A stretch of DNA of 64,000 nucleotides from an uncultured Elusimicrobiales bacterium (GTDB lineage Bacteria; Elusimicrobiota; Elusimicrobia; Elusimicrobiales; Elusimicrobiaceae): contig CALUXB010000002.1 in NCBI GenBank assembly GCA_944324645.1, forward strand, positions 186,001 to 250,000, given 5' to 3'. Under the pieces are notes generated by a model. It had not been told where the DNA came from and did no database searches. It saw only the letters and a list, made by a program, of their open reading frames with translations. Shown here one piece after another: positions 1 through 64,000 of the stretch; within the stretch, counting starts at the first letter, position 1, and the number at the start of each line of letters is the position of its first letter. The translations under genes and the position numbers were made by a program.

Positions 1-547
1 GCGCCGCCACCACCGGCGTATCAGGCCCCAATGTCTGCGCAATTAGCTGAAGCAGTCTAATCACGCGAAACGGCGACTCATATACAATGACCGGATGTTC
101 TTGCCCGTAAGCGGCGCCAAGCAATTTGGCAGCTTTGCCATTTTTGCGCGGCAGAAACCCTAAAAAGGTAAAAGCTCCGCCGGTAAATCCCGCCCCGGCC
201 AATGCACAGGCAACCGCGCTGGGCCCGGGCAGCGAAGTAATAGGCAGGCCCTCTGCGGCGGCGGCCTTAACCAACTTCCACCCCGGGTCTGAAATACAGG
301 GCGTGCCGCAGTCCGACACCAAAGCGCAATGCTTGCCCTGCTTTAAAAGTTCTAGACAACGGCGCACGGAAGCGTCGTCGTTTTCATTGTAACGCACTGT
401 GGGCTTAGAAATGCCAAAATGCGTCAGCAAAATCTGGGTGCGGCGTGTGTCCTCACACAGCACACAATCCACGCTTTTAAGCGTATCCAGCGCGCGCAGC
501 GTAATATCCTGCAAGTTCCCCAGCGGGGTAGGTACGATAGAAAGCAT
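1..547 (-). CDS. rsmI: 16S rRNA 2'-O-ribose C1402 methyltransferase RsmI (3' part beyond window)
   Basis: Reverse translation from ATG 547..545 begins MLSIVPTPLGNLQDITLRAL and continues with LCEDTRRTQILLTHFGI, then SDCGTPCISDPG and LPGPSAVACALAGAGF. This is the order of conserved blocks in the SAM-dependent tetrapyrrole-methylase fold of RsmI, which methylates C1402 of 16S rRNA with RsmH. About 182 residues are visible and the C-terminal part lies outside the window. No SD is present. A -10-like TATACT ends exactly six bases before the ATG, so the message is probably leaderless. It is transcribed divergently from rsfS. Confidence 0.93.
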   Translation of the reverse strand, partial: MLSIVPTPLGNLQDITLRALDTLKSVDCVLCEDTRRTQILLTHFGISKPTVRYNENDDASVRRCLELLKQGKHCALVSDCGTPCISDPGWKLVKAAAAEGLPITSLPGPSAVACALAGAGFTGGAFTFLGFLPRKNGKAAKLLGAAYGQEHPVIVYESPFRVIRLLQLIAQTLGPDTPVVAA

Positions 548-553
548 AAAATT

Positions 554-559
554 AGTATA
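554..559 (-). promoter_or_regulatory. -10 element of rsmI (leaderless type)
   Basis: TATACT on the minus strand, six bases upstream of the rsmI ATG. The same six-base spacing is seen before ftcD, hydF, alkD, ruvA, ruvC, tgt and the CDF gene. Confidence 0.55.
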
Positions 560-601
560 TAAAATTCCGCCGGCCCCTGCCCCGTATTCCTATAGTAAAA
601 A

Positions 602-630
602 TTGCATAAAAAATGCTATGCTGATATATA
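602..630 (+). promoter_or_regulatory. Predicted sigma-70 promoter of rsfS-argS
   Basis: TTGCAT (602-607), a 17-base spacer and TATATA (625-630). A GAGG SD follows at 641-644, five bases before the ATG at 650. Confidence 0.55.
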
Positions 631-649
631 TATTTGAGAAGAGGTGCTT

Positions 650-1234
650 ATGGAGAAAAAAGAAATTGCCTTTTTGGCGGCCCGCTACGCAGATGAAAAA
701 AAGGCCGAAAATATTAAAGTGATAGATTTAAATGGCCTGTCTTCGCTGTGTGACTATATTGTGCTGGCCACCGTTACGTCTAAACCGCATATGGAAGCGG
801 TGGAAGATGAAATCAGCACCCAACTCAAAAAAATCGGCGTTTATAAATCAAACCGCGACGGCGGCGAAAGTATGATTTGGCGCGTGTCCGATTACGGGTC
901 TTTTTTGGTGCATATTATGACTCAAGAAGCCCGCGATTTTTATGCGTTGGACAAAATCTTCAGCTTCGGTACGGAATTGAATTACAAAAAGCCCAAAGCA
1001 ACTAAAAAACCGACGGCAAAAAAGACCGCCGCCAAAAAAACCGCTTCTAAAAAAACCGCGCCGAAAAAAGCGGTCTCCAAAGCCGACGCTAAAAAAACAG
1101 CTAAAAAATCCGCCGCTAAAAAAACTACAACGAAAGCGACGGCTAAAAAAACAACCCAAACTTCCGCCAAAAAAGCGGCACCTAAAAAGACCGCCAAAGC
1201 GACGAAGAAATCCACAAAAAAAGGTGCCAAATAA
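650..1234 (+). CDS. rsfS: Ribosomal silencing factor RsfS with a histone-like Lys/Ala tail
   Basis: Residues 1-112 form a complete RsfS/Iojap domain (DLNGLSSLCDYIVLATVTS, then WRVSDYGSFLVHIM). RsfS binds uL14 on the 50S subunit and blocks subunit joining when nutrients are short. The family usually ends near here, but this protein continues with about 80 residues made almost only of K, A, T, P and S in AAKKTAxKK-type repeats, like histone H1 or chlamydial Hc1 tails. The ATG at 650 is preferred over a GTG at 644 because GAGG stands five bases upstream. argS follows after 3 bases, so the two are cotranscribed. The tail may bind rRNA or DNA; that is inference. Confidence 0.92.
   Translation: MEKKEIAFLAARYADEKKAENIKVIDLNGLSSLCDYIVLATVTSKPHMEAVEDEISTQLKKIGVYKSNRDGGESMIWRVSDYGSFLVHIMTQEARDFYALDKIFSFGTELNYKKPKATKKPTAKKTAAKKTASKKTAPKKAVSKADAKKTAKKSAAKKTTTKATAKKTTQTSAKKAAPKKTAKATKKSTKKGAK
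992..1231 (+). repeat. Lys/Ala/Thr-rich low-complexity tail of RsfS
   Basis: Degenerate in-frame repeats of AAA-rich lysine codons and GCC/ACC codons encode (A/T/S)KK(T/S)A units. The tract is prone to slippage and produces long spurious antisense frames. Confidence 0.85.
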
Positions 1235-1237
1235 ACT

Positions 1238-2830
1238 ATGTTTGACCATTTAAAAAAAGAAATTGAATTAAAACTTTCCAGCGCGCCCGTTTTTACCGGT
1301 GCGGCTTTGCCGGCGGTGGAATTTTCCCCCGCACCGGAACATACTGGGGCAGATTTGTCTTTAAACTGGGCTATGTCTGCTGCCAAAGTGTTACACAAAA
1401 ACCCAATGGAAATTGCCAAACAGGCTGTGGTGCTTTTGCGCGAAGTCAACGGAGTGGAAGATGCCACCGTGGCTGCCCCCGGATTTATTAATATCCGCCT
1501 GGAAGAGGCCTTTATTATTGCCGCCGCCAAAGACCGCCGCATCAAAGAAAACAGCCACGGCTACGGCGCCAAAAACAAAATTTTAATTGAATTTGTATCC
1601 GCTAACCCCACCGGCCCGCTGCACGTAGCTTCCGGACGCGGCGCGGCGCTGGGTGACAGCTTGGTGCGCATTCACCGCGCGCTGGGCTATTTATGCGACA
1701 GCGAATATTACGTCAACGACGCAGGCAATCAAGCCCAGCTGCTGGCCGAATCTTTAAAAGCCCGCATTGAGGGCAAAGAACCGCCGGAGAATGGCTACCA
1801 CGGCTCTTATCTGATTGAAATGGCCAAAAAAGCGCCCAAAGATTTACAAGAAAAAGACTATGGCAAATGGGCTATGGAGTACCTGATTAAAACCCAGCAA
1901 GAAGATATGGAAGCCTTCCGCGTTCAGTTCACCCGCTGGTTTCGTGAATCAGAACTGCATCAAGAAGGGGCTGTGGAAGCGGCGCTGAAAAATTTGGAAG
2001 ACAACGGCTACGCCTACAAAAAGGACGATGCCGTCTGGTTTGGCTCCACCAAAGACAAGGAAGCCAAAGACGATAAAGACCGCGTCTTGGTGCGCACCGA
2101 CGGACGGCCCACCTATTTCTTGGCCGATATCGCCTACCACAAAAATAAATACGACCGCGGCTACAGCACGCTGGTGGACATTTTAGGAGCAGACCATCAC
2201 GGCTATGTTCCCCGTATGAAAGCGGCGGTACACGCTTTGGGTAAAGAAGAAAAATCTTTTGTACCTATTATTCACCAGTTGGTGCATCTATTAGACAACG
2301 GCGAACAGGTCAAGATGTCCAAACGCGCCGGCAAATTTATTACCTTGCGCGAACTGGTGGACGATGTGGGGGCAGACGCCTGCCGCTTTTTCTTTGCAAG
2401 CCGCACACCCAATGCGCAGATGACATTTGACATTGAACTGGCCAAAAAACAATCCAACGAAAACCCGGTTTATTATGTGCAATATGTGCACGCGCGTATT
2501 CATTCCATTTTTGCGGCCGCAGCAGAAAAAGGCCTTGCGCCGGAGGATATTATTACCCCGCTGGCCCCGCAGGAACGCGCCTTGCTGCTGAAACTGGTGT
2601 GGTTTAAACCCATCTTGCAAAACTGCTTGCGCGATATGAGTCCGCACCATTTAACCACCTATTTGACGGAACTGGCTGGGCTGTTTCACTCATTTTATGA
2701 CTCGTGCCGTGTTATTGACGAAAACAACCTGCCGCAGACGCGTTCGCGCCTGTTCATCTGCCAACGGGTGGCGGAACGTATTAAAAAAGGATTGGAATTT
2801 TTGGGCGTCAGCGCGCCGGAAAAGATGTAA
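1238..2830 (+). CDS. argS: Arginyl-tRNA synthetase
   Basis: 530 residues with the full class I ArgRS layout: an N-terminal Add-1-like region, SANPTGPLHVASGRGAALGD at the ATP site, DILGADHHGYVPRMKAA, and the KMSKR loop QVKMSKRAGKFITLREL, followed by an anticodon-binding helical domain ending in the ArgRS-like RLFICQRVAERIKKGLEFLG. It charges tRNA-Arg in the cytoplasm. The HIGH signature is HVAS here; non-canonical versions occur in other ArgRS lineages. The start codon lies 3 bases after rsfS, and a terminator follows. Confidence 0.97.
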   Translation: MFDHLKKEIELKLSSAPVFTGAALPAVEFSPAPEHTGADLSLNWAMSAAKVLHKNPMEIAKQAVVLLREVNGVEDATVAAPGFINIRLEEAFIIAAAKDRRIKENSHGYGAKNKILIEFVSANPTGPLHVASGRGAALGDSLVRIHRALGYLCDSEYYVNDAGNQAQLLAESLKARIEGKEPPENGYHGSYLIEMAKKAPKDLQEKDYGKWAMEYLIKTQQEDMEAFRVQFTRWFRESELHQEGAVEAALKNLEDNGYAYKKDDAVWFGSTKDKEAKDDKDRVLVRTDGRPTYFLADIAYHKNKYDRGYSTLVDILGADHHGYVPRMKAAVHALGKEEKSFVPIIHQLVHLLDNGEQVKMSKRAGKFITLRELVDDVGADACRFFFASRTPNAQMTFDIELAKKQSNENPVYYVQYVHARIHSIFAAAAEKGLAPEDIITPLAPQERALLLKLVWFKPILQNCLRDMSPHHLTTYLTELAGLFHSFYDSCRVIDENNLPQTRSRLFICQRVAERIKKGLEFLGVSAPEKM

Positions 2831-2859
2831 GCGCGCACAGGCCCGAAACTTTGACAAAA

Positions 2860-2902
2860 CAGAAAATCTCTTATGCGCCGCCGGCGAAAAGAGATTTTTC
2901 TG
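2860..2902 (+). terminator. Intrinsic terminator after argS
   Basis: Inverted repeat AAATCTCTT / AAGAGATTT around a GC-rich loop, with the right arm running into TTTTTCTGT. Confidence 0.7.
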
Positions 2903-2929
2903 TCTTAGAGGGAAAACTAGGGAGGAGTT

Positions 2930-5900
2930 ATGAAAAAAATCATTCTACTGGTATTGTGCCTGTTGCCGGCTGCTGTGTGGGCTCAAAACCGCCAAGCGGC
3001 AGACGCCGCCTATGAAAACGGCCGTTTTGCAGAAGCCCAACAATACTACCAGCAAGAGTTAAAAACCGCCAAAGGCGAAAATCTCTACGAAGTGCAACTT
3101 CGGCTGATTGCCAGCCAATATATGCAAGGCAAATACCAAGCCGCCGCGGAAAGCGCTTTTACGTTTGATTTGCCAAAAAACCCGCTGTGGAAAGCGCGCT
3201 TCCTACTTTACCGGGTGCAAACGGCCCAGCGCGTCAGCGAAATATATGCCCCCGTTTTGCCCTCCTCTGACCAGGAAGCCCCCTCCCTTCCCCAATTAAG
3301 CAAAGCTCAATGGAATGAAAAAATTGACCAAAGCTACGAAGCGCTTTGGGATTTGCGCACTTTCTTATTAAACGCCCCCATTGAGAAAGAGACCCTCATT
3401 TTAAATCTGCAGGACACAGACCAAAAAGCCATTCCCACGCTGTTTGATTTTGTGGTACTGCAATGGAAAGAGCGGCTGCTGTCCTCCCCGGCTGCCGCCC
3501 CGCTGCGCGCCGCCGATGTATTGACCTCCGACTATAAGAGCCCTGCCCAAGCAAAAAACGACGCCCAAAAAGCCGTTTCCCTCTTGGCAGAGGCCGCCGC
3601 TTTGGGCGGCAAAGGCCGCGCCAACGCGCGTATCATATGGGAAGCGCAACGCCTGGCCCTGCCTTTTGAACAGCCCCATTTGTTTAGCTTTGAAAACAAA
3701 GATAAACAAACGCTGCAAGCGGCGCAACTGCTGCAGGAGCTGGCTGGTTTTTCCGCCGAGAAGAAAAGTTTTTTAGCTAAAATCAGCCAAGCGCTGCTCT
3801 CTTCTGGGGCCTCCTATGGCAAAGCGTACGCCGCATTGCAGGCGGCTTATTTATTAAACCAAGCCGAAGAATATGCTCAGGCCGTTTCCGTATGCGATTA
3901 TGCGGCCCAGCTGTCCGGCAGTGGTTACTACGGGCAAGCCTGCGCCGATTTTGCCCGGGGCATACGGGAACCTTCTTTATCTATAGAGCCGCTTGCCTCC
4001 AGCCAAAACCTGGCGGAAGGAAAAATTTCTTTCACGGCCCGTAATATAGACAAAGTATATGCGCGCATTTATTCCGCCAGCGAAGCCGACCTGCGCAAAT
4101 GGTATAAAGCCGAGCATCAGGGCACCATCAATTCTTGGCGTTATTTAACGTCTGTTCCTGCCAGCCAAATCCCGGAGATTTTACAGCGCACTTCCGTAGG
4201 GGAAGCTGACATAGCGCTTTCATACGAAAAACCCCACGCATTTAAAAAAGCAGACCTCAAACTGCCGGCCTTAAATAAACGTGGTTTTTATGTTGTATTG
4301 TTGTCTTACGACCAAAACTTTGATCCCAACCAAGCCCCGGTGCAAGCCTTAGTGCTTAACCACACGGAGCTGGCCTTATTCGCTTCCGCCGCCATAGAAG
4401 GCAACCCGGCGGATTATTATACGCGCCAAAGCAAAACTTTGACGCCTAATGTGTTTCGCATTTATGCGCTGAATTTAAAAACAGGGGAACCGGTAGCCGG
4501 CGCAGACATAACCTATTATACCGACTGGAAAGGAAACACAGAAAATGGACAAACCAATGAAAACGGCTTGCTGGCGCTGCAACGCAAAATCCAGGTTAAT
4601 ACCAATCAGTCCAACAGCTATTTTATTTCGCCTAAAGCGGTTAAAGAAGACAGTACGGCCTTTATGCCTTCGGCCTTATATTTTAATTATTATGCGGCCT
4701 CTCCTTTCACTCTTTATGCCGAAACAGACCGCGCCATTTACCGCCCGGGCCAAAAAGTCCAGTTGGCGGTGTATGGTTTTGAAAAAACGGGCCGCGGGCT
4801 TCAAACTATGGATGAGGGCACCCCGCTGTACCTGATTATACGCGACGCTAATTACGACAAAGTCTATCAAAGCAACCTCACGCTCAACACCTACGGCACA
4901 GCCCAGGCGGCTTTTACGCTGCCAGACACCGGCCTGTTGGGATATTATTCAGCAGAAATAAGCTATAAACTGGCCCAAAAAACCGTTCGCACCTATGCCA
5001 ATTTCCGGGTAGATGAATATAAACGCCCGGAATATCAAATCACCCTTTCAGACGCAGCCAAACTGCAGTATGACAAAGAAGCCACCATATCGGGCCAGGC
5101 CCAGTATTATTTTGGGGCACCCTTGGAGAAAGCAACCGTTGCTTATACTGTGCACCGCACCTATTTCCGGCCGCCTTTTTGGTGGTGGCGCGGAGGCAAT
5201 TTCCCTGTTGGAAATGAATTTGTAGCGGAAGGAAAAACAGCTACAGATAAAAATGGAAATTTTGAAATCAAATTTACACCGATGCCCGGGCAGGATAACG
5301 GCTTCCCCAGCGTATTTACGGTACACGCCTCTGTAATGGACGCTTCGGGCCGCGTCATTGAAACACAACACGCTTACAAAGCCAGCCGCAAGGCCCTGTT
5401 TTTCCAGGTATCTTTTGACAAAGGTTTTTACGACGCACAAACCCCCAGCCCGCTGGCCCGGGTTAACCTAACCGATGTGAACGGACAAAACACCAGCGGC
5501 AAATTTACGGCAGAGATTTACGAATTGGAAAACACGTTGTCTCCCGCCGAAGACCAAGAATTTGATATGCCGGCCTCTGGCAAAACCGCTTTGGAAACGC
5601 TTTATGCCAAAAACAAAGAACTGCGCCGGGTGTCAAAGCAATCCTTCTCCGTCAAAAAAGACGAAGATACCACCCTGCGCATAGCCGCACTGCCCGAAGG
5701 CATTTATAAGCTCAAACTGCAAAGCAAAAATGCAGACGATGTGGAACTGGTGTTTTTGGTGGCGGAAAAACAATCTAAGCTGCAGCTGCCCGCCGTGGCA
5801 ATTGCCCAGCACGACTCTTATTTCCCGGGTACGCAAGCCAAAATTTTAATTGGCGCGCAAGCACTCACCGGGGCCAAGCGCATTGAAGTGTATAATGACG

Positions 5901-8851
5901 GAAACTTCCTGGCTGCGCGGGAGCTGATTGGCCCGGGAGCGGGCATTTACTCGCTGCCCATACAAAATGAATGGCGCGGCGGAGTTTATCTGCGCTGGTT
6001 CGGCGCGGGCGATTACCGCTTCTATACCGCCCAGACCTTTATTGACGTGCCTTTTGACAACAAAGAACTGTCTTTGACGGCGCAGATACCTGCCGAAGTA
6101 AAACCCGGTCAAAAGGTGTCTTGGACATTAAACGCCAAAAATGCTTCCGGCGCACCGGTACAAGGGCAGGCCTCTGTACGAATGTATGATAAATCCTTAG
6201 ATTATTATGCTTCTTCTGCCCAAAGCGTATTGTCTTTAGACAAACTCTACCCCTCGCCTGCTTTTGGGGCCGCGCTTTCGGACAGCGGTTTTACCGTGTT
6301 TTCTTCTATGCTCTATGAAAAACCGCAAACCGATGAACAAGACAGATTAGCCGCTCCTATACTCCCGCAGCTTAATTTGCAACCCCGCTTTTTCTCCTAT
6401 TCCACAGCCAGAGGCGGTGGAGCTATAATGCAAAAAGCAATGCTTACGGCAGCACCTGTGGCTAATGATATGCTTGCTCGTGACGCCGTGGCAACGGAGG
6501 AAGAAGCCGCCGTGGCGGGTGCCAGCGCCGACAGCGCCGCTGCAGAAAGCGCTGCCACCGCTTCCGCCCAAGCCCCCCGCACGGACTTTTCGGAAACGGC
6601 CTACTTTAACCCTATGCTGCCGCTGCAAGGCGGAAAAGGAACGATGTCTTTCACTCTGCCGCAAAGTCTGACCTCTTGGAACATCATCGGCTTTGCCTTA
6701 ACAAAAAATGCGGACTTCGGTTCCTTTACCGCCCAGACCGTTACGCGCAAAGAGCTGATGGTACGCCTGGCGCTGCCGCGTTTCTGGCGCGAAGGGGACC
6801 AAAGCACTTTGGTAGCCCAAGTGACCAATCTAACTGGTAAAAAACGTTCTGCGGAAGTAACGCTGGACATACTGCTTAATAACCAAGACGCCTCCGCCCA
6901 GCTGGGTATAGAAAAACGCACCCAAAGCGTTTCTGTACCGGCCGGCGGTACGACGGAAGTAAGCTGGCCCGTTACCCTGCCGCAAGGCGTAGGCATTTTT
7001 AGTATAACCGCCACCGTGCGCTCCGGGCAGGACGCAGACGCAGAGAAACAGCAAATCCCGCTGCTTCCCGCCAAAGAGCGCTTAGCAGAAAGCACTACTA
7101 TTGCCTTAGACAGCGGACGGGAAACCCTGAAATTAAACAATTTGCTCACACCCGACAGCACACGCCAGGTTTCTTCTGTTACCCTGCGGGTGGACCCGGG
7201 GTTGCTGCTCTCTGTGTTTGAAGCGATGCCGCAGCTGTTAAAACCGCGCCATAATGACGCTTTAAGCATAGCCGACCGCTATGTACCGCTGACGGTAGTC
7301 AACGGGTTTTACAAAACATACCCTATGCTGCAAAACGCCGTGGCCGAACTGCCCAAACGCAACACGCAAAAACCGGTTTGGGACAATCAAGACCCGGCCC
7401 GCTTAATGCTGTTGGAGGAAACCCCCTGGCTGCAAGAGGCCCAGGGCGGCGCCCAGCGCGAAGCTTTCCTGACGGATTTGTTTAATCCTTCTGCTGTGGC
7501 TAAAGCCCGCGCCCAAGCCGAAAAAGAACTGGCTAAATACCAAACTTCTTCCGGCGGATACAGTTGGATGCCCGGCGGGCAGCCCAGCGAATATATTACG
7601 CTGCGTCTGCTGGCTTCTTACGCTGAAGCTCTGCGCTACGGCGGGCAAATCCCGCAAGCGGCGGCCCAAAAAGCTTTAGGCTGGCTGGGCCCGCGCATTG
7701 AGAAAGACCTGCAAGAAGCAGACGCTTCTGCCGCTACAGTGTCTCAAGCTCTGTATGCGGCGTATGTGTTTACCGCTTTCCCGCAGGATTGGGCGGTAGT
7801 CAAACAAACTCCGGTCAAAAATTGGCTGGATTATGCAGACCGGCACGCCCAATACATGACCCCGCTGGGCCAAACCTATGCGGCGGCGGCCTATTACCGG
7901 TTGGGCAAAGGCACCAAAGCGCAGAACTATTTAGACGTGGTGCTTTCCCAAATGAAGACGGACCCGGTCACCGGCTCTTATTTTGCGCCCGAAGCGCAAA
8001 GCTGGCTGTGGTACAACGACACGCTGGCCACCCAAGCCGCCACGCTGCGCACCTTACTGGAAATCCGCCCGGAATCCGACAAAGCGCAAGGGCTGGTAAA
8101 ATGGCTGCTTTTCAACCGCCAGGCCCAAGTCTGGGACAGCTCCGCCGCTACGGCAGAGGCCGTTTATGCACTGCTTGATTATATGAAACGCAACGGCCTT
8201 TTAGACGACCCGGCTGAATATACGCTGAACTGGGGCGACACCAAAAAGACTTTCCATTTTGAGCCATTTGACTGGAGTGAGCAACTCTCTTGGACACAAG
8301 AGGCCCAAAATGTGGACAGCCGCTACTACAGCGCCACCGTTACTAAACGCGGCGGTCTGACGGGTTTTGTCACCCTGGACGCGGTATACACCACCGCACA
8401 GGCCCAAAAATCGCCGGAAGGGGTGCTCAATATTCAGCGCGAATATTTACTCAAATATACTGAAAATGGACGCGAAAAAGTGCGCGCCTTACAGCCCGGT
8501 GAAGCGGTGCCCGTTGGCAGTGAAATAGAAGTGCGTTTGACGCTGGACGCTTCTTCTGCGTTTGACTTTGTGGTCCTCTCCGACCCCAAGCCCGCCGGCT
8601 TTGAAAGCACCGAGCTGTTAAGCGGCTGGAGCTACGACGTATTAAGCATCTACCGCGAAAACCGCGACGCAGCCACCCACTTCTTCTTAGACCGCGTCCC
8701 CGCCGGCACCTATACCCTACGCTACAGCCTGCGCCCTACATTGGGCGGCAGCTACCACGCGCTGCCGGCGCAAGTGCAGTCTATGTATGCACCGCAATTT
8801 TCCGCACATACAGGCTCGGTCCAGCTGCAGGTGCAGCCGCAGGAAGATTAG
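2930..8851 (+). CDS. Bacterial alpha-2-macroglobulin family protein, thioester-less
   Basis: 1973 residues. A signal peptide (MKKIILLVLCLLPAAVWA) is cleaved before Q20 and has no lipobox. Residues 20-330 look TPR-like (AADAAYENGRFAEAQQYYQQ). An MG2 domain follows (FTLYAETDRAIYRPGQKVQL, about residue 600), then further MG domains, an Ala/Glu-rich linker near 1190-1220, the A2M domain (SWNIIGFALTKNADFGSFTA) and an alpha/alpha-toroid with LLASYAEALRYGGQ-type helices. The thioester motif CxEQ, expected before the toroid, is absent; that position reads KPRHNDALSIADRY. These proteins are thought to trap or inhibit proteases in the periplasm. No pbpC neighbour is seen. A GGAGGAG SD precedes the ATG, and terminators on both sides make it monocistronic. 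Confidence 0.93.
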   Translation: MKKIILLVLCLLPAAVWAQNRQAADAAYENGRFAEAQQYYQQELKTAKGENLYEVQLRLIASQYMQGKYQAAAESAFTFDLPKNPLWKARFLLYRVQTAQRVSEIYAPVLPSSDQEAPSLPQLSKAQWNEKIDQSYEALWDLRTFLLNAPIEKETLILNLQDTDQKAIPTLFDFVVLQWKERLLSSPAAAPLRAADVLTSDYKSPAQAKNDAQKAVSLLAEAAALGGKGRANARIIWEAQRLALPFEQPHLFSFENKDKQTLQAAQLLQELAGFSAEKKSFLAKISQALLSSGASYGKAYAALQAAYLLNQAEEYAQAVSVCDYAAQLSGSGYYGQACADFARGIREPSLSIEPLASSQNLAEGKISFTARNIDKVYARIYSASEADLRKWYKAEHQGTINSWRYLTSVPASQIPEILQRTSVGEADIALSYEKPHAFKKADLKLPALNKRGFYVVLLSYDQNFDPNQAPVQALVLNHTELALFASAAIEGNPADYYTRQSKTLTPNVFRIYALNLKTGEPVAGADITYYTDWKGNTENGQTNENGLLALQRKIQVNTNQSNSYFISPKAVKEDSTAFMPSALYFNYYAASPFTLYAETDRAIYRPGQKVQLAVYGFEKTGRGLQTMDEGTPLYLIIRDANYDKVYQSNLTLNTYGTAQAAFTLPDTGLLGYYSAEISYKLAQKTVRTYANFRVDEYKRPEYQITLSDAAKLQYDKEATISGQAQYYFGAPLEKATVAYTVHRTYFRPPFWWWRGGNFPVGNEFVAEGKTATDKNGNFEIKFTPMPGQDNGFPSVFTVHASVMDASGRVIETQHAYKASRKALFFQVSFDKGFYDAQTPSPLARVNLTDVNGQNTSGKFTAEIYELENTLSPAEDQEFDMPASGKTALETLYAKNKELRRVSKQSFSVKKDEDTTLRIAALPEGIYKLKLQSKNADDVELVFLVAEKQSKLQLPAVAIAQHDSYFPGTQAKILIGAQALTGAKRIEVYNDGNFLAARELIGPGAGIYSLPIQNEWRGGVYLRWFGAGDYRFYTAQTFIDVPFDNKELSLTAQIPAEVKPGQKVSWTLNAKNASGAPVQGQASVRMYDKSLDYYASSAQSVLSLDKLYPSPAFGAALSDSGFTVFSSMLYEKPQTDEQDRLAAPILPQLNLQPRFFSYSTARGGGAIMQKAMLTAAPVANDMLARDAVATEEEAAVAGASADSAAAESAATASAQAPRTDFSETAYFNPMLPLQGGKGTMSFTLPQSLTSWNIIGFALTKNADFGSFTAQTVTRKELMVRLALPRFWREGDQSTLVAQVTNLTGKKRSAEVTLDILLNNQDASAQLGIEKRTQSVSVPAGGTTEVSWPVTLPQGVGIFSITATVRSGQDADAEKQQIPLLPAKERLAESTTIALDSGRETLKLNNLLTPDSTRQVSSVTLRVDPGLLLSVFEAMPQLLKPRHNDALSIADRYVPLTVVNGFYKTYPMLQNAVAELPKRNTQKPVWDNQDPARLMLLEETPWLQEAQGGAQREAFLTDLFNPSAVAKARAQAEKELAKYQTSSGGYSWMPGGQPSEYITLRLLASYAEALRYGGQIPQAAAQKALGWLGPRIEKDLQEADASAATVSQALYAAYVFTAFPQDWAVVKQTPVKNWLDYADRHAQYMTPLGQTYAAAAYYRLGKGTKAQNYLDVVLSQMKTDPVTGSYFAPEAQSWLWYNDTLATQAATLRTLLEIRPESDKAQGLVKWLLFNRQAQVWDSSAATAEAVYALLDYMKRNGLLDDPAEYTLNWGDTKKTFHFEPFDWSEQLSWTQEAQNVDSRYYSATVTKRGGLTGFVTLDAVYTTAQAQKSPEGVLNIQREYLLKYTENGREKVRALQPGEAVPVGSEIEVRLTLDASSAFDFVVLSDPKPAGFESTELLSGWSYDVLSIYRENRDAATHFFLDRVPAGTYTLRYSLRPTLGGSYHALPAQVQSMYAPQFSAHTGSVQLQVQPQED

Positions 8852-8865
8852 TCTTATCAATCCGG

Positions 8866-8898
8866 AAAAAACCCCGCGTTTAAAACGCGGGGTTTTTG
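8866..8898. terminator. Bidirectional terminator between the A2M gene and pilin P1
   Basis: AAAAACCCCGCG / CGCGGGGTTTTT, with A- and T-runs on both sides. It serves the A2M gene on the plus strand and P1 on the minus strand. Confidence 0.88.
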
Positions 8899-8900
8899 CT

Positions 8901-9407
8901 TTAAAAGCCCATAGATTTGCAAACACGCTTGCCAATATTACTGCTTAAGTTGGGATTGCATTGATGCTTGCCTTTATAAGCGGCATATTTACTGGACGGA
9001 TCTATATTATCCAAATAAATACGATAATTAAGTTCAGCGATTTTTATAACAATATAAGGGGTGTCCACCCCCCATTCCATCACATCAATACACCAGCCAT
9101 CATCAAAAACAATATACCCCGTACCTGTCATATTTGGTATATTTATATCCAGTAGCGTGGTATTATCTGTATAAGTACCGTTAGCCATATAATAGCGTTC
9201 TTCCGCTTGTTTAAAAGCTGAAGCTAACTGTATATAATTAGTCAGTTTTGCTTTCATTACCGCCGTTTGATACATCGGCCAGGCAATAGAGGCCAAAATG
9301 CCAATAATTAATACCACGACTAAAAGCTCAATAAGTGTAAAACCGCTAAAACGGCCCGTGGTAGTGTTTTTTGTTCTCTGAATGTTTTTTTGATAAATTT
9401 TGTTCAT
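8901..9407 (-). CDS. Type IV pilin-like protein P1
   Basis: 168 residues from the ATG at 9407. A 22-residue basic leader ends ...GRFSG, followed by the prepilin peptidase site G|FTLIE and the hydrophobic helix LLVVVLIIGILASIAWP. The globular part has the common YYMANGTYTDN block and ends CNPNLSSNIGKRVCKSMGF, a Cys-loop signature shared with P2, P3 and P6-P9. It is probably processed by PilD and assembled into a pilus or pseudopilus across the envelope; no assembly genes are in this window. There is no SD. The ATG lies six bases after a TAAATT -10, so I take M3 of the longer TTG-started frame as the start. It is tail-to-tail with the A2M gene. Confidence 0.88.
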   Translation of the reverse strand: MNKIYQKNIQRTKNTTTGRFSGFTLIELLVVVLIIGILASIAWPMYQTAVMKAKLTNYIQLASAFKQAEERYYMANGTYTDNTTLLDINIPNMTGTGYIVFDDGWCIDVMEWGVDTPYIVIKIAELNYRIYLDNIDPSSKYAAYKGKHQCNPNLSSNIGKRVCKSMGF

Positions 9408-9428
9408 AAACAAAATTTATCAAAAAAA
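9385..9428. repeat. Palindrome centred on the P1 start codon
   Basis: Two perfect 20-base arms (9385-9404 and 9409-9428) flank CATA, which contains the start codon on the minus strand. The arm core is GATAAATTTTGTT. The right arm is promoter sequence and the left arm encodes the NKIYQKN part of the leader. The same arrangement occurs at P3 and, with shorter arms, at P2, P6 and P7. Confidence 0.9.
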
Positions 9429-9441
9429 AAAAACGGGTCAA
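9414..9441 (-). promoter_or_regulatory. Pilin-type promoter of P1
   Basis: On the minus strand: TTGACC (-35), a 16-base spacer made of CG, twelve T and GA, then TAAATT (-10), six bases and ATG. The same module is found at P3, P5, P6 and P7. Confidence 0.7.
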
Positions 9442-9518
9442 GCCCTTTAAAAATCCGCAATCTGCCAGTCCTTCTTCAACTAACTCAAGACGGCCTGCTT
9501 TTCCCCTTGTTTTCTGTA

Positions 9519-9546
9519 TAAAAACTCCCCAGATAAACCGGGGAGT
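9519..9546 (-). terminator. Terminator of the MATE gene
   Basis: ACTCCCC / GGGGAGT stem followed on the minus strand by TTTTTATA. Confidence 0.75.
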
Positions 9547-9608
9547 GCATAGGCTTTACAAAAAATATACAACGGCAAAACAGCGCCGGGCACAACCACA
9601 AATATTTT

Positions 9609-10994
9609 TTACTGCGCCGTCACGCGGATTTTTTTCCACTTGCCCAACCAAAAACGCCACACCATAAACACCGCCGTCAGTGCGGCGTAAAAAGTCAGCC
9701 AGCTCCACACCGCAAACACGCTGCCGTGCCATTTATACACGATAAGCCAGGTGCCCGGAATAAGCAAAAACCAGGCGCAGAAAATCATCACAAACATATA
9801 AAATTTTGTGTCGCCCGCCCCGCGAATGGCTTCACCGAAAATCAAATACGTCGCGTCAAAAAGTACAAAACAGCTCACCAGCTTCATCAGCGGGTACGTT
9901 TTTTCCGCAATCAGCGCCGCATCCGGCGAAGAAGCCGGGATAAACAAACCCACAAAAAACGGCGCCAGGAAAAAGAAGCTCAAGCTCACCGCCCCGGCAT
10001 AGGTGTAGCCCAATTTACAGGCGTTTTTTACTACCTGCACGCTTAAATCGGGCCGATTAAGGCCTTGGTATTTGCTGACTAAAATCTGTATGCCAATGCC
10101 TAGACCTAAAATCACCGTGAACACCACCGGCTGCAAAGACATTACCACATTGCTGGCCTGCAAAGAGAGCACATCAATGTTGCCCACCATAAACGTAAAG
10201 AGGGTAAAAGACATCACGTCCATCAAAAAGCCAAACCCGTTGGGCACGCCAAAGCGCAGCAAACGCGAAAACACCGGCTTGTAAAACCCCGCCAAGCGCG
10301 CCACCTTAAAGCGTTTGCGCACGCGGCCGGCAAATATCAGCCCGGTAAATACCAGCGTCATAGACGCCGCCCCCAACACGGTGGACCACGCCGCCCCGGC
10401 TATCCCCATTTCCGGAAAGCCCAACTTGCCGAAAATCATAATATAATTTAAAAAGATATTAATTACATTTCCGCCCAGCGCCACATACATAGGCACCTTG
10501 GTCTTGCCGCGCCCGCTGAAAAAACTGGCCAGCGCATTGTTAATGACGGAAAAACCGCCAAATAAATTTAAAATGCCAAAGTATTTTAGCTCCAGCGGCG
10601 TTACGGACGGCCCGTGGTCAAAAAGCCGTATAATCCAGCTTCCCAGCGGCGTAAGCGAAGCCAACACCCCCGCAGACAGCACCGCCAGCAATATACCCTG
10701 CCATAAAGAAATGGTAACGGAAGCGTATCTTTTCTGCGCGTAATACTGCGAAATAAACACGCTGGTATAGCTGGCCAGCCCCATAAACAAAGAGCCAAAC
10801 GTCATCGCCAGTACGCCCGCCGGCACGCAGGCGGCCAGCGCGTCGTGGCTGTACCACGCCAAAAACATACGGTCTGCAAACTGCATAACCACCTGGGAGG
10901 CCATTGTCACAATCAACGGATAAGACAACAGCCACAGCTCAGACAAAGACGCCTCTTTGGTTTTACTTTTTACCACCGCTTCTTTTACTGCCAC
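9609..10994 (-). CDS. MATE family multidrug/sodium antiporter
   Basis: About 461 residues of the MatE/NorM type, with roughly twelve hydrophobic segments in two homologous halves (SYPLIVTMASQVVMQFADRM; LRFGVPNGFGFLMDVMSF). Such inner-membrane exporters expel cationic compounds using a Na+ or H+ gradient; the substrate cannot be told from sequence. The frame is open from a GTG at 11009, but GGAGG stands eight bases before the GTG at 10994, so I prefer that start. The first 20 or so residues are Lys/Val/Glu-rich and probably cytoplasmic. A terminator separates it from csp upstream. Confidence 0.9.
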   Translation of the reverse strand: MAVKEAVVKSKTKEASLSELWLLSYPLIVTMASQVVMQFADRMFLAWYSHDALAACVPAGVLAMTFGSLFMGLASYTSVFISQYYAQKRYASVTISLWQGILLAVLSAGVLASLTPLGSWIIRLFDHGPSVTPLELKYFGILNLFGGFSVINNALASFFSGRGKTKVPMYVALGGNVINIFLNYIMIFGKLGFPEMGIAGAAWSTVLGAASMTLVFTGLIFAGRVRKRFKVARLAGFYKPVFSRLLRFGVPNGFGFLMDVMSFTLFTFMVGNIDVLSLQASNVVMSLQPVVFTVILGLGIGIQILVSKYQGLNRPDLSVQVVKNACKLGYTYAGAVSLSFFFLAPFFVGLFIPASSPDAALIAEKTYPLMKLVSCFVLFDATYLIFGEAIRGAGDTKFYMFVMIFCAWFLLIPGTWLIVYKWHGSVFAVWSWLTFYAALTAVFMVWRFWLGKWKKIRVTAQ

Positions 10995-11014
10995 TTCTTT
11001 TACCTCCACCCACT

Positions 11015-11044
11015 AAAAAACCCGCGCCCCAAAGCGCGGGTTTT
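11015..11044 (-). terminator. Terminator of the cold-shock gene
   Basis: AACCCGCGC / GCGCGGGTT stem with a U-run on the minus strand, 24 bases after the csp stop codon. Confidence 0.85.
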
Positions 11045-11067
11045 GAAAAGTCTAAAAAAATAAAAAT

Positions 11068-11271
11068 TTATTTTTTAACGACTTTCACGGCTTTCGGGCC
11101 TTTTTCGGATTCTACGATTTCAAATTCCACTTCCTGGCCTTCAGCTAAGGTCTTGAAACCATCGCCCTGAATTTCCTGATAGTGTACAAAGAGATCTTTA
11201 GAACCATCTTCGGGGGTAATGAAACCATAACCTTTTTGGTCGTTAAACCACTTCACTTTTCCGTTTGCCAT
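11068..11271 (-). CDS. Cold-shock domain protein (CspA family)
   Basis: 67 residues, the standard single cold-shock domain. RNP1 is KGYGFI (residues 14-19) and RNP2 is LFVHY (27-31), preceded by GKVKWFNDQ. It binds single-stranded nucleic acid and melts RNA structure. An AAGGAAGT SD lies upstream of the ATG. The roughly 55-base leader begins with a hairpin at the predicted transcription start, which may control mRNA stability or temperature response; that part is inference. Monocistronic. Confidence 0.96.
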
Positions 11272-11304
11272 TTTACTTTTTACTTCCTTATATTAATTAT
11301 TTCG

Positions 11305-11327
11305 GATACCTAAACTTAATAGGTATC
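11305..11327 (-). promoter_or_regulatory. Hairpin at the 5' end of the csp leader
   Basis: GATACCTA / TAGGTATC, 8-base arms with a 7-base loop. It begins directly downstream of the -10 at 11335..11340, so it would be the first structure in the transcript. Confidence 0.6.
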
Positions 11328-11334
11328 TATATGT

Positions 11335-11340
11335 ATTATA
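11335..11340 (-). promoter_or_regulatory. -10 element of csp (extended, TTTTGCTATAAT)
   Basis: Perfect TATAAT on the minus strand, preceded by TGC (extended -10). No strong -35 is seen. Confidence 0.6.
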
Positions 11341-11398
11341 GCAAAACTTTCTTAAAATCACACATTTGATTTTCTTTTTTTCTAAAACCGCTTTGCGC

Positions 11399-11404
11399 TA
11401 TAAT
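11399..11404 (+). promoter_or_regulatory. -10 element of ftcD, leaderless type
   Basis: TATAAT in the context GCGCTATAAT, ending six bases before the ATG at 11411. No SD can fit. Confidence 0.6.
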
Positions 11405-11410
11405 CTATGT

Positions 11411-12376
11411 ATGCCCCTAATAGAAGCCGTGCCCAATGTATCCGAAGGGCAAAACGCCGCCGTCTTGCACGCGCTGGAAAACTGCCTGCGCGCCGCGCCT
11501 GGCGTGCGCCTGCTGGGAATGGACGCCAATCCGTCCGCCAATCGCACCGTATTTACCCTTTTGGGCCGGCCGGAAAATGTAGTCCCGGCTTTGTTTGATT
11601 TTATTGCCCTGGCCTGCCGGTTGATTGATATGCGCAAACAGCGCGGCGCGCACCCGCGGCTGGGGGCGGTGGACGTGTGCCCGCTGGTGCCGCTTGAAAA
11701 CATTACGCTGGCAGAGGCCGCCGCTTTGGCGCGCCAACTAGCCGCGCGCGTAGGGCAAGAATTACAAATACCCGTCTATCTCTATCAAGCCGCCGCCAGT
11801 ACACCACAGCGGCAAAACCTGGCCTTTATCCGCCGCGGCGAATATGAAAATTTAGCGCAAAAGCTGCAGAAACTTCCGCCGGATTTTGGGCCCAATTACC
11901 TTACCCCGCGCGCAGCGCAAACAGGCGCGTGTGTGATAGGGGCGCGCCCTATTTTAATTGCGTTTAATATAAATTTAAATACACATGACCCCGCGCCGGC
12001 TAAGCTCATCGCCGCCAAAATACGCCAAAGCGGCGGCGGTATGCCCGGCGTGAAAGCGATTGGCTGGTATATGCAAAATTTTCGCCGCGCCCAAGTGTCC
12101 TGCAACATTACCGATTTTCGCGCCGCTTCCTTGCACGCCGTCTATGAAGCCTGCCAAAAAGAAGCCGCCGCGCTGGGCCTGAAAGCCACCGGCTGCGAGC
12201 TGGTAGGCCTGGCCCCGCTGCAAGCATTGCTGCAAGCCGGCCGCCACTATGCCCCGCACCAAACAGACCCAACACTTTTGGTGCAAAGCGCCGCCGAAGG
12301 ACTTAATTTAAACGAAGTAAAACCCTTTTTGCCCCAAGAGCAAATTTTGGAATGGAAAGCCGGACTTATAAAATAA
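11411..12376 (+). CDS. ftcD: Glutamate formimidoyltransferase (FtcD N-terminal type)
   Basis: 321 residues beginning MPLIEAVPNVSEGQ, the diagnostic N-terminus. Further family blocks are HPRLGAVDVCPLVPL and GGGMPGVKAIGWYMQ. It moves the formimino group of N-formimino-glutamate to tetrahydrofolate, linking histidine breakdown to one-carbon metabolism. The length fits the stand-alone transferase; the cyclodeaminase half of the mammalian enzyme is absent and no hut genes are nearby. The open frame reaches back to 11366, but the family start and the -10 at 11399 place initiation at 11411 on a leaderless message. Confidence 0.93.
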   Translation: MPLIEAVPNVSEGQNAAVLHALENCLRAAPGVRLLGMDANPSANRTVFTLLGRPENVVPALFDFIALACRLIDMRKQRGAHPRLGAVDVCPLVPLENITLAEAAALARQLAARVGQELQIPVYLYQAAASTPQRQNLAFIRRGEYENLAQKLQKLPPDFGPNYLTPRAAQTGACVIGARPILIAFNINLNTHDPAPAKLIAAKIRQSGGGMPGVKAIGWYMQNFRRAQVSCNITDFRAASLHAVYEACQKEAAALGLKATGCELVGLAPLQALLQAGRHYAPHQTDPTLLVQSAAEGLNLNEVKPFLPQEQILEWKAGLIK

Positions 12377-12767
12377 ACATCGCATACAACAGTAAAAATT
12401 ATACTGTTCCCCGCGCCCGTTCCAACTCTGCTACCAATATTTCTGTCTGCGCCGTATAGTACCTGCCGCAAATGCACATTGCATTTCTAAACCCAAGCCG
12501 GACTTGTCAAATAAACACGGAGCAGAGTTGCAAAACGTTTCCAGCTGCATTTTCTAACTTTATACTGCCGCCAAGACACTTCTGTTTGTTCGGCACAGCG
12601 TCTTAAAAGGCCCTTCATATTTCATTTCTCAAACGAAACCGCACAGGCCAACAAACCAAATTATAAAACTCCGCCAAACACCGCCGCACGCAACGGCACT
12701 GCCCTAGCAAAACGCAAGCGCGCGAAGCAACCTAGATTGATTTGGAAACAAGGGGGAAATAAAAAAG
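12377..12767. other. Gene-free interval between convergent ftcD and rsmA
   Basis: No convincing ORF or RNA. GCCGGACTTGTCAAATAAAC at about 12501 resembles the 3' end of ftcD (GCCGGACTTATAAAATAAAC, 12359-12378), as if a short 3'-end duplication has decayed. AACTCTGCT (about 12423) and AGCAGAGTT (about 12523) form a distant inverted repeat. No clear terminator for either flanking gene. Confidence 0.5.
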
Positions 12768-13532
12768 CTACGAAATAAATAAGGCGTGCAGCTGCAAGAA
12801 TTTTTCCAAGGTTATTTCCTGTGCGCGGGCCGCAGGCTTGACGGCGGCTTGGGCAAGAGCTGTTTCTGTTTTCTCTTTATCATAGCCAGACAACACAAGC
12901 GAGTTATACAGCGTCTTTCTTTTGTGCGCAAAAGCCGCTTTTACTAAACGGGCAAAACGGGGGTATTGCTGCAGAGAAAGCAAGGTGTCTCTCTTCTCAA
13001 ACGTAAGCACGGTGCTTTCCACTTTCGGCGGGGGATTAAAACACGCCTTGCCCACCCGCAGCAACAGCCGCGGCTGGGCGCGCAACTGGGAAAGAATGCT
13101 CAGCGGGCCGTACCCCTCCGCCCCGGCCGGGGCCAAAATGCGCTGGGCCTGCTCTTTTTGAAACATAAACACCGCACCGGAAAAATAAGGCCAAGAGAGC
13201 ACTTTATCCAAGATTTCCGCCGCGTCAATATAGGGCAAATTACTGACAAAAAAAGTGGGCTTCTGCGCCAGGCGTCCCATATCAAAACGCAAAAAATCCG
13301 CCAATATTACTTTGCCCTGCAAGGCGGAAAAATGCGCCAGCAAATACGCTTGCATTTGCGGGTCTATTTCCACAGCGGTAAAAGAAGCAAAGTTTCTCTC
13401 CAGCAGTTTCTGCGTCAGCGCACCGCACCCGGGGCCTATCTCCACCACGTTTTGAGCCGCGGCGGGTACGGCAGCCACAATAGCGTCTATAATACGTTCA
13501 TTAACCAAAAAATGCTGCCCGTATTTTCTCAT
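12768..13532 (-). CDS. rsmA: 16S rRNA dimethyladenosine transferase RsmA/KsgA
   Basis: 254 residues: MRKYGQHFLVNERIIDAIV, SAM motif I VVEIGPGCGALTQKLLE, acidic EID after motif II, and catalytic motif IV FVSNLPYID. It dimethylates A1518/A1519 of 16S rRNA late in 30S assembly. The ATG overlaps the TGA of the upstream TPR gene (ATGA), indicating translational coupling. The overlap and the QHFL start fix the N-terminus. Confidence 0.96.
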   Translation of the reverse strand: MRKYGQHFLVNERIIDAIVAAVPAAAQNVVEIGPGCGALTQKLLERNFASFTAVEIDPQMQAYLLAHFSALQGKVILADFLRFDMGRLAQKPTFFVSNLPYIDAAEILDKVLSWPYFSGAVFMFQKEQAQRILAPAGAEGYGPLSILSQLRAQPRLLLRVGKACFNPPPKVESTVLTFEKRDTLLSLQQYPRFARLVKAAFAHKRKTLYNSLVLSGYDKEKTETALAQAAVKPAARAQEITLEKFLQLHALFIS

Positions 13533-15211
13533 TCTTGCTCCAGCACGCCGATATTGCGCTTGGCGGTTTTGTTACCGGGGTCTTTTTGCAAAGCTTCGCG
13601 GTAATAAGAAAGAGCGGCTTGGTCATCGTCTGCTATAACGGAAGCGGTGCCCAGGCCCAAAAGCGGCAGCGGGTCAGAAGGGGCTTTGGTTTGAGCCTTT
13701 TGAAAACTTTGCGCCGCAGCTGCTGCGTCCCCCGCCAACAGGCCTGCCAAACCCTGCAGCGTCAAGTACAAAGGCGTCGGCGTTTGGACGGTCTGCTCGT
13801 TTAAATCAGACCAAATTTCATCTACATAGCGCACCCACGTTTTGCCCATTACCCACAGGCCCATATCGTTGCCCACGATGCGCGGGTCATATACGGCTTT
13901 GGGCGGGGCGTTGCGCTCTTGTGTCAGCGCAGAAGGAGAGGCATAATCCATTGTGCGGCCTTGCAAGGTCATATTCACATCGTATTTATCTGCCCCGATA
14001 TTGACGGCGCGTTCCAGCTCCGCCACCAATTCTTCCACCTGTTTTTCACGCTCTTGGGAAGAAGAAGCATTTAAAATAAAACTGCGTTTAAAAGACATAG
14101 AAGATGCGTTCTCCCCCACTCCCGCTAACGGCGAAGGGGCACGCATCGTATCATAGGCTTCTGCAAACCGGCTGCCAGACGGTTTCTGCTGCGAGGGTTG
14201 GCGGACAGGGTTATAATCCAAGGAAACCTCTACATTCACATCTTTGCTGGCGGGCACTTTAAGCAATTTGTCTTTAAATTTTTCAATTTGCTTTTGAAAA
14301 GTTTCTCCCCCTCTTCCGCTTGCGCGATAGACGGCGTTTAAAGCCAAACCGTCTGCTTTAAACTGTACGATAGAAAACGCTTCCTCTAACACCTCACGCG
14401 CTTTTTCTTGCTCCCCAACGCGCATCAGCAAATAGGCATAGCGCAGGCGGGCCACATAATCGCCGGGTTTGGTTTTGACGGCTTTTTTATAATACTTCAG
14501 CGCATCTTTATAATTTTCCCGCTTCTCATACAAAGCCGCCAGCGCCAGTTGGGCGTCTTCATACTGATAGAAAAGTTTTAAGGCTTTTTTATAGGCTTCT
14601 TCTGCTTGCTCATCACGCCCCATAAAATCATACAGCGTGCCCAACTGATAGCGGTAAAGCGCTTCCCGCGGGGCCAGCTCCACCGCGCGGCGGTATTCGT
14701 CTAAGGCTTTATCAAATTTTTTTTGCGCGGCATAGGTGGAGCCTAGGTTCATATGCGTATCGGCTTTATTGGGGTCCAAACGGCTGGCTGTTTCAAAATG
14801 TTCCTGCGCTTGGGAAATGTCGCCTTTCCAGCCCCAGGCAATACCCAGAAGTTGGTAGCCCATAGCACTGTGCGGGTCCAGGCGCAGGGCTTCCCGGTAT
14901 TCGCTCATCGCGCCGTCCACCTGGCCGCTCCAATATAAAGAAGCTCCATAAAGCAAATGCGGCAGCGGATCTTGTGGGTTTTTAATAATCGCTTTGGCAA
15001 AAGAATTGGCCGCATCTTTGTAACGCGCTAAAGACATTTCCCCCATTCCCCGGCGCATATCGGAGACGGACTGCTCCAGCATAATCCGGTCCCACACCGT
15101 TTGGGAATAATCCGTCTTTACCTCTTCTTTGCCAAATGAAAACGGAAAAAATGCCCGCGCCCCCGGCACGGAAATGAAGAGCAAAAATAAAACAAAAAAC
15201 GTCTTTTTCAT
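13529..15211 (-). CDS. Secreted TPR-repeat protein
   Basis: 560 residues. A signal peptide (MKKTFFVLFLLFISVPGARA) precedes at least seven TPR units between residues about 60 and 300 (e.g. DTHMNLGSTYAAQKKFDKAL, ALYRYQLGTLYDFMGRDEQA). A less conserved middle region follows, and two more TPRs lie at the C-terminus (PLLGLGTASVIADDDQAALS). Probably a periplasmic scaffold, possibly for secretion or pilus assembly; no specific function is recognised. The -10 TACAAT lies eight bases before the ATG. Coupled to rsmA by an ATGA overlap. Confidence 0.88.
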   Translation of the reverse strand: MKKTFFVLFLLFISVPGARAFFPFSFGKEEVKTDYSQTVWDRIMLEQSVSDMRRGMGEMSLARYKDAANSFAKAIIKNPQDPLPHLLYGASLYWSGQVDGAMSEYREALRLDPHSAMGYQLLGIAWGWKGDISQAQEHFETASRLDPNKADTHMNLGSTYAAQKKFDKALDEYRRAVELAPREALYRYQLGTLYDFMGRDEQAEEAYKKALKLFYQYEDAQLALAALYEKRENYKDALKYYKKAVKTKPGDYVARLRYAYLLMRVGEQEKAREVLEEAFSIVQFKADGLALNAVYRASGRGGETFQKQIEKFKDKLLKVPASKDVNVEVSLDYNPVRQPSQQKPSGSRFAEAYDTMRAPSPLAGVGENASSMSFKRSFILNASSSQEREKQVEELVAELERAVNIGADKYDVNMTLQGRTMDYASPSALTQERNAPPKAVYDPRIVGNDMGLWVMGKTWVRYVDEIWSDLNEQTVQTPTPLYLTLQGLAGLLAGDAAAAAQSFQKAQTKAPSDPLPLLGLGTASVIADDDQAALSYYREALQKDPGNKTAKRNIGVLEQE

Positions 15212-15219
15212 ATGTTTTT

Positions 15220-15225
15220 ATTGTA
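15220..15225 (-). promoter_or_regulatory. -10 element of the TPR-rsmA operon
   Basis: TTGCTACAAT on the minus strand (extended -10), eight bases before the ATG. Confidence 0.5.
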
Positions 15226-15464
15226 GCAATAATAGCGACGCTTGTGAGGAAAGCCCGGCGGTTGGCGCCCTTTCTGCCAAAAACGCAGACGACCAGACGG
15301 CAAAATGCAAACCCGGGGCTCGGACATAGACGGATATCTTTTTCTCTGCAAGCAAAGTTTTTATATAAGCCCCGCCTACATCCCAAATAAATCCTGCACA
15401 AAGGACATTCCTCCCATTAGGAAAGAATACGCCTGTCGTCTACACCCCAAAATCAAGCCCGCAT
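15226..15464. other. Intergenic interval upstream of the TPR gene
   Basis: About 240 bases between the TPR promoter and the PPC terminator. Short frames here have no SD and no recognisable product. Nothing else seen. Confidence 0.4.
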
Positions 15465-15494
15465 AAAAAACCCGCGCCGTAAAGCGCGGGTTTT
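15465..15494 (-). terminator. Terminator of the M42-transketolase-PPC operon
   Basis: AACCCGCGC / GCGCGGGTT stem with a U-run on the minus strand. Confidence 0.85.
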
Positions 15495-15510
15495 AGCTTG
15501 GCTAAATAGG

Positions 15511-15939
15511 TTAGCCCCACAAAGCCACTTTGGTCACTTTGTCCGTACGGCGCACTTTCGGTTCTCCCACTAATTCTTGGATATACGCCTCTGCAATAAA
15601 AATTTTCGTGCCGGGCAACAAATGGCCTCCAAACACATTATATTCTTTATTGGCCAACATTATATGCGCGTGCACACACGGGCGGTTATCCTGAATGCTG
15701 ATATTGCCGGTTAGGGAAACAATTTCCGTCGGTTCGGAAATGACCTTTTTATCATATTTCTTTTTGGCTTGGTCAAACACGCTAATAGTGGCATTCTCCA
15801 CCGCGCCGATGACATTGACAATACCGCATTTGACCTGGTTGTCGTGGCAAAAATCCGCCAGCGATTCCAGCAAATCTTTACCTTTTGGTAATTTGAAGAT
15901 ATAGGTTCTTCCGGTTAAATAAGGTTTCTCTTCTGCCAT
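15511..15939 (-). CDS. PPC/DUF296 domain protein
   Basis: 142 residues with a single PPC (plant and prokaryote conserved) domain: YIFKLPKGKDLLESLADFC, GIVNVIGAVENATISVFDQ, and CVHAHIMLANKEYNVFGGHL with the conserved His cluster. Bacterial members are small trimeric proteins, often called DNA-binding by similarity to plant AT-hook proteins, though this one has no AT-hook. Function unknown. AAGGAG is seven bases before the ATG at 15939; an in-frame ATG at 15969 would overlap the transketolase gene. Last gene of a three-gene operon. Confidence 0.88.
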   Translation of the reverse strand: MAEEKPYLTGRTYIFKLPKGKDLLESLADFCHDNQVKCGIVNVIGAVENATISVFDQAKKKYDKKVISEPTEIVSLTGNISIQDNRPCVHAHIMLANKEYNVFGGHLLPGTKIFIAEAYIQELVGEPKVRRTDKVTKVALWG

Positions 15940-15959
15940 TTTATTCTCCTTAATATCGT

Positions 15960-18302
15960 CTAGCGCCAAACGGCCTGTTTGCGCAGCGCCAAATACTCTT
16001 TGACGGCGCGCAGCTGGCCGGCAGCGTCCATTGCCGCTTCCTCATATACTTTTTCCGCGCTGCCGCTGCCCAAATAAGAGCCGCTCTTATGCGGCCAAAG
16101 CGCGCAGGCGCGGCCGGCATCACTATGCAGCCAACAATCCATAGTAGGAAGCGTAAAATCCGTAATGGCGGTGGCTATCTTTTTCCAAGCCGAAGGCACC
16201 AGTTCTTCTTGCTCTTGGGCGGGAAGCTGTTCAAACAGTTCCCGGCTGGTTACATAAATTACCGCCACATTGTCATTGTGCAGTTGAGGCAATACCCCTT
16301 CTGCAAAAATCCGCCCGGCACCAGCCCCTTGCACAAAAATCACGCCTTCCGGTTCGCCTTGCGGTTTTTTGAAATAATACACGCCTTTGGCAGCTTTTTG
16401 CGCAGGGTCCAACCCCAAAGTTTTACGGTCCAAACATTTATAAGAGGGCCGCACCACAAACGGGCTCAGCACCGCCGGACGCAGCTGCAAAGCGCGCGTA
16501 ACCAGCGGCCAAATTTCATCTACTTCAAGCGGGGTCAGCGTAATGCTGCTGCCTTTAGGGAAATTGTCTTGCAGCAATTGCAAAGCCTGCGGATCTGCGT
16601 GGGTGGGGCCGTCCTCCCCGGTTGGCACACCGGCGTGCCCGTTAAACAGCACCAGCGTATTGGGGTGCGCCCCTGCTTCTTTAGCGGCCTGATACCCAAT
16701 AGCGTGCAAACGCGCAGCCACGTGGGCAAACGCCACAAATGCCGCATAAGAGGACCACACGCCAATGTGTTTGCCAAAAGAAGAAATGCCGCTGCAAATG
16801 CCGGCCAGACCGTCTTCACAAATACCACCGGCAGACAACTCGCGGCTGAGCGGATTAGACACGGCATTATAAAATCCTTTGGGGAAATCTTTGGCAATTT
16901 TACCCGCGTTAGTGGAGCCGTACAAATCCGCAGACCCAGTTAAAATACAGCCGTTGGTTTGCTTATTTAAATACGCAAGCACCTGGGCCAATACGCCACG
17001 TGTGGTATAGCTTTCACCAGGGGTAAAAGCAAACTCCGCCGGGATATTTTCCGGAGTAAAATCCGTATAAATTTTTTGCACGTTCCCCAAGCCGGCTCTT
17101 TCCTCACGGGCTAAAAAGCGCAGTGTTGCCGCACGCCCCCGCACTTGCTCGGCCGCAAAAGCAGCTGTTTTTTGTTCTTTTTCCAACGCTTCCCGTACAG
17201 TCAACAAAACCTGCCAATAATTTGCCTCTATATTCTGCGGCGTTTTTTCCCCTTCAAAATGAGGAAATTTTACGCCGAATAGCTGCTCAAATTCCGCAAG
17301 TGCCTCATAAAACTCCGGCGAGCAGAATTTATGCCCCGCCCCGTGGGAAGCGCGGCCTTCTATTCCATAATGCCACCCTTTCACTGTGCGGTACACAATT
17401 GCCGTAGGCTGGTTGCCCGGCATTTCCAACGCCAATTTCTGTGCAGCATAGATTTGCTCAAAATTATGACCATTGGGCACAAAAATGACATTAAAATCGT
17501 GTATGCGGAAAAATTCCACAGGTGTCCATTGGGTATAATCTCCGGGATTTTGCCCGTCGTTGGTCACGCGATCGCTTTCAATGGAAGCTTCGTTCCAATC
17601 TATATGAAACACTACATTTTTCAACTGCGCCGTAGCCGCTGCCGCCAACGCTTCGCTTACACGGCCGGCGCTAAGCCCGCCTTCTCCTTCCAAGATATTT
17701 ACTACTGGGCAATTGGCCCCATAGGTGTCTGCCGCGGCAATCCCCAGCCCCACTGCAGAAGCGTCCCCCACTCCGCTGGCCCCCGTGCTGGTGCGCACAA
17801 AGGGAACAAGCGGCTCCGGATGTCCGCCCAAAGCTTTGGCGTGAAACTTCTCAAACAGCGGCGTTCCCTGCACTTTATTGTGCCGAAAACCCAATAAATC
17901 CTCCAAACGAAGCTGGTCCTGCTCTTTTTCTGGTAACAAAGAGGGCTGCGCAATGCGCACACATTCGTTGCGCAAAGCCCACAAGGCATATAACCCCAGT
18001 GCTTTATGCCCGGCGGCATAAGATAAAATATCGGCGTCCAAACGCTGCGGCTCCGCCAGTTCATACGCCATCATTTTGTACAGCAACATCTGCACAATCC
18101 GGCCCGAGGAAATGCTCCCGCCGGGATGCCCCGATGTGGGCACAAAGTTATACAAAATAGCCACTAAGGCCCGGTAAGCTACGTCTAGTTTTTCCAACTG
18201 CTGTTTATCTGTTTCAGACAGTTTGTATTTTTCTTTTTGCAAATAATCCGTTACATCGGCATACAAAGAACGTTTGTGTGACAATTCAAAAGAGTTCATC
18301 AT
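15960..18302 (-). CDS. Transketolase-like thiamine-diphosphate enzyme
   Basis: 780 residues. Transketolase hallmarks are SGHPGGSISSGRI near the N-terminus, VGDASAVGLGIAAA, the ThDP block GEGGLSAGRVSEALA...HIDWNEASI, and GHAGVPTGEDGPTHADPQA in the pyrimidine-binding half. It probably moves two-carbon ketol units in the non-oxidative pentose phosphate pathway. It is longer than usual (about 620-670), and the Mg-binding GDG reads GEG, so it may be a divergent subfamily with a different substrate. The start at 18302 lies 2 bases after the M42 stop; a second ATG follows directly. A separate dxs lies at 24.4 kb. Confidence 0.85.
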   Translation of the reverse strand: MMNSFELSHKRSLYADVTDYLQKEKYKLSETDKQQLEKLDVAYRALVAILYNFVPTSGHPGGSISSGRIVQMLLYKMMAYELAEPQRLDADILSYAAGHKALGLYALWALRNECVRIAQPSLLPEKEQDQLRLEDLLGFRHNKVQGTPLFEKFHAKALGGHPEPLVPFVRTSTGASGVGDASAVGLGIAAADTYGANCPVVNILEGEGGLSAGRVSEALAAAATAQLKNVVFHIDWNEASIESDRVTNDGQNPGDYTQWTPVEFFRIHDFNVIFVPNGHNFEQIYAAQKLALEMPGNQPTAIVYRTVKGWHYGIEGRASHGAGHKFCSPEFYEALAEFEQLFGVKFPHFEGEKTPQNIEANYWQVLLTVREALEKEQKTAAFAAEQVRGRAATLRFLAREERAGLGNVQKIYTDFTPENIPAEFAFTPGESYTTRGVLAQVLAYLNKQTNGCILTGSADLYGSTNAGKIAKDFPKGFYNAVSNPLSRELSAGGICEDGLAGICSGISSFGKHIGVWSSYAAFVAFAHVAARLHAIGYQAAKEAGAHPNTLVLFNGHAGVPTGEDGPTHADPQALQLLQDNFPKGSSITLTPLEVDEIWPLVTRALQLRPAVLSPFVVRPSYKCLDRKTLGLDPAQKAAKGVYYFKKPQGEPEGVIFVQGAGAGRIFAEGVLPQLHNDNVAVIYVTSRELFEQLPAQEQEELVPSAWKKIATAITDFTLPTMDCWLHSDAGRACALWPHKSGSYLGSGSAEKVYEEAAMDAAGQLRAVKEYLALRKQAVWR

Positions 18303-18304
18303 AA

Positions 18305-19339
18305 TTATTCCATTCCTTTTAGACCTTTCTCCAGCACGACACACAGCAAATCCACCGCAGCCTGCAAATCTTGTTGGTCCACTATTTCTACGTTAGAATG
18401 AATATTGCGTGTGGGGATAGACAACGCGCAAGACGCAATACCCGTACGGGAGCGGTGAATGGCGCCGGCATCATTTCCGCCGCGCGGGGCAATACGCACC
18501 TGGTAGGGTATTTTTTCTGCGGTGCACAAATCCGTCAAATCCTTCAGCAGCCATTGAGGGGTAATCGTAGCGGCGTCTATGGCGCTAATAGCCACGCCTC
18601 CTCCTAAGCGCGTAATATAATCCTGCGGACGGCAAAGCGGGATATCCGCCGCACCGGTAGCGTCCACCGCCAGTGCTACGTCCGCCTCCAGCCCAAAGGC
18701 TGCCACGCCGGCCCCGCGCAAACCCACTTCTTCTTGTGAAGAAAAAATGATATGCACCCCATAGACCGATTCTTTGACGCGCTTTAATGCCTCCAACAAA
18801 CAAAAACAACCGGCCCGGTCGTCAAAAGCCTTAGAACAAAAACGATTGACCCCCAAGGGAATAAAAGAGCGCTCCAACGTCACAAAATCGCCCAAAGCCA
18901 CTTGCTGTGAAGCCTGCTCCCCGTTTAGACCGATGTCAATAAACAAATCCCCCAGCGGCACCGCTTTGCCCCGCTCCGCCTCTTGGGTAATATGAGCAGG
19001 TTTGGTGCCAATGACACCCGCCAGCGGCCCCGAAGCCGTATGCACCGTCACCCGCTGGGCCAGCAAAGTGCGCGGGTCTATGCCGCCCACAGGCACAAAA
19101 GACAAAAAGCCTTCCGGTGAGATATATTTCACCATCAGGCCCACTTCATCCATATGTGCACACAAAATAATGTTGCGCTTGCTGCTGCCCGGCTTGAAAG
19201 AAATCAAATTGCCTAAAGCGTCGGTGCGGACTGGTAAGCCCAAATCCTCTAACTGCCGGGTAATTTCAAGGCGGACGGTCTGCTCTCTGCCGGACACGCC
19301 GTTTAATTGTGTTAATTTTTGCAGGTTAGAAAAATCCAT
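18305..19339 (-). CDS. M42 family metallo-aminopeptidase
   Basis: 344 residues with M42 features: CAHMDEVGLMV (metal His and Asp), KAFDDRAGCF (bridging Asp), SSQEEVGLRGA (catalytic Glu pair), VDATGA (Asp) and RNIHSNVEIV (His). Such dodecameric cytosolic enzymes trim peptides from the N-terminus using Zn or Co. The GAGGAG SD lies just before the ATG. First gene of the operon with the transketolase-like and PPC genes, downstream of a palindrome overlapping the predicted -10. Confidence 0.94.
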   Translation of the reverse strand: MDFSNLQKLTQLNGVSGREQTVRLEITRQLEDLGLPVRTDALGNLISFKPGSSKRNIILCAHMDEVGLMVKYISPEGFLSFVPVGGIDPRTLLAQRVTVHTASGPLAGVIGTKPAHITQEAERGKAVPLGDLFIDIGLNGEQASQQVALGDFVTLERSFIPLGVNRFCSKAFDDRAGCFCLLEALKRVKESVYGVHIIFSSQEEVGLRGAGVAAFGLEADVALAVDATGAADIPLCRPQDYITRLGGGVAISAIDAATITPQWLLKDLTDLCTAEKIPYQVRIAPRGGNDAGAIHRSRTGIASCALSIPTRNIHSNVEIVDQQDLQAAVDLLCVVLEKGLKGME

Positions 19340-19360
19340 TTTACTCCTCGTACACGCGCG

Positions 19361-19379
19361 TAATGTATATTACATTATA
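19361..19379 (-). promoter_or_regulatory. Promoter with palindromic operator upstream of the M42 operon
   Basis: TAATGTA-TAT-TACATTA (19361-19377) is a perfect inverted repeat. It overlaps TATAAT on the minus strand (19374-19379), the likely -10. A dimeric repressor site is inferred. Confidence 0.5.
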
Positions 19380-19520
19380 CTCACAAAGTCCTTTTTTGGC
19401 AAGCGGGGAGGAAAACAATGTCTTATTCGTTCCGCCTCAGCCGTGAAAACTAAGCGTACCAGCCACGCGGAAAAATTGTAAAATACTGATGATAAGTATA
19501 TTTTTTCAGGAGGACGTTTT

Positions 19521-20498
19521 ATGACCGTGTCTTACAAAGAGTTGGGTCTGGTCAACACCAGAGAGATGTTTAAAGAAGCTATGGCGGGCGGCTATGCCAT
19601 TCCGGCTTATAACTTTAACAATATGGAACAGCTACAGGCCATCGTGACCGCCTGCGTGCAGACCGGTTCCCCGGTTATTTTGCAGGTTTCCAGCGGTGCC
19701 CGCAAATATGCCAACGCCACGCTTTTGCGCTGGATGGCCCGCGGCGCCGTGGAAATGATGAAAGAAATCGGCAAACCGGTACCTCTGTGCTTGCACTTAG
19801 ACCACGGCGATACTTTTGAACTCTGCAAAGACTGCATTGACAACGGTTTCTCTTCCGTAATGATTGACGGCTCCCACCTGCCGTATGAAGAAAACGTCGC
19901 TTTGACCAAAAAAGTAGTAGATTATGCCCACCAGCACGATGTAACGGTAGAAGGCGAACTGGGCGTATTGGCCGGTATTGAAGATGAAGTTTCCGCCGAA
20001 CACCACACCTACACCGACCCGGCCCAAGTGGAAGATTTCGTAAAACGCACGGGCGTGGATTCTTTGGCTATTTCCATCGGCACCAGCCACGGCGCTTACA
20101 AATTCAAAGTTAAACCCGGCGAAAAACTGCCCGAGCTGCGCTTTGACATTTTGGAAGAAGTTTCCAAACGCCTGCCCGGCTTCCCCATTGTATTGCACGG
20201 TTCCTCCAGCGTACCGCAGTGGGCTGTGAAACAAATCAACGAATACGGCGGCAAAATTGAAGACGCCGCCGGCGTGCCGGAAGAACAGCTGCGCAAAGCC
20301 GCCAAAATGGCTGTGTGCAAAATCAATGTGGACAGCGACGGCCGCTTGGTAATGACCGCCACCATCCGCAAAATCTTCGCCACCAAACCCAGCGAATTTG
20401 ACCCGCGCAAATACCTGGGCCCGGCCCGCGAAGAATTGATTAAAATGTATGCCGAGAAAAACCAGAACGTCTTTGGTTCTGCCGGCCGCGTAAAATAA
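19521..20498 (+). CDS. fba: Class II fructose-bisphosphate aldolase
   Basis: 325 residues. It has the zinc-binding block LHLDHGD (residues 91-97), MIDGSHLPYEENV, the second metal block VEGELGVLAGIEDEV, and SIGTSHGAYKFK and LHGSSSVP for the phosphate. It cleaves fructose-1,6-bisphosphate in glycolysis or runs the reverse in gluconeogenesis. A strong SD (AGGAGG) lies before the ATG. Terminator-flanked and monocistronic. Codon choice is rich in GGC/AAA, as expected for high expression. Confidence 0.97.
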   Translation: MTVSYKELGLVNTREMFKEAMAGGYAIPAYNFNNMEQLQAIVTACVQTGSPVILQVSSGARKYANATLLRWMARGAVEMMKEIGKPVPLCLHLDHGDTFELCKDCIDNGFSSVMIDGSHLPYEENVALTKKVVDYAHQHDVTVEGELGVLAGIEDEVSAEHHTYTDPAQVEDFVKRTGVDSLAISIGTSHGAYKFKVKPGEKLPELRFDILEEVSKRLPGFPIVLHGSSSVPQWAVKQINEYGGKIEDAAGVPEEQLRKAAKMAVCKINVDSDGRLVMTATIRKIFATKPSEFDPRKYLGPAREELIKMYAEKNQNVFGSAGRVK

Positions 20499-20509
20499 GT
20501 TTTACAACC

Positions 20510-20540
20510 AAAAACCCCCGCCAAAAAGCGGGGGTTTTTT
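20510..20540 (+). terminator. Terminator of fba
   Basis: AAAAACCCCCGC / GCGGGGGTTTTTT. Confidence 0.9.
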
Positions 20541-20650
20541 ATGTCTTTCCAATCCGAGCTAAAGTTGACTGCTACAGTAACACAACTGAAGAAGATTTTT
20601 ATCCTTGCATATCCCAGCCACAAAACGCCCCCATCCCTGTATATAAGACA

Positions 20651-20683
20651 AAAAACTTCCCCCACCTAGATAGGCGGGGGAAG
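20651..20683 (-). terminator. Terminator of the secreted repeat protein gene
   Basis: CTTCCCCC / GGGGGAAG stem with a U-run on the minus strand. Confidence 0.75.
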
Positions 20684-20714
20684 AAGCAACACTAAAAACA
20701 AAATTCTAAAATTA

Positions 20715-21338
20715 TTATTTCTTGCTTGATTGGGCACTTTGGCTTTTTAAAGCCTCTACAAATTTCTTCTCTTGAACAGCGGCTGCTGCTTGGGCTCTGT
20801 CTTGTGCCTGAGAGCGAACTTGCTCTATATCCTGCATAAAGTTTTTAGCCTCGCCCTCTTTGGCGGCCGCATCGGCTGCATTCATTCCCAACCCTCCACC
20901 GGAAGAAGAAGCCGAAAAATCTTTTGCTTGTTTATAAGACGGAGTATAACTGCCTCCGGAAGAACTTCCCGACGTGGAAGCAACAGCAGCAGGGCTGCTG
21001 GTTTCTGCTACAGCAGCAGAAGCAGCCGGTTCTACTTTAGAAAGCTCTTTATGAGCAGACGGAACATAAGAAACACCCGTTTCCCCCGGGCGCTTCACCT
21101 CCACCTGCGTAGTAGGACGGCTGACTGCCCCTGCCGTAACCGGCCGGAGCACCGGCACCGCCGTAGTTGGACGAACCACAGAGGCTGCAGTGGAAGGATG
21201 ATTCACTGTCACAGCTGTAGTAGGACGGCTAACGGAAGTAGCCGTAGTCGGCCGTTCCACATTTGCCGTGGTGACCGGAGCGGCACTCACCGGGGCGACC
21301 CCCACAAATAAAACAAATAAAAGACATAAATTTCTCAT
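20715..21338 (-). CDS. Secreted protein with seven 9-residue repeats
   Basis: 207 residues. A signal peptide (MRNLCLLFVLFVGVAPVSA) precedes seven consecutive 9-residue units at residues 27-89 of the form V-x-R-P-x-T-x-x-x (VERPTTATS, VSRPTTAVT, VNHPSTAAS and so on). A Ser/Gly-rich stretch follows, with a charged helical C-terminus (FMQDIEQVRSQAQDRAQAAA). The Pro/Thr spacing suggests an extended, perhaps wall- or surface-associated rod. No family recognised. Monocistronic with its own terminator. Confidence 0.78.
   Translation of the reverse strand: MRNLCLLFVLFVGVAPVSAAPVTTANVERPTTATSVSRPTTAVTVNHPSTAASVVRPTTAVPVLRPVTAGAVSRPTTQVEVKRPGETGVSYVPSAHKELSKVEPAASAAVAETSSPAAVASTSGSSSGGSYTPSYKQAKDFSASSSGGGLGMNAADAAAKEGEAKNFMQDIEQVRSQAQDRAQAAAAVQEKKFVEALKSQSAQSSKK
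21072..21260 (-). repeat. Seven tandem 27-nt units in the secreted repeat protein
   Basis: Encodes V-x-R/H-P-x-T-x-x-x seven times with no interruption. DNA copies have diverged, mostly at the variable codons. Confidence 0.85.
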
Positions 21339-21399
21339 ATTTTCCTCTATAACACAGTATAGAATTTAAAAATAATTTGTCAACTAAAATTGGGGGCCT

Positions 21400-22569
21400 T
21401 TACCGGCGGAAAATCTCCGTCACCCGCCCAAAAATCCCGTTGCACCAGGCAATAGCCATACCATAATTGGTCACGGGCACCCCCGCTTCTGCCAGCCGGT
21501 GCACGCGCGATACTATTTGCGCACGCGTCACCATACACCCGCCGCATTGTACCGCCAGCTTATAGTCCGATACATTTTGAGGCAACGGATCTAAGCTGGC
21601 TATCACTTCAAATTGCAGCTTTTTGCCGGTCTTTTTTTGCAGCCAGTTCGGAATTTTTACCCGCCCGATATCATCACACTTATTGACGCTGTGGGAGCAA
21701 GACTCTAAAATAAGCACCTGGTCCCCCTCTTGCAAATCGTCAATTTTCGGTGTACTTTGCAAGAATAAATCAAAATCCCCTTTCAAGCGGGAAAACAAAA
21801 TGCTAAAGCTGGTCAGCGGCACATTCTCCGGCACTACGGAATTTACATATTTAAACGCCTGGGAATCAGTAACCACCAGCCTGGGCGTATGTTTGGCCAG
21901 CCAGCCCGGCAGCTGAGGCGGCTGCAGGCAAATACCTACGGCCTGCCCGTCCAACAACCCGCGCAGCGCCTGCACCTGAGGCAGAATCAAGCGGCCTTGC
22001 GGGGCAGAAGCGTCTATAGGCATCACCAGCACCACTTCATCATTTTCCCCCACAAAACCGCCAAAAATATCATCGTGGGCGTAAGAAGCGGCCGGTAAAT
22101 GGCGTTTAATAGCTTCCAAAAGCGGTTTATTTTCTTTTGTTAAACAAGAAAAGGCCACCACCTCTGCCCCGTCCCATTCAGCCGCGGCGGCAGGATATAA
22201 ATCGGTTTTATTCTGCACCAAGAAAAACGGCACTTTCTTGGCGCGGCATAAAGCGGCCAGTTCTTTTTCGTAAGAAGAAATTTCTTTGGAAAAAACGAGG
22301 ATAGCTAAATTGACTTGGTCTAAAACTTCCCGGGTTTTGGCAATGCGCTGGGGCCCCAGCTCAGAGATGTCGTCCAACCCCGCCGTATCAATCAACGTAA
22401 CGGGGCCGACATCCAAAATCTCCATAATTTTACGCACGGGGTCCGTGGTTGTACCCGGTACAGAGGCTACCACGGCAGTATCCTGCCCACTCAGTACATT
22501 GACCAGCGAGCTTTTGCCCGCGTTCATTCGCCCGAAAATACCGATGTGGGGCCTGTTCAGTTTGACCAT
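21400..22569 (-). CDS. hydF: [FeFe]-hydrogenase maturation GTPase HydF
   Basis: 389 residues. The GTPase domain carries G1 GRMNAGKSSLVN, G2-like TTTDPVRK, G3 DTAGLDD and G4 QNKTDL. A dimerisation region follows, then an iron-sulfur domain with LESCSHSVNKCDDIGR and VQCGGCMVTR. HydF is the scaffold that carries the 2Fe subcluster made by HydE and HydG to the hydrogenase. The CxH and CxxC elements are present, but the His often preceding CxxC is Gln. The start is ATG 22569, six bases after TATAAT (leaderless); the family N-terminus (NRPHIGIFG) agrees. No hydE, hydG or hydrogenase gene is in the window. Confidence 0.93.
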   Translation of the reverse strand: MVKLNRPHIGIFGRMNAGKSSLVNVLSGQDTAVVASVPGTTTDPVRKIMEILDVGPVTLIDTAGLDDISELGPQRIAKTREVLDQVNLAILVFSKEISSYEKELAALCRAKKVPFFLVQNKTDLYPAAAAEWDGAEVVAFSCLTKENKPLLEAIKRHLPAASYAHDDIFGGFVGENDEVVLVMPIDASAPQGRLILPQVQALRGLLDGQAVGICLQPPQLPGWLAKHTPRLVVTDSQAFKYVNSVVPENVPLTSFSILFSRLKGDFDLFLQSTPKIDDLQEGDQVLILESCSHSVNKCDDIGRVKIPNWLQKKTGKKLQFEVIASLDPLPQNVSDYKLAVQCGGCMVTRAQIVSRVHRLAEAGVPVTNYGMAIAWCNGIFGRVTEIFRR

Positions 22570-22575
22570 ATACAA

Positions 22576-22581
22576 ATTATA
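22576..22581 (-). promoter_or_regulatory. -10 element of hydF, leaderless type
   Basis: TATAAT on the minus strand, exactly six bases before the ATG. Confidence 0.6.
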
Positions 22582-22617
22582 TAAAAATGAACAGGCCGAG
22601 AAATGAGTTGATTGTAT

Positions 22618-22655
22618 AGCTATGGCTATCATATACCACGCCGGAGGCCATAGCT
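22618..22655. repeat. Inverted repeat between pilin P2 and hydF
   Basis: AGCTATGGC / GCCATAGCT, 9-base perfect arms about 20 bases apart, directly downstream of P2. Without a U-run it is at best a weak terminator. Confidence 0.5.
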
Positions 22656-22703
22656 TTGCAAAAACTTTTTCACCCCGGAATAGCCGTCTATAACAATCAA
22701 TTT

Positions 22704-23231
22704 TTACTTGATGATATAAGCAGAAGAATCTAAAGAATATTTGCTACCATCACTTAAGGAACGACAAAACTTTTCATCCTCATCATTGTAATAATGACAG
22801 ATAGTCGTTCCATCTTCAAAGGCAATGAAGGCATAACGTTCAGTATTGGGAAGGCGATTGGCAATAGCGATACTGCTTGCTTGGCTAGCAGAACGGGTGC
22901 CATACTGAAAATATTTCGTTTCTTTCCGAGGCCGACCGCTATAAACAACATCCGTTCCAGGCACTTCAATATCCAACAGCGAAATGTCAGTAGCATACTC
23001 CCCCGTCGTCATTTTATACACTTCATTGGCCTTGGCAATAGAAGACACCATTTGCAAAGCTTCGGCGGCGCGGCTTTTTTCTACCACTTTTGTATATTGT
23101 GGCAAAGCTACCGCTGCCAAGATGCCTATAATCAGCACCATCACCAAAAGCTCTATAAGCGTAAAACCGCCTAATTTGCTATTAGCGGCATTTTTAAAGG
23201 AAGGAATGGTTCTTTGATAAATTTTGTTCAT
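22704..23231 (-). CDS. Type IV pilin-like protein P2
   Basis: 175 residues from ATG 23231. The leader is MNKIYQRTIPSFKNAANSKL plus GG, then FTLIELLVMVLIIGILAAVA, helix continuation KVVEKSRAAEAL, and a variable domain ending CHYYNDEDEKFCRSLSDGS, a version of the shared Cys-loop end. The leader and palindrome match P1 and P3, but the T-tract between -35 and -10 is only eight long, giving a 12-base spacer. Codirectional with and upstream of hydF, divergent from ispA. Probably an envelope pilus or pseudopilus subunit. Confidence 0.87.
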   Translation of the reverse strand: MNKIYQRTIPSFKNAANSKLGGFTLIELLVMVLIIGILAAVALPQYTKVVEKSRAAEALQMVSSIAKANEVYKMTTGEYATDISLLDIEVPGTDVVYSGRPRKETKYFQYGTRSASQASSIAIANRLPNTERYAFIAFEDGTTICHYYNDEDEKFCRSLSDGSKYSLDSSAYIIK

Positions 23232-23248
23232 AGCCAAAATTTATCAAA
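23213..23248. repeat. Palindrome centred on the P2 start codon
   Basis: 14-base arms TTTGATAAATTTTG / CAAAATTTATCAAA around an 8-base centre containing the start codon. Confidence 0.85.
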
Positions 23249-23261
23249 AAAAATGAGTCAA
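23238..23261 (-). promoter_or_regulatory. Pilin-type promoter of P2 with shortened spacer
   Basis: TTGACT, CA, eight T, GA, TAAATT, six bases, ATG. The spacer is 12 bases instead of the 16 of P1, P3, P5, P6 and P7, so this copy may be inactive in the sequenced state. Confidence 0.55.
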
Positions 23262-23311
23262 GGCAAGATAAAACTTACAGACAGCTTCCTCTTTTCCCGC
23301 CAAGCATTATG

Positions 23312-23317
23312 TATAAT
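23312..23317 (+). promoter_or_regulatory. -10 element of the ispA-dxs-LOG operon
   Basis: TATAAT, 27 bases before the ATG at 23345, leaving room for the AGAGGTGG SD. Confidence 0.55.
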
Positions 23318-23344
23318 AAAGTAAATACCCTTTTAGAGGTGGTT

Positions 23345-24391
23345 ATGACCAAATCTGTCTGTGCCGCACCCAAAAAACAATCTCTGGATTTTGACGCTTA
23401 CCTAAAAGAGCGCGCCAAACTGGTGGAGAAAAACCTTTCCAAATTTACAGCAAAAATTCCCAACGCGCCCAAAATTTTAACCGACGCAATGGACTATTCC
23501 CTCCAAGCCGGCGGCAAACGCGTGCGCCCCATTTTGGCTATGGCCACCGCCGAAGCCTTTGGCAAAAAAGCGGCCGACGTACTGCCCGCCGCCTGCGCGC
23601 TGGAAATGCTGCACACCTATTCCCTCATTCACGATGATTTGCCCTGTATGGATAACGATGACCTGCGCCGCGGCAAACCCACCAACCACAAAGTGTTTGG
23701 CGAAGACCTGGCCCTGCTGGCCGGCGACGCGCTGCTGACTTATGTGTTTGAAGTATTTGCGCAGAACGGAAAAGTAAAATCCATCGGCGCCGAAAACACC
23801 TTAAACGCCTTGCAAAATTTTGCCCACCGGGCCGGTGCTTCCGGTATGGTAGGAGGCCAAACTGCCGACGTATATGCCGAAGGTATGGGCACGCAGGACG
23901 CCACCAGTGTGCGAGCAGAGAAGCTGAAAAAAACCTCTAAAAAACTGGCCGATAAAAGCCTGCACTATTTTTTGCTGCCCCCTTCTGTTAAAGAAACCAC
24001 GCCGGAAAATGTTCTGCGCTATATTCACGCCAATAAAACCGGCGCACTGATTTGCGCCAGCGTGGAAACAGGCGCTCTGCTGGCGGGTGCCAAAGGGGCC
24101 GATTTAAAACATATTCAAAAATATGCCGAGTGTATCGGCCTGGTGTTTCAAATTGTAGATGATATTTTAGATGTTACGTCCTCGGCCCAGCAGTTGGGCA
24201 AATCCAACAGCGACGCCCAAAACGGCAAGCTGACCTTTGTCAGCCTCTTTGGCTTAGAAGGCAGCCGCAAGCACGCCCAGCTGCTTATTGCCAAAGCGCA
24301 AAAAGCGTTGGATGCGCTTAAAAACGTCAAACGCAAAAACTTGGCCCCGCTCTACGCTATGGCTGAATTTTTTAAGACCCGCACTTATTAA
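23345..24391 (+). CDS. ispA: Polyprenyl (geranyl/farnesyl-type) diphosphate synthase
   Basis: 348 residues of the trans-isoprenyl diphosphate synthase family. The first Asp-rich motif is HDDLPCMDNDDLRRGKPTNH, with the extended DDx4D typical of bacterial FPP/GGPP synthases; the second is FQIVDDILDVT. GGKRVRPIL binds diphosphate. It condenses IPP with allylic diphosphates to make the precursor of quinones and undecaprenyl carriers. AGAGGTGG lies 3 bases before the ATG at 23345; the longer frame from 23309 has no such support. dxs follows after 9 bases, pairing first and later steps of isoprenoid synthesis. Product chain length is not certain. Confidence 0.93.
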   Translation: MTKSVCAAPKKQSLDFDAYLKERAKLVEKNLSKFTAKIPNAPKILTDAMDYSLQAGGKRVRPILAMATAEAFGKKAADVLPAACALEMLHTYSLIHDDLPCMDNDDLRRGKPTNHKVFGEDLALLAGDALLTYVFEVFAQNGKVKSIGAENTLNALQNFAHRAGASGMVGGQTADVYAEGMGTQDATSVRAEKLKKTSKKLADKSLHYFLLPPSVKETTPENVLRYIHANKTGALICASVETGALLAGAKGADLKHIQKYAECIGLVFQIVDDILDVTSSAQQLGKSNSDAQNGKLTFVSLFGLEGSRKHAQLLIAKAQKALDALKNVKRKNLAPLYAMAEFFKTRTY

Positions 24392-24400
24392 GGAGTTTGA

Positions 24401-26272
24401 ATGAAAGTACTGCCCACCGTTAAAACCCCCGCCGATTTACGCAATATTAAGCGCGAGCTGCTGCCGCAGCTATGCCAAGAAATCCGCGAAGAAATTATTA
24501 AAACTACCAGCAAAAATGGGGGCCATTTAGGCTCCAGCTTAGGTGCGGTGGAAATTATTACCGCCCTGCACTATGTGTTTGACACCCCCAAAGACAAACT
24601 GGTGTTTGACACGGGCCACCAGGCCTATGCCCACAAACTGCTGACGGGGCGGCAAGGTAAATTTTCTACCATACGCACCAAAGGGGGACTAAGCGGCTTT
24701 CCTAAACGCAGCGAAAGTAAATATGACGAATTTGGCGTCGGCCACGCCAGCACGGCCCTTTCCGCCGCGCTGGGTATGGCTATTGCGCGCGACCAAAAAA
24801 ATTCCGACGCCAAAATAATCGCTTTGGTGGCAGACGGCGCCCTAACCGGCGGTATGGCTTACGAAGCTATGCAAAACGCCGGTCTGCTGGCTACCGATAT
24901 GCTGGTGATTTTAAACGATAACCAGATGTTTATCTCCAAACGCGTCGGCGCACTGGGGCAATTTTTAACCAAACTGCTGACCAAAAAATACGTCCAACTG
25001 GCGGAAGAAAAAGCCACCAAATTTTTGAAACGTTTTGACGAGCTGGGCAACAACGCCGCCAAACTGGCCAAACGCGCGCGCTCCATTTTATTTCCCGGCA
25101 CCATTTTTGAAGAAATGGGCTTTCGCTATTTTGGTCCCGTCAACGGCAACGACATTGACGCAATGATAGACGTGCTGGAAAGCGTTAAAGACGTCAAGGG
25201 CCCGGTGCTTTTGCACGTGGTAACCAAAAAAGGCAAGGGCTACACCCCGGCGGAAGAAAAACCGACCAAATTTCACGGTATTGGTATGTTTGATGCTGAC
25301 ACCGGCGACACCATTGGCAAAAGCGACCGCATCACCTTTACCAAGGCGTTTTCAGACGCCATCGTCAAACTGGCTAAAGCAGACAAAAAAATCAACGCCA
25401 TCACCGCCGCTATGCCGGAAGGAACGGGGTTGGACGAATTCCGCCACACGTTCCCGCAGCGTTTTTTTGACGTAGGCATTGCCGAAGAGCACGCCGCCAC
25501 TTTTGCCGCCGGTTTAGCCGCGGAAGGGTTAAAACCCGTTGTAGCGGTGTATTCCTCTTTTACACAGCGCTGCTATGACCAAATTGTGCACGATATTGCC
25601 TTGCAAAACCTGCCGGTGGTGTTTGCGCTGGACCGCGCCGGTCTTGTCGGGGAAGACGGCCCCACACACCACGGCGCTTTTGACCTTAGTTTCCTGCGCA
25701 GCACGCCCAACCTGATTATTGCCGCGCCGGCCGATGAAAACGAATTGGGCCATCTGCTCAAAACCGCGCTGGACAGCGGCAAACCTTTCGTCCTGCGCTA
25801 TCCCCGCGGGGCCGGTTTTAATGTGGAAGTGGAAAAAGAATTAAAAGACTTGCCCATCGGCAAAGGGCAGTGGCTTAAAAAAGGCAAAGACCTGACCATA
25901 GTGGCTATCGGCAACCGCGTACACCCCGCGCTGGAAGCGGCACAGCTGCTGAAAGAAAAAGGCATAGACGCAGGCGTCATCAATGCCCGTTTTGTAAAGC
26001 CGTTAGACAGCGCTGTTATAAACGAAGCGTTGAAAGTTTCCCCCCGCCTGGTTACGGTGGAGGACAACGCCCTCTGCGGCGGTTTTGGCTCTGCCGTGGC
26101 GGAGTATCTGACCGGGCAGGACAAGCCCTTTCACCTGCTGCGTTTGGGCTTGCCGGACGAATTTGTAGAACACGGAAAAGTGGCCCAGCTCTATGAGCAG
26201 TTGGGGCTGACACCGGAAAAAATGGCTGAAGAAATCCAGCATTGGAGCAAACGTTATGAAAAAACCCGCTAA
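24401..26272 (+). CDS. dxs: 1-deoxy-D-xylulose-5-phosphate synthase
   Basis: 623 residues. DXS features in order are KNGGHLGSSLGAVEIITALH, FDTGHQAYAHKLLTGR, the ThDP site ALVADGALTGGMAYEAMQNA...ILNDNQMFIS, MPEGTGLDEF, and DVGIAEEHAATFAAGLA with the catalytic Glu, then YSSFTQRCYDQIVHDIA. It condenses pyruvate and glyceraldehyde-3-phosphate, the first step of the MEP isoprenoid pathway. An AAGGAG SD lies upstream. The 3' end overlaps the LOG gene by 17 bases. Confidence 0.97.
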   Translation: MKVLPTVKTPADLRNIKRELLPQLCQEIREEIIKTTSKNGGHLGSSLGAVEIITALHYVFDTPKDKLVFDTGHQAYAHKLLTGRQGKFSTIRTKGGLSGFPKRSESKYDEFGVGHASTALSAALGMAIARDQKNSDAKIIALVADGALTGGMAYEAMQNAGLLATDMLVILNDNQMFISKRVGALGQFLTKLLTKKYVQLAEEKATKFLKRFDELGNNAAKLAKRARSILFPGTIFEEMGFRYFGPVNGNDIDAMIDVLESVKDVKGPVLLHVVTKKGKGYTPAEEKPTKFHGIGMFDADTGDTIGKSDRITFTKAFSDAIVKLAKADKKINAITAAMPEGTGLDEFRHTFPQRFFDVGIAEEHAATFAAGLAAEGLKPVVAVYSSFTQRCYDQIVHDIALQNLPVVFALDRAGLVGEDGPTHHGAFDLSFLRSTPNLIIAAPADENELGHLLKTALDSGKPFVLRYPRGAGFNVEVEKELKDLPIGKGQWLKKGKDLTIVAIGNRVHPALEAAQLLKEKGIDAGVINARFVKPLDSAVINEALKVSPRLVTVEDNALCGGFGSAVAEYLTGQDKPFHLLRLGLPDEFVEHGKVAQLYEQLGLTPEKMAEEIQHWSKRYEKTR

Positions 26273-27086
26273 AAAAGCAAGAATAGCCAGCACAGAACAC
26301 GAAAGCTCATACATCCGGGCTTATGAAGATATTGATTTATTAAACCAGCCGGTTATGCGCCCGGTACGCATTGAACTGGAAGTAATGAAGCCGGAGCTGT
26401 ACCTGCAGGCCAAAAATATTACGCAAAGCATAGTATGCTTTGGCAGTGCACGCGTACGCCCGGAAAAAGAAGCCAAAGCCTTGGTGGCGGCGGCAAAAAA
26501 AGCCTTAGCCAAAAATCCCAAAAATCAACGGCTGCAGGAAAGACTCAGTGAAGCGCAAGGGTTGCTCTCACTGTCTAAATACTATGAAGTGGGGCGGGAG
26601 TTTGCCAAGCTGGTCATTAAAAAAGGCAAAAACCGCTTTGCCGTAGTGACCGGCGGCGGCCCGGGCCTAATGGAAGCGGCCAACCGCGGCGCCTTTGAAA
26701 ACGGCGGCAAAAGCGTGGGCTTTAACATCACCCTGCCGCACGAGCAGCACCCCAACGCCTATATCACCAAAGACCTGGCATTTTTATTTCACTACTTTGC
26801 CATTCGCAAACTGCATTTGGTTATGCGCTCGCGCGCGTTTGTGGTGTTTCCCGGCGGCTATGGCACGTTTGATGAATTGTTTGAAATTTTGACCTTGGTC
26901 AAAACCGGCAAAAAAGAAGAAATCCCCATCATTTTAATCGGCAAAGAATTTTGGAACTCCGTCGTTAATTTCAAGGCGCTGGCCTCGTACGGCGTGATAG
27001 ATAACGACGAAGCCCGCACCTGCCACATTGTAGATACGGCGCAGGAAGCGTGGGACATTATCGCCAAATTCTACAAGATTAAATAG
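26256..27086 (+). CDS. LOG family protein (TIGR00730-type nucleotide phosphoribohydrolase)
   Basis: 276 residues. The LOG core is present: FGSARVRPE, AVVTGGGPGLMEAANRGAF, GFNITLPHEQHPN, and VVFPGGYGTFDELFEILTLV with the PGGxGTxxE active-site motif. Such enzymes hydrolyse nucleoside 5'-monophosphates to base plus ribose-5-phosphate; older annotations say lysine decarboxylase. The Lys-rich N-terminal 40 residues are extra. It starts inside dxs (17-base overlap), so translation is probably coupled. A bidirectional terminator follows. Confidence 0.9.
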   Translation: MKKPAKKARIASTEHESSYIRAYEDIDLLNQPVMRPVRIELEVMKPELYLQAKNITQSIVCFGSARVRPEKEAKALVAAAKKALAKNPKNQRLQERLSEAQGLLSLSKYYEVGREFAKLVIKKGKNRFAVVTGGGPGLMEAANRGAFENGGKSVGFNITLPHEQHPNAYITKDLAFLFHYFAIRKLHLVMRSRAFVVFPGGYGTFDELFEILTLVKTGKKEEIPIILIGKEFWNSVVNFKALASYGVIDNDEARTCHIVDTAQEAWDIIAKFYKIK

Positions 27087-27102
27087 TTGCTTGAGCAAAA
27101 AC

Positions 27103-27136
27103 AAAAAACCCCGCACTTTTGCTGCGGGGTTTTTTA
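27103..27136. terminator. Bidirectional terminator between the LOG gene and pilin P3
   Basis: AAAAAACCCCGCA / TGCGGGGTTTTTT. Confidence 0.88.
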
Positions 27137-27147
27137 TTTCTCATTTC

Positions 27148-27699
27148 TTAATTTCCATCTATTGCGCTTCCATAAGCAGACATATCATTTATAGGCAAAT
27201 AAAACCGATAGGAAACTGTTTTATCCTGTATTCCCCCCAAGGCGCGGCATACGGCCGCTGTTTCTTCTGTACCGCCTATGCATAAACGCCACTTAACCAT
27301 ATGCCCATAATGTGCAATAAAATAGGAACCATATACCTGCAAAATCGGATATCCCGGTTTATTTTGAGGATTACCTTCCCAACGGAAACCGCCATCTACA
27401 AGTTGGAGTTTATAAGGAGCCGTATCCTCTATGGACACATCCAATGCTGCCACATCGGTTGTATAGGTACCATTGGCCATATAATACATATCGGATGCTT
27501 CCATCATTTTATTGAGTGTAGCTAATATCGCAGCCACCTTGGCTTTGCGCACCGCTAAATTATAGCGCGGCAGAGCAATAGCGGCCAAGATGCCAATAAT
27601 TAATACTACTACCAAAAGTTCCACAAGCGTAAAACCGGCCAAAAAGCGTTTTAAACGGGTTTTCCCGTCGGGGGTATTTTTTTGATAAATTTTGTTCAT
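27148..27699 (-). CDS. Type IV pilin-like protein P3
   Basis: 183 residues from ATG 27699. The leader MNKIYQKNTPDGKTRLKRFL plus AG precedes FTLVELLVVVLIIGILAAIA. The variable domain includes YYMANGTYTTDVAALDV, as in P1, and ends CIGGTEETAAVCRALGG, the shared Cys-loop signature. Initiation is six bases after TAAATT in the T12 promoter module, with the ATG at the centre of a 20-base-arm palindrome. It lies tail-to-tail with the LOG gene and shares its terminator. Confidence 0.88.
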   Translation of the reverse strand: MNKIYQKNTPDGKTRLKRFLAGFTLVELLVVVLIIGILAAIALPRYNLAVRKAKVAAILATLNKMMEASDMYYMANGTYTTDVAALDVSIEDTAPYKLQLVDGGFRWEGNPQNKPGYPILQVYGSYFIAHYGHMVKWRLCIGGTEETAAVCRALGGIQDKTVSYRFYLPINDMSAYGSAIDGN

Positions 27700-27720
27700 A
27701 AACAAAATTTATCAAAAAAA
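27677..27720. repeat. Palindrome centred on the P3 start codon
   Basis: 20-base perfect arms around CATA, identical in the arms to the P1 copy. Confidence 0.9.
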
Positions 27721-27733
27721 AAAAACGAGTCAA
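27706..27733 (-). promoter_or_regulatory. Pilin-type promoter of P3
   Basis: TTGACT, CG, twelve T, GA, TAAATT, six bases, ATG; spacer 16. Confidence 0.7.
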
Positions 27734-27797
27734 CCCCTTTAAAAATCCCCAATCAACAAACCTTACTACAACTTCTCATTCATTTTAAATTTTGCAC

Positions 27798-27830
27798 AAA
27801 AAAGCTCCGCCTTTTGGCGGAGCTTTTTTA
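27798..27830 (-). terminator. Terminator of the pgm-response regulator operon
   Basis: AAAGCTCCGCC / GGCGGAGCTTT with TTTT loop and A/T runs. Confidence 0.88.
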
Positions 27831-27846
27831 CCTGCAAAACAGGCTC

Positions 27847-28206
27847 TTACAAACCCACTTGTTTAACGGCATTAAGCAAATCATCAGTGTCAAAGGGCTT
27901 ATACAAAACACCGTCTGCTCCCAGCCGTTTGGCCTCTTCGGCAATAGTTTCCTGCTTAAGCCCGGTTACCATCAGCACTCTTAAGTGTGGGTATTGTTTT
28001 TTAATCCGGGCCAACATATCCAGCCCATTTTCCGTCGGAAAAAACACATCCAGCAACACCAAAGAGGGCGTTATTTTCTCCAGTTTTTCAAAAAGCTCTT
28101 TAGAACCGCCCGCCTCCAAAACGACCTCAAACCCAGATGACTCCAATACATTTTTTATGGCGGAGCGCAAGATTACAGAATCATCCACCAAACCAATTTT
28201 TAACAT
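27847..28206 (-). CDS. Single-domain response regulator (CheY-like)
   Basis: 119 residues, a receiver domain only. The acidic pair is VDDS near residue 7, the phosphoacceptor Asp is in LVLLDVFFP, the switch Thr is in MVTGLK, and Lys is in YKPF. With no output domain, it must act through a partner protein. GGGGAG lies before the ATG, and the phosphoglucomutase stop is 8 bases upstream, so the two are cotranscribed. No kinase is nearby, so the pathway is unknown. Confidence 0.93.
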   Translation of the reverse strand: MLKIGLVDDSVILRSAIKNVLESSGFEVVLEAGGSKELFEKLEKITPSLVLLDVFFPTENGLDMLARIKKQYPHLRVLMVTGLKQETIAEEAKRLGADGVLYKPFDTDDLLNAVKQVGL

Positions 28207-28214
28207 AATCTCCC

Positions 28215-29624
28215 CTACTTAATATATTGTGCAACCAACTTCTCTCCAAAATCCAACAACACCTGCGTATCTTTCTTTGTGGCCGTTTCCGCGTACACCC
28301 GCACCAACGGCTCCGTGCCGGAGGGGCGCATAAGCAACCACTCATCATTTTCAAAATAAATTTTCAGCCCGTCTGTGGTAGATACTTCCGCCACCTTAAA
28401 AGTGCCTATTTTTTTAGGCAATTTTTTGCGCAGTTTCTCTACAAATGCCCCCTTATCTATCGGTTTAGCAGCAGGCAAATCTAGACGCTGATAAACAGAA
28501 GCGCCATATTCTTTGCACACTTCGTCACATAATTCTGAAATTTTCTTTTTGGTTGTGGCCATAATCTCCAGGCACTCCAGCGCCACCGCTAGGCCGTCGC
28601 GGTCCGAAGAGCCGCCTTTCCAAGCGTACCCGCCGGCCTCTTCTACACCGAAAGCAACTTCTTCCAAAGCCATTCTTTCCGCCACGTTTTTAAAGCCTAC
28701 GGGTACCTCTTCATATGGCATATCATACGCACGGGCAATGCGTTTGGGCAAATATCCCATAGACATCGTCTGCACCACTTTGCCTTTGAGTTTTTTATTT
28801 TTGACTAAATAGTTCAGCAATATCCCAGCCAACAGACAAGGGGTAACATAATTGCCTTTTTCATCAATTAAACCAAAGCGGTCTCCGTCCCCATCAAAAG
28901 CAAACCCCGCCAAAGCTTTTTTAGCCAACACCATTTTTTTTAATTCTGCTAAATTTTTAGGTGACGGGTCCGGCTGCAAAGCACGAAAAGTGGGGTCGTG
29001 CTCTTCGTGCAAGGCCACCACTTTGGGAGAAGAAATCAATTTCTCCAGCCACCCGGCCGTAACCCCATACATATAGTCCGCCACCACCGTGCCTTTTAAC
29101 GTGGCTATTTTCTTTAAGTTAGCTGTACCTTTGAGATATTTTAGATACAAATCCGTCAGGTTTTTCTGCTCCGCCTTTTGTCCATACAAAAACAGTACGG
29201 GGTTAGCGTCTATTAGCTGCTCTATTTCCCGCGTTTCACGGGTAGGCGCAGAACAGCCCGCCCATTTGACTTTTACGCCGTTATATTGGGCCGGGTTGTG
29301 GCTGGCGGTTACGGTAATGCCCAGCCAAAATTTCTGCAAAGTCAGCGCGCTGACCATAGGGGTAGGCACCGGCTGGTCAGACAGCGTAACATCTATTTTG
29401 TTGGAACGCAAAATACTGGCAATATCTGCCGCAAACAAGTCTGACATAAAACGGCGGTCATAGCCTACAAATACTTTTGCCATTTTGCCGTCTTCGTCCG
29501 AAGGGGCGTTTTCATTAATATAATCTGCCAGCGCCTGTGCAATACGGCGCACGTTTTCATAGGTAAAATCCCAAGCAATTACGCCTCTCCAACCATCGGT
29601 GCCGAACTGAATATCTGCGGCCAT
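28215..29624 (-). CDS. Phosphoglucomutase/phosphomannomutase family enzyme
   Basis: 469 residues of the alpha-D-phosphohexomutase superfamily: FGTDGWRGVIAWDFT, the catalytic serine loop TVTASHNPAQYNGVK, the metal loop AFDGDGDRFGLID, sugar loop GVEEAGGY and phosphate loop RPSGTEPLVRVYAE. It interconverts sugar 1- and 6-phosphates; glucose, mannose or glucosamine specificity cannot be settled here. A GGAGGG SD is eight bases before the ATG. First gene of the operon with the response regulator. Confidence 0.92.
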   Translation of the reverse strand: MAADIQFGTDGWRGVIAWDFTYENVRRIAQALADYINENAPSDEDGKMAKVFVGYDRRFMSDLFAADIASILRSNKIDVTLSDQPVPTPMVSALTLQKFWLGITVTASHNPAQYNGVKVKWAGCSAPTRETREIEQLIDANPVLFLYGQKAEQKNLTDLYLKYLKGTANLKKIATLKGTVVADYMYGVTAGWLEKLISSPKVVALHEEHDPTFRALQPDPSPKNLAELKKMVLAKKALAGFAFDGDGDRFGLIDEKGNYVTPCLLAGILLNYLVKNKKLKGKVVQTMSMGYLPKRIARAYDMPYEEVPVGFKNVAERMALEEVAFGVEEAGGYAWKGGSSDRDGLAVALECLEIMATTKKKISELCDEVCKEYGASVYQRLDLPAAKPIDKGAFVEKLRKKLPKKIGTFKVAEVSTTDGLKIYFENDEWLLMRPSGTEPLVRVYAETATKKDTQVLLDFGEKLVAQYIK

Positions 29625-29784
29625 AAAAGCCCTCCGTAAAAAAATAAAATCTGTTTAATTTCCGTATAGGGTTTTCTATATACTATCTTTCTTTTCCCTC
29701 TCTGCAGGCATACTTACAGTACCTGGCACTCAAAAACAGCAAGGACCACCTGGTATTCAACAGTAGCCCCCGCGGATAAAAAAG

Positions 29785-30126
29785 TGGAGGTGGGGGGATT
29801 CGCACCCCCGTCCGAACATCTTAACAGTTCAGGCTCTACAGGTTTAGCCGCACTTGGTTAATTATACGGTAAGCGTACGGCAGCACCCGTATAATTTGTT
29901 TCGTGGGTCTTAAGCACAGCAAGACGAAACGCGCCCGCTGCGCCGCATTTCACATAATGACTGCCTTGCCCCCGCGTGTGAAAAGCACAGAGGCGGCAGT
30001 GGACTAAGCGTTAGCCCAAGCGACTTGATTGTCGTTAGTTATTTTTTAGCCCTATTTGAATTGGCCTGGCCAACCAATACCTGCTCCCGAGCCGTAACAG
30101 ATACCCGTCGAATCTATTACACCCCC
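29785..30126 (-). ncRNA. ssrA: Transfer-messenger RNA (tmRNA)
   Basis: 342 nt. The 5' end GGGGGTG pairs with CACCTCC near the 3' end and keeps the G3-U70 pair that marks alanine identity. The T arm is GGGGGTGCGAATCCCCC and discriminator A is at 29785; CCA is not encoded. The tag reading frame at about 30004-30036 decodes as TNDNQVAWANA followed by TAG, with resume codon ACT. NDNQVA is normal for tags, but the usual LAA end is replaced by WANA. It rescues stalled ribosomes with SmpB, which is not in the window. Confidence 0.95.
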
Positions 30127-30152
30127 GTAAATACGGAAATTGTCAAAGAACC

Positions 30153-30203
30153 TTCCGGCCCTGCCGGAATAGGGTATTATATTGTATCATTTTCTTATAG
30201 CAA
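30153..30203 (-). promoter_or_regulatory. Promoter and leader hairpin of ssrA
   Basis: TTGCTA, 16 bases and TATAAT (30176-30181) on the minus strand. The predicted transcript starts at the hairpin TTCCGGC / GCCGGAA (30153-30169), about 27 bases before mature tmRNA. Confidence 0.5.
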
Positions 30204-30237
30204 TTTTACGCCTGCGGCACAATACGCCGCCCAAATT

Positions 30238-30648
30238 ATGTACGTTACCACAAAACCAACCATTTACTTAATAGACGGGCTGAACCTGGTGCGCAGCTTT
30301 CTATGGCAATTTGCCCGCAGCGAAGAAGACGTAACCGCGGAATTTTTGGACTTTTTGGAAGCTGTGTCCCAAGACGAAAAATACGCAATGCACGAATATC
30401 GCGTAGTGTTTGACGGCGCTTACCGCCCCGTGGGGCCTTTATACAGAAGCGGGGTACACATCGTTTTTTCCGAAGACATTACCGCCGACGACTATATTTT
30501 TCAGGAAGCGGACTTTTTGGCCCAAAACGGCACCCGTGTTATTGCCGTCACTTCCGACCGAGATTTGCAGTCCCGCTTAAAAGGCGTGGGCGTTAAAGCA
30601 CTTTTCTGCCAAAAATTTTACAACTCGCTTAAACTTTCAAACCGCTGA
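30238..30648 (+). CDS. NYN (YacP-like) RNase domain protein
   Basis: 136 residues with NYN/PIN-like acidic motifs: IYLIDGLNLVRSFLW (first Asp), YRVVFDGAYRP, ADDYIFQEADFLA and IAVTSDRDLQSRL. Bacterial YacP/Rae1-type proteins are ribosome-associated or RNA-processing endonucleases. The frame runs back to 30025, but that part overlaps the 5' end of tmRNA on the opposite strand, so I take ATG 30238 with the family N-terminus. No SD or typical -10 is seen. Confidence 0.82.
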   Translation: MYVTTKPTIYLIDGLNLVRSFLWQFARSEEDVTAEFLDFLEAVSQDEKYAMHEYRVVFDGAYRPVGPLYRSGVHIVFSEDITADDYIFQEADFLAQNGTRVIAVTSDRDLQSRLKGVGVKALFCQKFYNSLKLSNR

Positions 30649-30706
30649 CCAGAGCAAATGTGCACGGCAAACACAAGCAAACTGTGCGGCGGGGCTCGTT
30701 TTTTGT

Positions 30707-30712
30707 TAAAAT
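30707..30712 (+). promoter_or_regulatory. -10 element of tRNA-Leu
   Basis: TAAAAT, 10 bases before the mature tRNA 5' end. Confidence 0.45.
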
Positions 30713-30722
30713 AATTACTGTA

Positions 30723-30805
30723 GGGCTGGTGGCGGAATGGTAGACGCGACAGACTTAAAATCTGTTGGTCGCAAGACCGTGGGGGTTCGAGTCCCCCCCT
30801 GCCCA
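30723..30805 (+). tRNA. tRNA-Leu (anticodon TAA)
   Basis: 83 nt. The anticodon loop TTAAAAT lies between CAGAC and GTCTG, the class II variable arm is TTGGTCGCAAGACCGTG, and the T arm is GGGGGTTCGAGTCCCCC. Discriminator A is at 30805; CCA is not encoded. The acceptor GGGCTGG/CCTGCCC has one T-T mismatch at the fifth pair. Confidence 0.93.
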
Positions 30806-30843
30806 CTTCACAAGGCCGGGGCTAAAACCGGCACAGGGGTATT

Positions 30844-31512
30844 ATGTTAGAAGATTTTCAACGGACATTGACCAAATGTTTTGGTTGGGTTTTTACCGTA
30901 CTTCCGATTGGCCTGCGCTTTTTCTCCATCGCATTATTAATTGCGGTGTTTTTCCTTCTTTTTGGCTTCCGCATATTGGGCGGATTATTTTTGCTAGTGG
31001 CGTGCTTTTGTGCATTTTTCTTCCGCAATCCCAGAAGAGAAGTGGAATTTGCAGAAGACGAAATCGCCTGCCCGGCAGACGGCACCGTGCTGAGTATTAA
31101 GACGGAAGACGACCCCAATTCTGTGGTCATTCGCATTTTCCTTTCTATTTTTGACGTGCACGTGCAACGTTCCACCGTTAACGGGCTGGTGGGTGAGATT
31201 TTCTACCACAAAGGGGAATTCCTCTTTGCCAACAATCCCGACGCCGCCTCTAAAAATGAGCGCAACCTCATTCAAATTTACCGCCCTAACAGCGACCGTT
31301 TTGCCCACGTAGAACAAATTACCGGCGCCATTGCGCGGCGCATTGAATGCTGGGTAAAGCCAGGGCAAGAACTAAAAGCCGGGCAATTGATTGGATTGGT
31401 ACGCTTTGGCAGCCAGGTGGCGGTGTATCTGCCCAAAAACGCAGTACGCGTTATGGTCAAAGAAGGCCAAAAAGTGCAAGGCGGCAATACTGTACTGGCT
31501 TTGTGGAAATAA
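30844..31512 (+). CDS. psd: Phosphatidylserine decarboxylase, short (archaeal-like) type
   Basis: 222 residues. Two hydrophobic segments sit near residues 20-60, then NPRREVEFAEDEIACPADG, LSIFDVHVQRSTVNG and the processing site RFGSQVAVYLP. Self-cleavage at Gly-Ser there creates the pyruvoyl cofactor, leaving alpha and beta chains. It converts phosphatidylserine to phosphatidylethanolamine at the inner membrane. pss, the previous step, follows after 52 bases containing a terminator hairpin. Confidence 0.94.
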   Translation: MLEDFQRTLTKCFGWVFTVLPIGLRFFSIALLIAVFFLLFGFRILGGLFLLVACFCAFFFRNPRREVEFAEDEIACPADGTVLSIKTEDDPNSVVIRIFLSIFDVHVQRSTVNGLVGEIFYHKGEFLFANNPDAASKNERNLIQIYRPNSDRFAHVEQITGAIARRIECWVKPGQELKAGQLIGLVRFGSQVAVYLPKNAVRVMVKEGQKVQGGNTVLALWK

Positions 31513-31521
31513 CTTTGTTTT

Positions 31522-31549
31522 AAAAACGGCGCCTATGCGCCGTTTTTTT
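31522..31549 (+). terminator. Hairpin between psd and pss
   Basis: AAAACGGCGC / GCGCCGTTTT with CTAT loop and T-run. Transcription of pss then needs read-through or the TAAAAT just before its ATG. Confidence 0.8.
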
Positions 31550-31564
31550 ATTTAGGATAAAATT

Positions 31565-32359
31565 ATGAGCGAAGAAAACAATCAACCTACAAGCGTAGAA
31601 AAATTAAAAAGAACCGGCGCGGTGGCGGCCCCGTCACTTTTTACGCTGGGCAATTTAGCGTGCGGGTTTTTCTCCATTTTAGCTGCCAGCCACGGCAACT
31701 TTGGCAAAGCCGGCTGGCTGATTTTGATTGCGGCCGTGTTTGATTTGTTTGACGGACGTGTAGCCCGTATGCTGGGCACGGAAAGCAACTTTGGCGTAGA
31801 GATGGACTCTTTGGCAGACGCGGTTTCCTTCTGCACAGCACCGGCTTTGCTGATGTACTTTATGGTACTGCAGCAGTACCCGCTGTGGGGTGCACCCATT
31901 GCCTGCGTGTATGCGTGCTTTGGCGTGCTGCGTTTGGCTAAATTTAACGCTATGGCCTACGCGGGGGAAGGCTCCAAAAAATATTTTTCTGGCTTGCCGG
32001 TGCCGGCGCCGGCGTCTATTTTAGCCTCTTTTGCCATTTCTTACAGTATTATGGAAAGCAATATGGGCGGGCACAATTTGCGCATTATGCAAATGTATTT
32101 GCCGCACCTGTACAACTTTGTAGCTATTGCGATGATTGGTATGGCTATTTTAATGGTCTCCACCGTGCCGTATGCGGCGTTTAAAGCCAAACGCGAGAAA
32201 AAAATGAGCGTTTGGTTTATGTTGCTGCTGGTGGTGTTGGTTGTGCTTTTGGTGCGCTATCCGCAGGACGTTATCTTTATTGTAATGTCTGCCTATGTGC
32301 TCTTTGGCCTGCTGGCGGTTTTGTACCGGGCGTTTAAAGGCATTAAGGTAGAGAAATAA
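31565..32359 (+). CDS. pssA: CDP-diacylglycerol-serine O-phosphatidyltransferase
   Basis: 264 residues. The CDP-alcohol phosphatidyltransferase signature DLFDGRVARMLGTESNFGVE, with MDSLAD completing the D-x2-DG-x2-AR-x8-G-x3-D-x3-D pattern, lies near residues 58-82. About seven hydrophobic helices follow. It makes phosphatidylserine from CDP-diacylglycerol and serine in the inner membrane, for the neighbouring Psd. AGGA precedes the ATG. A terminator follows. Confidence 0.94.
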   Translation: MSEENNQPTSVEKLKRTGAVAAPSLFTLGNLACGFFSILAASHGNFGKAGWLILIAAVFDLFDGRVARMLGTESNFGVEMDSLADAVSFCTAPALLMYFMVLQQYPLWGAPIACVYACFGVLRLAKFNAMAYAGEGSKKYFSGLPVPAPASILASFAISYSIMESNMGGHNLRIMQMYLPHLYNFVAIAMIGMAILMVSTVPYAAFKAKREKKMSVWFMLLLVVLVVLLVRYPQDVIFIVMSAYVLFGLLAVLYRAFKGIKVEK

Positions 32360-32372
32360 AACTATTCAAAAT

Positions 32373-32402
32373 AAAACCCCCGCTATAACAGCGGGGGTTT
32401 TT
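32373..32402 (+). terminator. Terminator of pssA
   Basis: AAAACCCCCGCT / AGCGGGGGTTTTT. Confidence 0.9.
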
Positions 32403-32568
32403 ATTGTTTTTGGTCATTTAAAGATAAGAGGTGGATAGTTTATATTTCCCCCGCGCTTCTGCTTAGCCAGACTCTACGGCCGCAACTGCCTGCCCAAGCA
32501 GACTAGGCCGTGCTTATCAAGACACAAAAAATTTGCTATTTTAATATGTTTTTCTGTCGGGGAAATGC

Positions 32569-32574
32569 TACAAT
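32569..32574 (+). promoter_or_regulatory. -10 element of rnhB-yraN-punA
   Basis: ATGCTACAAT (extended -10), followed by an AAGGAA SD and ATG at 32594. Confidence 0.5.
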
Positions 32575-32593
32575 AACAAAAAGGAACCTCTCT

Positions 32594-33235
32594 ATGAAAA
32601 CCCCGCTACAGGATTTTGATAAAAAGAAGGCTCTGCAACTAGAAACCGCCACGCTGTTTGGCGTGGACGAAGCCGGCCGCGGCCCGCTGGCGGGCCCGGT
32701 GGTGGCCAGCGCGTGCTATATTGGCTCTAACCTATATTCTTATTTTGAAGACGTCAACGACAGCAAAAAACTGACGCATAAAAAACGCGAAGAAATTTTT
32801 GACCGTATTAATAAACTGGGCGTTTTATATGGCATAGGGTTTGCCTCCGCCGAAGAAATAGACCACTACAATATTTTACAAGCTACTTTTCTGGCTATGC
32901 GCAGAGCTTCCCAAAAATTTTATGCCATTCCGGGGGCCGTAGCACTGGTGGACGGACCCCATTCCATTAAAAATTTTCCGCTCCGGCAAGAACCTGTTGT
33001 AGACGGAGATGCCAAATCTCTCAACATCGCAGCCGCCAGCATTATTGCCAAAGTATTTCGGGACCATTATATGGATATTTTAGATAAACTTTATCCCGGT
33101 TATGGTTTTGCCGGACACAAAGGCTATGGCACCCCCAAACACCTCGCCGCTATAGAAAAACTGGGGCCCTGCCCGCAGCACCGCAAGACCTTCGGTCCGC
33201 TGCGCCAATTTTTTAAACCCACCCTTTTTCCGTGA
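32594..33235 (+). CDS. rnhB: Ribonuclease HII
   Basis: 213 residues. FGVDEAGRGPLAGPVVASAC carries the first two catalytic acids and the GRG loop; NDSKKLTHKKRE and VDGDAKSLNIAAASIIAKV supply the rest. It cuts RNA in RNA-DNA hybrids and misincorporated ribonucleotides. The start is ATG 32594 (AAGGAA upstream); the open frame to 32510 lies upstream of the predicted -10. The stop overlaps the GTG start of yraN. Confidence 0.95.
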   Translation: MKTPLQDFDKKKALQLETATLFGVDEAGRGPLAGPVVASACYIGSNLYSYFEDVNDSKKLTHKKREEIFDRINKLGVLYGIGFASAEEIDHYNILQATFLAMRRASQKFYAIPGAVALVDGPHSIKNFPLRQEPVVDGDAKSLNIAAASIIAKVFRDHYMDILDKLYPGYGFAGHKGYGTPKHLAAIEKLGPCPQHRKTFGPLRQFFKPTLFP

Positions 33236-33591
33236 ATACCTGCCAAAGCGGCGCGCTGGGCGAGGAAGCGGCCTGCCATTACCTACAAAAAAAAGGTTTT
33301 ACCATTTTGGCACGCAATTACCGCTGTCCTTGCGGGGAGATAGACATCATCGCCCAAGACGCAAAGACCTTGGTTTTTGCCGAAGTGAAAAAGCGCGCCA
33401 CCAATGCTTTTGGCGGGCCGTTGGCGGCGGTAACTGGGGCCAAACAGCGCAAAATTACGCACGCAGCCGAGTGCTATATCAAGGAAAACACGCCGAAATT
33501 TGATAGTATAAGATTTGACGTCGTATGTCTGCTGGCGGGGCAAATTACGCATATACCCAATGCCTTTTCCCCCCGGCGGGGCACTTTATGA
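33232..33591 (+). CDS. yraN: UPF0102 (YraN) nuclease-like protein
   Basis: 119 residues: GALGEEAACHYLQKKGFTIL, GEIDIIAQDAKTLVFAEVKKR with the PD-(D/E)xK-like E..D..ExK constellation. It is the usual partner of rnhB. Function not established; a Holliday-junction-resolvase-like fold is known for the family. It starts with GTG overlapping the rnhB stop (GTGA). Confidence 0.9.
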   Translation: MNTCQSGALGEEAACHYLQKKGFTILARNYRCPCGEIDIIAQDAKTLVFAEVKKRATNAFGGPLAAVTGAKQRKITHAAECYIKENTPKFDSIRFDVVCLLAGQITHIPNAFSPRRGTL

Positions 33592-33604
33592 TTACGGAGG
33601 CAGT

Positions 33605-34426
33605 ATGACACAACTACAGCAAGTCAAAAAAGCCGTCGCTTTCATCAACAAAAAGACGAAAAATTTTAAACCGGAAATTGCATTAATCACCGGCTCGGGT
33701 CTGGCGGGGTCTATTCCGCCGCTTGAGAAAAAAGTAGTCATTTCCTACGCCGATATTCCCGGTTTCTTGCGCAGCACCGTGCCGGGGCACAGCGGCAATT
33801 TGATTTTTGGCACTTACAAAGGCAAAAAACTGATGATTATGCAGGGCCGCTTTCACTATTATGAAGGGCACCCGATGAAAGATTTGGCCGTGTCCGTACG
33901 CACGATGTTTATGCTGGGCGTACAAAAATTAATCGTATCCGCCGCGGTAGGCTCTTTGGATTTGAAACTCAAACCCGGCGCCTTGTGCGTGCTCAACGAC
34001 CATATCAATTTTATGTGCAACAACCCGCTGATTGGCAATCACGACCCGGCCTTCGGCCCGATGTTTTTTGACTTGTCTGAAGCGTATGACAAAAAAATGC
34101 GCAAAGTGGCTATGGACGCCTGCAAAAAGCTCAAAATCAGCGCCAAAGAGGGCTCTTATTTAGCCACCACCGGGCCGAACTTTGAAACTCCGGCGGAAAT
34201 CCGCGCTTTCAAAACTTTAGGTGCCACTGTGGTGGGCATGAGCGTGGTGCCGGAAGTGCTGGTGGCGCGCCAATGCGGCATTGCGGTGCTGGGGCTGGCG
34301 TGGGTGAGCAATATGGCCTGCGGCATTTCCAAAATTCCGCTTTCGCACGCACAGACTATCAGCGAAACGAAAAAAATTGAAGGCAAGTTTAAAGACTTGC
34401 TGGAAACTATCTTACCCAAACTGTAA
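33605..34426 (+). CDS. punA: Purine nucleoside phosphorylase
   Basis: 273 residues of the trimeric PNP family: LITGSGLAGSIPPLEKK, TVPGHSGNLIFGTY, MQGRFHYYEGHPMKDLAVSV, NFMCNNPLIG and GMSVVPEVLVARQCGI. It splits purine nucleosides with phosphate to base plus ribose-1-phosphate for salvage. GGAGG precedes ATG 33605; the frame extends back into yraN without support. Third gene of the rnhB operon. Confidence 0.95.
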   Translation: MTQLQQVKKAVAFINKKTKNFKPEIALITGSGLAGSIPPLEKKVVISYADIPGFLRSTVPGHSGNLIFGTYKGKKLMIMQGRFHYYEGHPMKDLAVSVRTMFMLGVQKLIVSAAVGSLDLKLKPGALCVLNDHINFMCNNPLIGNHDPAFGPMFFDLSEAYDKKMRKVAMDACKKLKISAKEGSYLATTGPNFETPAEIRAFKTLGATVVGMSVVPEVLVARQCGIAVLGLAWVSNMACGISKIPLSHAQTISETKKIEGKFKDLLETILPKL

Positions 34427-34433
34427 TACAAGT

Positions 34434-34464
34434 GCCCCGCAGGCCGGGCCTGCGGGGCTTTTTT
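34434..34464 (+). terminator. Terminator of the rnhB-yraN-punA operon
   Basis: GCCCCGCAGGCC / GGCCTGCGGGGC with TTTTTT. Confidence 0.88.
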
Positions 34465-34469
34465 AAGCG

Positions 34470-35930
34470 ATGACCAAAGATATTATCCGCCTGGGCAAAG
34501 AAACATTGGTGTATGGCACGTCCACAGTCGTGGCGCGCCTGCTGAACTTTTGTCTCGTGCCGTTTTACACCTATTATTTAGCCACGGCCGACTACGGGAT
34601 TGTAGCGTCGGTATTTGCGCTGGTGGCGCTGCTTAATGTGGTGTTTTTGTTTGGTATGGACCAAAGTTACCTGCGCTTTGCCAGTGAAGCCCAAGACAAA
34701 AAAGAAGTGTTCCAGCATTGTTTTTACGGCCTGCTGTTTTACGGGCTGGCGTTGGGGATACTTATGTACTTTTTTGCCAAACCGCTTGCGTACGTGGCAG
34801 GTATCGGGGCCGAAAATGTACGGTTGATTTATTTAGCCATATTCATTTTGTTTTTGGATATGCTCAATATGATTGCCTTCACCAAGCTGCGCCTGCAGCG
34901 GCGGGCGTGGTATTTTGCAGGCGTGAGGACGGCGTCTATTGTGGTCAATGTGCTGGGCAATATTATTTTTATTGCGGTGCTAAAATGGGGTGTGGAATCT
35001 ATTTTTTGGGCCAATATCTTTGGCTCGCTGGCGTCCCTGCTTCTTTTATCCCCCGTGATGTGGGAAGAGCTCAAAGGCAAGCCCTGCCGCTTTAATCCCG
35101 CCCTGCAGAAACAAATGCTCAAATTTGCTTGGCCGTTTGTGCCGGCCGGGCTGGCCAGCCTGCTGGTCAGCGTGATAGATAAGCCGATTTTGGTGCAGCT
35201 GGTAGGACTCTCTGAAGTGGGCATTTATCAGGCTAATTTTAAAATCGGCGTTTTTATGATGCTTATTGTGTCTATGTTTGACCAAGCGTGGAGGCCTTTT
35301 TTTCTATCCCACGCCAAAGACCCGGACGCCAAACCCCTCTTTGCGCGCGTGCTGACGTTTTTTACCGCGTTTGCGGCGTGGGTGTTGTTGGGGCTTTCTC
35401 TGTTAATGCCCGACATTATACGCAGCAATATCTTTGGCTCTTTTCATTTAATTGCGCCGCAATACTGGGGCGGGCTGTCCGTCATTCCCTTGGTGCTGAC
35501 GGGGTATTTTTTCTACGGGCTGTATATCAATTTTATGGTCGGCCCCGTCATGACCAAACGCAGCCGCGTGCTGATGTGGATCACGCTGGCCGGCGCCGCC
35601 ACCAGCATTGCCGTCAACCTGACGCTGGTGCCCAAAGTGGGCATTATCGGCGCGGGGTGGGCGGTGGCTTGCAGTTATGCGGTGATGGCGGGGTGTTTGT
35701 TTGTTTTTACGCAAAAGGTATATCCTTTGCCTTACCAATACATCCGGCTGGGTCTTTTGCTGCTGCTAACAGCGGCTATAGCGCTCACCGTATGGCTGGC
35801 TGGAAAAAGCTTTACGCCGGGGCAGTTATTACAGTTAAAAGTGGGGCTTTTGTGTATGTATCCGCTGGTGGCGTGGCTGATTATTAGTGAAAAACGCCGC
35901 CCCCGCCAGCCCCTCCAAACGACTCCCTAA
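34470..35930 (+). CDS. Polysaccharide flippase (Wzx/MVF-like) membrane protein
   Basis: 486 residues with about fourteen hydrophobic segments. The N-terminus LGKETLVYGTSTVVARLLNF and the YYLATADYGIVASVFALVAL pattern are typical of the polysaccharide_synt family. It probably moves lipid-linked sugars across the inner membrane. No glycosyltransferases are nearby, so the substrate is unknown. The ATG lies only about 5 bases after the punA terminator U-run, with no SD or -10 in that space, so expression probably depends on read-through. Confidence 0.88.
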   Translation: MTKDIIRLGKETLVYGTSTVVARLLNFCLVPFYTYYLATADYGIVASVFALVALLNVVFLFGMDQSYLRFASEAQDKKEVFQHCFYGLLFYGLALGILMYFFAKPLAYVAGIGAENVRLIYLAIFILFLDMLNMIAFTKLRLQRRAWYFAGVRTASIVVNVLGNIIFIAVLKWGVESIFWANIFGSLASLLLLSPVMWEELKGKPCRFNPALQKQMLKFAWPFVPAGLASLLVSVIDKPILVQLVGLSEVGIYQANFKIGVFMMLIVSMFDQAWRPFFLSHAKDPDAKPLFARVLTFFTAFAAWVLLGLSLLMPDIIRSNIFGSFHLIAPQYWGGLSVIPLVLTGYFFYGLYINFMVGPVMTKRSRVLMWITLAGAATSIAVNLTLVPKVGIIGAGWAVACSYAVMAGCLFVFTQKVYPLPYQYIRLGLLLLLTAAIALTVWLAGKSFTPGQLLQLKVGLLCMYPLVAWLIISEKRRPRQPLQTTP

Positions 35931-36048
35931 TTTTTGATGTGTAATTTCCGACCGAAACCGCTGCGACCTTTTCGTGTCGGCGGGGTTAAATGGGACGGGA
36001 TTTGTAGATGGAAGCCGGAGCAAAAATTTTATATTTTAAAGAGAAAAA

Positions 36049-36507
36049 ATGATGATGAAATCCAGAGTAAAAGACGCCAAAGCGCGCCATAAAAACGGCT
36101 ACAACTGCGCACAGGCCGTAGCCTGCACTTATTGCGATTTGCTGGATATGGACGAGAAAACCGCTTTCCGCGCCATAGAAGCCTTTGGCTTGGGAATGGC
36201 AAAAAGATACGAAACCTGCGGCTCCGTCTGTGCAATGCTGATGCTGGCGGGCCTGAAAAACAGCGACGCCAATATGCAAAATCCCGCTTCCAAATTTGCC
36301 ACGTTTGATTTGGGCCGCGGTCTAACGGAAAAGTTTGAAGCTTGGAACGGCACCTGCTCTTGCGCCAAACTGCGCGGCACTGACGGCAAAACCGACCGCC
36401 TGCGTTCCTGCCGCGGCTGCGTGGCGGATTGCGCGCGCATTGTGGAAGACGTGCTTTTTGCGGGGCAGTTTGAGCCCTATGAAGAAAGAAGCGAAGGAGA
36501 AGAATAA
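36049..36507 (+). CDS. C_GCAxxG_C_C family redox protein
   Basis: 152 residues. The family pattern is visible: GYNCAQAVACTYC, AFGLGMAKRYETCGSVCAML, NGTCSCAKLRG and CRGCVADCARIVED, about twelve cysteines in total. These small proteins are common in anaerobes and are presumed redox or metal-binding; their reaction is unknown. A DJ-1 gene follows after 1 base with its SD inside this gene's end. The exact start is uncertain among ATGs at 36049, 36052 and 36061. Confidence 0.87.
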   Translation: MMMKSRVKDAKARHKNGYNCAQAVACTYCDLLDMDEKTAFRAIEAFGLGMAKRYETCGSVCAMLMLAGLKNSDANMQNPASKFATFDLGRGLTEKFEAWNGTCSCAKLRGTDGKTDRLRSCRGCVADCARIVEDVLFAGQFEPYEERSEGEE

Positions 36508-36508
36508 A

Positions 36509-37054
36509 ATGAAAGTATGTATGCTTGTGACAGACGGATTTGAAGAAATAGAAGCCGTAGGCACCTATGCCATTTTGCGGCGCGGCGGCTTAGACGTAGA
36601 TGTGTACAGCCTGCGCGGGGACAAAGCCACCGGGCGCTTTGGCCTGACGTGCTGTGCTTTAAAACCCTTTGAACAATTTAAAGACGAACACTACGCCGCG
36701 CTGATTTTGCCCGGCGGTCCCCAATGGAAAGAGTTAGAAGCCAACGCCGCGGTGCAGCAACTGCTGCGTGACTTTGACAACACCGCCCGCTACCTCTGCG
36801 CCATTTGCGCCGGACCGACCATCTTGGGCCGCGCGGGCTACTTAAAGGGCAAAAACTACACCTGCTTTACGGCGATGAACGGCGACTTTGGCGGTAATTA
36901 TAAAGAGGACTACGCCGTGACCGACGGACGCATTATCACCGGCAAAAGCGCCGCCGCCACGATAGACTTTGGCTTTGCCGTTTTAGCCGCCGTGGCTGGA
37001 GAAGAAGCGGCAGAAAAAACCAAAAAAGAAATCTATTATAAAGAAAATAAATAA
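36509..37054 (+). CDS. DJ-1/PfpI family protein
   Basis: 181 residues: MKVCMLVTDGFEEIEAVGTY (conserved Glu), ALILPGGPQWKEL, AICAGPTILGRAGYL with the nucleophilic Cys elbow, and DGRIITGKSAAATIDFGFAV. The family includes chaperone, glyoxalase or deglycase-like and stress proteins; the present role is unresolved. AAGGAG, nine bases upstream, sits in the end of the preceding cysteine-rich gene; the two form an operon with a likely redox or stress theme. Confidence 0.92.
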   Translation: MKVCMLVTDGFEEIEAVGTYAILRRGGLDVDVYSLRGDKATGRFGLTCCALKPFEQFKDEHYAALILPGGPQWKELEANAAVQQLLRDFDNTARYLCAICAGPTILGRAGYLKGKNYTCFTAMNGDFGGNYKEDYAVTDGRIITGKSAAATIDFGFAVLAAVAGEEAAEKTKKEIYYKENK

Positions 37055-37072
37055 AACCCGTCTACACCAGGC

Positions 37073-37097
37073 AAGGCCCCGTTTTACACGGGGCCTT
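37073..37097. terminator. Hairpin between the DJ-1 gene and pilin P4
   Basis: AAGGCCCCGT / ACGGGGCCTT, strong stem with no U-run on either strand. Possible bidirectional terminator of the convergent genes. Confidence 0.5.
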
Positions 37098-37213
37098 ACC
37101 GCTTGGCAGGACTATAATTTTTCTGTTTCGCTCCCACAAAAAACCAGTTGTTCAAACAGGCTCTTGCAGGTATTTAGCCGCCGGCCAAGCCGGAAGCTTT
37201 TTAAGCCCAGCCT

Positions 37214-37807
37214 TTAAGAGTCGGCTTTACCGTCCGGCATCGTACCGGGCGTATATACATCTGCATTGAGAAAGTCAATACACAAAGCTTCCGCTTCTGC
37301 ATTAGAGGTGGCACCTTCCCCTACGGCAGTAGCATTGCAGCGGACTTCAGGTTTGCCGTCGTTCTGGGGCTCATAAAAGCGGCCCAGACGGTACTCGCCA
37401 AACTGCTTGTTGCCTTTGCGCGTAGCTATCACACCAGCACCATTGCCGGGCTTAGAATCGGTGCCTAGCAATTGCACCTCAAACCCGTTGCCGCAGACCG
37501 CACCCGTGCCATTGCTTCCTTTGCTAGCTACTTTGGTGCAGAAAGTGGACTTATTCACTAAAGCAGTACCCTCTGCCACACCAGCGGGGGCCACGTCCAA
37601 TCCTACCCAAGTGGAGGAATAACCAGACCCGTGGCGCAATTTATAGCGCTGCTGCGCCTGCACCACATTGCCCATCAAGATTTCCACTTCGCTCAGTCTA
37701 GAGCGTTCCACCGCGCGGAAATACGCGGGCAGCGCCATAGCAGCCAAGATGCCGATAATCAGCACCACGACCAACAATTCAATTAAAGTAAAACCCTTCT
37801 TATGCAT
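37214..37807 (-). CDS. Type IV pilin-like protein P4 (second subfamily)
   Basis: 197 residues. The leader is short (MHKKG), then FTLIELLVVVLIIGILAAMA and FRAVERSRLSEVEILMGNVV. It differs from P1-P3 and P6-P8 in leader, a Gly-rich variable domain, and the end ALCIDFLNADVY instead of the Cys-loop CKSLGG end. It is very close to P5, 11 bases upstream. An AAGGAG SD is present, so this pair is not leaderless. Possibly an abundant structural pilin; inference. Confidence 0.9.
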   Translation of the reverse strand: MHKKGFTLIELLVVVLIIGILAAMALPAYFRAVERSRLSEVEILMGNVVQAQQRYKLRHGSGYSSTWVGLDVAPAGVAEGTALVNKSTFCTKVASKGSNGTGAVCGNGFEVQLLGTDSKPGNGAGVIATRKGNKQFGEYRLGRFYEPQNDGKPEVRCNATAVGEGATSNAEAEALCIDFLNADVYTPGTMPDGKADS

Positions 37808-37818
37808 ATTTTTCTCCT

Positions 37819-38400
37819 TTAATCTACATCCGTAGTAGAAGCAGCATTTTCTTTCTTGCAGTCGCCATAGTTATTCGTACCCACTGCACAACCCGGGTCC
37901 ACATATTCGTCGCCATTCATAAAATCAACGCATAAGGCCTCAGAAGCTGCATTAGCGCCTTTACAGAAGGTAAAATTAGTCGGGTCTTCGTAAAAGCGAA
38001 ATACGGAATAGCCGCCAAACTGGTCATTGTTCACGCGGGTAGCCGTAACCCCTGCTTTATTATCCGGGGCATCCGTAATAGCAGAAAGAGTAACCATAAA
38101 ACCGTTACCGCAATTAGTTGCTGCAGTTTGGCCCGGAGCCTTGGTGCAAAAAACGGCATCCGCCGTGGCCCCGCTGGGGGCTACATCCAAAGCTTTCCAG
38201 TTGGTAGCGTATTTATTGGTGCGCAATTTGAAACGCTGTTGGGCCTGTACCACGTTGCCCATCAGAATTTCCGCTTCACTAATGCGGGAGCGTTCTACCG
38301 CGCGGAAATACGCGGGCAGCGCCATAGCGGCCAAAATGCCGATAATCAGCACCACGACCAACAACTCAATCAAGGTAAAACCTTGTTTTTTATTCATCAT
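37819..38400 (-). CDS. Type IV pilin-like protein P5 (second subfamily)
   Basis: 193 residues. MMNKKQG precedes FTLIELLVVVLIIGILAAMA. Helix FRAVERSRISEAEILMGNVV, QQRFKLRTNKYATNWKALDV and the end ALCVDFMNGDEY match P4 closely. GAGGAG precedes the ATG. The T12 pilin promoter lies about 90 bases upstream at 38493..38520, here with an ordinary leader, which shows that the module works as promoter rather than only as leader-coding sequence. First gene of the P5-P4 operon, a local duplication. Confidence 0.9.
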   Translation of the reverse strand: MMNKKQGFTLIELLVVVLIIGILAAMALPAYFRAVERSRISEAEILMGNVVQAQQRFKLRTNKYATNWKALDVAPSGATADAVFCTKAPGQTAATNCGNGFMVTLSAITDAPDNKAGVTATRVNNDQFGGYSVFRFYEDPTNFTFCKGANAASEALCVDFMNGDEYVDPGCAVGTNNYGDCKKENAASTTDVD

Positions 38401-38492
38401 TTTAATCTCCTCGGGTCACAAAACCCTATCTAAGCAAACCAAACAAGACAACTGCAGGAGGTTTTAAAAACCTTTCCCGGCCCGCTTTCAAA

Positions 38493-38520
38493 AATGTATC
38501 AAAAAAAAAAAACGAGTCAA
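38493..38520 (-). promoter_or_regulatory. Pilin-type promoter of P5-P4
   Basis: TTGACT, CG, twelve T, GA, TACATT; spacer 16. It is followed by about 86 bases of leader, a small hairpin AGGTTTT/AAAACCT near 38458-38472 and an SD. Confidence 0.68.
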
Positions 38521-38680
38521 GGGGGGTGCTTTTTAATCAAAAAAATAGCAAAGAAAAACAAGTCAGCCAAAAAGCCCCTTGGATAATTCTTGTCTGCTAA
38601 CACTATATTTCCCAAAACGGACGGGGCTTGCCATAAAAAGCCTTGGGCTTATGCCTAAATTTACAGGGAAAGGAGTTTAT
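38521..38680. other. Intergenic interval between the P5 promoter and the cca terminator
   Basis: Part of a 334-base gap. No ORF or RNA seen; the remainder holds the P5 promoter and the cca terminator. Confidence 0.4.
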
Positions 38681-38715
38681 AAAAAACCCCTCCGCTTTGA
38701 TTGTGGAGGGGTTGA
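38681..38715 (-). terminator. Terminator of the CpXC-cca operon
   Basis: AACCCCTCC / GGAGGGGTT stem with TTTTTT on the minus strand. Confidence 0.82.
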
Positions 38716-38734
38716 AAATAGCTGTTTATTTTTA

Positions 38735-39835
38735 TCAACGCTCTAAAAATTCTAACGCTTGTTCCCGGTTGGCAATACGGCCCTGCCATTGCAATTTGCA
38801 AAAGCGGTCTATGGCGCTAGATATTTTGCGCCCGCTTAAACCCAGCTCGCGCAGTTCGCGCCCTTTAACAAAGCACGGCTCCAGCGCGGTGCGTTTGAGC
38901 CCCGGGCACACCGCACGCAAAATGCTTTCCTGCAGCGGCGTCAGCGCGGCGGTGGGAGATTTCTGCTCATCATACACCGTCCACGCGCCCATCAGTTCGT
39001 GCACGGTTTCTTTGGGCAAATGCAGGTGCATCAAAAATTCCGCCCCGCTCCCCCCCAATAAACACGCACAAATACCCAGCTTGGTTTCTACGTTTTTACC
39101 TTTTTGCAAAACCGGGCTCCATTTTAATCCGGGATAAATAAACTGCAGCAGTTCATATTGTTCCAGTAGAACAAACACTTCCTGCAGTTTTTTTTCTTCC
39201 AGCACTTTGACAAATTCCTGCCGCACACGCTCCCGCGAAAGCACCAGCGGATACTCCTCCCGGCTGGCGTCCTGCATAAGGCGCGCGGTATTACGTTCTA
39301 TCTGCCAGCCGAAACGCCCCGCAAAACGCGCGGCGCGGTAGAGGCGGGTGGGATCATCTGAAAAGCTTTTATCGTGCAATATTTTAATCACACCTTTATC
39401 TATGGCTTTTTGTGCGCCAAATGGGTCATACGATTGGCCAAAATTTTTAGGCAAAATACTTACAGCCCAAGCATTGGCCGTAAAATCCCGTCGGAATAAA
39501 TCGTCCTTAATAGTAGAAGGTGTTACCTCCGGCAAAGCCCCGGGCCGGGCATAATACTCTTTGCGGGCTTGAACAAGATCCAGTTTGAGGCCATTGTTTA
39601 GCGTAACGCGGTAAGTGTTAAATTGAGAAAATTTGCGTTTTTTCCCCCCCCATTTTTTTATGCAAAACCCCGCTATGGACTCTGGCGAGCCTTCAAATGT
39701 CAGATCTATATCTTGCGTATCTTGGCCCAGGTAAAAATCGCGTACAGCCCCCCCCACTACCCAGGCTTTTACCCCCAGCTTATCAGCATATGCGCCGATA
39801 CTTTGCAACAATTCTTTATACTTTCTTGGTATCAT
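38735..39835 (-). CDS. cca: CCA tRNA nucleotidyltransferase / poly(A) polymerase family
   Basis: 366 residues. KAWVVGGAVRDFYLG and DIDLTFEG form the class II nucleotidyltransferase site; RRDFTANAWAVSI and DDPTRLYRAARFAGRFG are typical neck motifs. Neither tRNA in this window encodes CCA, so a CCA-adding enzyme is required here. A poly(A) polymerase role cannot be excluded. The ATG at 39835 overlaps the upstream stop (ATGA), which fixes the start; the frame extends to 40006 only inside the upstream gene. Confidence 0.9.
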   Translation of the reverse strand: MIPRKYKELLQSIGAYADKLGVKAWVVGGAVRDFYLGQDTQDIDLTFEGSPESIAGFCIKKWGGKKRKFSQFNTYRVTLNNGLKLDLVQARKEYYARPGALPEVTPSTIKDDLFRRDFTANAWAVSILPKNFGQSYDPFGAQKAIDKGVIKILHDKSFSDDPTRLYRAARFAGRFGWQIERNTARLMQDASREEYPLVLSRERVRQEFVKVLEEKKLQEVFVLLEQYELLQFIYPGLKWSPVLQKGKNVETKLGICACLLGGSGAEFLMHLHLPKETVHELMGAWTVYDEQKSPTAALTPLQESILRAVCPGLKRTALEPCFVKGRELRELGLSGRKISSAIDRFCKLQWQGRIANREQALEFLER

Positions 39836-40470
39836 AACACTTCGGGCGGTTTCGCCCCTTCCCCCTCCATCAGTTTGGCAAAGTGCGCCAACAACGGGCT
39901 TTTTAACCCGGATTGAAGCACTTTTTGCGCAGCGGCGGCATATCCCCCAGCCGTACCATCCACTCCGGCCGCTACATACAACGGGCTTTCGTGCTCCCGC
40001 GCCCACTGCGGGCTTAAACGGGCCACTTTAAACCCCAACGCCGCAGCAGCCGCTGCTATGGCTTCGGACTCATCGGTGCGCTCTTGTTCCCGAAGCACCA
40101 CATTCTTAAGCTCTTCCAGGCCAAACACATACATTGGCCCAAAATCCAATTTGATTTGTTTAAAAAGAGAATCTTTGAGCAAGGCATAGTCCTGCTCCAT
40201 CTTGGAAAGCAGTTCTTTTTTATTTTTGCGGTTTTTGTCCGAAAACACAAAAACCAGCAAAGCGGATTGCTCATCTAAATAAATCAAATCCGTATCCCCG
40301 TGAAAAAAACTGTTACATTGGGGACAGCAAAATAAATTCAGCTCTCCGCCCAACACCGCGTCTTTCAATTCCGGGTTTTGGGTAGCATTTACAAAAGACC
40401 AACGGTCAGCCTCAAAAGGCTCACAGCCGTGGGGGCAAGTTAACACTTCAGAAAATTTTACTGATTTCAT
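39832..40470 (-). CDS. CpXC-like zinc-ribbon protein
   Basis: 212 residues. TCPHGCEPFEA near the N-terminus and FCCPQCNSFFHG at about residue 50 give a four-cysteine zinc ribbon like the CpXC domain. An alpha/beta region follows (LLVFVFSDKNRKNKKEL) with an Ala-rich C-terminus. Function unknown. Overlaps cca by four bases (ATGA), so cotranscribed and coupled. Confidence 0.7.
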   Translation of the reverse strand: MKSVKFSEVLTCPHGCEPFEADRWSFVNATQNPELKDAVLGGELNLFCCPQCNSFFHGDTDLIYLDEQSALLVFVFSDKNRKNKKELLSKMEQDYALLKDSLFKQIKLDFGPMYVFGLEELKNVVLREQERTDESEAIAAAAAALGFKVARLSPQWAREHESPLYVAAGVDGTAGGYAAAAQKVLQSGLKSPLLAHFAKLMEGEGAKPPEVL

Positions 40471-40603
40471 ATTTCTTTTTATAGCAAATAAAGACTATTT
40501 ATGACAAATAATTTGTTTATTTTTCCTCTGGCAGTTTTTTACACGCACTTCGGCTTTTGGCACATAAATATTCTCCGGCACAACCAGGGGAAGTTGAAAG
40601 CAC

Positions 40604-40633
40604 AAAAAAGCCCCGCCTATTAAGCGGGGCTTT
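40604..40633 (-). terminator. Terminator of the giant membrane protein gene
   Basis: AAAGCCCCGC / GCGGGGCTTT with a U-run on the minus strand. Confidence 0.85.
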
Positions 40634-40643
40634 AAAAACAAAC

Positions 40644-43600
40644 TTACTGAGCTAAGCCAGGTGCCGGTGAGTGCGCCGCCAAATTGGCCTGTATATCCGT
40701 CAAGGAAGGCAGCGGATGCGCCAACAGGCTTTCCTTTTTCTCCTCTGAAACAATATCTGCCTGTTCCCGTTCTCTGGCCGCTTCTTCAATATCTTTCTGA
40801 TGTTCTTGGTAACGTTTGATTTTGAAATCAAAACGTCCGTAGCGACCCTCTTCCCGTTCTTCTTGGAAAGAGTTAATCAGTGGGAGCGGGTTAAAAGAGG
40901 CCGGGCCATCCACCACAAACTTAGCAGCACCCCAGGTCCGCACCAGCTGCGGCAAAGAGGTCTTAATACCCAAGCTGCCGGAAGCAAACGCAAAACTTAA
41001 GGCTAAGGAACCCAGCGGAATCCAAATAGAAGAGAGGGGGCCTTTGCCATCGCTGACGCCCTGCGCTACTTCCCGGTCCACATAAGAGCTTTGCACCAAA
41101 GGCACCGCCGCTAACCCCAGCTGAGACCAAGAGAAGCCCGTCATCGTGATATCTTTTAATTCTTTGGCACGCTGCGCAGCGACCGCCGGAGGAAGCCCTT
41201 TTACCAGCTGGGTAACCGCTTTGCCCGAGCCAATTTTAATATTGGCCAGTTTCTGCAGCGACTGGGTTACGTTAGCAGTACCCAAGCCCATCAAAGCAAT
41301 ACCTAATAACATATCCCTTGCGCTGGGGTCAGAAGACATACCATATTTCATCAACAACAAACCACCTGTTGCGTTCATCGCATAAGACAGCGCTAACATC
41401 GTTTTATATTCAACGGCCGGTTTAAGCGGGTTAGAGAACGATTTAAGCAGTTTCGGAGCAAAGAAGCGCGCCGTGAACGGTAACGCCGCCACGGAAAGCC
41501 CCGTCAACATAGCAATTAAGTTGCTGCGGTTGCCCGGCACAGAGTTTTTTACAAACTCGCGGCTTTCATAGAACGGACGGAACGACTGGCTGGAAGCTTT
41601 ACTAAATGCAGCAGCCTCAAAACCTGTAAAGAAAAACGCCGCAACAGACAAGGGCAATACGTCCCAATCTCCCATTGTTTTCCAAGAGCGTGCCATTTCG
41701 CGCCAGAAATGCGTTTTTTGCCCCGCGTTCACCGCAGCGGAACGACCAATATACGGCGAGATGCGCGCACTTGTTAAATAGCCCAACACCGCCAGAGTTC
41801 CCAGGGTTAATACCGGGAAGGCAGCGGAAAAATCTGTGCTCGGCTTGGCAAGCTCTTCTTTAGAAAGAGTCTTGCCCGTTATTTTGGGAGCGGCGGACAG
41901 TTTGATTGCTGTATAAATCCAGGACGGAGCCAAGAGCACCACAGAGCCTAAGTTCTTAAACATCATACTCTGCAGCAGGCTGCCGCCGCCGCCCATTGTA
42001 TCAATCAAAATATTCAGGCCGGAGCGGCTTAATGCAGAAGAAACACCAATAGCCGCGCCCGATATAAACAGCGGCCAAATTGGCGGCAGATGAGCTTTAT
42101 CCAGCTGGCCATTAAAGCCCATAGCCCACGTAAAGGCCAAACCGCCGGCTACTGTGGCCAAGGCTGTCTGCACAACACGCAACGCACCAAAACGCATCAC
42201 AAGAGGAGCCAAAGAAGGAGCCAACATAGAAGGCAAATACGGAAAGGCCAAAGAAATCAAGGTTTTATCCGTATCTGTAATCCGGTCTTTATACGTAGTT
42301 TCTAATGGAGCAATCAACCCCACGGAAGCAGAGCTTAAGCTCAAACCCGTAGAAATATACAGAGGCAATATTTTCTTGCGGCCGGTGTTAACCGTCAGAC
42401 GCAGAGGCTCTGCAAGGGGTGCATTAGAAGCTACCTTTACAAACGGATTTAACTGCCGTTTGGGCAAGCTGAAATAGAACAATTTATCATTGACCAGTTT
42501 ATCGCCTTGGAACAAACGCAGCTGATTATCCGTACCTAATACAAAACGACTGCCGTTTAATTTCAAACGGGTGTCTGCCATAACTTCTAACGGCACCACC
42601 ACACTTTCCCCATTGGCAGCTTCTAAATAAACGGGGATTTTTTGAGAAAATACTTTAGTTTGGGGCCGGCTGTTAGCCAGCAGATTTCCTAACCTGTTAG
42701 ATCTAACTTTAGTTCCTGTCCGAGCTATCTCGCCATTGATTTCCAATGCACGTTGGAAAGCTTTGGCGTTTTGATACACATTCAGTTTCAATGTCAACGG
42801 TTCAGCCAGGCCAGCCTCCATCGTTCCACGGACCAAGTTGGGCATACCAGCAGTGGGAACCACCAATTTAAAGCGGCTTAAATCTACCGGCTTGCCTATA
42901 CCATCAGACATCCCCAAGAAATAAGTGCCGTTTCTCTGCGTCAGCATTACCCGCTGATAGCGGTTTGCTTCCACGCCTTTAACGCCCAAATCTACTCTAA
43001 ACTCAATGGGCAGCATTTTATCTGCGCCTTGTGGGTCAAACAACGCACTTTTGAGCGTCTTATACGAAAGTTTCGGAGCATTATATTCCCGGCCGGCATA
43101 ACGGCCGATATTAGCCGGAATGCTGATATTTTTATTCAACCGGATAGAAGAAGCCAACGAAGCCAGCACTTTTTCTTTCGTAAGAGGATTGAAAGAAGCC
43201 ATTATACTTTCGTTCTCTCTTAAGCCCATCAAGCTGTTGGCTAACAAATCATTATATGTGGATTTATTTTGTGCAAACAGCGTGTTGCCCAATCGGCTCC
43301 AGAAGCCGCGGTTCACATAAGCTAAACCGGCATTTTCCTGAGCCAAGTCTAACGCTTGTTTGATTTCCAAACGGCCCTGAGAAGTAGTTCCGTCCAAAAG
43401 CGGCCCCACGATGCGGCGCACTGCCGTTGGATCCACCACCCCTTTTTTGCTGATTAATGGGGTACTCTTCAAATCATATACTTTTTGCGGAACAACGATA
43501 GAGGGATCTTTGCGGATTTTGGCTGCAAAATCAAACACGCGGGCCTTATCTTCTTGGCGCATAAATCCTAAGCCCTGCTCGCGAATTTCATTAGCCAGGT

Positions 43601-45923
43601 TTTGGCGGTAGCGGAAATCGCGGTCACCCACAATACGGCGGATCCAGCCGCGCTGGCTGGCGAACCGAACATTGGTTTTTTCTGTCGCCGTATTAAGAGC
43701 TTGCTGCAAACCATTAATGGATTTAGAGATGCTTGCATTATCACCTAAAGCAGAAGAAATGCTCTTCGCATCCAGTGCAAATGCCCCCGTTTCTGCGGAA
43801 AACTTAGCAGTACCTAATGCCGCCTCAGCAAAAGTCGGAACAGAAATTCCGTGCGGAGCTTTTACCAGCGGCTCAACCTGAGTAAATTGAGGCAACAAGC
43901 CCTGTACAGAACCCGCTATTCCCCCTTTAATACGCGCCGGCAAACGGCGGTTGATTTTGGTTAAAGCACGGGCGGCTTTCATTCTCCATAAGACCGACAC
44001 GCGGGAAGCCGTTGCCACGCCGCTGCGGGCCATTTTAGTGGTTATATACACAGCTCGTCCCAAATTGACCGCTTTTACCCCCAGCGAAACTACATCAAAA
44101 GCCAATCTGACCAATATCGCAATATCGGCCACCGTGCCGACTATCAACCACACCTTTCCTCGGTGTTGCCGACGTTGTTTCGCTTTATATTCTTCGCTGC
44201 CTATATCATAAGACAGCAGGCGGGAAGATTCTTTTATATTTTGCTGTCCGTTAGTACTTTCATTAAAGAAAGTAAAAAGTTTATGGTCCAAAAACCATTG
44301 GTTATTGGCATCCAAATCCCCCATATCACGCAAATATAAATTGCGTACGATAGCCTCCGGAATGCTTAAGCCAATAGAATCGGCGTAGGCATTCATTTGA
44401 TCAACATTGTTTTTTTGCAAATACCGCCCGCGGGCTGCTGTTTCTTCAGAAATGTAATGGGTGCCATACTGATCCATTACATAGCCCGTTTCCGTATTAA
44501 TATCTTTCGGTCCGGTATATTTGCCGCTCTTACCGCTCAAAAGAGCACCCACCAAAAATGGATACATCGCGCGGCAAGTAATGCCTACTTCGTTTTTAAA
44601 ACTCACCTTTGGATAGACCGTGCACAAATTAATACCATAATCAGTCAAAAGCTCTATGGCCGGAGCGCTGCCATCCTCTGCCAGCATATAGGCTATTTCT
44701 TCCCAGGCATTGCCCGCAGGGCTATTGCCCAGAGCCTTTACCCCTTCTGGGAAAGAAACCGGATATTGGGCCCATTTGGACGATTCACCCAAATATTGCC
44801 CGTTCATCATAATAAAGCTATTTACGATACCGGTAAAAGAGATGATGTCCAGGGCCCGGTCCCCTTCTTTGCGGGTGGCAGTTTCCAACAGCCCGCGCAC
44901 CGCGCCGTAATTCTTCATAGCCAACAAAGAGCTTACCCCGGAAATTAAGGCTGGCACGGTAAAGGAAGATTGTAAGTGCGCTTCAATAAATTCACTTATG
45001 GCAGCAGAATCTACAGAAGAGTTGCCCAAAATCCCCAAAGCGCTTAACCCCTGCAACGCGTTGGAACAATTATCCGGCTGTGTTTCACATTTTGTGCCGT
45101 TTTTTACATCTTTCAAATATAATTGATGCAACAGTTCTTTTTCTTGTTCAGAGAACAGAGTGGTATTTTTCCCCTCCGTCATTAACACAATCAAACCGAT
45201 TTCTAATAAATAAGGTTTGGCTTTAATCGGATTTTGATGATACAACTCCATCAATCTATCAATTTTATCCGCTATTATTTTGTGCCACTCTGCTTCCAGT
45301 GCAGACTGCATCTTTTGGTATTGATTTTCTGCTTCTTTAACAGCTTTAGCTTGCCAAGCATCAATTTTTGCTTCTGTAGCTGTTACTAACTGTTGGATTT
45401 TTGCATTCTCCGTTTCCAACCAAGTTTTTACTACTCTGTCAGAAACATCCGCCTTTTTGGCCTCCGCCAATTCTGTTTCAATCAAATCCCGCTGTTGCTG
45501 CTCCAACTTCTTCAGCTCTTCACGGGCAGCACGCGCTTGGCCTTCCACTTCTGCATAATATTCAGACAAAAACTGGGCGTGTTCATCTTTAGGCTCTTGT
45601 TTTTCTTCTGGGATCAAATCCGGGGGCAAAAAAGTAGCACGTAACTCCATTAATTCCTGGACAAGGGGGTCATTAAAATGTTCCGTCAGTTCTTTTTCAG
45701 CCACGGCCATAGCGGGCGTCCGAATATTGGTACTTTCACGTATAAAAGTTTGTTCGGCTTGTTTTTGGTAGGCTCTTTCAAAAGAAGCCACTCTTGCTCT
45801 GTCTTTAGCAGAAAGCGCCTGAGCCAAGGCTGGGGAAGATACATTTATTAATAAGGTAATACAAAGAAAAGAAGAAATGAGTTGTTTCAACAGATTTAAA
45901 ACTTCCGAATATTTCGGATGCAT
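40644..45923 (-). CDS. Giant secreted/MFS-like membrane protein of unknown function
   Basis: 1759 residues from ATG 45923 (AGAGAGG upstream). A signal peptide is followed by a charged coiled coil (about residues 90-230, EELKKLEQQQRDLIETELAE). A helical HEAT-like region with paired cysteines follows (about 240-540), with hydrophobic segments near 600-640 (WLIVGTVADIAILVRLAFDV). A mixed region runs from 700 to 1170. From about 1180 to 1690 roughly twelve hydrophobic segments resemble a major-facilitator fold (ILPLYISTGLSLSSASVGLI), and the tail is charged. No known family recognised. Fusion of a large exported part to a transporter-like module is unusual. Monocistronic. Confidence 0.8.
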   Translation of the reverse strand: MHPKYSEVLNLLKQLISSFLCITLLINVSSPALAQALSAKDRARVASFERAYQKQAEQTFIRESTNIRTPAMAVAEKELTEHFNDPLVQELMELRATFLPPDLIPEEKQEPKDEHAQFLSEYYAEVEGQARAAREELKKLEQQQRDLIETELAEAKKADVSDRVVKTWLETENAKIQQLVTATEAKIDAWQAKAVKEAENQYQKMQSALEAEWHKIIADKIDRLMELYHQNPIKAKPYLLEIGLIVLMTEGKNTTLFSEQEKELLHQLYLKDVKNGTKCETQPDNCSNALQGLSALGILGNSSVDSAAISEFIEAHLQSSFTVPALISGVSSLLAMKNYGAVRGLLETATRKEGDRALDIISFTGIVNSFIMMNGQYLGESSKWAQYPVSFPEGVKALGNSPAGNAWEEIAYMLAEDGSAPAIELLTDYGINLCTVYPKVSFKNEVGITCRAMYPFLVGALLSGKSGKYTGPKDINTETGYVMDQYGTHYISEETAARGRYLQKNNVDQMNAYADSIGLSIPEAIVRNLYLRDMGDLDANNQWFLDHKLFTFFNESTNGQQNIKESSRLLSYDIGSEEYKAKQRRQHRGKVWLIVGTVADIAILVRLAFDVVSLGVKAVNLGRAVYITTKMARSGVATASRVSVLWRMKAARALTKINRRLPARIKGGIAGSVQGLLPQFTQVEPLVKAPHGISVPTFAEAALGTAKFSAETGAFALDAKSISSALGDNASISKSINGLQQALNTATEKTNVRFASQRGWIRRIVGDRDFRYRQNLANEIREQGLGFMRQEDKARVFDFAAKIRKDPSIVVPQKVYDLKSTPLISKKGVVDPTAVRRIVGPLLDGTTSQGRLEIKQALDLAQENAGLAYVNRGFWSRLGNTLFAQNKSTYNDLLANSLMGLRENESIMASFNPLTKEKVLASLASSIRLNKNISIPANIGRYAGREYNAPKLSYKTLKSALFDPQGADKMLPIEFRVDLGVKGVEANRYQRVMLTQRNGTYFLGMSDGIGKPVDLSRFKLVVPTAGMPNLVRGTMEAGLAEPLTLKLNVYQNAKAFQRALEINGEIARTGTKVRSNRLGNLLANSRPQTKVFSQKIPVYLEAANGESVVVPLEVMADTRLKLNGSRFVLGTDNQLRLFQGDKLVNDKLFYFSLPKRQLNPFVKVASNAPLAEPLRLTVNTGRKKILPLYISTGLSLSSASVGLIAPLETTYKDRITDTDKTLISLAFPYLPSMLAPSLAPLVMRFGALRVVQTALATVAGGLAFTWAMGFNGQLDKAHLPPIWPLFISGAAIGVSSALSRSGLNILIDTMGGGGSLLQSMMFKNLGSVVLLAPSWIYTAIKLSAAPKITGKTLSKEELAKPSTDFSAAFPVLTLGTLAVLGYLTSARISPYIGRSAAVNAGQKTHFWREMARSWKTMGDWDVLPLSVAAFFFTGFEAAAFSKASSQSFRPFYESREFVKNSVPGNRSNLIAMLTGLSVAALPFTARFFAPKLLKSFSNPLKPAVEYKTMLALSYAMNATGGLLLMKYGMSSDPSARDMLLGIALMGLGTANVTQSLQKLANIKIGSGKAVTQLVKGLPPAVAAQRAKELKDITMTGFSWSQLGLAAVPLVQSSYVDREVAQGVSDGKGPLSSIWIPLGSLALSFAFASGSLGIKTSLPQLVRTWGAAKFVVDGPASFNPLPLINSFQEEREEGRYGRFDFKIKRYQEHQKDIEEAAREREQADIVSEEKKESLLAHPLPSLTDIQANLAAHSPAPGLAQ

Positions 45924-46069
45924 AAAAAACCTCTCTGACGGCAGAATAAAAATCCGCTCCCGTAAAAGCAAGCGACTTCTTTTTTTATTATTTCATCTTC
46001 TGTCTTTTTGCACAAGGGCCAAAAGGCCTAAAAAAAACTTAGGCCCCTACTGGGCCAAAATGAAAATGA

Positions 46070-46075
46070 TAAAAT
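46070..46075 (+). promoter_or_regulatory. -10 element of the CDF gene, leaderless type
   Basis: TAAAAT ending six bases before ATG 46082; no SD. Confidence 0.6.
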
Positions 46076-46081
46076 AAAAAT

Positions 46082-46987
46082 ATGAGCCTTTATTGTCGCG
46101 AAAAACAAGCCCGTTCCGTTACACTACAAGGACTAGCTGTCAATCTGATTTTAACGGCACTTAAATTTTTGGCCGGTATTTTCGGCCGCAGCGCCGCAAT
46201 GACGGCAGATGCCGTACATTCTCTTTCTGATACCGCCACGGACTTGGTAGTATTAGTTAGCTTGCGCTTTTCCGCCAAACCTGCCGATGAAGACCACGCC
46301 TACGGACACGGACGCTTTGAAACTTTAGCCACCGCCATTATTGCGCTGGCGTTAATAGCAGTGGGTATTAAGATTTTATTTAGCGGGGTAAATACTATCG
46401 CGTCTGTAACCCAAGGCGCCGTATTGCCGGCACCAGGCTTTATTGCTTTAGCGGCCGCCTTGGTATCCATTCTTGTAAAGGAATGGCTCTACCGCTACAC
46501 CGTACGCGCCGCCAAAAGGATTGACAGCCAAGCCTTACTGGCCAATGCGTGGCATCATCGTTCGGACGCTTTGTCTTCCATTGGTACATTGGCAGGCATT
46601 GCCGGCGCCTATTTTTTAGGTCCTAAATGGACCGTGTTGGACCCACTGGCAGCAGTCATTGTAAGCTTCTTTATTTTTGAAGCGTCTTGGCAAATTTTAA
46701 AAAATGTATGGCAAGAACTTTCAGACGGCTCTTTAGGCGCACGGGCCGAAGGGGAAATCTGCTCCCTCTGCGCCCAGGTGCCTCACGTGGTGGAGCCGCA
46801 CGAAATCAAAACCCGCCGCATCGGCCCTAACGCCGCCATTGAATTGCACATTTATGTAGCAGATGATACCCCCTTTGTACGTGTGCATGAAATTACCGAA
46901 CAGGTAGAAATCCGCCTGCGCGGGCGTTTTGGTCCGGGCACTTTTGTAACTGTACACCCGGAGCCGCTATCTTCCCGGCAGCGCTAG
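46082..46987 (+). CDS. Cation diffusion facilitator (CDF) metal exporter
   Basis: 301 residues. Six transmembrane segments; metal-site motifs ADAVHSLSDTATD in helix 2 and HHRSDALSS in helix 5; DEDHAYGHGRFE between helices 2 and 3. The cytosolic C-terminal domain ends with IELHIYVADDTPFVRVHEIT. It exports divalent metal (Zn, Fe, Mn or Co) against protons; HxxxD/HxxxD ligands fit several metals. Leaderless by position of the -10. Confidence 0.93.
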   Translation: MSLYCREKQARSVTLQGLAVNLILTALKFLAGIFGRSAAMTADAVHSLSDTATDLVVLVSLRFSAKPADEDHAYGHGRFETLATAIIALALIAVGIKILFSGVNTIASVTQGAVLPAPGFIALAAALVSILVKEWLYRYTVRAAKRIDSQALLANAWHHRSDALSSIGTLAGIAGAYFLGPKWTVLDPLAAVIVSFFIFEASWQILKNVWQELSDGSLGARAEGEICSLCAQVPHVVEPHEIKTRRIGPNAAIELHIYVADDTPFVRVHEITEQVEIRLRGRFGPGTFVTVHPEPLSSRQR

Positions 46988-47159
46988 CAGGCCGGCTATT
47001 GTCGCTGCTTATGGGGTGTGACACCTTTATTTCTACACACTAAATAAACACTATTTGCCAAACCAAGAAAAACCTTTTTTCTCCCGTTCCACGTCCCTTT
47101 GCTTTTGTCTGCCCCTGCTTTATAGGCTCTGCATCTTTCAGCCTTCTGGCGGAAAATGC

Positions 47160-47189
47160 TAAAATAAAAAAGTTCTGCCGCGGCAGAAC
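47160..47189 (+). promoter_or_regulatory. tRNA-Arg promoter with 5' palindrome
   Basis: ATGCTAAAAT (-10 at 47160-47165), then an 18-base perfect palindrome GTTCTGCCGCGGCAGAAC (47172-47189) at the predicted transcript start, 12 bases before the tRNA. Confidence 0.55.
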
Positions 47190-47201
47190 CGACTGTCTTG
47201 C

Positions 47202-47274
47202 GCCCCGTTAGCTCAACTGGATAGAGTACCGGTCTTCGGAACCGGTGGTTCGGGTTCGAATCCCGCACGGGGCA
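47202..47274 (+). tRNA. tRNA-Arg (anticodon TCG)
   Basis: 73 nt. Acceptor GCCCCGT/ACGGGGC, anticodon loop CTTCGGA between CCGGT and ACCGG, T loop TTCGAAT. Discriminator A at 47274; CCA not encoded. Confidence 0.93.
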
Positions 47275-47291
47275 CTTCTAATATGTCAAAT

Positions 47292-47322
47292 AAAAATCCC
47301 GGTTAAATATCCGGGATTTTTT
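47292..47322 (+). terminator. Terminator of tRNA-Arg
   Basis: AAATCCCGG / CCGGGATTTTTT. Confidence 0.85.
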
Positions 47323-47407
47323 CTACCTATACGCAATCAACATCCTCTTTCTTTATAAATTACCTATATTGGGCCCCGAGCGTATAAAAATCCACTCGTT
47401 GACAGAT

Positions 47408-48118
47408 TTATTTATCCATATAAATTTTTTTCTTTTTTGCTGGCAGCCGCTCCAGGCTGTAGCGCAGCATCGTGCGCGGCATATGGCGGCAGTTCTCATC
47501 TAAAAACGCACATAAAGCCGCCTCGTCTTTTTTACCTACTTCACGCAAAAGCCAGCCGGCGGCTTTGTGCATTAAGTCGTGCGGGTGGCTGCAAAACTGC
47601 CGCGCCAAATCCAGCGTAATGGCAAAATCCCCCCGCTTTACCCAATACATCGTGCCCACAATAGCCGCCCGCTGCTCCCACAAATTATGCGAACGCGCCA
47701 GACGATAAAACAGCCGACAGTCTTTGCAGCCGTACAAATACGCACCAATAATTTTATAGGCAGAAATATCAATTAAATCCCAGTTATTGCAGCGCGGCAA
47801 ATGGGCCACATAAAAATCAAAAACAGCCTGGCGCGCCTTTTCTTCTTTGCTTTTCTCAAACTGCTCCACCAACACCAAAACCGCCACGGCGCGGGCCTCG
47901 TGCCAGGGGCTGGCAAACAACCGCTCCAAATCTTCTTCCCGCGCTTGTGCGGCCCATTTTTTAGCCAGCGCGCGCGTTTGGGGCAGCGTAAGGCCCAAAA
48001 ACTGATCCCCTTCGGCATATTCGCCTTTGCCTGTTTTAAAAAAACGCTGCTGTCCGGCCGCGCGGTCCGGGTCGGCCTGCTCTTGAAGCTGTGTAAGAAT
48101 TAAATCTGCCTTTTTCAT
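47408..48118 (-). CDS. AlkD-like DNA alkylation repair protein
   Basis: 236 residues of HEAT-like helices. YAEGDQFLGLTLPQTRALAKK, LFASPWHEARAVAVLVLVEQ, CNNWDLIDISAYKIIG and LWEQRAAIVGTMYWVKRGDF are the family blocks, with the aromatic and acidic residues (W, D, R) used for non-flipping glycosylase action. It removes 3- or 7-alkylated purines. Leaderless: TAGAAT ends six bases before the ATG. Divergent from yebC, whose -10 is also GCTAGAAT. Confidence 0.92.
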   Translation of the reverse strand: MKKADLILTQLQEQADPDRAAGQQRFFKTGKGEYAEGDQFLGLTLPQTRALAKKWAAQAREEDLERLFASPWHEARAVAVLVLVEQFEKSKEEKARQAVFDFYVAHLPRCNNWDLIDISAYKIIGAYLYGCKDCRLFYRLARSHNLWEQRAAIVGTMYWVKRGDFAITLDLARQFCSHPHDLMHKAAGWLLREVGKKDEAALCAFLDENCRHMPRTMLRYSLERLPAKKKKIYMDK

Positions 48119-48124
48119 AGGTTT

Positions 48125-48130
48125 ATTCTA
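48125..48130 (-). promoter_or_regulatory. -10 element of alkD, leaderless type
   Basis: TTTGCTAGAAT on the minus strand, six bases before the ATG. Confidence 0.58.
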
Positions 48131-48203
48131 GCAAATCCCCTCCACCCCCCGCCGCACACGCCATCAACCGCTCAAGCTCTTCAACCAAGCGCAGAAAATT
48201 TGC

Positions 48204-48209
48204 TAGAAT
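48204..48209 (+). promoter_or_regulatory. -10 element of yebC
   Basis: TTTGCTAGAAT, 34 bases before the ATG, leaving room for AAGGAG. The same extended -10 as the divergent alkD promoter. Confidence 0.5.
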
Positions 48210-48243
48210 AAATTTATCTAATCTTGCAGTAAGGAGTAAACCC

Positions 48244-48999
48244 ATGGGTGGACATTCACACTGGGCCGGTATTAAACATAAAAAGGCCCTCGTAGACGCC
48301 AAAAAAGGCAAAGTATTTACCAAAATTTTAAGAGAAATCACCATCGCCGCCAAAATGAGCGGCGGTAACCCCGACCAAAACCCCCGTCTGCGCAAAGCCA
48401 TGGACGACGCACGCGCAGCCAATATGCCCTCTGATAACGTCAAACGCGCTATTATGAAAGGCACCGGGCAGCTGCCGGGTGTTTCGTACGAAGAAATCAC
48501 CTACGAAGGTTACGGCCCGGGCTCTACGGCGGTTATTGTGGAATGCACCACCGACAATAAAAACCGCACCTTTGCGGAAATCCGCAAAATTTTTACCAGC
48601 CGCGGCGGCTCTATCGGCACTTCCGGCTGTGTGTCTTATATGTTTAAGAGCAAAGGCGTTATCGTAGTAGCCAAAGATGCTATTAGCGAAGATGATTTGA
48701 TGAACCTAGCTCTGGAAGCCGGCGCCGAAGACGTTCGCACGGAAGGAGAAGCTTACGAAGTCATCACCGCGCCGGACGCCACCTTTGAAGCCGTCAAAAA
48801 GGCCATTGAAGACAAAGGCATCACCCCCGAATCGGCCGAGCTGACGATGCTGCCCGATACGGAAGTGAATATCACCGACGAACACGTGGCGGAATCTTTG
48901 CTCAATATGATTGAAGAATTAGACGACCACGACGACACGAAAAACGTCTATTCCAACTATAATATCCCCGATGATATTATGGCCAAACTGGACAAATAG
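48244..48999 (+). CDS. yebC: YebC/PmpR family protein
   Basis: 251 residues: MGGHSHWAGIKHKKALVDAK, FTKILREITIAAKMSGGNPD, MPSDNVKRAIMKGTG and YEGYGPGSTAVIVECTTDN. Long called a transcriptional regulator; family members are now also linked to translation of proline-rich sequences. It is next to ruvC, as in many bacteria. AAGGAG SD; followed by a terminator whose U-run merges with the ruvC -10. Confidence 0.96.
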   Translation: MGGHSHWAGIKHKKALVDAKKGKVFTKILREITIAAKMSGGNPDQNPRLRKAMDDARAANMPSDNVKRAIMKGTGQLPGVSYEEITYEGYGPGSTAVIVECTTDNKNRTFAEIRKIFTSRGGSIGTSGCVSYMFKSKGVIVVAKDAISEDDLMNLALEAGAEDVRTEGEAYEVITAPDATFEAVKKAIEDKGITPESAELTMLPDTEVNITDEHVAESLLNMIEELDDHDDTKNVYSNYNIPDDIMAKLDK

Positions 49000-49018
49000 T
49001 TTTTCTAACCAACCAAAA

Positions 49019-49057
49019 GCCGCCCGCAGCCTTTACAGGAAGCGGGCGGTTTTTTTA
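49019..49057 (+). terminator. Terminator of yebC
   Basis: GCCGCCCGC / GCGGGCGGT stem with TTTTTTT, running straight into TAAAAT of the ruvC promoter. Confidence 0.85.
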
Positions 49058-49061
49058 AAAT
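49056..49061 (+). promoter_or_regulatory. -10 element of ruvC, leaderless type
   Basis: TAAAAT, six bases before ATG 49068; its first T belongs to the yebC terminator U-run. Confidence 0.6.
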
Positions 49062-49067
49062 AACAGT

Positions 49068-49631
49068 ATGCAATCCGTCGTGCTGGGCATAGACCCGGGC
49101 CTGGACCGCACCGGCTGGGCTATTGTGAAACGCAACGAACGCGCCGCGCTTTCTTTGGTGGCGTGCGGGTTGATTCACACCCAAACGGGGCAAGAGCTGC
49201 CCAAACGCCTGCATTATATTTACCAAGAATTGCAAAAAATTCTCTCTGAGTATGCCCCCGACCAGGTGGCTATGGAGCAAAACTTTTTCTTAAAGCGCGC
49301 CGTTACTATGGCTAACACGGTTATGACGCGCGGCGTAATTATTCTGGCGTGTGAGCAGGCCGGCAAAACCATTTCTTTTTATCCGCCAAAACGCGTAAAG
49401 ATGATTTTATGCGGCACCGGCACCGCAGACAAAAAACAGGTACAGCGTATGGTGCAGCTGACGCTTAATTTGGACAAAAAGCCGGAGCCCGATGATGTGG
49501 CTGACGCCGTAGCCATTGGCATTTGCCACCACAAAACCGCCCCGCTAAATCAAAAAATTAATGTGCAAGCTGCCTTCTTAGAAAAAATAAAGGCGGCCAA
49601 AGCCGCCCAGTTAAAGAAATTTGGCAAATAA
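49068..49631 (+). CDS. ruvC: Crossover junction endodeoxyribonuclease RuvC
   Basis: 187 residues. LGIDPGLDRTGWAIV carries the first catalytic Asp, AMEQNFFLKRA the Glu, and PDDVADAVAIGICH the C-terminal acids. It resolves Holliday junctions moved by RuvAB. The last 54 bases, encoding the Lys/Ala-rich end EKIKAAKAAQLKKFGK, recur downstream in the pilin tandem array and contain the minus-strand terminator of pilin P6. ruvAB lie 2.2 kb away, separated by P6-P8. Confidence 0.95.
   Translation: MQSVVLGIDPGLDRTGWAIVKRNERAALSLVACGLIHTQTGQELPKRLHYIYQELQKILSEYAPDQVAMEQNFFLKRAVTMANTVMTRGVIILACEQAGKTISFYPPKRVKMILCGTGTADKKQVQRMVQLTLNLDKKPEPDDVADAVAIGICHHKTAPLNQKINVQAAFLEKIKAAKAAQLKKFGK
49581..49607 (-). 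terminator. Terminator of P6 inside the ruvC coding sequence
   Basis: On the minus strand GGCGGC-TTTG-GCCGCC followed by TTTATTTTTTC, 28 bases after the P6 stop. On the plus strand the same bases encode Lys-Ala-Ala-Lys-Ala-Ala. Confidence 0.75.
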
Positions 49632-49634
49632 AGT

Positions 49635-50132
49635 TTATTTTTCCATACAATATCGGTCCCAATTTCCTTGAGACCCCACACTTCCATTCTCATACAAATT
49701 ACCATACCCTGCACAAAAAGTCTTAGCTTTCGCACTATCAGGCCGTGCATTGCACACTTTTTTACAGACCGTGGAATTAGGGAACCACTGCAAATAAATG
49801 GGTTCATACAGCAAGGTGCATCCTTGGCTTGTACACTCATATAAGGAACCTTGAAACTCCGGCAATTGTAAATCCAAAGCTTCTAACGTAGTATCAAAAG
49901 AACCATTGCTCATATAGTAAATTTTTTCCGCCTTAATCAAGGCATCAAAACCAACCAAAGCTTGCACAGCCTTGCTTTGAAATACGGCTTTTTCATATTG
50001 CGGCAAGGCAATAGCTGCCAAAATGCCGATAATCAACACGACTACCAAAAGTTCAATAAGCGTAAAACCGCCAAATTTGCGTTTTACGCGGTTTTTTACT
50101 GCTGGGTTCTGTTTTTGATAAATTTTGCTCAT
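49635..50132 (-). CDS. Type IV pilin-like protein P6
   Basis: 165 residues from ATG 50132. Leader MSKIYQKQNPAVKNRVKRKF plus GG, then FTLIELLVVVLIIGILAAIA and QYEKAVFQSKAVQAL. The variable domain has YYMSNGSFDTTLEALDL and ends CNARPDSAKAKTFCAGYGN, a diverged Cys-loop end. The first 40 or so residues equal those of P7. Leaderless start six bases after TAAATT, without SD. It ends 3 bases after the convergent ruvC stop. Confidence 0.88.
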   Translation of the reverse strand: MSKIYQKQNPAVKNRVKRKFGGFTLIELLVVVLIIGILAAIALPQYEKAVFQSKAVQALVGFDALIKAEKIYYMSNGSFDTTLEALDLQLPEFQGSLYECTSQGCTLLYEPIYLQWFPNSTVCKKVCNARPDSAKAKTFCAGYGNLYENGSVGSQGNWDRYCMEK

Positions 50133-50151
50133 ACGCAAAATTTATCAAAAA
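50112..50151. repeat. Palindrome centred on the P6 start codon
   Basis: 17-base arms TTTTTGATAAATTTTGC / GCAAAATTTATCAAAAA around TCATAC, which includes the start codon. An identical copy lies at 50898-50937 for P7. Confidence 0.88.
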
Positions 50152-50166
50152 AAAAAAACGTGTCAA
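50139..50166 (-). promoter_or_regulatory. Pilin-type promoter of P6
   Basis: TTGACA (perfect -35), CG, twelve T, GA, TAAATT; spacer 16; six bases to ATG. Confidence 0.72.
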
Positions 50167-50267
50167 GGCCTGCTAAATGCCTTGCTCAAAATACTCTTTG
50201 AAAGAGAGAAGGTTTCTTTTCTAATAACAAACAAAAAATTCCCCTTTATCTGTAACCCCTATTTTTA

Positions 50268-50294
50268 GAAAAAATAAAGGCGGCCAAAGCCGCC
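50268..50294 (-). terminator. Terminator of P7 (copied from ruvC end)
   Basis: Exact copy of the GGCGGC/GCCGCC hairpin and U-run found in ruvC, 85 bases after the P7 stop. Confidence 0.75.
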
Positions 50295-50378
50295 CAGTTA
50301 AAGAAATTTGGCAAATAAGCCCAAAGACTCCGGTCTTACCTTCCGGCAATATTCCAATACAGCACCCCCTTCCGTATC

Positions 50379-50918
50379 TTACGGAAGCAGATAATTATTA
50401 TGTCCATTGACCGCGCCAGTATTGACACCCCCCATACTGCGGCACAGCTGGTTGTTTAAGTCATGATTTTCTCCAGCGAAGCACTGCCTGCTTAGCTTAA
50501 AAGGATAGCTCCAATAGGCCAAATACCCATCCACCCGCATTTGGCAGTATGAAGATCCATGGGAAGTATCTTCCGGCGCTTCCGATACCCAACAATAATA
50601 TTTTGGGGCCGTGCAGACATTGCCTTTGGCATTCGGTTGGCACTCCGGAAAAACAATGTCCAAATTGGCAAAATCTACGGCATATTCCCCATTTGCCAAG
50701 TAATACCGCTCTTGCGCGGCACGAATGGCCTCTTCCGTGACTACGGCGCTGGTATACCTGGCCCGCAATACAGACAGCCGATATTGCGGCAAGGCAATAG
50801 CTGCCAAAATGCCGATAATCAGCACCACCACCAAAAGTTCTATTAGCGTAAAACCGCCAAATTTGCGTTTTACGCGGTTTTTTACTGCTGGGTTCTGTTT
50901 TTGATAAATTTTGCTCAT
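50379..50918 (-). CDS. Type IV pilin-like protein P7
   Basis: 179 residues from ATG 50918. Leader and helix are as P6, then QYRLSVLRARYTSAVVTEEA, YYLANGEYAVDFANLDI, several Cys (CQPNAKGNVC) and the Cys-loop end CFAGENHDLNNQLCRSMGG. The promoter and upstream 130 bases are identical to P6 while the C-terminal two thirds are unrelated in detail. This implies duplication followed by rapid divergence or exchange of the 3' cassette. Confidence 0.88.
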   Translation of the reverse strand: MSKIYQKQNPAVKNRVKRKFGGFTLIELLVVVLIIGILAAIALPQYRLSVLRARYTSAVVTEEAIRAAQERYYLANGEYAVDFANLDIVFPECQPNAKGNVCTAPKYYCWVSEAPEDTSHGSSYCQMRVDGYLAYWSYPFKLSRQCFAGENHDLNNQLCRSMGGVNTGAVNGHNNYLLP

Positions 50919-50937
50919 ACGCAAAATTTATCAAAAA
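50898..50937. repeat. Palindrome centred on the P7 start codon
   Basis: Identical to the P6 palindrome at offset 786: 17-base arms around TCATAC. Confidence 0.88.
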
Positions 50938-50952
50938 AAAAAAACGTGTCAA
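50925..50952 (-). promoter_or_regulatory. Pilin-type promoter of P7
   Basis: TTGACA, CG, twelve T, GA, TAAATT; identical to the P6 promoter. Confidence 0.72.
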
Positions 50953-51053
50953 GGCCTGCTAAATGCCTTGCTCAAAATACTCTTTGAAAGAGAGAAGGTT
51001 TCTTTTCTAATAACAAACAAAAAATTCCCCTTTATCTGTAACCCCTATTTTTA

Positions 51054-51080
51054 GAAAAAATAAAAGCGGCCAAAGCCGCC
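51054..51080 (-). terminator. Terminator of P8 (diverged copy)
   Basis: GCGGC/GCCGC hairpin with the same U-run on the minus strand; one base differs from the ruvC copy. Confidence 0.7.
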
Positions 51081-51100
51081 TCGTTTTAAGTAGATAGCAA

Positions 51101-51646
51101 TTATCCCTCACTGAAAGTAGCGCTAAAACCATAATTTTGCAAATACTTACAGATAGAATTGCCTACTTTTCCATTTCCAAAATTTGCATCGCATTCATAC
51201 TTCCATTCTCCCCCGTGTGTTTTATAAATTTGCAGCAAGTAATTATAAGGTATAGGCGTAATAGACATATAACAACTACGAGAGTCACAAAAAGCACCCC
51301 AATAGAAATATTTGCTAAAACAGCCTACTCCTGGCTGAGCTGTACAAGGAATCTCAATAGCAGAAGATACAGTTCCTGATCCATCATCTACAAAATAAGC
51401 ATTCTCTGTAGGAATTCCATTTTCTAAAATATACAAACCCATTGCATCGCGCAAACTTCTAGATATAGTGAACATTTCCGTCAAGCGGCTTCTTGCTACG
51501 GCTTTTTCATATTGCGGCAAGGCAATAGCTGCCAAAATGCCGATAATCAGCACCACTACCAAAAGCTCTATAAGCGTAAAGCCGCCTAATTTATGTTTTA
51601 CGCGGTTCTTTACGGCTGAATTCTGGTTTTGATAAATTTTGCTCAT
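51101..51646 (-). CDS. Type IV pilin-like protein P8
   Basis: 181 residues. Leader MSKIYQNQNSAVKNRVKHKL plus GG, FTLIELLVVVLIIGILAAIA, QYEKAVARSRLTEMFTISRS, then a variable domain ending CDANFGNGKVGNSICKYLQN. The leader is close to P6 and P7. The promoter region differs: -10 TACATT is still six bases before the ATG and the T-tract has 11 residues, but the only -35 candidate is 20 bases away and the palindrome is lost. It may be silent or controlled differently. Confidence 0.87.
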   Translation of the reverse strand: MSKIYQNQNSAVKNRVKHKLGGFTLIELLVVVLIIGILAAIALPQYEKAVARSRLTEMFTISRSLRDAMGLYILENGIPTENAYFVDDGSGTVSSAIEIPCTAQPGVGCFSKYFYWGAFCDSRSCYMSITPIPYNYLLQIYKTHGGEWKYECDANFGNGKVGNSICKYLQNYGFSATFSEG

Positions 51647-51652
51647 ATCTAG

Positions 51653-51658
51653 AATGTA
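51653..51658 (-). promoter_or_regulatory. -10 element of P8
   Basis: TACATT, six bases before ATG. T-tract of 11 upstream; candidate -35 TTGCTC at 51679-51684 gives a 20-base spacer. Confidence 0.45.
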
Positions 51659-51816
51659 TCAAAAAAAAAAAGAAAGCCGAGCAAGACTTGGCTAAGAATT
51701 CAGCCTTAAATTTATTTGAAATAATTTTTTGCGATCTGCTTTCCCGCCTCTGGCCGCAGAGCAAACCATTTCCTCAAGAGTGCATTCGCCCTAAAAAACA
51801 AGCCGCCCATATATGC

Positions 51817-51822
51817 TAAAAT
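51817..51822 (+). promoter_or_regulatory. -10 element of ruvAB, leaderless type
   Basis: ATGCTAAAAT, six bases before ATG 51829; no SD. Confidence 0.6.
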
Positions 51823-51828
51823 AACAAT

Positions 51829-52440
51829 ATGATTGCATACCTTAAAGGCGAAGTGCTGGAAGTGAAAGAAGACGCGGTTATCCTCGTGTGCGGCGGCGTG
51901 GGTTATGAAGTAAATATGGCCAAAAGCAGCGCCCAAGAGCTGGAAACCGGGCGGGAAGCTGCGCTGTATATTGCCGAATCCATTTCTCCTTATGACGGGA
52001 CCGTGTTATACGGATTTTTGTCCAAAGAAGATAAAGAGCTTTGGACCCTTTTTAAAACCGCTATTCCCAATACGGGGGCCAAAAAAGCGCTGGAATTTTT
52101 AAACAAAGCGCTGCGCTCGGTGGCGGATTTCCACGCGGCTATCGTCAAGCGCGACCCTAAAATTTTAACCGGCATTTTTGGCTTTACCGCTAAAACGGCG
52201 GAAAAATTAATTGCCTCGCTCAAAGACAAAATGGACGCCGTCAGCGTGCAGGGCTCCAGCAAAATCAAGGTCTTAGACGACGTGCCCTATATGAGCGGCG
52301 TGTTGGAAGCGCTGGAAGCGCTGGGCTATTCCGCCGCCGAAAGCCGCCGCGCCATAGAACAGCTTTATAACGAAGGCATACGGCCCGATGATAAAATTGA
52401 ACATATCATCAAAGAGGCTCTGCGGGTGTTGAAAAAATGA
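51829..52440 (+). CDS. ruvA: Holliday junction branch migration protein RuvA
   Basis: 203 residues: [20 protein letters not shown] and GGVGYEVNM (OB domain I), the helical domain II ending in [11 protein letters not shown], and C-terminal domain III with [19 protein letters not shown] that binds RuvB. It holds the four-way junction. The HhH regions are diverged ([14 protein letters not shown]). The stop overlaps the ruvB start (ATGA). Leaderless start. Confidence 0.94.
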
Positions 52441-53459
52441 ACAACCAAAACGAAGTGTTAGACGTGCGTCAATTAGCCGACGAGTCCAACGGCTTGGAAG
52501 CGGCGCTGCGTCCGGGCACATTGGACGAGTTTGTCGGGCAGGACAAACTTAAAGAAAACCTGCGTATTTTTATCCAGGCGGCCCGCTCCCGCGGCGAAGC
52601 GCTGGACCATTGTTTATTTTATTCCCCCCCGGGCCTGGGCAAAACTACCTTAGCCAATATTTTGGCCAAAGAAATGGGCGTCAATATTAAAACCACCTCC
52701 GGCCCGGTGCTGGCACGCCCCGGGGATTTGGCCGCCATGCTGACGACGGAGCTTTCCGACGGGGACATTTTGTTTGTAGACGAAATACACCGCCTAAACC
52801 CTGCGGTGGAAGAAGCCCTCTACCCTGCGATGGAAGATTTCACTTTCTTTATTAACACCGGCAAAGGCGCAGGCTCTACCACGCTCAAACTGGCGGTGCC
52901 TAAATTTACGCTGGTGGGCGCCACCACCCGCTCCGGGCTGTTGACCGGGCCGCTGCGCGACCGCTTTGGCATTGTATTTAACTTGGGTTTTTACGAGATT
53001 AAAGAAATTACGGATATTTTGGCCCGCTCGGCACGGCTCTTAAACATAGCTGCCGACCGCGAGGGCCTGACGGAGCTGGCCAAACGCTCCCGCGGCACGC
53101 CGCGTATTGCCAACCGCTTGCTGCGCCGCGCGCGCGACTTTGCCCAAGTAAAAGGCCAGGGCGTCATCACGCGCGACATTGCCATTACGGCAATGGACTC
53201 TTTAGACATTGACAGCGAAGGCTTAGACAGCGTAGATAAACGCATTTTGGAAGCGCTCATAGACCGCTTTGGCGGCGGCCCGGTGGGCGTGGACAACCTG
53301 GCTATTGCCGTATCGGAAGCGGTGGACACGCTGACGGACGCCATAGAGCCGTATTTAATTAAAGCGGGCTTTATTGCGCGCACGCCGCGCGGGCGCGTAG
53401 CCACCCAAAGAGCCTACGACCATTTGGGCAGAAAACGCGCAGAAGGCCTGTTGTTTTAA
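52437..53459 (+). CDS. ruvB: Holliday junction helicase RuvB
   Basis: 340 residues. Walker [19 protein letters not shown], Walker [13 protein letters not shown], sensor [19 protein letters not shown] with the arginine finger, then a winged helix ending [19 protein letters not shown]. The AAA+ motor drives branch migration on RuvA. Translationally coupled to ruvA. No terminator is obvious after it. Confidence 0.97.
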
Positions 53460-53641
53460 CCGCGCCGGTACATACGCGGAAAACGGTTTCTGACCGCGGC
53501 AAAATGCGGCGGGCAAAACAATAAAAAAAGTGCCCTCCAGCGTAAAAACCGCCGCTCTTTTTAGACGCACGGCTGGGCACAGCCAACCCAACGTAAGTAC
53601 AGCCGCTGCCCCAAGCAGCAGCGCCATATTACACAAAGCTT

Positions 53642-54760
53642 ATGAAAAAACTTTTTCTGTTTCTCTTCTGTTTTCCTCTTTTCTGTGCACCGCTGGGCGC
53701 GCAGACTGTGCGCGTATTGCTGGCGGAAAATTTAAAAAATGCCCAAATCCAAAACTCCGGCTTAGTTTCCATCTATGCGCTGGGCTCCAAGAAAAAATTT
53801 AAAGTCAGCAAGCCCGAAACGCTTTCCGTTCAGGCGCTGGGCGGCGGCAAGCTGAAATTGGGCGCACTCCAAAGCGACGGCACTTTAGTCATAGAGCCGG
53901 CCAAAGGCGTCAAACTGACTTTTCAGAAAAACAGCTATACCGGCAAATTCTATGCCGTACCGTCAGGCAAAGCGTTTAAGCTGGTGGAATATACGGATAT
54001 GGAAGATTACCTGCTGGGGGTGCTCCCTTATGAGATGAGCCCTTCCTGGCCGTTGGAAGCGCTTAAGGCGCAAGCCGTAGCCGCGCGCACCTATACGCTG
54101 ATGGAAATCCAAAACAAAAAGAAAAAGGATTTTGACCTGTACAGCGACGTGCGCAGCCAAATGTATAAAGGCTCCGGCAAAACCTATGACAGCGTACGCC
54201 AGGCCGTCAGCGCCACCAAAGGCCAAATCTTGACCTACAAAGGCAAACCCTTTTACACTTATTACCACGCCAACTGCGGCGGCGGCACGGACGATGCCAA
54301 AAGCTGGACCGGCTCTTCCGCCCCCACGATAAAACCTTTACAGGGCGCCTCCTGCAGCTACGACAGCACCAGCAAAAGTTACAGCTGGAGCAAAACTGTC
54401 CCGCAGAAATCCATCAACGCTTTTGTCAATAAAAACGGCCTTAAAGGAAACGTCAAAAAAATTGCCGTCGGGCAAAAAAGCCCCTCCAAACGCGCCGAAA
54501 CGCTGGTGTTCACTACTTCCAGTGGCAAAAAAGAGCTTTCTTGCCCTAAGTTCCGCCTCTCGGTGGGCAGCAGCGTGCTCAGAAGCTGCAAAATTACCGA
54601 TATAGACAAAGCTTCCGGCGGGTTTAAATTTTCCGGCCACGGTTATGGACACGGCGTAGGTATGTGCCAAGACGGCGCCAAAGGTATGGCCTTGGATAAC
54701 AAAGACTATAAAAAGATTTTGTCCAATTATTTCCCTTCATCTAAAATAACGGAACAGTAA
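53642..54760 (+). CDS. SpoIID/LytB domain secreted protein
   Basis: 372 residues. A signal peptide (MKKLFLFLFCFPLFCAPLGA) is followed by the SpoIID domain: EDYLLGVLPYEMSPSWPLEA, LKAQAVAARTYTLMEIQ, YHANCGGGTDDAKSWTG, and HGYGHGVGMCQDGAKGMA at the end. In spore formers SpoIID is a lytic transglycosylase acting on denuded glycan; related proteins occur in non-spore formers and probably trim peptidoglycan. queA follows after 1 base. Confidence 0.92.
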   Translation: MKKLFLFLFCFPLFCAPLGAQTVRVLLAENLKNAQIQNSGLVSIYALGSKKKFKVSKPETLSVQALGGGKLKLGALQSDGTLVIEPAKGVKLTFQKNSYTGKFYAVPSGKAFKLVEYTDMEDYLLGVLPYEMSPSWPLEALKAQAVAARTYTLMEIQNKKKKDFDLYSDVRSQMYKGSGKTYDSVRQAVSATKGQILTYKGKPFYTYYHANCGGGTDDAKSWTGSSAPTIKPLQGASCSYDSTSKSYSWSKTVPQKSINAFVNKNGLKGNVKKIAVGQKSPSKRAETLVFTTSSGKKELSCPKFRLSVGSSVLRSCKITDIDKASGGFKFSGHGYGHGVGMCQDGAKGMALDNKDYKKILSNYFPSSKITEQ

Positions 54761-54761
54761 T

Positions 54762-55796
54762 ATGGCTTTTGAACGTTTTAAACAGTTTAACATTGACCCC
54801 TTAATTGCCAAGCAGCCCGCCACCCCGCGCGACAGCTCGCGCCTAATGGTGCTGCACCGCGACACACAAACTATAGAGCACCGCATTTTCCGCGATATTG
54901 ACCAATATTTTAACCCCGGCGACGTACTGGTGCTCAACAATACCAAAGTGTTCCCTGCTAAACTGTTTGCGCATAAAAAAACCGGCGGCAAGGTGGAAAT
55001 TCTGCTGGTGCGCCCGCAGCAGGACCCGCATATCTGGACCGTATTGACGCGCGATTATAAAGAAAACGCCGAGCTGGATTTTGGAGACGGCCTAACCGGG
55101 CAAATGCTGGGCAAGACGGAAAACAACGAAGTTTTGGTGCGCTTTAACCAAGAAGACATTTTGCCTTTTTGCCACGGGCACGGGCTGATGCCCTTGCCGG
55201 TATATATTGAAAAAGCCCGCAAACACGAAGGCTTAAGCCCTAGCTTGGCAGGCGACAAGGAACGCTACCAAACGGTGTATGCCAAGCACGAAGGCTCTAT
55301 CGCCGCACCGACGGCGGGCTTTCATTTTACAGAAGAACTTTTGCAGAAATTAAAAGACAAAGGCGTGCAAATTGCCTATATTACCTTACACGTGAGCTGG
55401 GGTACGTTTAAGCCGCTGCGCGGGGAACCGCAGCAACACCATATGCTGGCAGAACTGGCAGAAGTGCCTGCGCAAACCGCTGCCACAGTCAACGCCGCGC
55501 GCAAAGCAGGAAAACGCATTTTCTCCGTTGGCACCACCAGCACGCGCACGCTGGAGAGTTTTACCGAAAACGGCCTGACGCAAAGCGGCAAAAAATGGAC
55601 GGATTTGTTTATTTACCCCGGCTACAAATTTAAAGCAATTGACTGTTTTATTACCAACTTCCACTTTCCGGATTCCACGCCGCTGTGTATGGTAACGGCT
55701 TTTGCGTCGGAAGATTTTATCTTCCGCGCTTACAGCGAAGCGGTGGAAAAGAAGTACCGCTTTTATTCATTTGGCGACAGTATGCTGCTGTTGTAA
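54762..55796 (+). CDS. queA: S-adenosylmethionine:tRNA ribosyltransferase-isomerase
   Basis: 344 residues: DVLVLNNTKVFPAKLFAHKK, GGKVEILLVRP, SIAAPTAGFHFTEELLQKL, HVSWGTFKPLRGE and FITNFHFPDSTPLCMVTAFA. It transfers the ribosyl part of SAM to preQ1 in tRNA to form epoxyqueuosine. tgt, the preceding enzyme, is 1.1 kb downstream with pilin P9 between. No SD beyond a weak GGA; probably cotranscribed with the SpoIID gene. Confidence 0.96.
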   Translation: MAFERFKQFNIDPLIAKQPATPRDSSRLMVLHRDTQTIEHRIFRDIDQYFNPGDVLVLNNTKVFPAKLFAHKKTGGKVEILLVRPQQDPHIWTVLTRDYKENAELDFGDGLTGQMLGKTENNEVLVRFNQEDILPFCHGHGLMPLPVYIEKARKHEGLSPSLAGDKERYQTVYAKHEGSIAAPTAGFHFTEELLQKLKDKGVQIAYITLHVSWGTFKPLRGEPQQHHMLAELAEVPAQTAATVNAARKAGKRIFSVGTTSTRTLESFTENGLTQSGKKWTDLFIYPGYKFKAIDCFITNFHFPDSTPLCMVTAFASEDFIFRAYSEAVEKKYRFYSFGDSMLLL

Positions 55797-55820
55797 ATAC
55801 AACACAAACAAACGATGATA

Positions 55821-56354
55821 TTACAGCTCGTACACATTCTCCCGTCCTTGTATCTCTTTTCCACCTAAAGATTTGCATATCCGGCGGCCTTTTTCATTGT
55901 CGCCGCGGCAAGTGTTCAGTTGGCCGTCTGTCTCAATAACATCTCTAAAGAAAATCCAATAATGAAAATCTGAATTAATACGCTCGGCATACGGATAGCG
56001 GCAGCCGCCGGTGTCACAGGAATATTCAAAATTATCGCCTGTTGCATAATTTGGGTCATCCACAACAAAACCTGGGATATCTATATCAATATCATCAAAA
56101 TCACAGCCACCTTCATCCAGGGCAAGCCCTTGCTCCAATGCACACAAATCCCCCGCCTGCTGGATGGCTTTGAGATGAATCATCGCCTCCGCCGCGTGGG
56201 ACTTTTCCACCGCCAGCGTGTACTGCGGCAAGGCGATAGCTGCCAAAATGCCTATAATCAGCACCACCACCAACAGCTCTATCAACGTAAAACCGCTGCC
56301 CAAGCCGTTTGCACGGTCCAACCGAAAGGGTGAAAACACCTTCAAAAGAGGCAT
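55821..56354 (-). CDS. Type IV pilin-like protein P9
   Basis: 177 residues from ATG 56354. Leader MPLLKVFSPFRLDRANGLGS plus G, then FTLIELLVVVLIIGILAAIA and QYTLAVEKSHAAEAMIHLKA. The variable domain is rich in Asp (GGCDFDDIDIDIPGF) and ends CRGDNEKGRRICKSLGGKE, the clearest Cys-loop signature. Unlike P1-P3 and P6-P8 it lacks the MNKIYQ leader, palindrome and T12 promoter, and has a purine-rich GAGAAGAGAGAG SD. The frame reaches 56450, but the 21-residue leader from 56354 fits the family. Tail-to-tail with queA. Confidence 0.87.
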   Translation of the reverse strand: MPLLKVFSPFRLDRANGLGSGFTLIELLVVVLIIGILAAIALPQYTLAVEKSHAAEAMIHLKAIQQAGDLCALEQGLALDEGGCDFDDIDIDIPGFVVDDPNYATGDNFEYSCDTGGCRYPYAERINSDFHYWIFFRDVIETDGQLNTCRGDNEKGRRICKSLGGKEIQGRENVYEL

Positions 56355-56629
56355 CTCTCTCTTCTCAAAAAAATGTAGATTATGTTTTCTTTTTCTCATA
56401 GTTATAAAGATAACAAAAAAATAATTTTTGGCAAACTTAATGAAATCCAACCCTACTTCTTCTCTTAACCTATAGGCAAAATCTACCCAAAATTTGACAT
56501 TTTGTCCTCAATTTAATAATCTTATTTATATAATACTTGTAATATAAAAAGATTATAAATCTCTTTACGATTCAAATTTACAATCAAAACGATTTTTCCC
56601 GGGGGGGAGAAAGGGTAGCAGTATCCCGA

Positions 56630-56672
56630 AAGCAAACGCCTGTTCATACGTTTAGAAGAACAGGCGTTGCTT
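56630..56672. ncRNA. Strong hairpin, possible 3' end of a small RNA
   Basis: AACGCCTGTTC / GAACAGGCGTT perfect 11-base arms (56635-56645 and 56658-56668), extended by AAGC/GCTT. No adjacent gene is oriented to need a terminator here, and the downstream T-run is weak. Confidence 0.3.
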
Positions 56673-56885
56673 ATTAAACTCAACATTCCTGCCTTTTACA
56701 AAGAACTCTTTTATCAGACGACCTCTTAGCTGGCCTGCCGCTTGCTGCCTTCTATATAGCGCGCTAAAAACAGACTCTTGACTTTGGACAGGTCACAACT
56801 TGTTTCCTCCCCCATCTTCTACGCCACTCCCCAAAGCAACCGGGGCCGTATGACTCCAACTCTGACGCGGCACAAACGCATATGA

Positions 56886-56891
56886 TAAAAT
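56886..56891 (+). promoter_or_regulatory. -10 element of tgt, leaderless type
   Basis: TAAAAT, six bases before ATG 56898; no SD. Confidence 0.6.
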
Positions 56892-56897
56892 ATATAT

Positions 56898-58058
56898 ATG
56901 ATTTCCCCTTTTCATATCGTAAAGAAAGATTCCCAAAGCCGCGCCCGCACAGGCGTATTATACACCAAACACGGCGCCGTACGAACCCCGGTGTTTATGC
57001 CGGTGGCTACGCAGGCCAGCGTCAAGGCATTAACCTCGGCTGATTTGCGCGAAGTACACGCCGAATGTTTGCTCTCTAATACCTACCATCTCTATCTGCG
57101 TCCCGGCACTAAAACTTTGCAACAGTTGGGCGGACTGCATAAATTTATGAAGTGGGACGGCAGCATTTTAACCGATTCGGGCGGCTTTCAGGTTTATAGC
57201 CTATCGCAATTTCGCAAAATCAGTGAAGAAGGCGTCCTTTTCCGTTCCCACCACGACGGGAGCAAACACCTTTTTACCCCGGAGAACGTGATACAATTTG
57301 AAAGCGAAATCGGCTCTGACATTTGGACGATGCTAGACGTATGCATTCACGCCAAAGACCCCGCTAAACGCGAAGCGCGCCTGGCGCTGGAGCAGACCAA
57401 ACGCTGGGCTGAGCGCGCCGCCGCCCAATATCAAAAAACGGTGCCTCAGCAGCAAATCACTCCAAATGCAGACGGCTCTTTTACGGTGGGAAATTGCTTG
57501 CTTTTTGGCATTATTCAAGGCTCCATCTTCCCGGATTTGCGCAAAGAAGCGGCTTTGCATATGGCTTCTTTAGACACGCACGGCTACTGCATAGGCGGGC
57601 TTTCTTTAGGAGAAACCCAAGAGCAAATGAATGAGGCCGTGCTGGCTGTTACGGAAAACCTGCCCGAAGAAAAACCGCGCTATTTTATGGGGTTGGGAAC
57701 GCCGGTTGAGATTTTAAACTGCGTAGAACGCGGCGTGGATATGTTTGACTGCGTGTGGCCCACCCGCGTGGCGCGCAACGGAATGGTGATGACAGAAGAA
57801 GGACGCTTAAACATCAAAAACGCCTGCTTCCGCTTAGACGAGCGCCCGCTGGATGAGCACTGCGACTGTTTTGCCTGCCGCAACTATTCACGCGCGTATT
57901 TAAGCCATTTGTTCCGAAGCGGGGAGCTTACCAGCCACCGCTTGCTGTCTATGCACAATATCCGTTTCTTAACGCGCACGATGGAAAATATCCGCCAAGC
58001 TATAGAAAACGGTACTTTCAGCCAATTTAAAGCAGACTTTATTGCCAAATACCAGTAG
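56898..58058 (+). CDS. tgt: tRNA-guanine transglycosylase
   Basis: 386 residues. VFMPVATQASVKALT, TDSGGFQVYSLSQFRKI (catalytic Asp), FGIIQGSIFPDLRKEA, GGLSLGE, FDCVWPTRVARNG (nucleophilic Asp) and the zinc site CDCFACRNYSRAYLSHLFRS. It exchanges G34 for preQ1 in tRNAs with GUN anticodons, the first tRNA step of queuosine synthesis; QueA acts next. Leaderless promoter. Confidence 0.97.
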   Translation: MISPFHIVKKDSQSRARTGVLYTKHGAVRTPVFMPVATQASVKALTSADLREVHAECLLSNTYHLYLRPGTKTLQQLGGLHKFMKWDGSILTDSGGFQVYSLSQFRKISEEGVLFRSHHDGSKHLFTPENVIQFESEIGSDIWTMLDVCIHAKDPAKREARLALEQTKRWAERAAAQYQKTVPQQQITPNADGSFTVGNCLLFGIIQGSIFPDLRKEAALHMASLDTHGYCIGGLSLGETQEQMNEAVLAVTENLPEEKPRYFMGLGTPVEILNCVERGVDMFDCVWPTRVARNGMVMTEEGRLNIKNACFRLDERPLDEHCDCFACRNYSRAYLSHLFRSGELTSHRLLSMHNIRFLTRTMENIRQAIENGTFSQFKADFIAKYQ

Positions 58059-58202
58059 TATAACATCGCTTTCCTGCGTTTTCTGTTTTGTTTTACAAGG
58101 AACTTGCGCTCACCTGTTTCTGGCTGCGGCGCTTTCTCTGGCAATTACCGTCTTTAAGAATGCACTTTGGGCTGCACTTCAAAGGCTCTCTTTTGTACCC
58201 AT

Positions 58203-58230
58203 AAAAAACCCCACGCTGCAGCGTGGGGTC
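58203..58230 (-). terminator. Terminator of the ddl-membrane protein operon
   Basis: ACCCCACGCTGCAGCGTGGGGT perfect stem in which even the centre pairs, with TTTTTT on the minus strand. Confidence 0.85.
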
Positions 58231-58246
58231 TCTAAAAAAACTTTTG

Positions 58247-58732
58247 TTACATATCGGACGCCGAAACCTCTGCTACAGAAGCCTCTGCCGGCTGCGGTTT
58301 CTTTTTTTTAGGAGCGGGCAACAAAGCAAACAGCCAATACGTCTTGAGTAATTCAAGCGTTAAACAAGCCGACACAAACACATACTTATACACATCCATT
58401 TCCTCTATTGTAAATTCCCCTTTAAACATAAATACAGCATATCCCACCATACGCACCACCGGCACAAAGGCAAAATCTGCATTGGTTAAAAAAGCCAGCA
58501 CAGCCTGCAATAACGAGAGGACAAACACCATACGTTCTTTAAGCAAAATAAAAACAACCTGCCCCGCATAAAGTACCAAAAAACCCAAATGCAGCCGCAT
58601 CAACAACCCCTGTTGGGAAAAATCCCGGCACAAAAACACGGTGTTGAGCAACGTGCCATATAAACAAAATACCAGCACCAGTTGCAACTTAAAATCCAAC
58701 TCTAAAAACCGTCGCCATAGCGCTTTCATCAT
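58247..58732 (-). CDS. Small membrane protein of unknown function
   Basis: 161 residues with about four hydrophobic segments (LVLVFCLYGTLLNTVFL, LGFLVLYAGQVVFILL, FVLSLLQAVLAFL, YVFVSACLTLELLKTYWLFA) and a cytoplasmic tail of Lys, Pro, Ala and Glu. No family recognised. It starts at the ATG overlapping the ddl stop (ATGA), so it is coupled to ddl; a role in envelope assembly is only suggested by that context. Confidence 0.72.
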   Translation of the reverse strand: MMKALWRRFLELDFKLQLVLVFCLYGTLLNTVFLCRDFSQQGLLMRLHLGFLVLYAGQVVFILLKERMVFVLSLLQAVLAFLTNADFAFVPVVRMVGYAVFMFKGEFTIEEMDVYKYVFVSACLTLELLKTYWLFALLPAPKKKKPQPAEASVAEVSASDM

Positions 58733-59808
58733 CCTGCACGCTCCAAAGAAAGGCTGTGCCTCTGTTCCCACGTACGCTGGCCAAGCATTATCAACCGGCG
58801 CAGCACTTCTGCATAAGCTACCCCGGACGCTTCAAACAACTGCGGATATAAGCTAGTCAGCGACATACCTGGCATTGTGTTAATTTCAGAAAACCACACT
58901 TTGCCGTCTTGCCCCACTAAAAAATCCACCCGGGCCAATCCGCTGCCGCGCAAAGCCTTAAAAATAACTTCGCTGTACTGGCGCAGCTCTTCCTGTATAG
59001 CACCAGGCAAAACGGCCGGCACGCGCGTTTCGCACCCTCCGGCTGTAATATACTTGGCCTGGTAATCAAAAAATTCACCCGCTAAATTTTTAAGCTCACC
59101 GCATTGGGAAGAAAGGAGCTCTTCCCCCTCCCCCAGCAATCCACAAAACACTTCCCGCGGGTTTTCTACTCCTTTCTCTACCAGCACATCCGTATCAAAA
59201 CGCAACGCAAATTCTACCGCTTGATGCAGCCCAGCGGCAGATTTTACTTTAGTTACCCCCACAGAAGAGCCCAAGCGCACTGGCTTAACAAATACAGGAA
59301 ACCCTGTTTGGGCCGCCCAAGTTTCCAACGCGGCTTTATCATAGGGCACCCCTCGGGAAAGCTTTTTATACGGCAACACCGGAATTCCCCGTTTCCAAGC
59401 CGCCACTTTAGCCACTTCTTTATCCATCGCCATCGCAGAGGACAGCACCCCACAGCCCACATAAGCCACATCCATACTTTCCAACAATCCCTGCACGGTT
59501 CCGTCTTCCCCATTGGTTCCGTGCAAAACCGGAAAATAAATATCCGGGCGTAAAAAGGTATTGCGTGCCGGGACATACAGGCTGCCCTGGGGCAGTATAA
59601 CCGGAGTAACCGCCTCATCGGTCACACAAGCAGGGCCACATTTCTCTTGCAAAAACCAATAGCCTTGCCTATCAATAAAAACCGGTATCACGGTGTATTC
59701 ACCGCTCTCTTCTAAAACCTGGCACACCGTCTGCGCGCTATGCACAGATACTTCGTGTTCGGTGGACTTGCCACCATACAAAACGGCTACACTCAATTTT
59801 TCTGTCAT
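58729..59808 (-). CDS. ddl: D-alanine-D-alanine ligase
   Basis: 359 residues. VAVLYGGKSTEHEVSVHSA, LHGTNGEDGTVQGLLESMDV, YVGCGVLSSAMAMDKEVAK, FVKPVRLGSSVGVTKV, GLARVDFLVGQDGKVWFSEI and NTMPGMSLTSLYPQL are the ATP-grasp Ddl blocks. It makes the D-Ala-D-Ala end of peptidoglycan precursors. It starts 14 bases after the terminator of the coiled-coil gene, without room for a promoter, so read-through is likely. AGGG is a weak SD. Confidence 0.96.
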   Translation of the reverse strand: MTEKLSVAVLYGGKSTEHEVSVHSAQTVCQVLEESGEYTVIPVFIDRQGYWFLQEKCGPACVTDEAVTPVILPQGSLYVPARNTFLRPDIYFPVLHGTNGEDGTVQGLLESMDVAYVGCGVLSSAMAMDKEVAKVAAWKRGIPVLPYKKLSRGVPYDKAALETWAAQTGFPVFVKPVRLGSSVGVTKVKSAAGLHQAVEFALRFDTDVLVEKGVENPREVFCGLLGEGEELLSSQCGELKNLAGEFFDYQAKYITAGGCETRVPAVLPGAIQEELRQYSEVIFKALRGSGLARVDFLVGQDGKVWFSEINTMPGMSLTSLYPQLFEASGVAYAEVLRRLIMLGQRTWEQRHSLSLERAG

Positions 59809-59822
59809 TTTTTAACCCTGAG

Positions 59823-59849
59823 AAAAAGCCTGATGTAGTATCAGGCTTT
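59823..59849 (-). terminator. Terminator or attenuator between the coiled-coil gene and ddl
   Basis: AAAAAGCCTGAT / ATCAGGCTTTAAA with a U-run on the minus strand. Confidence 0.75.
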
Positions 59850-59863
59850 AAAAATGTTTGGAG

Positions 59864-61669
59864 TTATCTGTCTTCCCGGAAAATAGACCACTTCATACGC
59901 CCAATAAAACTATCTGTTTTCTCCAGGAAGTCTTCTCCATCGTAGAGCTCTTCCTGCACCACTGGCTCTGCTACACGGATTTCCGGCAAATCAGCATCCG
60001 TCTGCAATTTAGAACGCATTGTATTTTGCATCTCCACAGGTGCCGTTTCCGGCTCTGGCAAAGGTTGCGCCTGCGGCGCAGCTGGCGTGGCCACACGCAC
60101 AGGAGCCGTTGGTTTAGAAGAAAGAGGATGATGCGCCGGCACAGGTTGGCGCACGACTGGCGCCACGGCTGCAGCCGGTTTATCTGCGGTATGAGCTTTT
60201 TTCAAATCTTGATTTTCCTGGCTTAAAACAGCAATTTTGCGTTTTAACTCTTCAATTACGGCATCATTTTGCTCTATTTTGCCTAATAATACTTTAAAAT
60301 TATCTTCTAAGGTTTTCTTCTCTGCATTAACCGTCTGTAATGCTTCCTGCGCCTGCGTCAACCGACCGGAAAGTTCCTCGTGCTCTTTCTGCAGACGTTG
60401 CATCCGATGGGTAAATGCCGCCAAACGGGCTTGGTTGCCGCCTTCGCTTTGCGCGCGCAGCTGGGCCACTTCGGCCTGCAGCTCTTCCAGCTCGTGCGTT
60501 TTTGCCTCATAAAGTGCTGCCAGCTGTTCCCGTTCTTCCGCCACTTGATGCAACTTCAGATTTTCTGCTTTCAAGGTTTCAATTTCTTCTACCTGTTTCA
60601 TACAGGTGTTAGAAATTTCCTGCAGCTGGTTTTCCAGCGTAGCCACTTTATGCTGGTAATGACGTTTAATGGAAATAATGCGCCCTTCAAAATCAAATGA
60701 TTTAAAACGTTCTTCCGCGGCCGTCAGTGCATCGCGCAAGGACAAAATCTCTTTGGCCTGCTCTGCAGATTTGCGCAAAGCTTCCATCTTTTCCTGTTGC
60801 ACACGTTTAATTTCGCGGTCCAAGGCCACGTTCACCGCTTTGAGCTGGGACGCTTTCTGCTGCAAGCTAGATATGATGCGGGCCTTTTCTTCTTGCTCGG
60901 CAGCCGATTTAGAAAGAGTAATTTCTTTCTCCGTTTGCGCAACACGCAAAGACGCCAGCGCATTTTCTTTTGCAGTTTGCGCAGAACGCAAATCAGACAG
61001 TGCGCTCTCTTTTTCTGCTTGTGCAGAACGCAAATCTGCCAATGCGTTTTCTTTCTCCGTTTGCGCAGAATGCAAATCAGACAAAGCCCGTTCTTTTTCT
61101 TCTTTGGCTATCTTTAAATCAAACAAAGCCTGCTCTTTTTCCGCCCGTTCCTGGTGCAGTTTAGCCTGCTGGGCGGCGCGGTAATTTTCCGGGCGGTAAT
61201 GGGCCATAGCCAAATATTCTTCCGCCGTTGTCTGGGGAGTAGGCAGCGCGTCAAACGCCCGTGCCGGAGCCGGAGCGGGATCATAAATTTTAGGGGCACG
61301 CTGGGCGCGGGAAAGATTTTCCACCGTTTCTTTTAAATGAGCAATCGTTACAGAAATGCTGTCCATAAAAGCGTCTTTGCTTTTACGGTTGTCTTCCGCG
61401 GCGCGGCGGCTAAGCGCCAGCTCCCGCATAATGGCCTGACTCACCGCGGCAGAAGCTTCAAATTTATCTTCCAATTCCCGGATTTTTTCTTCCAGCTTTT
61501 CAAAAGACTGCTGATATTGCTGCTGATTGATTGCGGCAGAATTTTTGCGGTTTTCCCGCGGATGAGGCTGAGTAAAAGAAAAGTCGGTGGAGGACACTTC
61601 TTGGTTGAATTTTTCCAAGAAACGCGTGATGTCGCTTTGTCCTTCGGGCTGATTATTCTCAAATGCCAT
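59864..61669 (-). CDS. Long coiled-coil protein with 14-residue repeats
   Basis: 601 residues, no signal peptide or membrane segment. Residues 50-125 and 165-500 are strongly coiled-coil. Residues 177-260 hold six uninterrupted 14-residue units (EKENALADLRSAQA and variants). Between them is a Pro/Ala linker (YDPAPAPARAFDALPTPQ). A second linker rich in Pro, Ala and Val precedes an acidic C-terminal segment (about 560-601). Probably a cytoplasmic filament or scaffold, perhaps linked to cell shape given folC, murA and ddl nearby; no family recognised. Confidence 0.82.
   Translation of the reverse strand: MAFENNQPEGQSDITRFLEKFNQEVSSTDFSFTQPHPRENRKNSAAINQQQYQQSFEKLEEKIRELEDKFEASAAVSQAIMRELALSRRAAEDNRKSKDAFMDSISVTIAHLKETVENLSRAQRAPKIYDPAPAPARAFDALPTPQTTAEEYLAMAHYRPENYRAAQQAKLHQERAEKEQALFDLKIAKEEKERALSDLHSAQTEKENALADLRSAQAEKESALSDLRSAQTAKENALASLRVAQTEKEITLSKSAAEQEEKARIISSLQQKASQLKAVNVALDREIKRVQQEKMEALRKSAEQAKEILSLRDALTAAEERFKSFDFEGRIISIKRHYQHKVATLENQLQEISNTCMKQVEEIETLKAENLKLHQVAEEREQLAALYEAKTHELEELQAEVAQLRAQSEGGNQARLAAFTHRMQRLQKEHEELSGRLTQAQEALQTVNAEKKTLEDNFKVLLGKIEQNDAVIEELKRKIAVLSQENQDLKKAHTADKPAAAVAPVVRQPVPAHHPLSSKPTAPVRVATPAAPQAQPLPEPETAPVEMQNTMRSKLQTDADLPEIRVAEPVVQEELYDGEDFLEKTDSFIGRMKWSIFREDR
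60890..61141 (-). repeat. Six tandem 42-nt units in the coiled-coil gene
   Basis: Units encode EKExALxDLxxAxx; adjacent copies are highly similar at DNA level (GTTTGCGCAGAACGCAAATC core repeats on the plus strand). Confidence 0.88.
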
Positions 61670-61690
61670 AACTATTCCACCGAAAAAAGG

Positions 61691-61696
61691 ATTATA
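61691..61696 (-). promoter_or_regulatory. -10 element of the coiled-coil gene
   Basis: AGATATAATCC on the minus strand, 21 bases before the ATG; GGTGGA may act as SD. Confidence 0.5.
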
Positions 61697-61702
61697 TCTA
61701 AT

Positions 61703-63091
61703 TTAATCACAATCGGAGTTTTCTGTCAATCCCTTACGCGCGCGAAGATACCCCGCCAAATAAAAAGACCCCGTTACCGCCACCGTGTCATAGGCCGCAC
61801 AAGCCGCAGCCAAAGCCCGCACGGCCGAGGCGAAACAGAGCACTTCGCCAGCAGCAGGATTTTTGCTTTTTGCAGACGCAGCGGCTAAGAGAAAACTCTT
61901 TTTTCTTTGTGCGGAATTTGCCGCCGTTAAATCCGCTTGTTTCAGGCCGCCCCCACGGGGATTTTTTCTTCTCCCCGCGCCAAACAAAACTGCTTCTATC
62001 TGCTGGGGTGCGGCGGCGCGCTCTGCACGCGGACGGGTCAAATACAAAGCTGCAAAATGCGGGGCCAGCTTTTTTATCATTTGCGGATAATCTTTGTCTT
62101 TCATAAACCCACACACTAAAGCGGCATTTTCTACCCAAGGGCTGCGCTTGAAAAACCGGGCAAATGTTTCCGCGGCTTGCGGGTTATGCGCTCCGTCAAA
62201 AATAATCCGCTTTTTTCCTATCTGCACCACTTCAAAACGGCACGGTACACCTACCCGGGCAAAGGCTTTTTTAAGTGCTTTTTCCCCCACGCCCAAAAAA
62301 CGGCAAGCCTGATAAACCAAACACGCATTTTGCGTTTGTTTCTCTCCCAAAATATGCAAGGGCCAAAGGGTTTTTCCCTTTCTTAAAATCAAACGTCCGC
62401 GGGCCCAATCTATTTTTTGCAATAGGAAAGGCTGCCCCGTTTTTACCTGCTGCAAGGGCGCCTGCGCGGCAGAAGCACAGCGGCGGATTTCCGCCCAAGC
62501 CGGTGCCGCAAGGGGCGGGCAAAACACCGGCACGCCGGCCTTGATAATACCTGCTTTTTCATAGGCAATTTGTTTTAGCGTACTGCCCAAGAGAGCACAA
62601 TGGTCCAACCCAATGGACGTAATGATACATACAGCCGGACGGCAGACATTAGTAGGGTCTTTGCGCCCGCCCAGGCCGGTTTCCAACACCACATATTGCA
62701 CCTTTTGCTCTGCAAAATAAAGAAAAGCTGCGGCGGTAATAATTTCAAAAAAATTCAGCGGCTTTTTCTGCTCCGCCAGCACCTTTTGGCACAAGCGTAC
62801 AAAAGAGGAGCGGGAAATAAGTTGCCCGTCCACGCTAATACGTTCCTGCACGGAAAACAAATGAGGAGAGATAAACAGCCCTGTCCGCCAGCCCGCTGCT
62901 TGCAACACCTCTGCACACAGGTGGCAAACACTTCCTTTGCCATTTGTACCCGCCACGTGGATTACGCAATATTGATTCTGCGGATTGCCCAGCCGTTTTA
63001 AAAGGCGCGCAAATTCTTCCAATCCGACGCCAAACCCTGGCCCGGTGCGCTGTTGCAACTGTTGAAAAAAGGAACCTAAAGGAACAGACAT
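61703..63091 (-). CDS. folC: Folylpolyglutamate synthase / dihydrofolate synthase
   Basis: 462 residues. YCVIHVAGTNGKGSVCHLCA (P-loop), GLFISPHLFSVQERISVDG, LETGLGGRKDPTNV, SIGLDHCALLGSTLKQIAYE and IFDGAHNPQAAETFARFF are FolC/Mur ligase blocks. It adds glutamate to folates. Residues 360-420 are an extra Lys/Ala-rich stretch (RRKNPRGGGLKQADLTAANS) not typical of the family. 25 bases after murA, probably the same operon. Confidence 0.93.
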   Translation of the reverse strand: MSVPLGSFFQQLQQRTGPGFGVGLEEFARLLKRLGNPQNQYCVIHVAGTNGKGSVCHLCAEVLQAAGWRTGLFISPHLFSVQERISVDGQLISRSSFVRLCQKVLAEQKKPLNFFEIITAAAFLYFAEQKVQYVVLETGLGGRKDPTNVCRPAVCIITSIGLDHCALLGSTLKQIAYEKAGIIKAGVPVFCPPLAAPAWAEIRRCASAAQAPLQQVKTGQPFLLQKIDWARGRLILRKGKTLWPLHILGEKQTQNACLVYQACRFLGVGEKALKKAFARVGVPCRFEVVQIGKKRIIFDGAHNPQAAETFARFFKRSPWVENAALVCGFMKDKDYPQMIKKLAPHFAALYLTRPRAERAAAPQQIEAVLFGAGRRKNPRGGGLKQADLTAANSAQRKKSFLLAAASAKSKNPAAGEVLCFASAVRALAAACAAYDTVAVTGSFYLAGYLRARKGLTENSDCD

Positions 63092-63116
63092 AGAAAGGCC
63101 GTTTCTTACAAACAGA

Positions 63117-64000
63117 CTAGAATTCGTCTTTATCGGGGTTATAACGTGTTACTTTGGCGCCCAAGGCATTCAATTTGCCTTCGGGATCTTCGTACCCGCG
63201 GTCAATATGATAGACGCGTTCAATCTCGGTAATCCCTTGCGCACATAAACCCGCTATCAAAAGGGCAAACCCTCCGCGCAAATCCGAAGCCATCACGTGC
63301 GCACCGGAAAACTTGGGCACGCCGTTGACGCGGGCAATACTTTTTTCCGTTACAATATCGGCCCCCATACGCACCAATTCCGGTGCGTGCATAAAGCGGT
63401 TTTCAAAAATGTCTTCATCTATTTCGCTGGCTCCGTTTGCCAAGGCCATCAGCGTCATCCACGGGGCCTGCAAATCTGTGGCAAAGCCCGGGTAAGGGGC
63501 TGTTTTCATACGAAGCGGCTTTAGCGCAACATCATACGGCCTGACGTGCACATAATTGGGGCCAATTTCCAGCGGAACGCCTGCCTCCTGCAAATACTCC
63601 AGCAAAATGGAATTATGCTCCGGTACGCAGCCGTCCACTTTTACATCGCCGCGCGCGGCGGCGGCGGCAATCATATAGCTGCCGCTTTCAATGCGGTCTG
63701 CCACTACGGTATGTTCCGCCCCGTGCAAATATTGCTGTCCACGCACAACTAGACGACCTTTTTCATCACTAAATACTTCTGCCCCCATTTTATTAAGCAC
63801 CGCGGCCACATCGTCAATTTCCGGCTCTTTAGCTACGTTTTCCAGCACCGTTTCTCCCGGTATTAAAGCGGCGCACATCATTAAATTCTGTGTAGCGCCC
63901 ACGCTGGGAAAGCGCAGTGTGATCTTAGCCGGCTGCAACTCTTGGGCCGAAAGCACCACGTTTCCGCGCTCGGTTACGCAAGCGGCTCCCAAACGTTCAA
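63117..64000 (-). CDS. murA: UDP-N-acetylglucosamine 1-carboxyvinyltransferase MurA (5' part beyond window)
   Basis: 294 C-terminal residues in frame to the window edge: RFPSVGATQNLMMCAALIPG, VADRIESGSYMIAAAAARGD, APYPGFATDLQAPWMTLMAL, IFENRFMHAPELVRMGADI and SDLRGGFALLIAGLCAQG. It transfers enolpyruvate from PEP to UDP-GlcNAc, the first committed peptidoglycan step. The N-terminal part with the catalytic Cys loop is outside the window. With ddl and the SpoIID protein it gives this end of the window a cell-wall theme. Confidence 0.95.
   Translation of the reverse strand, partial: ERLGAACVTERGNVVLSAQELQPAKITLRFPSVGATQNLMMCAALIPGETVLENVAKEPEIDDVAAVLNKMGAEVFSDEKGRLVVRGQQYLHGAEHTVVADRIESGSYMIAAAAARGDVKVDGCVPEHNSILLEYLQEAGVPLEIGPNYVHVRPYDVALKPLRMKTAPYPGFATDLQAPWMTLMALANGASEIDEDIFENRFMHAPELVRMGADIVTEKSIARVNGVPKFSGAHVMASDLRGGFALLIAGLCAQGITEIERVYHIDRGYEDPEGKLNALGAKVTRYNPDKDEF

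What the first reader, a model, noticed from the sequence alone, without database searches (positions are those of the whole stretch)
992..1231. Histone-like tail on ribosomal silencing factor RsfS
The RsfS domain is complete, then about 80 residues of K/A/T/P/S repeats follow in frame, ending just before argS. RsfS normally lacks this. A polybasic tail could tether the factor to rRNA or nucleoid, or change its silencing action.
Basis: partly seen in the sequence, partly recalled or inferred. Interest (0 to 1): 0.5.

Follow-up and report, generated by a model that had tools for sequence, protein, structure and literature searches.

The report
Lysine-rich tail on a ribosome silencer
A conserved bacterial protein that switches off idle ribosomes carries, in this bacterium and nearly all its close relatives examined, a long, floppy, strongly positive lysine tail that evolution has evidently kept, probably to hold the protein onto ribosomal RNA (or another nucleic acid).

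Summary
The rsfS gene (650-1234) encodes a complete RsfS domain (residues 1 to about 108) followed in frame by about 80 residues of K/A/T/P/S, ending 3 nt before argS. It is not a frameshift or stop loss: 63 of 64 complete same-genus genes carry such a tail, and the exception has an in-frame stop just before an otherwise open tail. Other genera of the family: 20 of 21; another family of the order: 41 of 42. In the order the tail has turned over in sequence and length, but charge density, lysines, spaced KK pairs, scarcity of acidic residues and avoidance of long A-runs are kept, so it is very probably translated and selected. The domain keeps uL14-contact residues W77, D81 and, nearly always, Y98. 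I read the tail as a disordered polycation tethering RsfS to nucleic acid, most likely rRNA around its 50S site; DNA (AlgP/PhaF-like) is the main rival. Polybasic C-terminal tails also occur in another class of the phylum, and N-terminal ones in 11 of 20 Bacteroidia-related loci, so the trait looks convergent. It is a new variant of a known protein. Binding to RNA or DNA is not shown.

The parts
641..646 (+). Likely Shine-Dalgarno (GAGGTG), 3 nt before the ATG at 650
   Evidence: read from the sequence; inference
650..973 (+). RsfS domain, residues 1-108 (ribosome silencing factor; W77, D81, Y98 present)
   Evidence: Pfam PF02410 E 1.5e-25, TIGR00090 over cut-off; model pLDDT 83-96 per 10-residue block and Foldseek match to RsfS 4wcw_A E 1.7e-10
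974..991 (+). Short linker, residues 109-114
   Evidence: end of RsfS profile to start of K-rich run
992..1231 (+). Polybasic disordered tail, residues 115-194, K/A/T/P/S with spaced KK pairs
   Evidence: no predicted secondary structure, pLDDT 51-60 from residue 121 on; such a tail in 63 of 64 same-genus genes
1232..1234 (+). Stop codon TAA of rsfS
1238..2830 (+). argS, arginine--tRNA ligase, 3 nt downstream
   Evidence: TIGR00456 E 5.7e-118
2..547 (-). rsmI, 16S rRNA (cytidine(1402)-2'-O)-methyltransferase, runs off the window, divergent
   Evidence: TIGR00096 E 4.4e-52

Best explanation
This is a C-terminal polybasic disordered tail, very probably translated and selected, on an otherwise canonical RsfS. 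SHOWN by sequence: complete domain with uL14-contact residues; tail present in nearly all genes examined in the order; lysines and charge density conserved while sequence and length drift; codon choice that avoids long A-runs. INFERRED: the domain binds uL14 on the 50S and blocks bridge B8 as in other bacteria. The tail (about +26 net, 71 aa at the genus median) emerges just after residue 108 and lies nonspecifically on nearby rRNA, adding electrostatic avidity to a slightly acidic domain (genus median net -3) and helping it stay on 50S or pre-50S particles. It may also act as an RNA chaperone there. The lysine pattern, not a motif, is what counts, and similar charge at the other end of RsfS in Bacteroidia-related genomes could do the same job.
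For: Presence: 63/64 same genus, 20/21 other genera of the family, 41/42 second family of the order. Charge per residue median 0.37, IQR 0.35-0.38, in the genus. Tail-core D+E in the genus 0.16% against 16.3% in the domain. In 13 close pairs K is conserved 95%, A 79%, T 71%, S 65%, P 64%, V 49%; two shuffled controls give K 64-65%, A 50-54%, T 39-41%, S 14-20%, P 17-20%, V 26-29%. In the 4 of those pairs with equal-length tails, compared without gaps, K is 99%, A 88%, T 77%. In 20 GC-rich genomes of the second family R/(K+R) is 0.09 in the tail and 0.30 in the domain. A-runs of 8 or more in the genus: 6 observed against 62.2 +/- 5.3 under synonymous shuffling; 9 or more, 0 against 25.6. KK pairs spaced 4-5 residues, no run of 4 or more K in 63 genus tails against about 62 expected by shuffling. 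W77 and D81 in 100%, Y98 in 98% of 130 sequences of the order; Y98A lost about 80% of anti-association activity in S. aureus (PMC9503621, passages). The RsfS cavity on the 50S includes bL19 and H95 of 23S rRNA (PMC7125091, passages). Model: folded domain, unstructured tail. Lysine and arginine are enriched in low-complexity regions of DNA- and RNA-binding prokaryotic proteins (PMC6821194, passages).
Against: No binding, expression or proteomic evidence. The composition equally suits DNA: peptides with KPAA repeats like AlgP's bind DNA in vitro (passages), and the only other hit of the tail profile in this genome is a free 69-aa K/A-rich ORF (E 0.3; 3.6e-4 with the whole protein), which hints at a nucleoid role. 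Where the RsfS C-terminus points on the 50S was not determined. Of 19 examined in other families of the class only 5 have such a tail, so it is not needed for RsfS function in general, and the short GC-rich ends there do not prefer K over R (0.60 in the tail, 0.64 in the domain, 12 genomes). In f15 the tail core holds 5.7% D+E and its KK spacing is weaker.
Confidence: 0.55

Rival explanations
1. Nucleoid tether: the tail binds DNA like the KPAA tails of AlgP and PhaF and parks RsfS, with silenced 50S or pre-50S subunits, at the nucleoid during starvation.
For: [quoted passage not shown] KK pairs are regularly spaced. The genome's only other hit of the tail profile is a free H1-like 69-aa ORF, itself weak (E 0.3; five KKxxKK codon matches).
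Against: The RsfS domain works on the large ribosomal subunit, whose rRNA is far closer than DNA. Neither RsfS with its tail (18 bits) nor the free protein (11.9 bits) reaches the HC2 cut-off of 40.
Confidence: 0.22
2. Selected polycation with another target: polyphosphate, a condensate with RNA, membrane lipids, or a landing pad for lysine modification.
For: AlgP associates with polyP granules; a K/A/T tail core with 0.03% aromatic residues in the genus is compatible with such roles.
Against: No ppk1 (PF02503) match in this genome, 91% complete; ppk2 not tested. No direct support for the others.
Confidence: 0.1
3. Near-neutral repeat expansion: a harmless low-complexity tail that grows and shrinks by slippage.
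For: Length ranges widely and a 15-nt tandem array is detectable. Length correlates with GC3, positively in the genus (0.53), f2 (0.48) and f15 (0.69), negatively in other families of the class (-0.59).
Against: K conserved above A/T/S/P/V, acidic residues almost absent in the genus, long A-runs avoided, KK spacing kept, K kept in GC-rich f2 genomes, only 1 of 64 genus genes truncated.
Confidence: 0.08
4. Frameshift, stop loss or assembly artefact, or a stretch kept only for argS translational coupling.
For: argS was found downstream in 64 of 66 (genus), 21 of 21 and 41 of 43 loci of the order, median gap 2-2.5 nt.
Against: Tail in 124 of 127 complete genes of the order, each from a different genome; two of the three misses (L017, L094) are basic ends of 20 and 24 aa just under the length limit. 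In family f15 no argS was found in the fetched flank (about 1.5 kb or less) in 22 of 22, yet 18 of 22 have basic tails.
Confidence: 0.02

Closest known systems
RsfS / Iojap / YbeB family (PF02410, TIGR00090)
   Same: Complete domain, predicted fold and uL14-contact residues
   Different: Adds an 80-residue polybasic disordered C-terminal tail; solved bacterial chains matched have at most 31 residues after the domain, and two outgroup samples have no such tail
AlgP and PhaF KPAA-repeat tails (Pseudomonas)
   Same: Predicted disordered lysine/alanine/proline repeat tail on a folded protein of starvation or granule biology (passages)
   Different: Here KK pairs with A/T spacing on a ribosome factor; no evidence yet for DNA or polyP binding
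Histone H1-like Hc2 (PF07382)
   Same: Lysine/alanine-rich composition; weak profile similarity, 18 bits
   Different: Below the curated cut-off of 40; attached to RsfS instead of free
RsfS with N-terminal lysine/alanine extension in Bacteroidia-related genomes (this work)
   Same: Polybasic low-complexity extension on RsfS, 11 of 20 examined
   Different: At the opposite end of the protein, with a further, less repetitive segment next to the domain

Membership tests
RsfS (ribosome silencing factor) | Full-length match over curated cut-off | tested here: met
   PF02410 89.7 bits (cut-off 21.6), TIGR00090 91.6 (cut-off 56.9)
RsfS (ribosome silencing factor) | Fold of solved RsfS structures | tested here: met
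   AlphaFold model, Foldseek best hit 4wcw_A E 1.7e-10, TMt 0.85
RsfS (ribosome silencing factor) | uL14-contact residues W77, D81, Y98 | tested here: met
   Present in the window protein; 100%, 100% and 98% of 130 sequences of the order. A fourth contact, E70 of S. aureus, is D70 here (D in 96%)
RsfS (ribosome silencing factor) | Binds 50S and blocks subunit joining | not testable with these tools
   needs biochemistry
Hc2 / histone H1-like protein (PF07382) | Score over the curated cut-off | tested here: not met
   18 bits against 40
AlgP/PhaF-type DNA-binding tail | Long disordered K/A/P-rich repeat tail | tested here: met
   composition and unstructured prediction, but with T more than P; works-like claim only
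AlgP/PhaF-type DNA-binding tail | Binds DNA | not testable with these tools
   no assay

The most novel reading that the evidence does not exclude
The tail physically parks silenced or immature large ribosomal subunits on the nucleoid (or in a nucleic-acid condensate) during starvation, a ribosome counterpart of PhaF and AlgP granule tethering, and this solution arose separately at opposite ends of RsfS in different phyla.
Probability: 0.13. Interest if true: 0.7.

Novelty: new variant of a known kind. Interest (0 to 1): 0.42.

Why it matters
RsfS is a conserved ribosome silencer also found on immature large subunits; the solved bacterial chains matched here are little more than the bare domain (105-152 aa). 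A lineage that has kept a tail most of the length of the domain, selected for charge and lysine but not sequence, suggests a second activity, and tail deletion makes that directly testable. The appearance of the trait at either terminus in different lineages would make it a natural experiment on how a polycation changes a ribosome factor.

Tried and rejected
Frameshift/stop loss: rejected by relatives. argS coupling as sole role: rejected because f15 keeps tails with no argS found in the fetched flank. A genome-wide habit of KA tails: not supported. The tail profile found only rsfS and one free 69-aa ORF. A KKxxKK codon pattern gave 33 places (21 and 12 by strand; reversed control 13 and 4): five in the free ORF, two in rsfS, three spread over 2.3 kb at window 23927-26276, where the frame scan shows no such stretch, and the rest elsewhere, not examined. 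The first-look filter could miss divergent tails. PolyP: no ppk1 found. Literature: 'RsfS' with 'lysine-rich' (10 of 17 shown) and RsfS with disorder/hibernation/Bacteroid terms (12 of 23 shown) list no paper on such a tail by title or start of abstract; 'Elusimicrobi' with 'ribosome silencing factor' or with 'lysine-rich' gave no paper. Open-licence papers only. The name Elusimicrobiota for this phylum is recalled and comes from no call. One search was a malformed alignment of mine and gave nothing. One search hit the time limit; its parts were rerun. Pairwise alignment inflates conservation of a frequent residue, hence the shuffled and gap-free controls.

Full report
Observation. The rsfS gene starts at ATG 650 behind a GAGGTG and ends at TAA 1232-1234, 194 codons. 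Pfam and NCBIfam match the RsfS domain to residues 10-104 over their cut-offs. From residue 115 to 194 (992-1231) the protein is almost only K, A, T, S and P. rsmI lies upstream on the minus strand and argS follows after 3 nt. The AlphaFold model (8-sequence alignment) has residues 1-110 at pLDDT 83-96 per 10-residue block and the tail at 51-60 with no secondary structure. Foldseek's best hits are RsfS or RsfS-like structures, among them M. tuberculosis RsfS, the S. aureus 50S-RsfS complex, pre-50S particles and mitoribosome assembly intermediates with MALSU1.

Relatives. PF02410 was found in 144 of 150 relatives, own genome included. I examined RsfS from 131 of these (loci, regions) and from 50 further genomes of the phylum (loci, regions), 181 in all. 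Thirteen of the 144 were not fetched (12 of family f2 and one of f1 with a stop inside). Three of the 181 run off their contig and are left out of the counts. Criterion: tail at least 25 aa and net charge at least +8. Results: same genus 63 of 64 (median 71 aa, +26), other genera of family f1 20 of 21, family f2 of the same order 41 of 42, other families of the class 5 of 19, family f15 of another class 18 of 22, remaining families of the phylum 2 of 10. The two misses in f1 outside the genus and in f2 are basic ends of 20 and 24 aa. The last three samples came mostly from the higher-scoring rows and may be biased. Where the long tail is missing there is often a short basic end (median net +5 and +6 in the two groups). 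This looks like expansion in this order and in f15, but no tree was built.

Exception. L030 has an in-frame stop at the linker, with a full K/A/T tail still open behind it: a sequence error or a recent loss in one fragmented assembly.

Selection. Charge per residue is narrow in the genus (0.37, IQR 0.35-0.38). The tail core has 0.16% D+E in the genus, 0.9% in other f1 genera, 1.7% in f2 and 5.7% in f15, against 14-16% in the domain. In 13 close pairs K is 95% conserved against 79% A, 71% T, 65% S, 64% P, 49% V. Shuffled tails give K 64-65% but also lower values for the rest (A 50-54%, T 39-41%, S 14-20%, P 17-20%, V 26-29%), so part of lysine's lead is alignment bias. Without any alignment, in the 4 pairs of equal length, K is 99%, A 88%, P 80%, T 77%. 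Over 30 pairs, shared lysines differed in codon (AAA/AAG) at 137 of 732, while K was paired with T 32 times, A 22, R 14 and E 6, so the sites are not frozen at DNA level. In 20 GC-rich members of f2 the tail keeps K over R more than the domain does (R/(K+R) 0.09 against 0.30); in 12 GC-rich members of other families of the class, with mostly short ends, it does not (0.60 against 0.64). Runs of 8 or more A were seen 6 times against 62.2 +/- 5.3 expected from synonymous shuffles (63 genus tails), and 10, 8 and 6 times against 27.6, 26.2 and 27.8 in the other three groups; runs of 6 or more are near expectation. That is expected if keeping the frame matters; general avoidance of homopolymers in coding DNA could contribute and was not separated. 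Lysines come as KK pairs 4-5 residues apart. No run of 4 or more occurs in 63 genus tails, against about 62 expected by shuffling; a few occur in the other groups, and f15 shows the spacing only weakly. Repeat expansion could have produced the spacing, but it persists in f2, where the sequences have turned over.

Function of the domain. W77, D81 and Y98 contact uL14 in S. aureus. Y98A lost about 80% of anti-association activity, E70A about 20%; W77 and D81 mutants were not soluble (PMC9503621, passages). In the order W77 and D81 are invariant and Y98 is kept in 98% of 130; position 70 is D. The S. aureus RsfS cavity includes bL19 and H95 of 23S rRNA (PMC7125091, passages). A member of the PF02482 hibernation-factor family is also encoded.

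Mechanism. A disordered +26 tail on a slightly acidic domain (genus median net -3) docked on a particle largely made of RNA most simply adds nonspecific RNA contacts and raises residence on 50S or pre-50S. This is inference. DNA tethering is the main rival, because AlgP and PhaF carry comparable tails (PMC9239181, passages) and the genome has a free 69-aa K/A-rich ORF (L002:1498-1707) that the tail profile hits weakly (E 0.3).

Elsewhere. Of 20 examined RsfS loci (best-scoring of 57 matching genomes) from a Bacteroidia MAG and its relatives, 11 have an N-terminal polybasic extension and 1 a C-terminal one. Of 30 loci (best-scoring of 57) from a Rhodospirillaceae MAG and relatives, and 30 (of 58) from relatives of a Bdellovibrio MAG, none has either. 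The trait therefore looks convergent; the two samples without it are controls, not a survey of bacteria.

Verdict. A real, apparently selected, order-wide variant of a known factor; modest surprise, clear test.

Noticed in passing
L263-L292 (relatives of a Bdellovibrio MAG): RsfS carries a 164-241 aa N-terminal in-frame extension (from the first M) in 30 of 30 loci; in the one tested (L266) it matches nicotinate-nucleotide adenylyltransferase NadD, TIGR00482 E 1.6e-48: an apparent NadD-RsfS fusion.
   Followed up: partly
L191, L196, L199-L202, L205, L207, L208, L211, L212: N-terminal lysine/alanine-rich extension on RsfS in Bacteroidia-related genomes, in most followed by a partly shared segment rich in K, E and A before the domain.
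   Followed up: partly
L002:1498-1707 (own genome C1:409118-409327): Free 69-aa K/A/V/P repeat protein with several cysteines (CAKKAC, KKTC), histone-H1-like in look, only 11.9 bits to HC2.
   Followed up: partly
Family f15 genomes of 0.4-0.8 Mb (G206, G210, G216, G218, G221, G232, G244): Small genomes with no RsfS match although rated 76-85% complete, perhaps loss of RsfS with genome reduction; some f15 genomes of 0.8-1.0 Mb do keep it.
   Followed up: no
L144, L145, L149, L152, L160: f15 tails that end in a shared, less repetitive basic segment (KAKRTVKAVGKGIEAFxKTL-like) instead of plain K/A/T repeats.
   Followed up: no
window 2930-8851 (+): A 1973-aa ORF with a signal-peptide-like start and an alpha-2-macroglobulin-like look (recalled, not searched).
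   Followed up: no

What the first reader, a model, noticed from the sequence alone, without database searches (positions are those of the whole stretch)
40644..45923. 1759-residue protein fusing a large exported region to an MFS-like module
Signal peptide, coiled coil, HEAT-like region with cysteines, mixed region and about twelve C-terminal hydrophobic segments occur in one chain. I recognise no known family with this architecture. It is monocistronic and well expressed by its SD. It could be a lineage-specific envelope machine.
Basis: inference. Interest (0 to 1): 0.62.

Follow-up and report, generated by a model that had tools for sequence, protein, structure and literature searches.

The report
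Transporter fused to exported disulfide arm
A gut Elusimicrobia bacterium makes a 1759-residue protein that joins a large disulfide-bonded arm outside the inner membrane to a 12-helix transporter inside it; the arm belongs to a protein family not described in the databases searched, found only in three gut genera, where it also heads protease-like proteins.

Summary
Window 40644-45923 (-) is one intact 1759-aa gene with a Shine-Dalgarno sequence, a 12-bp terminator right after the stop, and purifying selection overall. The C-terminal half is a real major facilitator superfamily (MFS) fold: AlphaFold pLDDT 80, Foldseek E 3e-7, 12 segments, and N-in/C-in charge bias in 36 of 36 relatives. The N-terminal half carries a signal peptide and an alpha-solenoid-like region whose four cysteines are mostly gained and lost in pairs across the family, as expected of disulfides outside the cytoplasm. 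The only hydrophobic segment between them (591-609) reconciles the two halves: arm outside, about 580 residues inside, then the MFS. Relatives were found only in three gut genera of Elusimicrobiaceae and match no Pfam or NCBIfam family beyond generic MFS. The C-module is in 45 of 52 near-complete family genomes, the exported N-module in 34 of 52. The same N-module also heads different proteins, two of them in this genome with caspase-like motifs. Best explanation: a secondary transporter with a built-in periplasmic capture or docking arm. The main rival is a receptor module that here happens to carry an MFS. Substrate and activity are not shown.

The parts
45930..45935 (-). Shine-Dalgarno-like GAGAGG, 6 nt before the ATG
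   Evidence: read in the sequence
45819..45923 (-). signal peptide, residues 1-35 (PALA|QA)
   Evidence: hydropathy 1.75 at 15-33 in the family mean; N-terminal hydrophobic stretch in the aligned relatives
45267..45818 (-). residues 36-219, long helices / coiled-coil-like, fast evolving (42-49% identity to the close orthologues)
44154..45266 (-). residues 220-590, exported alpha-solenoid-like core of the N-module with two cysteine pairs (C279/C286, C434/C450)
45066..45089 (-). cysteine pair C279-C286 (CETQPDNC)
   Evidence: pairwise gain and loss across 42 relatives
44574..44624 (-). cysteine pair C434-C450
   Evidence: pairwise gain and loss across 42 relatives
44097..44153 (-). residues 591-609, single hydrophobic segment with nearly invariant D600; inferred membrane crossing
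   Evidence: inference from topology of both sides
43092..44096 (-). residues 610-944, basic then helical linker, inferred cytosolic
   Evidence: net +20 per 100 aa at 611-660; no Cys in residues 611-1181 of 38 of 40 relatives; helices
42768..43091 (-). residues 945-1052, beta-alpha domain 1
42378..42671 (-). residues 1085-1182, beta-alpha domain 2 (LPK motif), possible duplicate of domain 1
   Evidence: hhalign E 6.5e-4 but probability 27%
40944..42377 (-). residues 1183-1660, 12-TM MFS module; charged R1300 (TM4), K1323 (TM5), E1436 (TM7), R1486 (TM8) kept in all 36 relatives (E or D at 1436)
40647..40943 (-). residues 1661-1759, tail (cytosolic by topology), poorly conserved
40607..40633 (-). 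intrinsic terminator, 12-bp stem, directly after the stop codon

Best explanation
The protein is an inner-membrane secondary transporter of the MFS fold with its own extracytoplasmic arm. Sec exports the N-terminus and the signal peptide is removed. Residues 36-590 fold outside the inner membrane into a helical solenoid locked by two disulfides. One helix (591-609) crosses the membrane. About 580 residues, ending in two beta-domains, lie in the cytosol, followed by a 12-helix MFS core with both ends inside. The exported solenoid is proposed to bind or dock a substrate or envelope partner next to the transporter mouth, so that substrate is handed to (or taken from) the MFS core. Transport is probably ion-coupled through the intramembrane charge set R1300/K1323/E1436/R1486. 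Shown by computation: ORF, family, MFS fold, charge topology, cysteine pairing pattern, selection. Inferred: cleavage, the single crossing, transport activity, ion coupling, substrate capture. Substrate and direction are unknown.
For: MFS fold by Foldseek and MFS_1 hits in 11 of 36 relatives, best E 2.8e-12. Positive-inside charge bias in 36 of 36 relatives. Intramembrane charges kept in all 36, which a passive scaffold would not obviously need. The MFS module is the most conserved part, 70-82% identity against 51-57% in the solenoid. Cysteine pairs are mostly lost or gained as pairs and the cytosolic stretch is almost cysteine-free. N-module and MFS identities co-vary across 34 relatives, Mantel r 0.86, consistent with a stable fusion. 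Precedent for the division of labour: Rv1410 (MFS) with the separate periplasmic carrier LprG (PMC10576003).
Against: The same N-module heads proteins without an MFS, so its job is not transport as such. Genomes also carry the beta-domain/MFS module in proteins where no N-module was detected. The usual MFS motif A lacks its Asp. No gene neighbour points to a substrate. Flanks of the 591-609 segment are basic on both sides, so its own orientation is not decided by charge. Shared ancestry alone could give the N/MFS co-variation.
Confidence: 0.45

Rival explanations
1. Receptor reading: SP + 4-Cys solenoid + TM is a general exported sensor module in these bacteria. It is joined to alternative output modules; here the beta-domains and MFS core form a transceptor whose main job is signalling, not bulk transport.
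For: The same N-module with its hydrophobic anchor heads a 2163-aa and a 1095-aa protein of this genome with caspase-like H-G and C-x-S/A-G motifs (Peptidase_C13 E 0.0085). Relatives add trypsin-like or TPR modules. Up to 11 N-module matches per genome.
Against: The MFS part, not the arm, is the most conserved, and its intramembrane charges are kept. No recognised signalling domain lies between arm and MFS.
Confidence: 0.28
2. Anchor reading: the N-module only tethers diverse inner-membrane or cytosolic machines to an envelope structure (peptidoglycan or outer membrane), with no ligand role.
For: Shared by unrelated C-terminal modules; long helical rod 114-230 plus solenoid could span the periplasm; arm sequence diverges fast.
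Against: No known peptidoglycan- or outer-membrane-binding domain found.
Confidence: 0.2
3. Degenerate MFS used only as a membrane scaffold.
For: No Pfam match for this protein itself; motif A Asp absent.
Against: dN/dS 0.07-0.14 in the MFS part; four charged TM positions kept in 36 of 36.
Confidence: 0.05

Closest known systems
Major facilitator superfamily (Pfam MFS_1 and PDB folds SV2A, NupG, PepTSt, Spns2)
   Same: 12-TM 6+6 fold, N-in/C-in charge bias, Foldseek E 3e-7 with probability 1.0
   Different: 11-16% identity, no subfamily assignable, motif A Asp missing, about 1180-residue N-terminal extension with a signal peptide
Rv1410-LprG (mycobacterial MFS with a periplasmic lipid carrier, PMC10576003)
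   Same: an MFS core working with an extracytoplasmic partner (functional analogy only)
   Different: LprG is a separate lipoprotein; here the arm is an alpha-solenoid in the same chain; no sequence relation tested or claimed
POT/PTR proton-coupled peptide transporters
   Same: MFS fold, acidic residue in TM7 (E1436), basic residue in TM4
   Different: the POT TM1 motif ExxERFxYY (from memory) is not present in TM1 GLSLSSASVGLIAPLE
HEAT/ARM alpha-solenoids (AP2 adaptin, importins, CRM1)
   Same: stacked helix pairs
   Different: best Foldseek E 0.01, none below 0.001; no Pfam HEAT match; cysteine pairs; exported
Huge proteins of Elusimicrobiota (PMC11573180)
   Same: that survey reports that Elusimicrobiota are enriched in proteins over 5000 aa and that theirs were not assigned COGs; one giant N-module relative here has an open frame of 5077 aa
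   Different: the passages read here name no such family or architecture

Membership tests
Major facilitator superfamily | 12 TM helices in two six-helix halves, MFS fold | tested here: met
   12 segments; AlphaFold model pLDDT 80, pTM 0.75; Foldseek to MFS structures E 3e-7, TMt about 0.6
Major facilitator superfamily | N- and C-termini cytosolic | tested here: met
   mean loop charge +14.6 against -4.8, same sign of difference in 36 of 36 members; computed, not experimental
Major facilitator superfamily | match to a Pfam MFS model | tested here: inconclusive
   P0001 itself none; 11 of 36 relatives match MFS_1, best 2.8e-12
Major facilitator superfamily | motif A G-x-x-x-D-R-x-G-R-R in loop 2-3 | tested here: not met
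   P0001 APLVMRFGALRVV, family consensus APFVKRxGA: R and G kept, D absent; many divergent MFS also lack it (own knowledge), so this bars subfamily claims, not the fold
Major facilitator superfamily | transport activity | not testable with these tools
   needs an assay
POT/PTR peptide transporters | TM1 motif ExxERFxYY | tested here: not met
   TM1 is GLSLSSASVGLIAPLE; motif quoted from memory
HEAT-repeat proteins | recognisable HEAT repeats by profile or significant fold match | tested here: not met
   no Pfam HEAT hit; Foldseek E >= 0.01
Exported (Sec) protein with disulfides | N-terminal signal peptide | tested here: met
   hydropathy and AxA-type site in P0001 and relatives; no dedicated predictor
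Exported (Sec) protein with disulfides | paired cysteines | tested here: met
   CCCC 28, xxCC 3, CCxx 2, none of the four 5, xCCC 3 (shifted or unpaired), one truncated row; even counts in 36 of 40; no bond has been observed directly

The most novel reading that the evidence does not exclude
Gut Elusimicrobiaceae carry a lineage-specific set of receptor-like transmembrane proteins: one exported disulfide-locked alpha-solenoid with a membrane anchor, combined like a cassette with alternative modules (MFS transporter, caspase-like protease, trypsin-like protease, TPR), so that envelope sensing and transport or proteolysis are joined in single chains of 1000-5000 residues.
Probability: 0.33. Interest if true: 0.8.

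Novelty: new variant of a known kind. Interest (0 to 1): 0.58.

Why it matters
MFS transporters are usually compact; one with a signal peptide and an exported arm of about 555 residues in the same chain is an unusual way to couple the periplasm to an inner-membrane permease, and no matching family was found in the searched libraries. The N-module and the beta-domain/MFS module are widespread in three gut genera with genomes of about 1.1-1.8 Mb, and the N-module reaches about ten matches per genome, so it is likely important to this poorly understood lineage. It also gives a concrete handle on part of the reported but unexplained enrichment of very large proteins in Elusimicrobiota (PMC11573180).

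Tried and rejected
Frameshift, artefact or accidental ORF: rejected by orthologues in several genomes and dN/dS. Known multi-domain family: no Pfam or NCBIfam family above threshold; the Remorin_C, RapA_C and apolipoprotein hits fall on the coiled-coil-like stretch and look compositional. Operon or substrate clue from neighbours: neighbours are a cation-efflux-like gene, a small hypothetical gene and a CCA/poly(A) polymerase-like gene, conserved only as local synteny. Distribution outside the family: phylum samples and the motif scan of GTDB contigs found only Elusimicrobiaceae/Elusimicrobiales records where named; other phyla were covered only by the two motif scans. PDB sequence profiles gave no relative. 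Caspase-like domain against PDB: nothing, only weak Peptidase_C13. Literature: nothing found on this family in the searches made; the gut/groundwater Elusimicrobia comparison (PMC7785019) was not held.

Full report
Observation. The ORF at window 40644-45923 (-) is intact, starts at ATG behind GAGAGG, and encodes 1759 aa. The neighbour upstream is divergent, and a 12-bp terminator stem lies just past the stop, so it is monocistronic. The genome is 1.51 Mb in nine contigs. Relatives of known name are Elusimicrobiaceae/Elusimicrobiales metagenome-assembled genomes, several from rumen and rectum. One single-contig relative of 1,643,562 bp (G128) is probably Elusimicrobium minutum Pei191, judged by its length from memory.

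Family. P0001 matches no NCBIfam family, and only sub-threshold coiled-coil-type Pfam models. In the genus, three full-length orthologues have 57-66% identity, a fourth is split over two contigs, and divergent homologues have 19-33%. Profiles of the N-module (P0001 220-640) and C-module (1165-1700) hit only three of 90 genera of the phylum, all in the same family. A motif scan over GTDB contigs also returned only this group. With broader profiles and genomes at least 90% complete, the C-module is in 45 of 52 family genomes and the N-module in 34 of 52; the three other genera of the family, one genome each, have neither.

C-terminal module. The model of residues 995-1759 has mean pLDDT 80 and pTM 0.75. 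Foldseek places it among MFS structures, 279 matches at E <= 0.001, best E 3.4e-7. Twelve hydrophobic segments are seen in the family mean. Loops that would be cytosolic in an N-in MFS carry mean net charge +14.6 and the others -4.8, with the same sign of difference in 36 of 36 relatives. MFS_1 is hit by 11 of 36 relatives. R1300, K1323 and R1486 are invariant and position 1436 is E or D in all 36. Two beta-alpha domains precede the MFS and may be a duplication (hhalign E 6.5e-4, probability only 27%).

N-terminal module. Behind the signal peptide come long helices (114-230) and a helical solenoid-like region (259-556), mostly at high confidence, with no significant PDB fold match. The mature protein has exactly four cysteines, all here. 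In 42 relatives the pairs 279/286 and 434/450 are present or absent as pairs in all but three rows. Cysteine number in the exported region is even in 36 of 40, while residues 611-1181 have none in 38 of 40. This is what disulfides outside the cytoplasm predict. P0001 36-590 must then be outside and the MFS N-terminus inside, which needs an odd number of crossings; the only strong hydrophobic segment between is 591-609, with near-invariant D600. Its flanks are basic on both sides, longer and stronger on the C-terminal side, so the orientation rests on the two neighbouring domains, not on the segment itself.

Selection and coupling. Against three orthologues the whole-gene dN/dS is 0.10-0.16, with dS near saturation; the MFS is slowest. 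N-module and MFS identities correlate across 34 relatives, Mantel r 0.86. This is consistent with an old fusion inherited as a unit; it does not by itself prove functional coupling.

Modularity. The N-module also heads a 2163-aa protein (two caspase-like motif regions) and a 1095-aa protein (one) in this genome, and a 961-aa protein without a recognised C-terminal domain. Other genera have tandem MFS-type pairs and giants with trypsin-like, TPR and other modules. The beta-domain/MFS module also occurs without a detected N-module. The caspase-like assignment is motif-level, with weak Peptidase_C13 support.

Interpretation. I favour a transporter with a built-in exported capture or docking arm (0.45), over a receptor module with an MFS output (0.28) and an anchor (0.2). 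Anatomy and topology are well supported computationally; activity, substrate and direction are not. I file it as an MFS-fold protein in a new architecture, with an N-module that fits no known family tested here.

Noticed in passing
L032:9554-16042 (+), own genome G000:C1: 2163-aa protein with the same exported N-module followed by two caspase-like regions (HGG...CFSG and GHS...NCQAG) and, by eye, a response-regulator-like C-terminus.
   Followed up: partly
L128:3087-6371 (+) and L153:2774-5656 (-), own genome: Two further N-module proteins, 1095 aa (caspase-like HG...GSCYSG, Peptidase_C13 E 0.0085) and 961 aa (no recognised C-terminal domain).
   Followed up: partly
L151:1-2958 and L152:4005-8192, ends of contigs C1 and C8 of the own genome: Two further beta-domain/MFS proteins are cut at contig ends and begin with nearly identical residues (VLPASLAKALFPLGAFNQAFVSPAAI), which suggests a repeated gene segment that broke the assembly.
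   Followed up: partly
L131:2266-14160 (+), probable Elusimicrobium minutum: 3965-aa protein with a signal peptide, two MFS-like regions and several trypsin-like domains (Trypsin_2 E 2.5e-15), by eye with Cys in the nucleophile position (GFCGSP).
   Followed up: partly
L129:5032-19899 and L132:2-11626, genus g12: Giant mosaics: 4956+ aa with N-module, trypsin-like, TPR and repeated unknown domains; 3875+ aa with response regulator, TPR, ankyrin and MFS matches.
   Followed up: partly
L114, L115, L116 (genus g12): Tandem pairs of N-module/MFS proteins in which one copy keeps one cysteine pair and the other has none.
   Followed up: no
window 37214-37807, 37819-38400 (-) and 49635-50138 (-): Type IV pilin-like genes with nearly identical N-termini (GFTLIELLVVVLIIGILAA) and divergent bodies; two are in tandem.
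   Followed up: no
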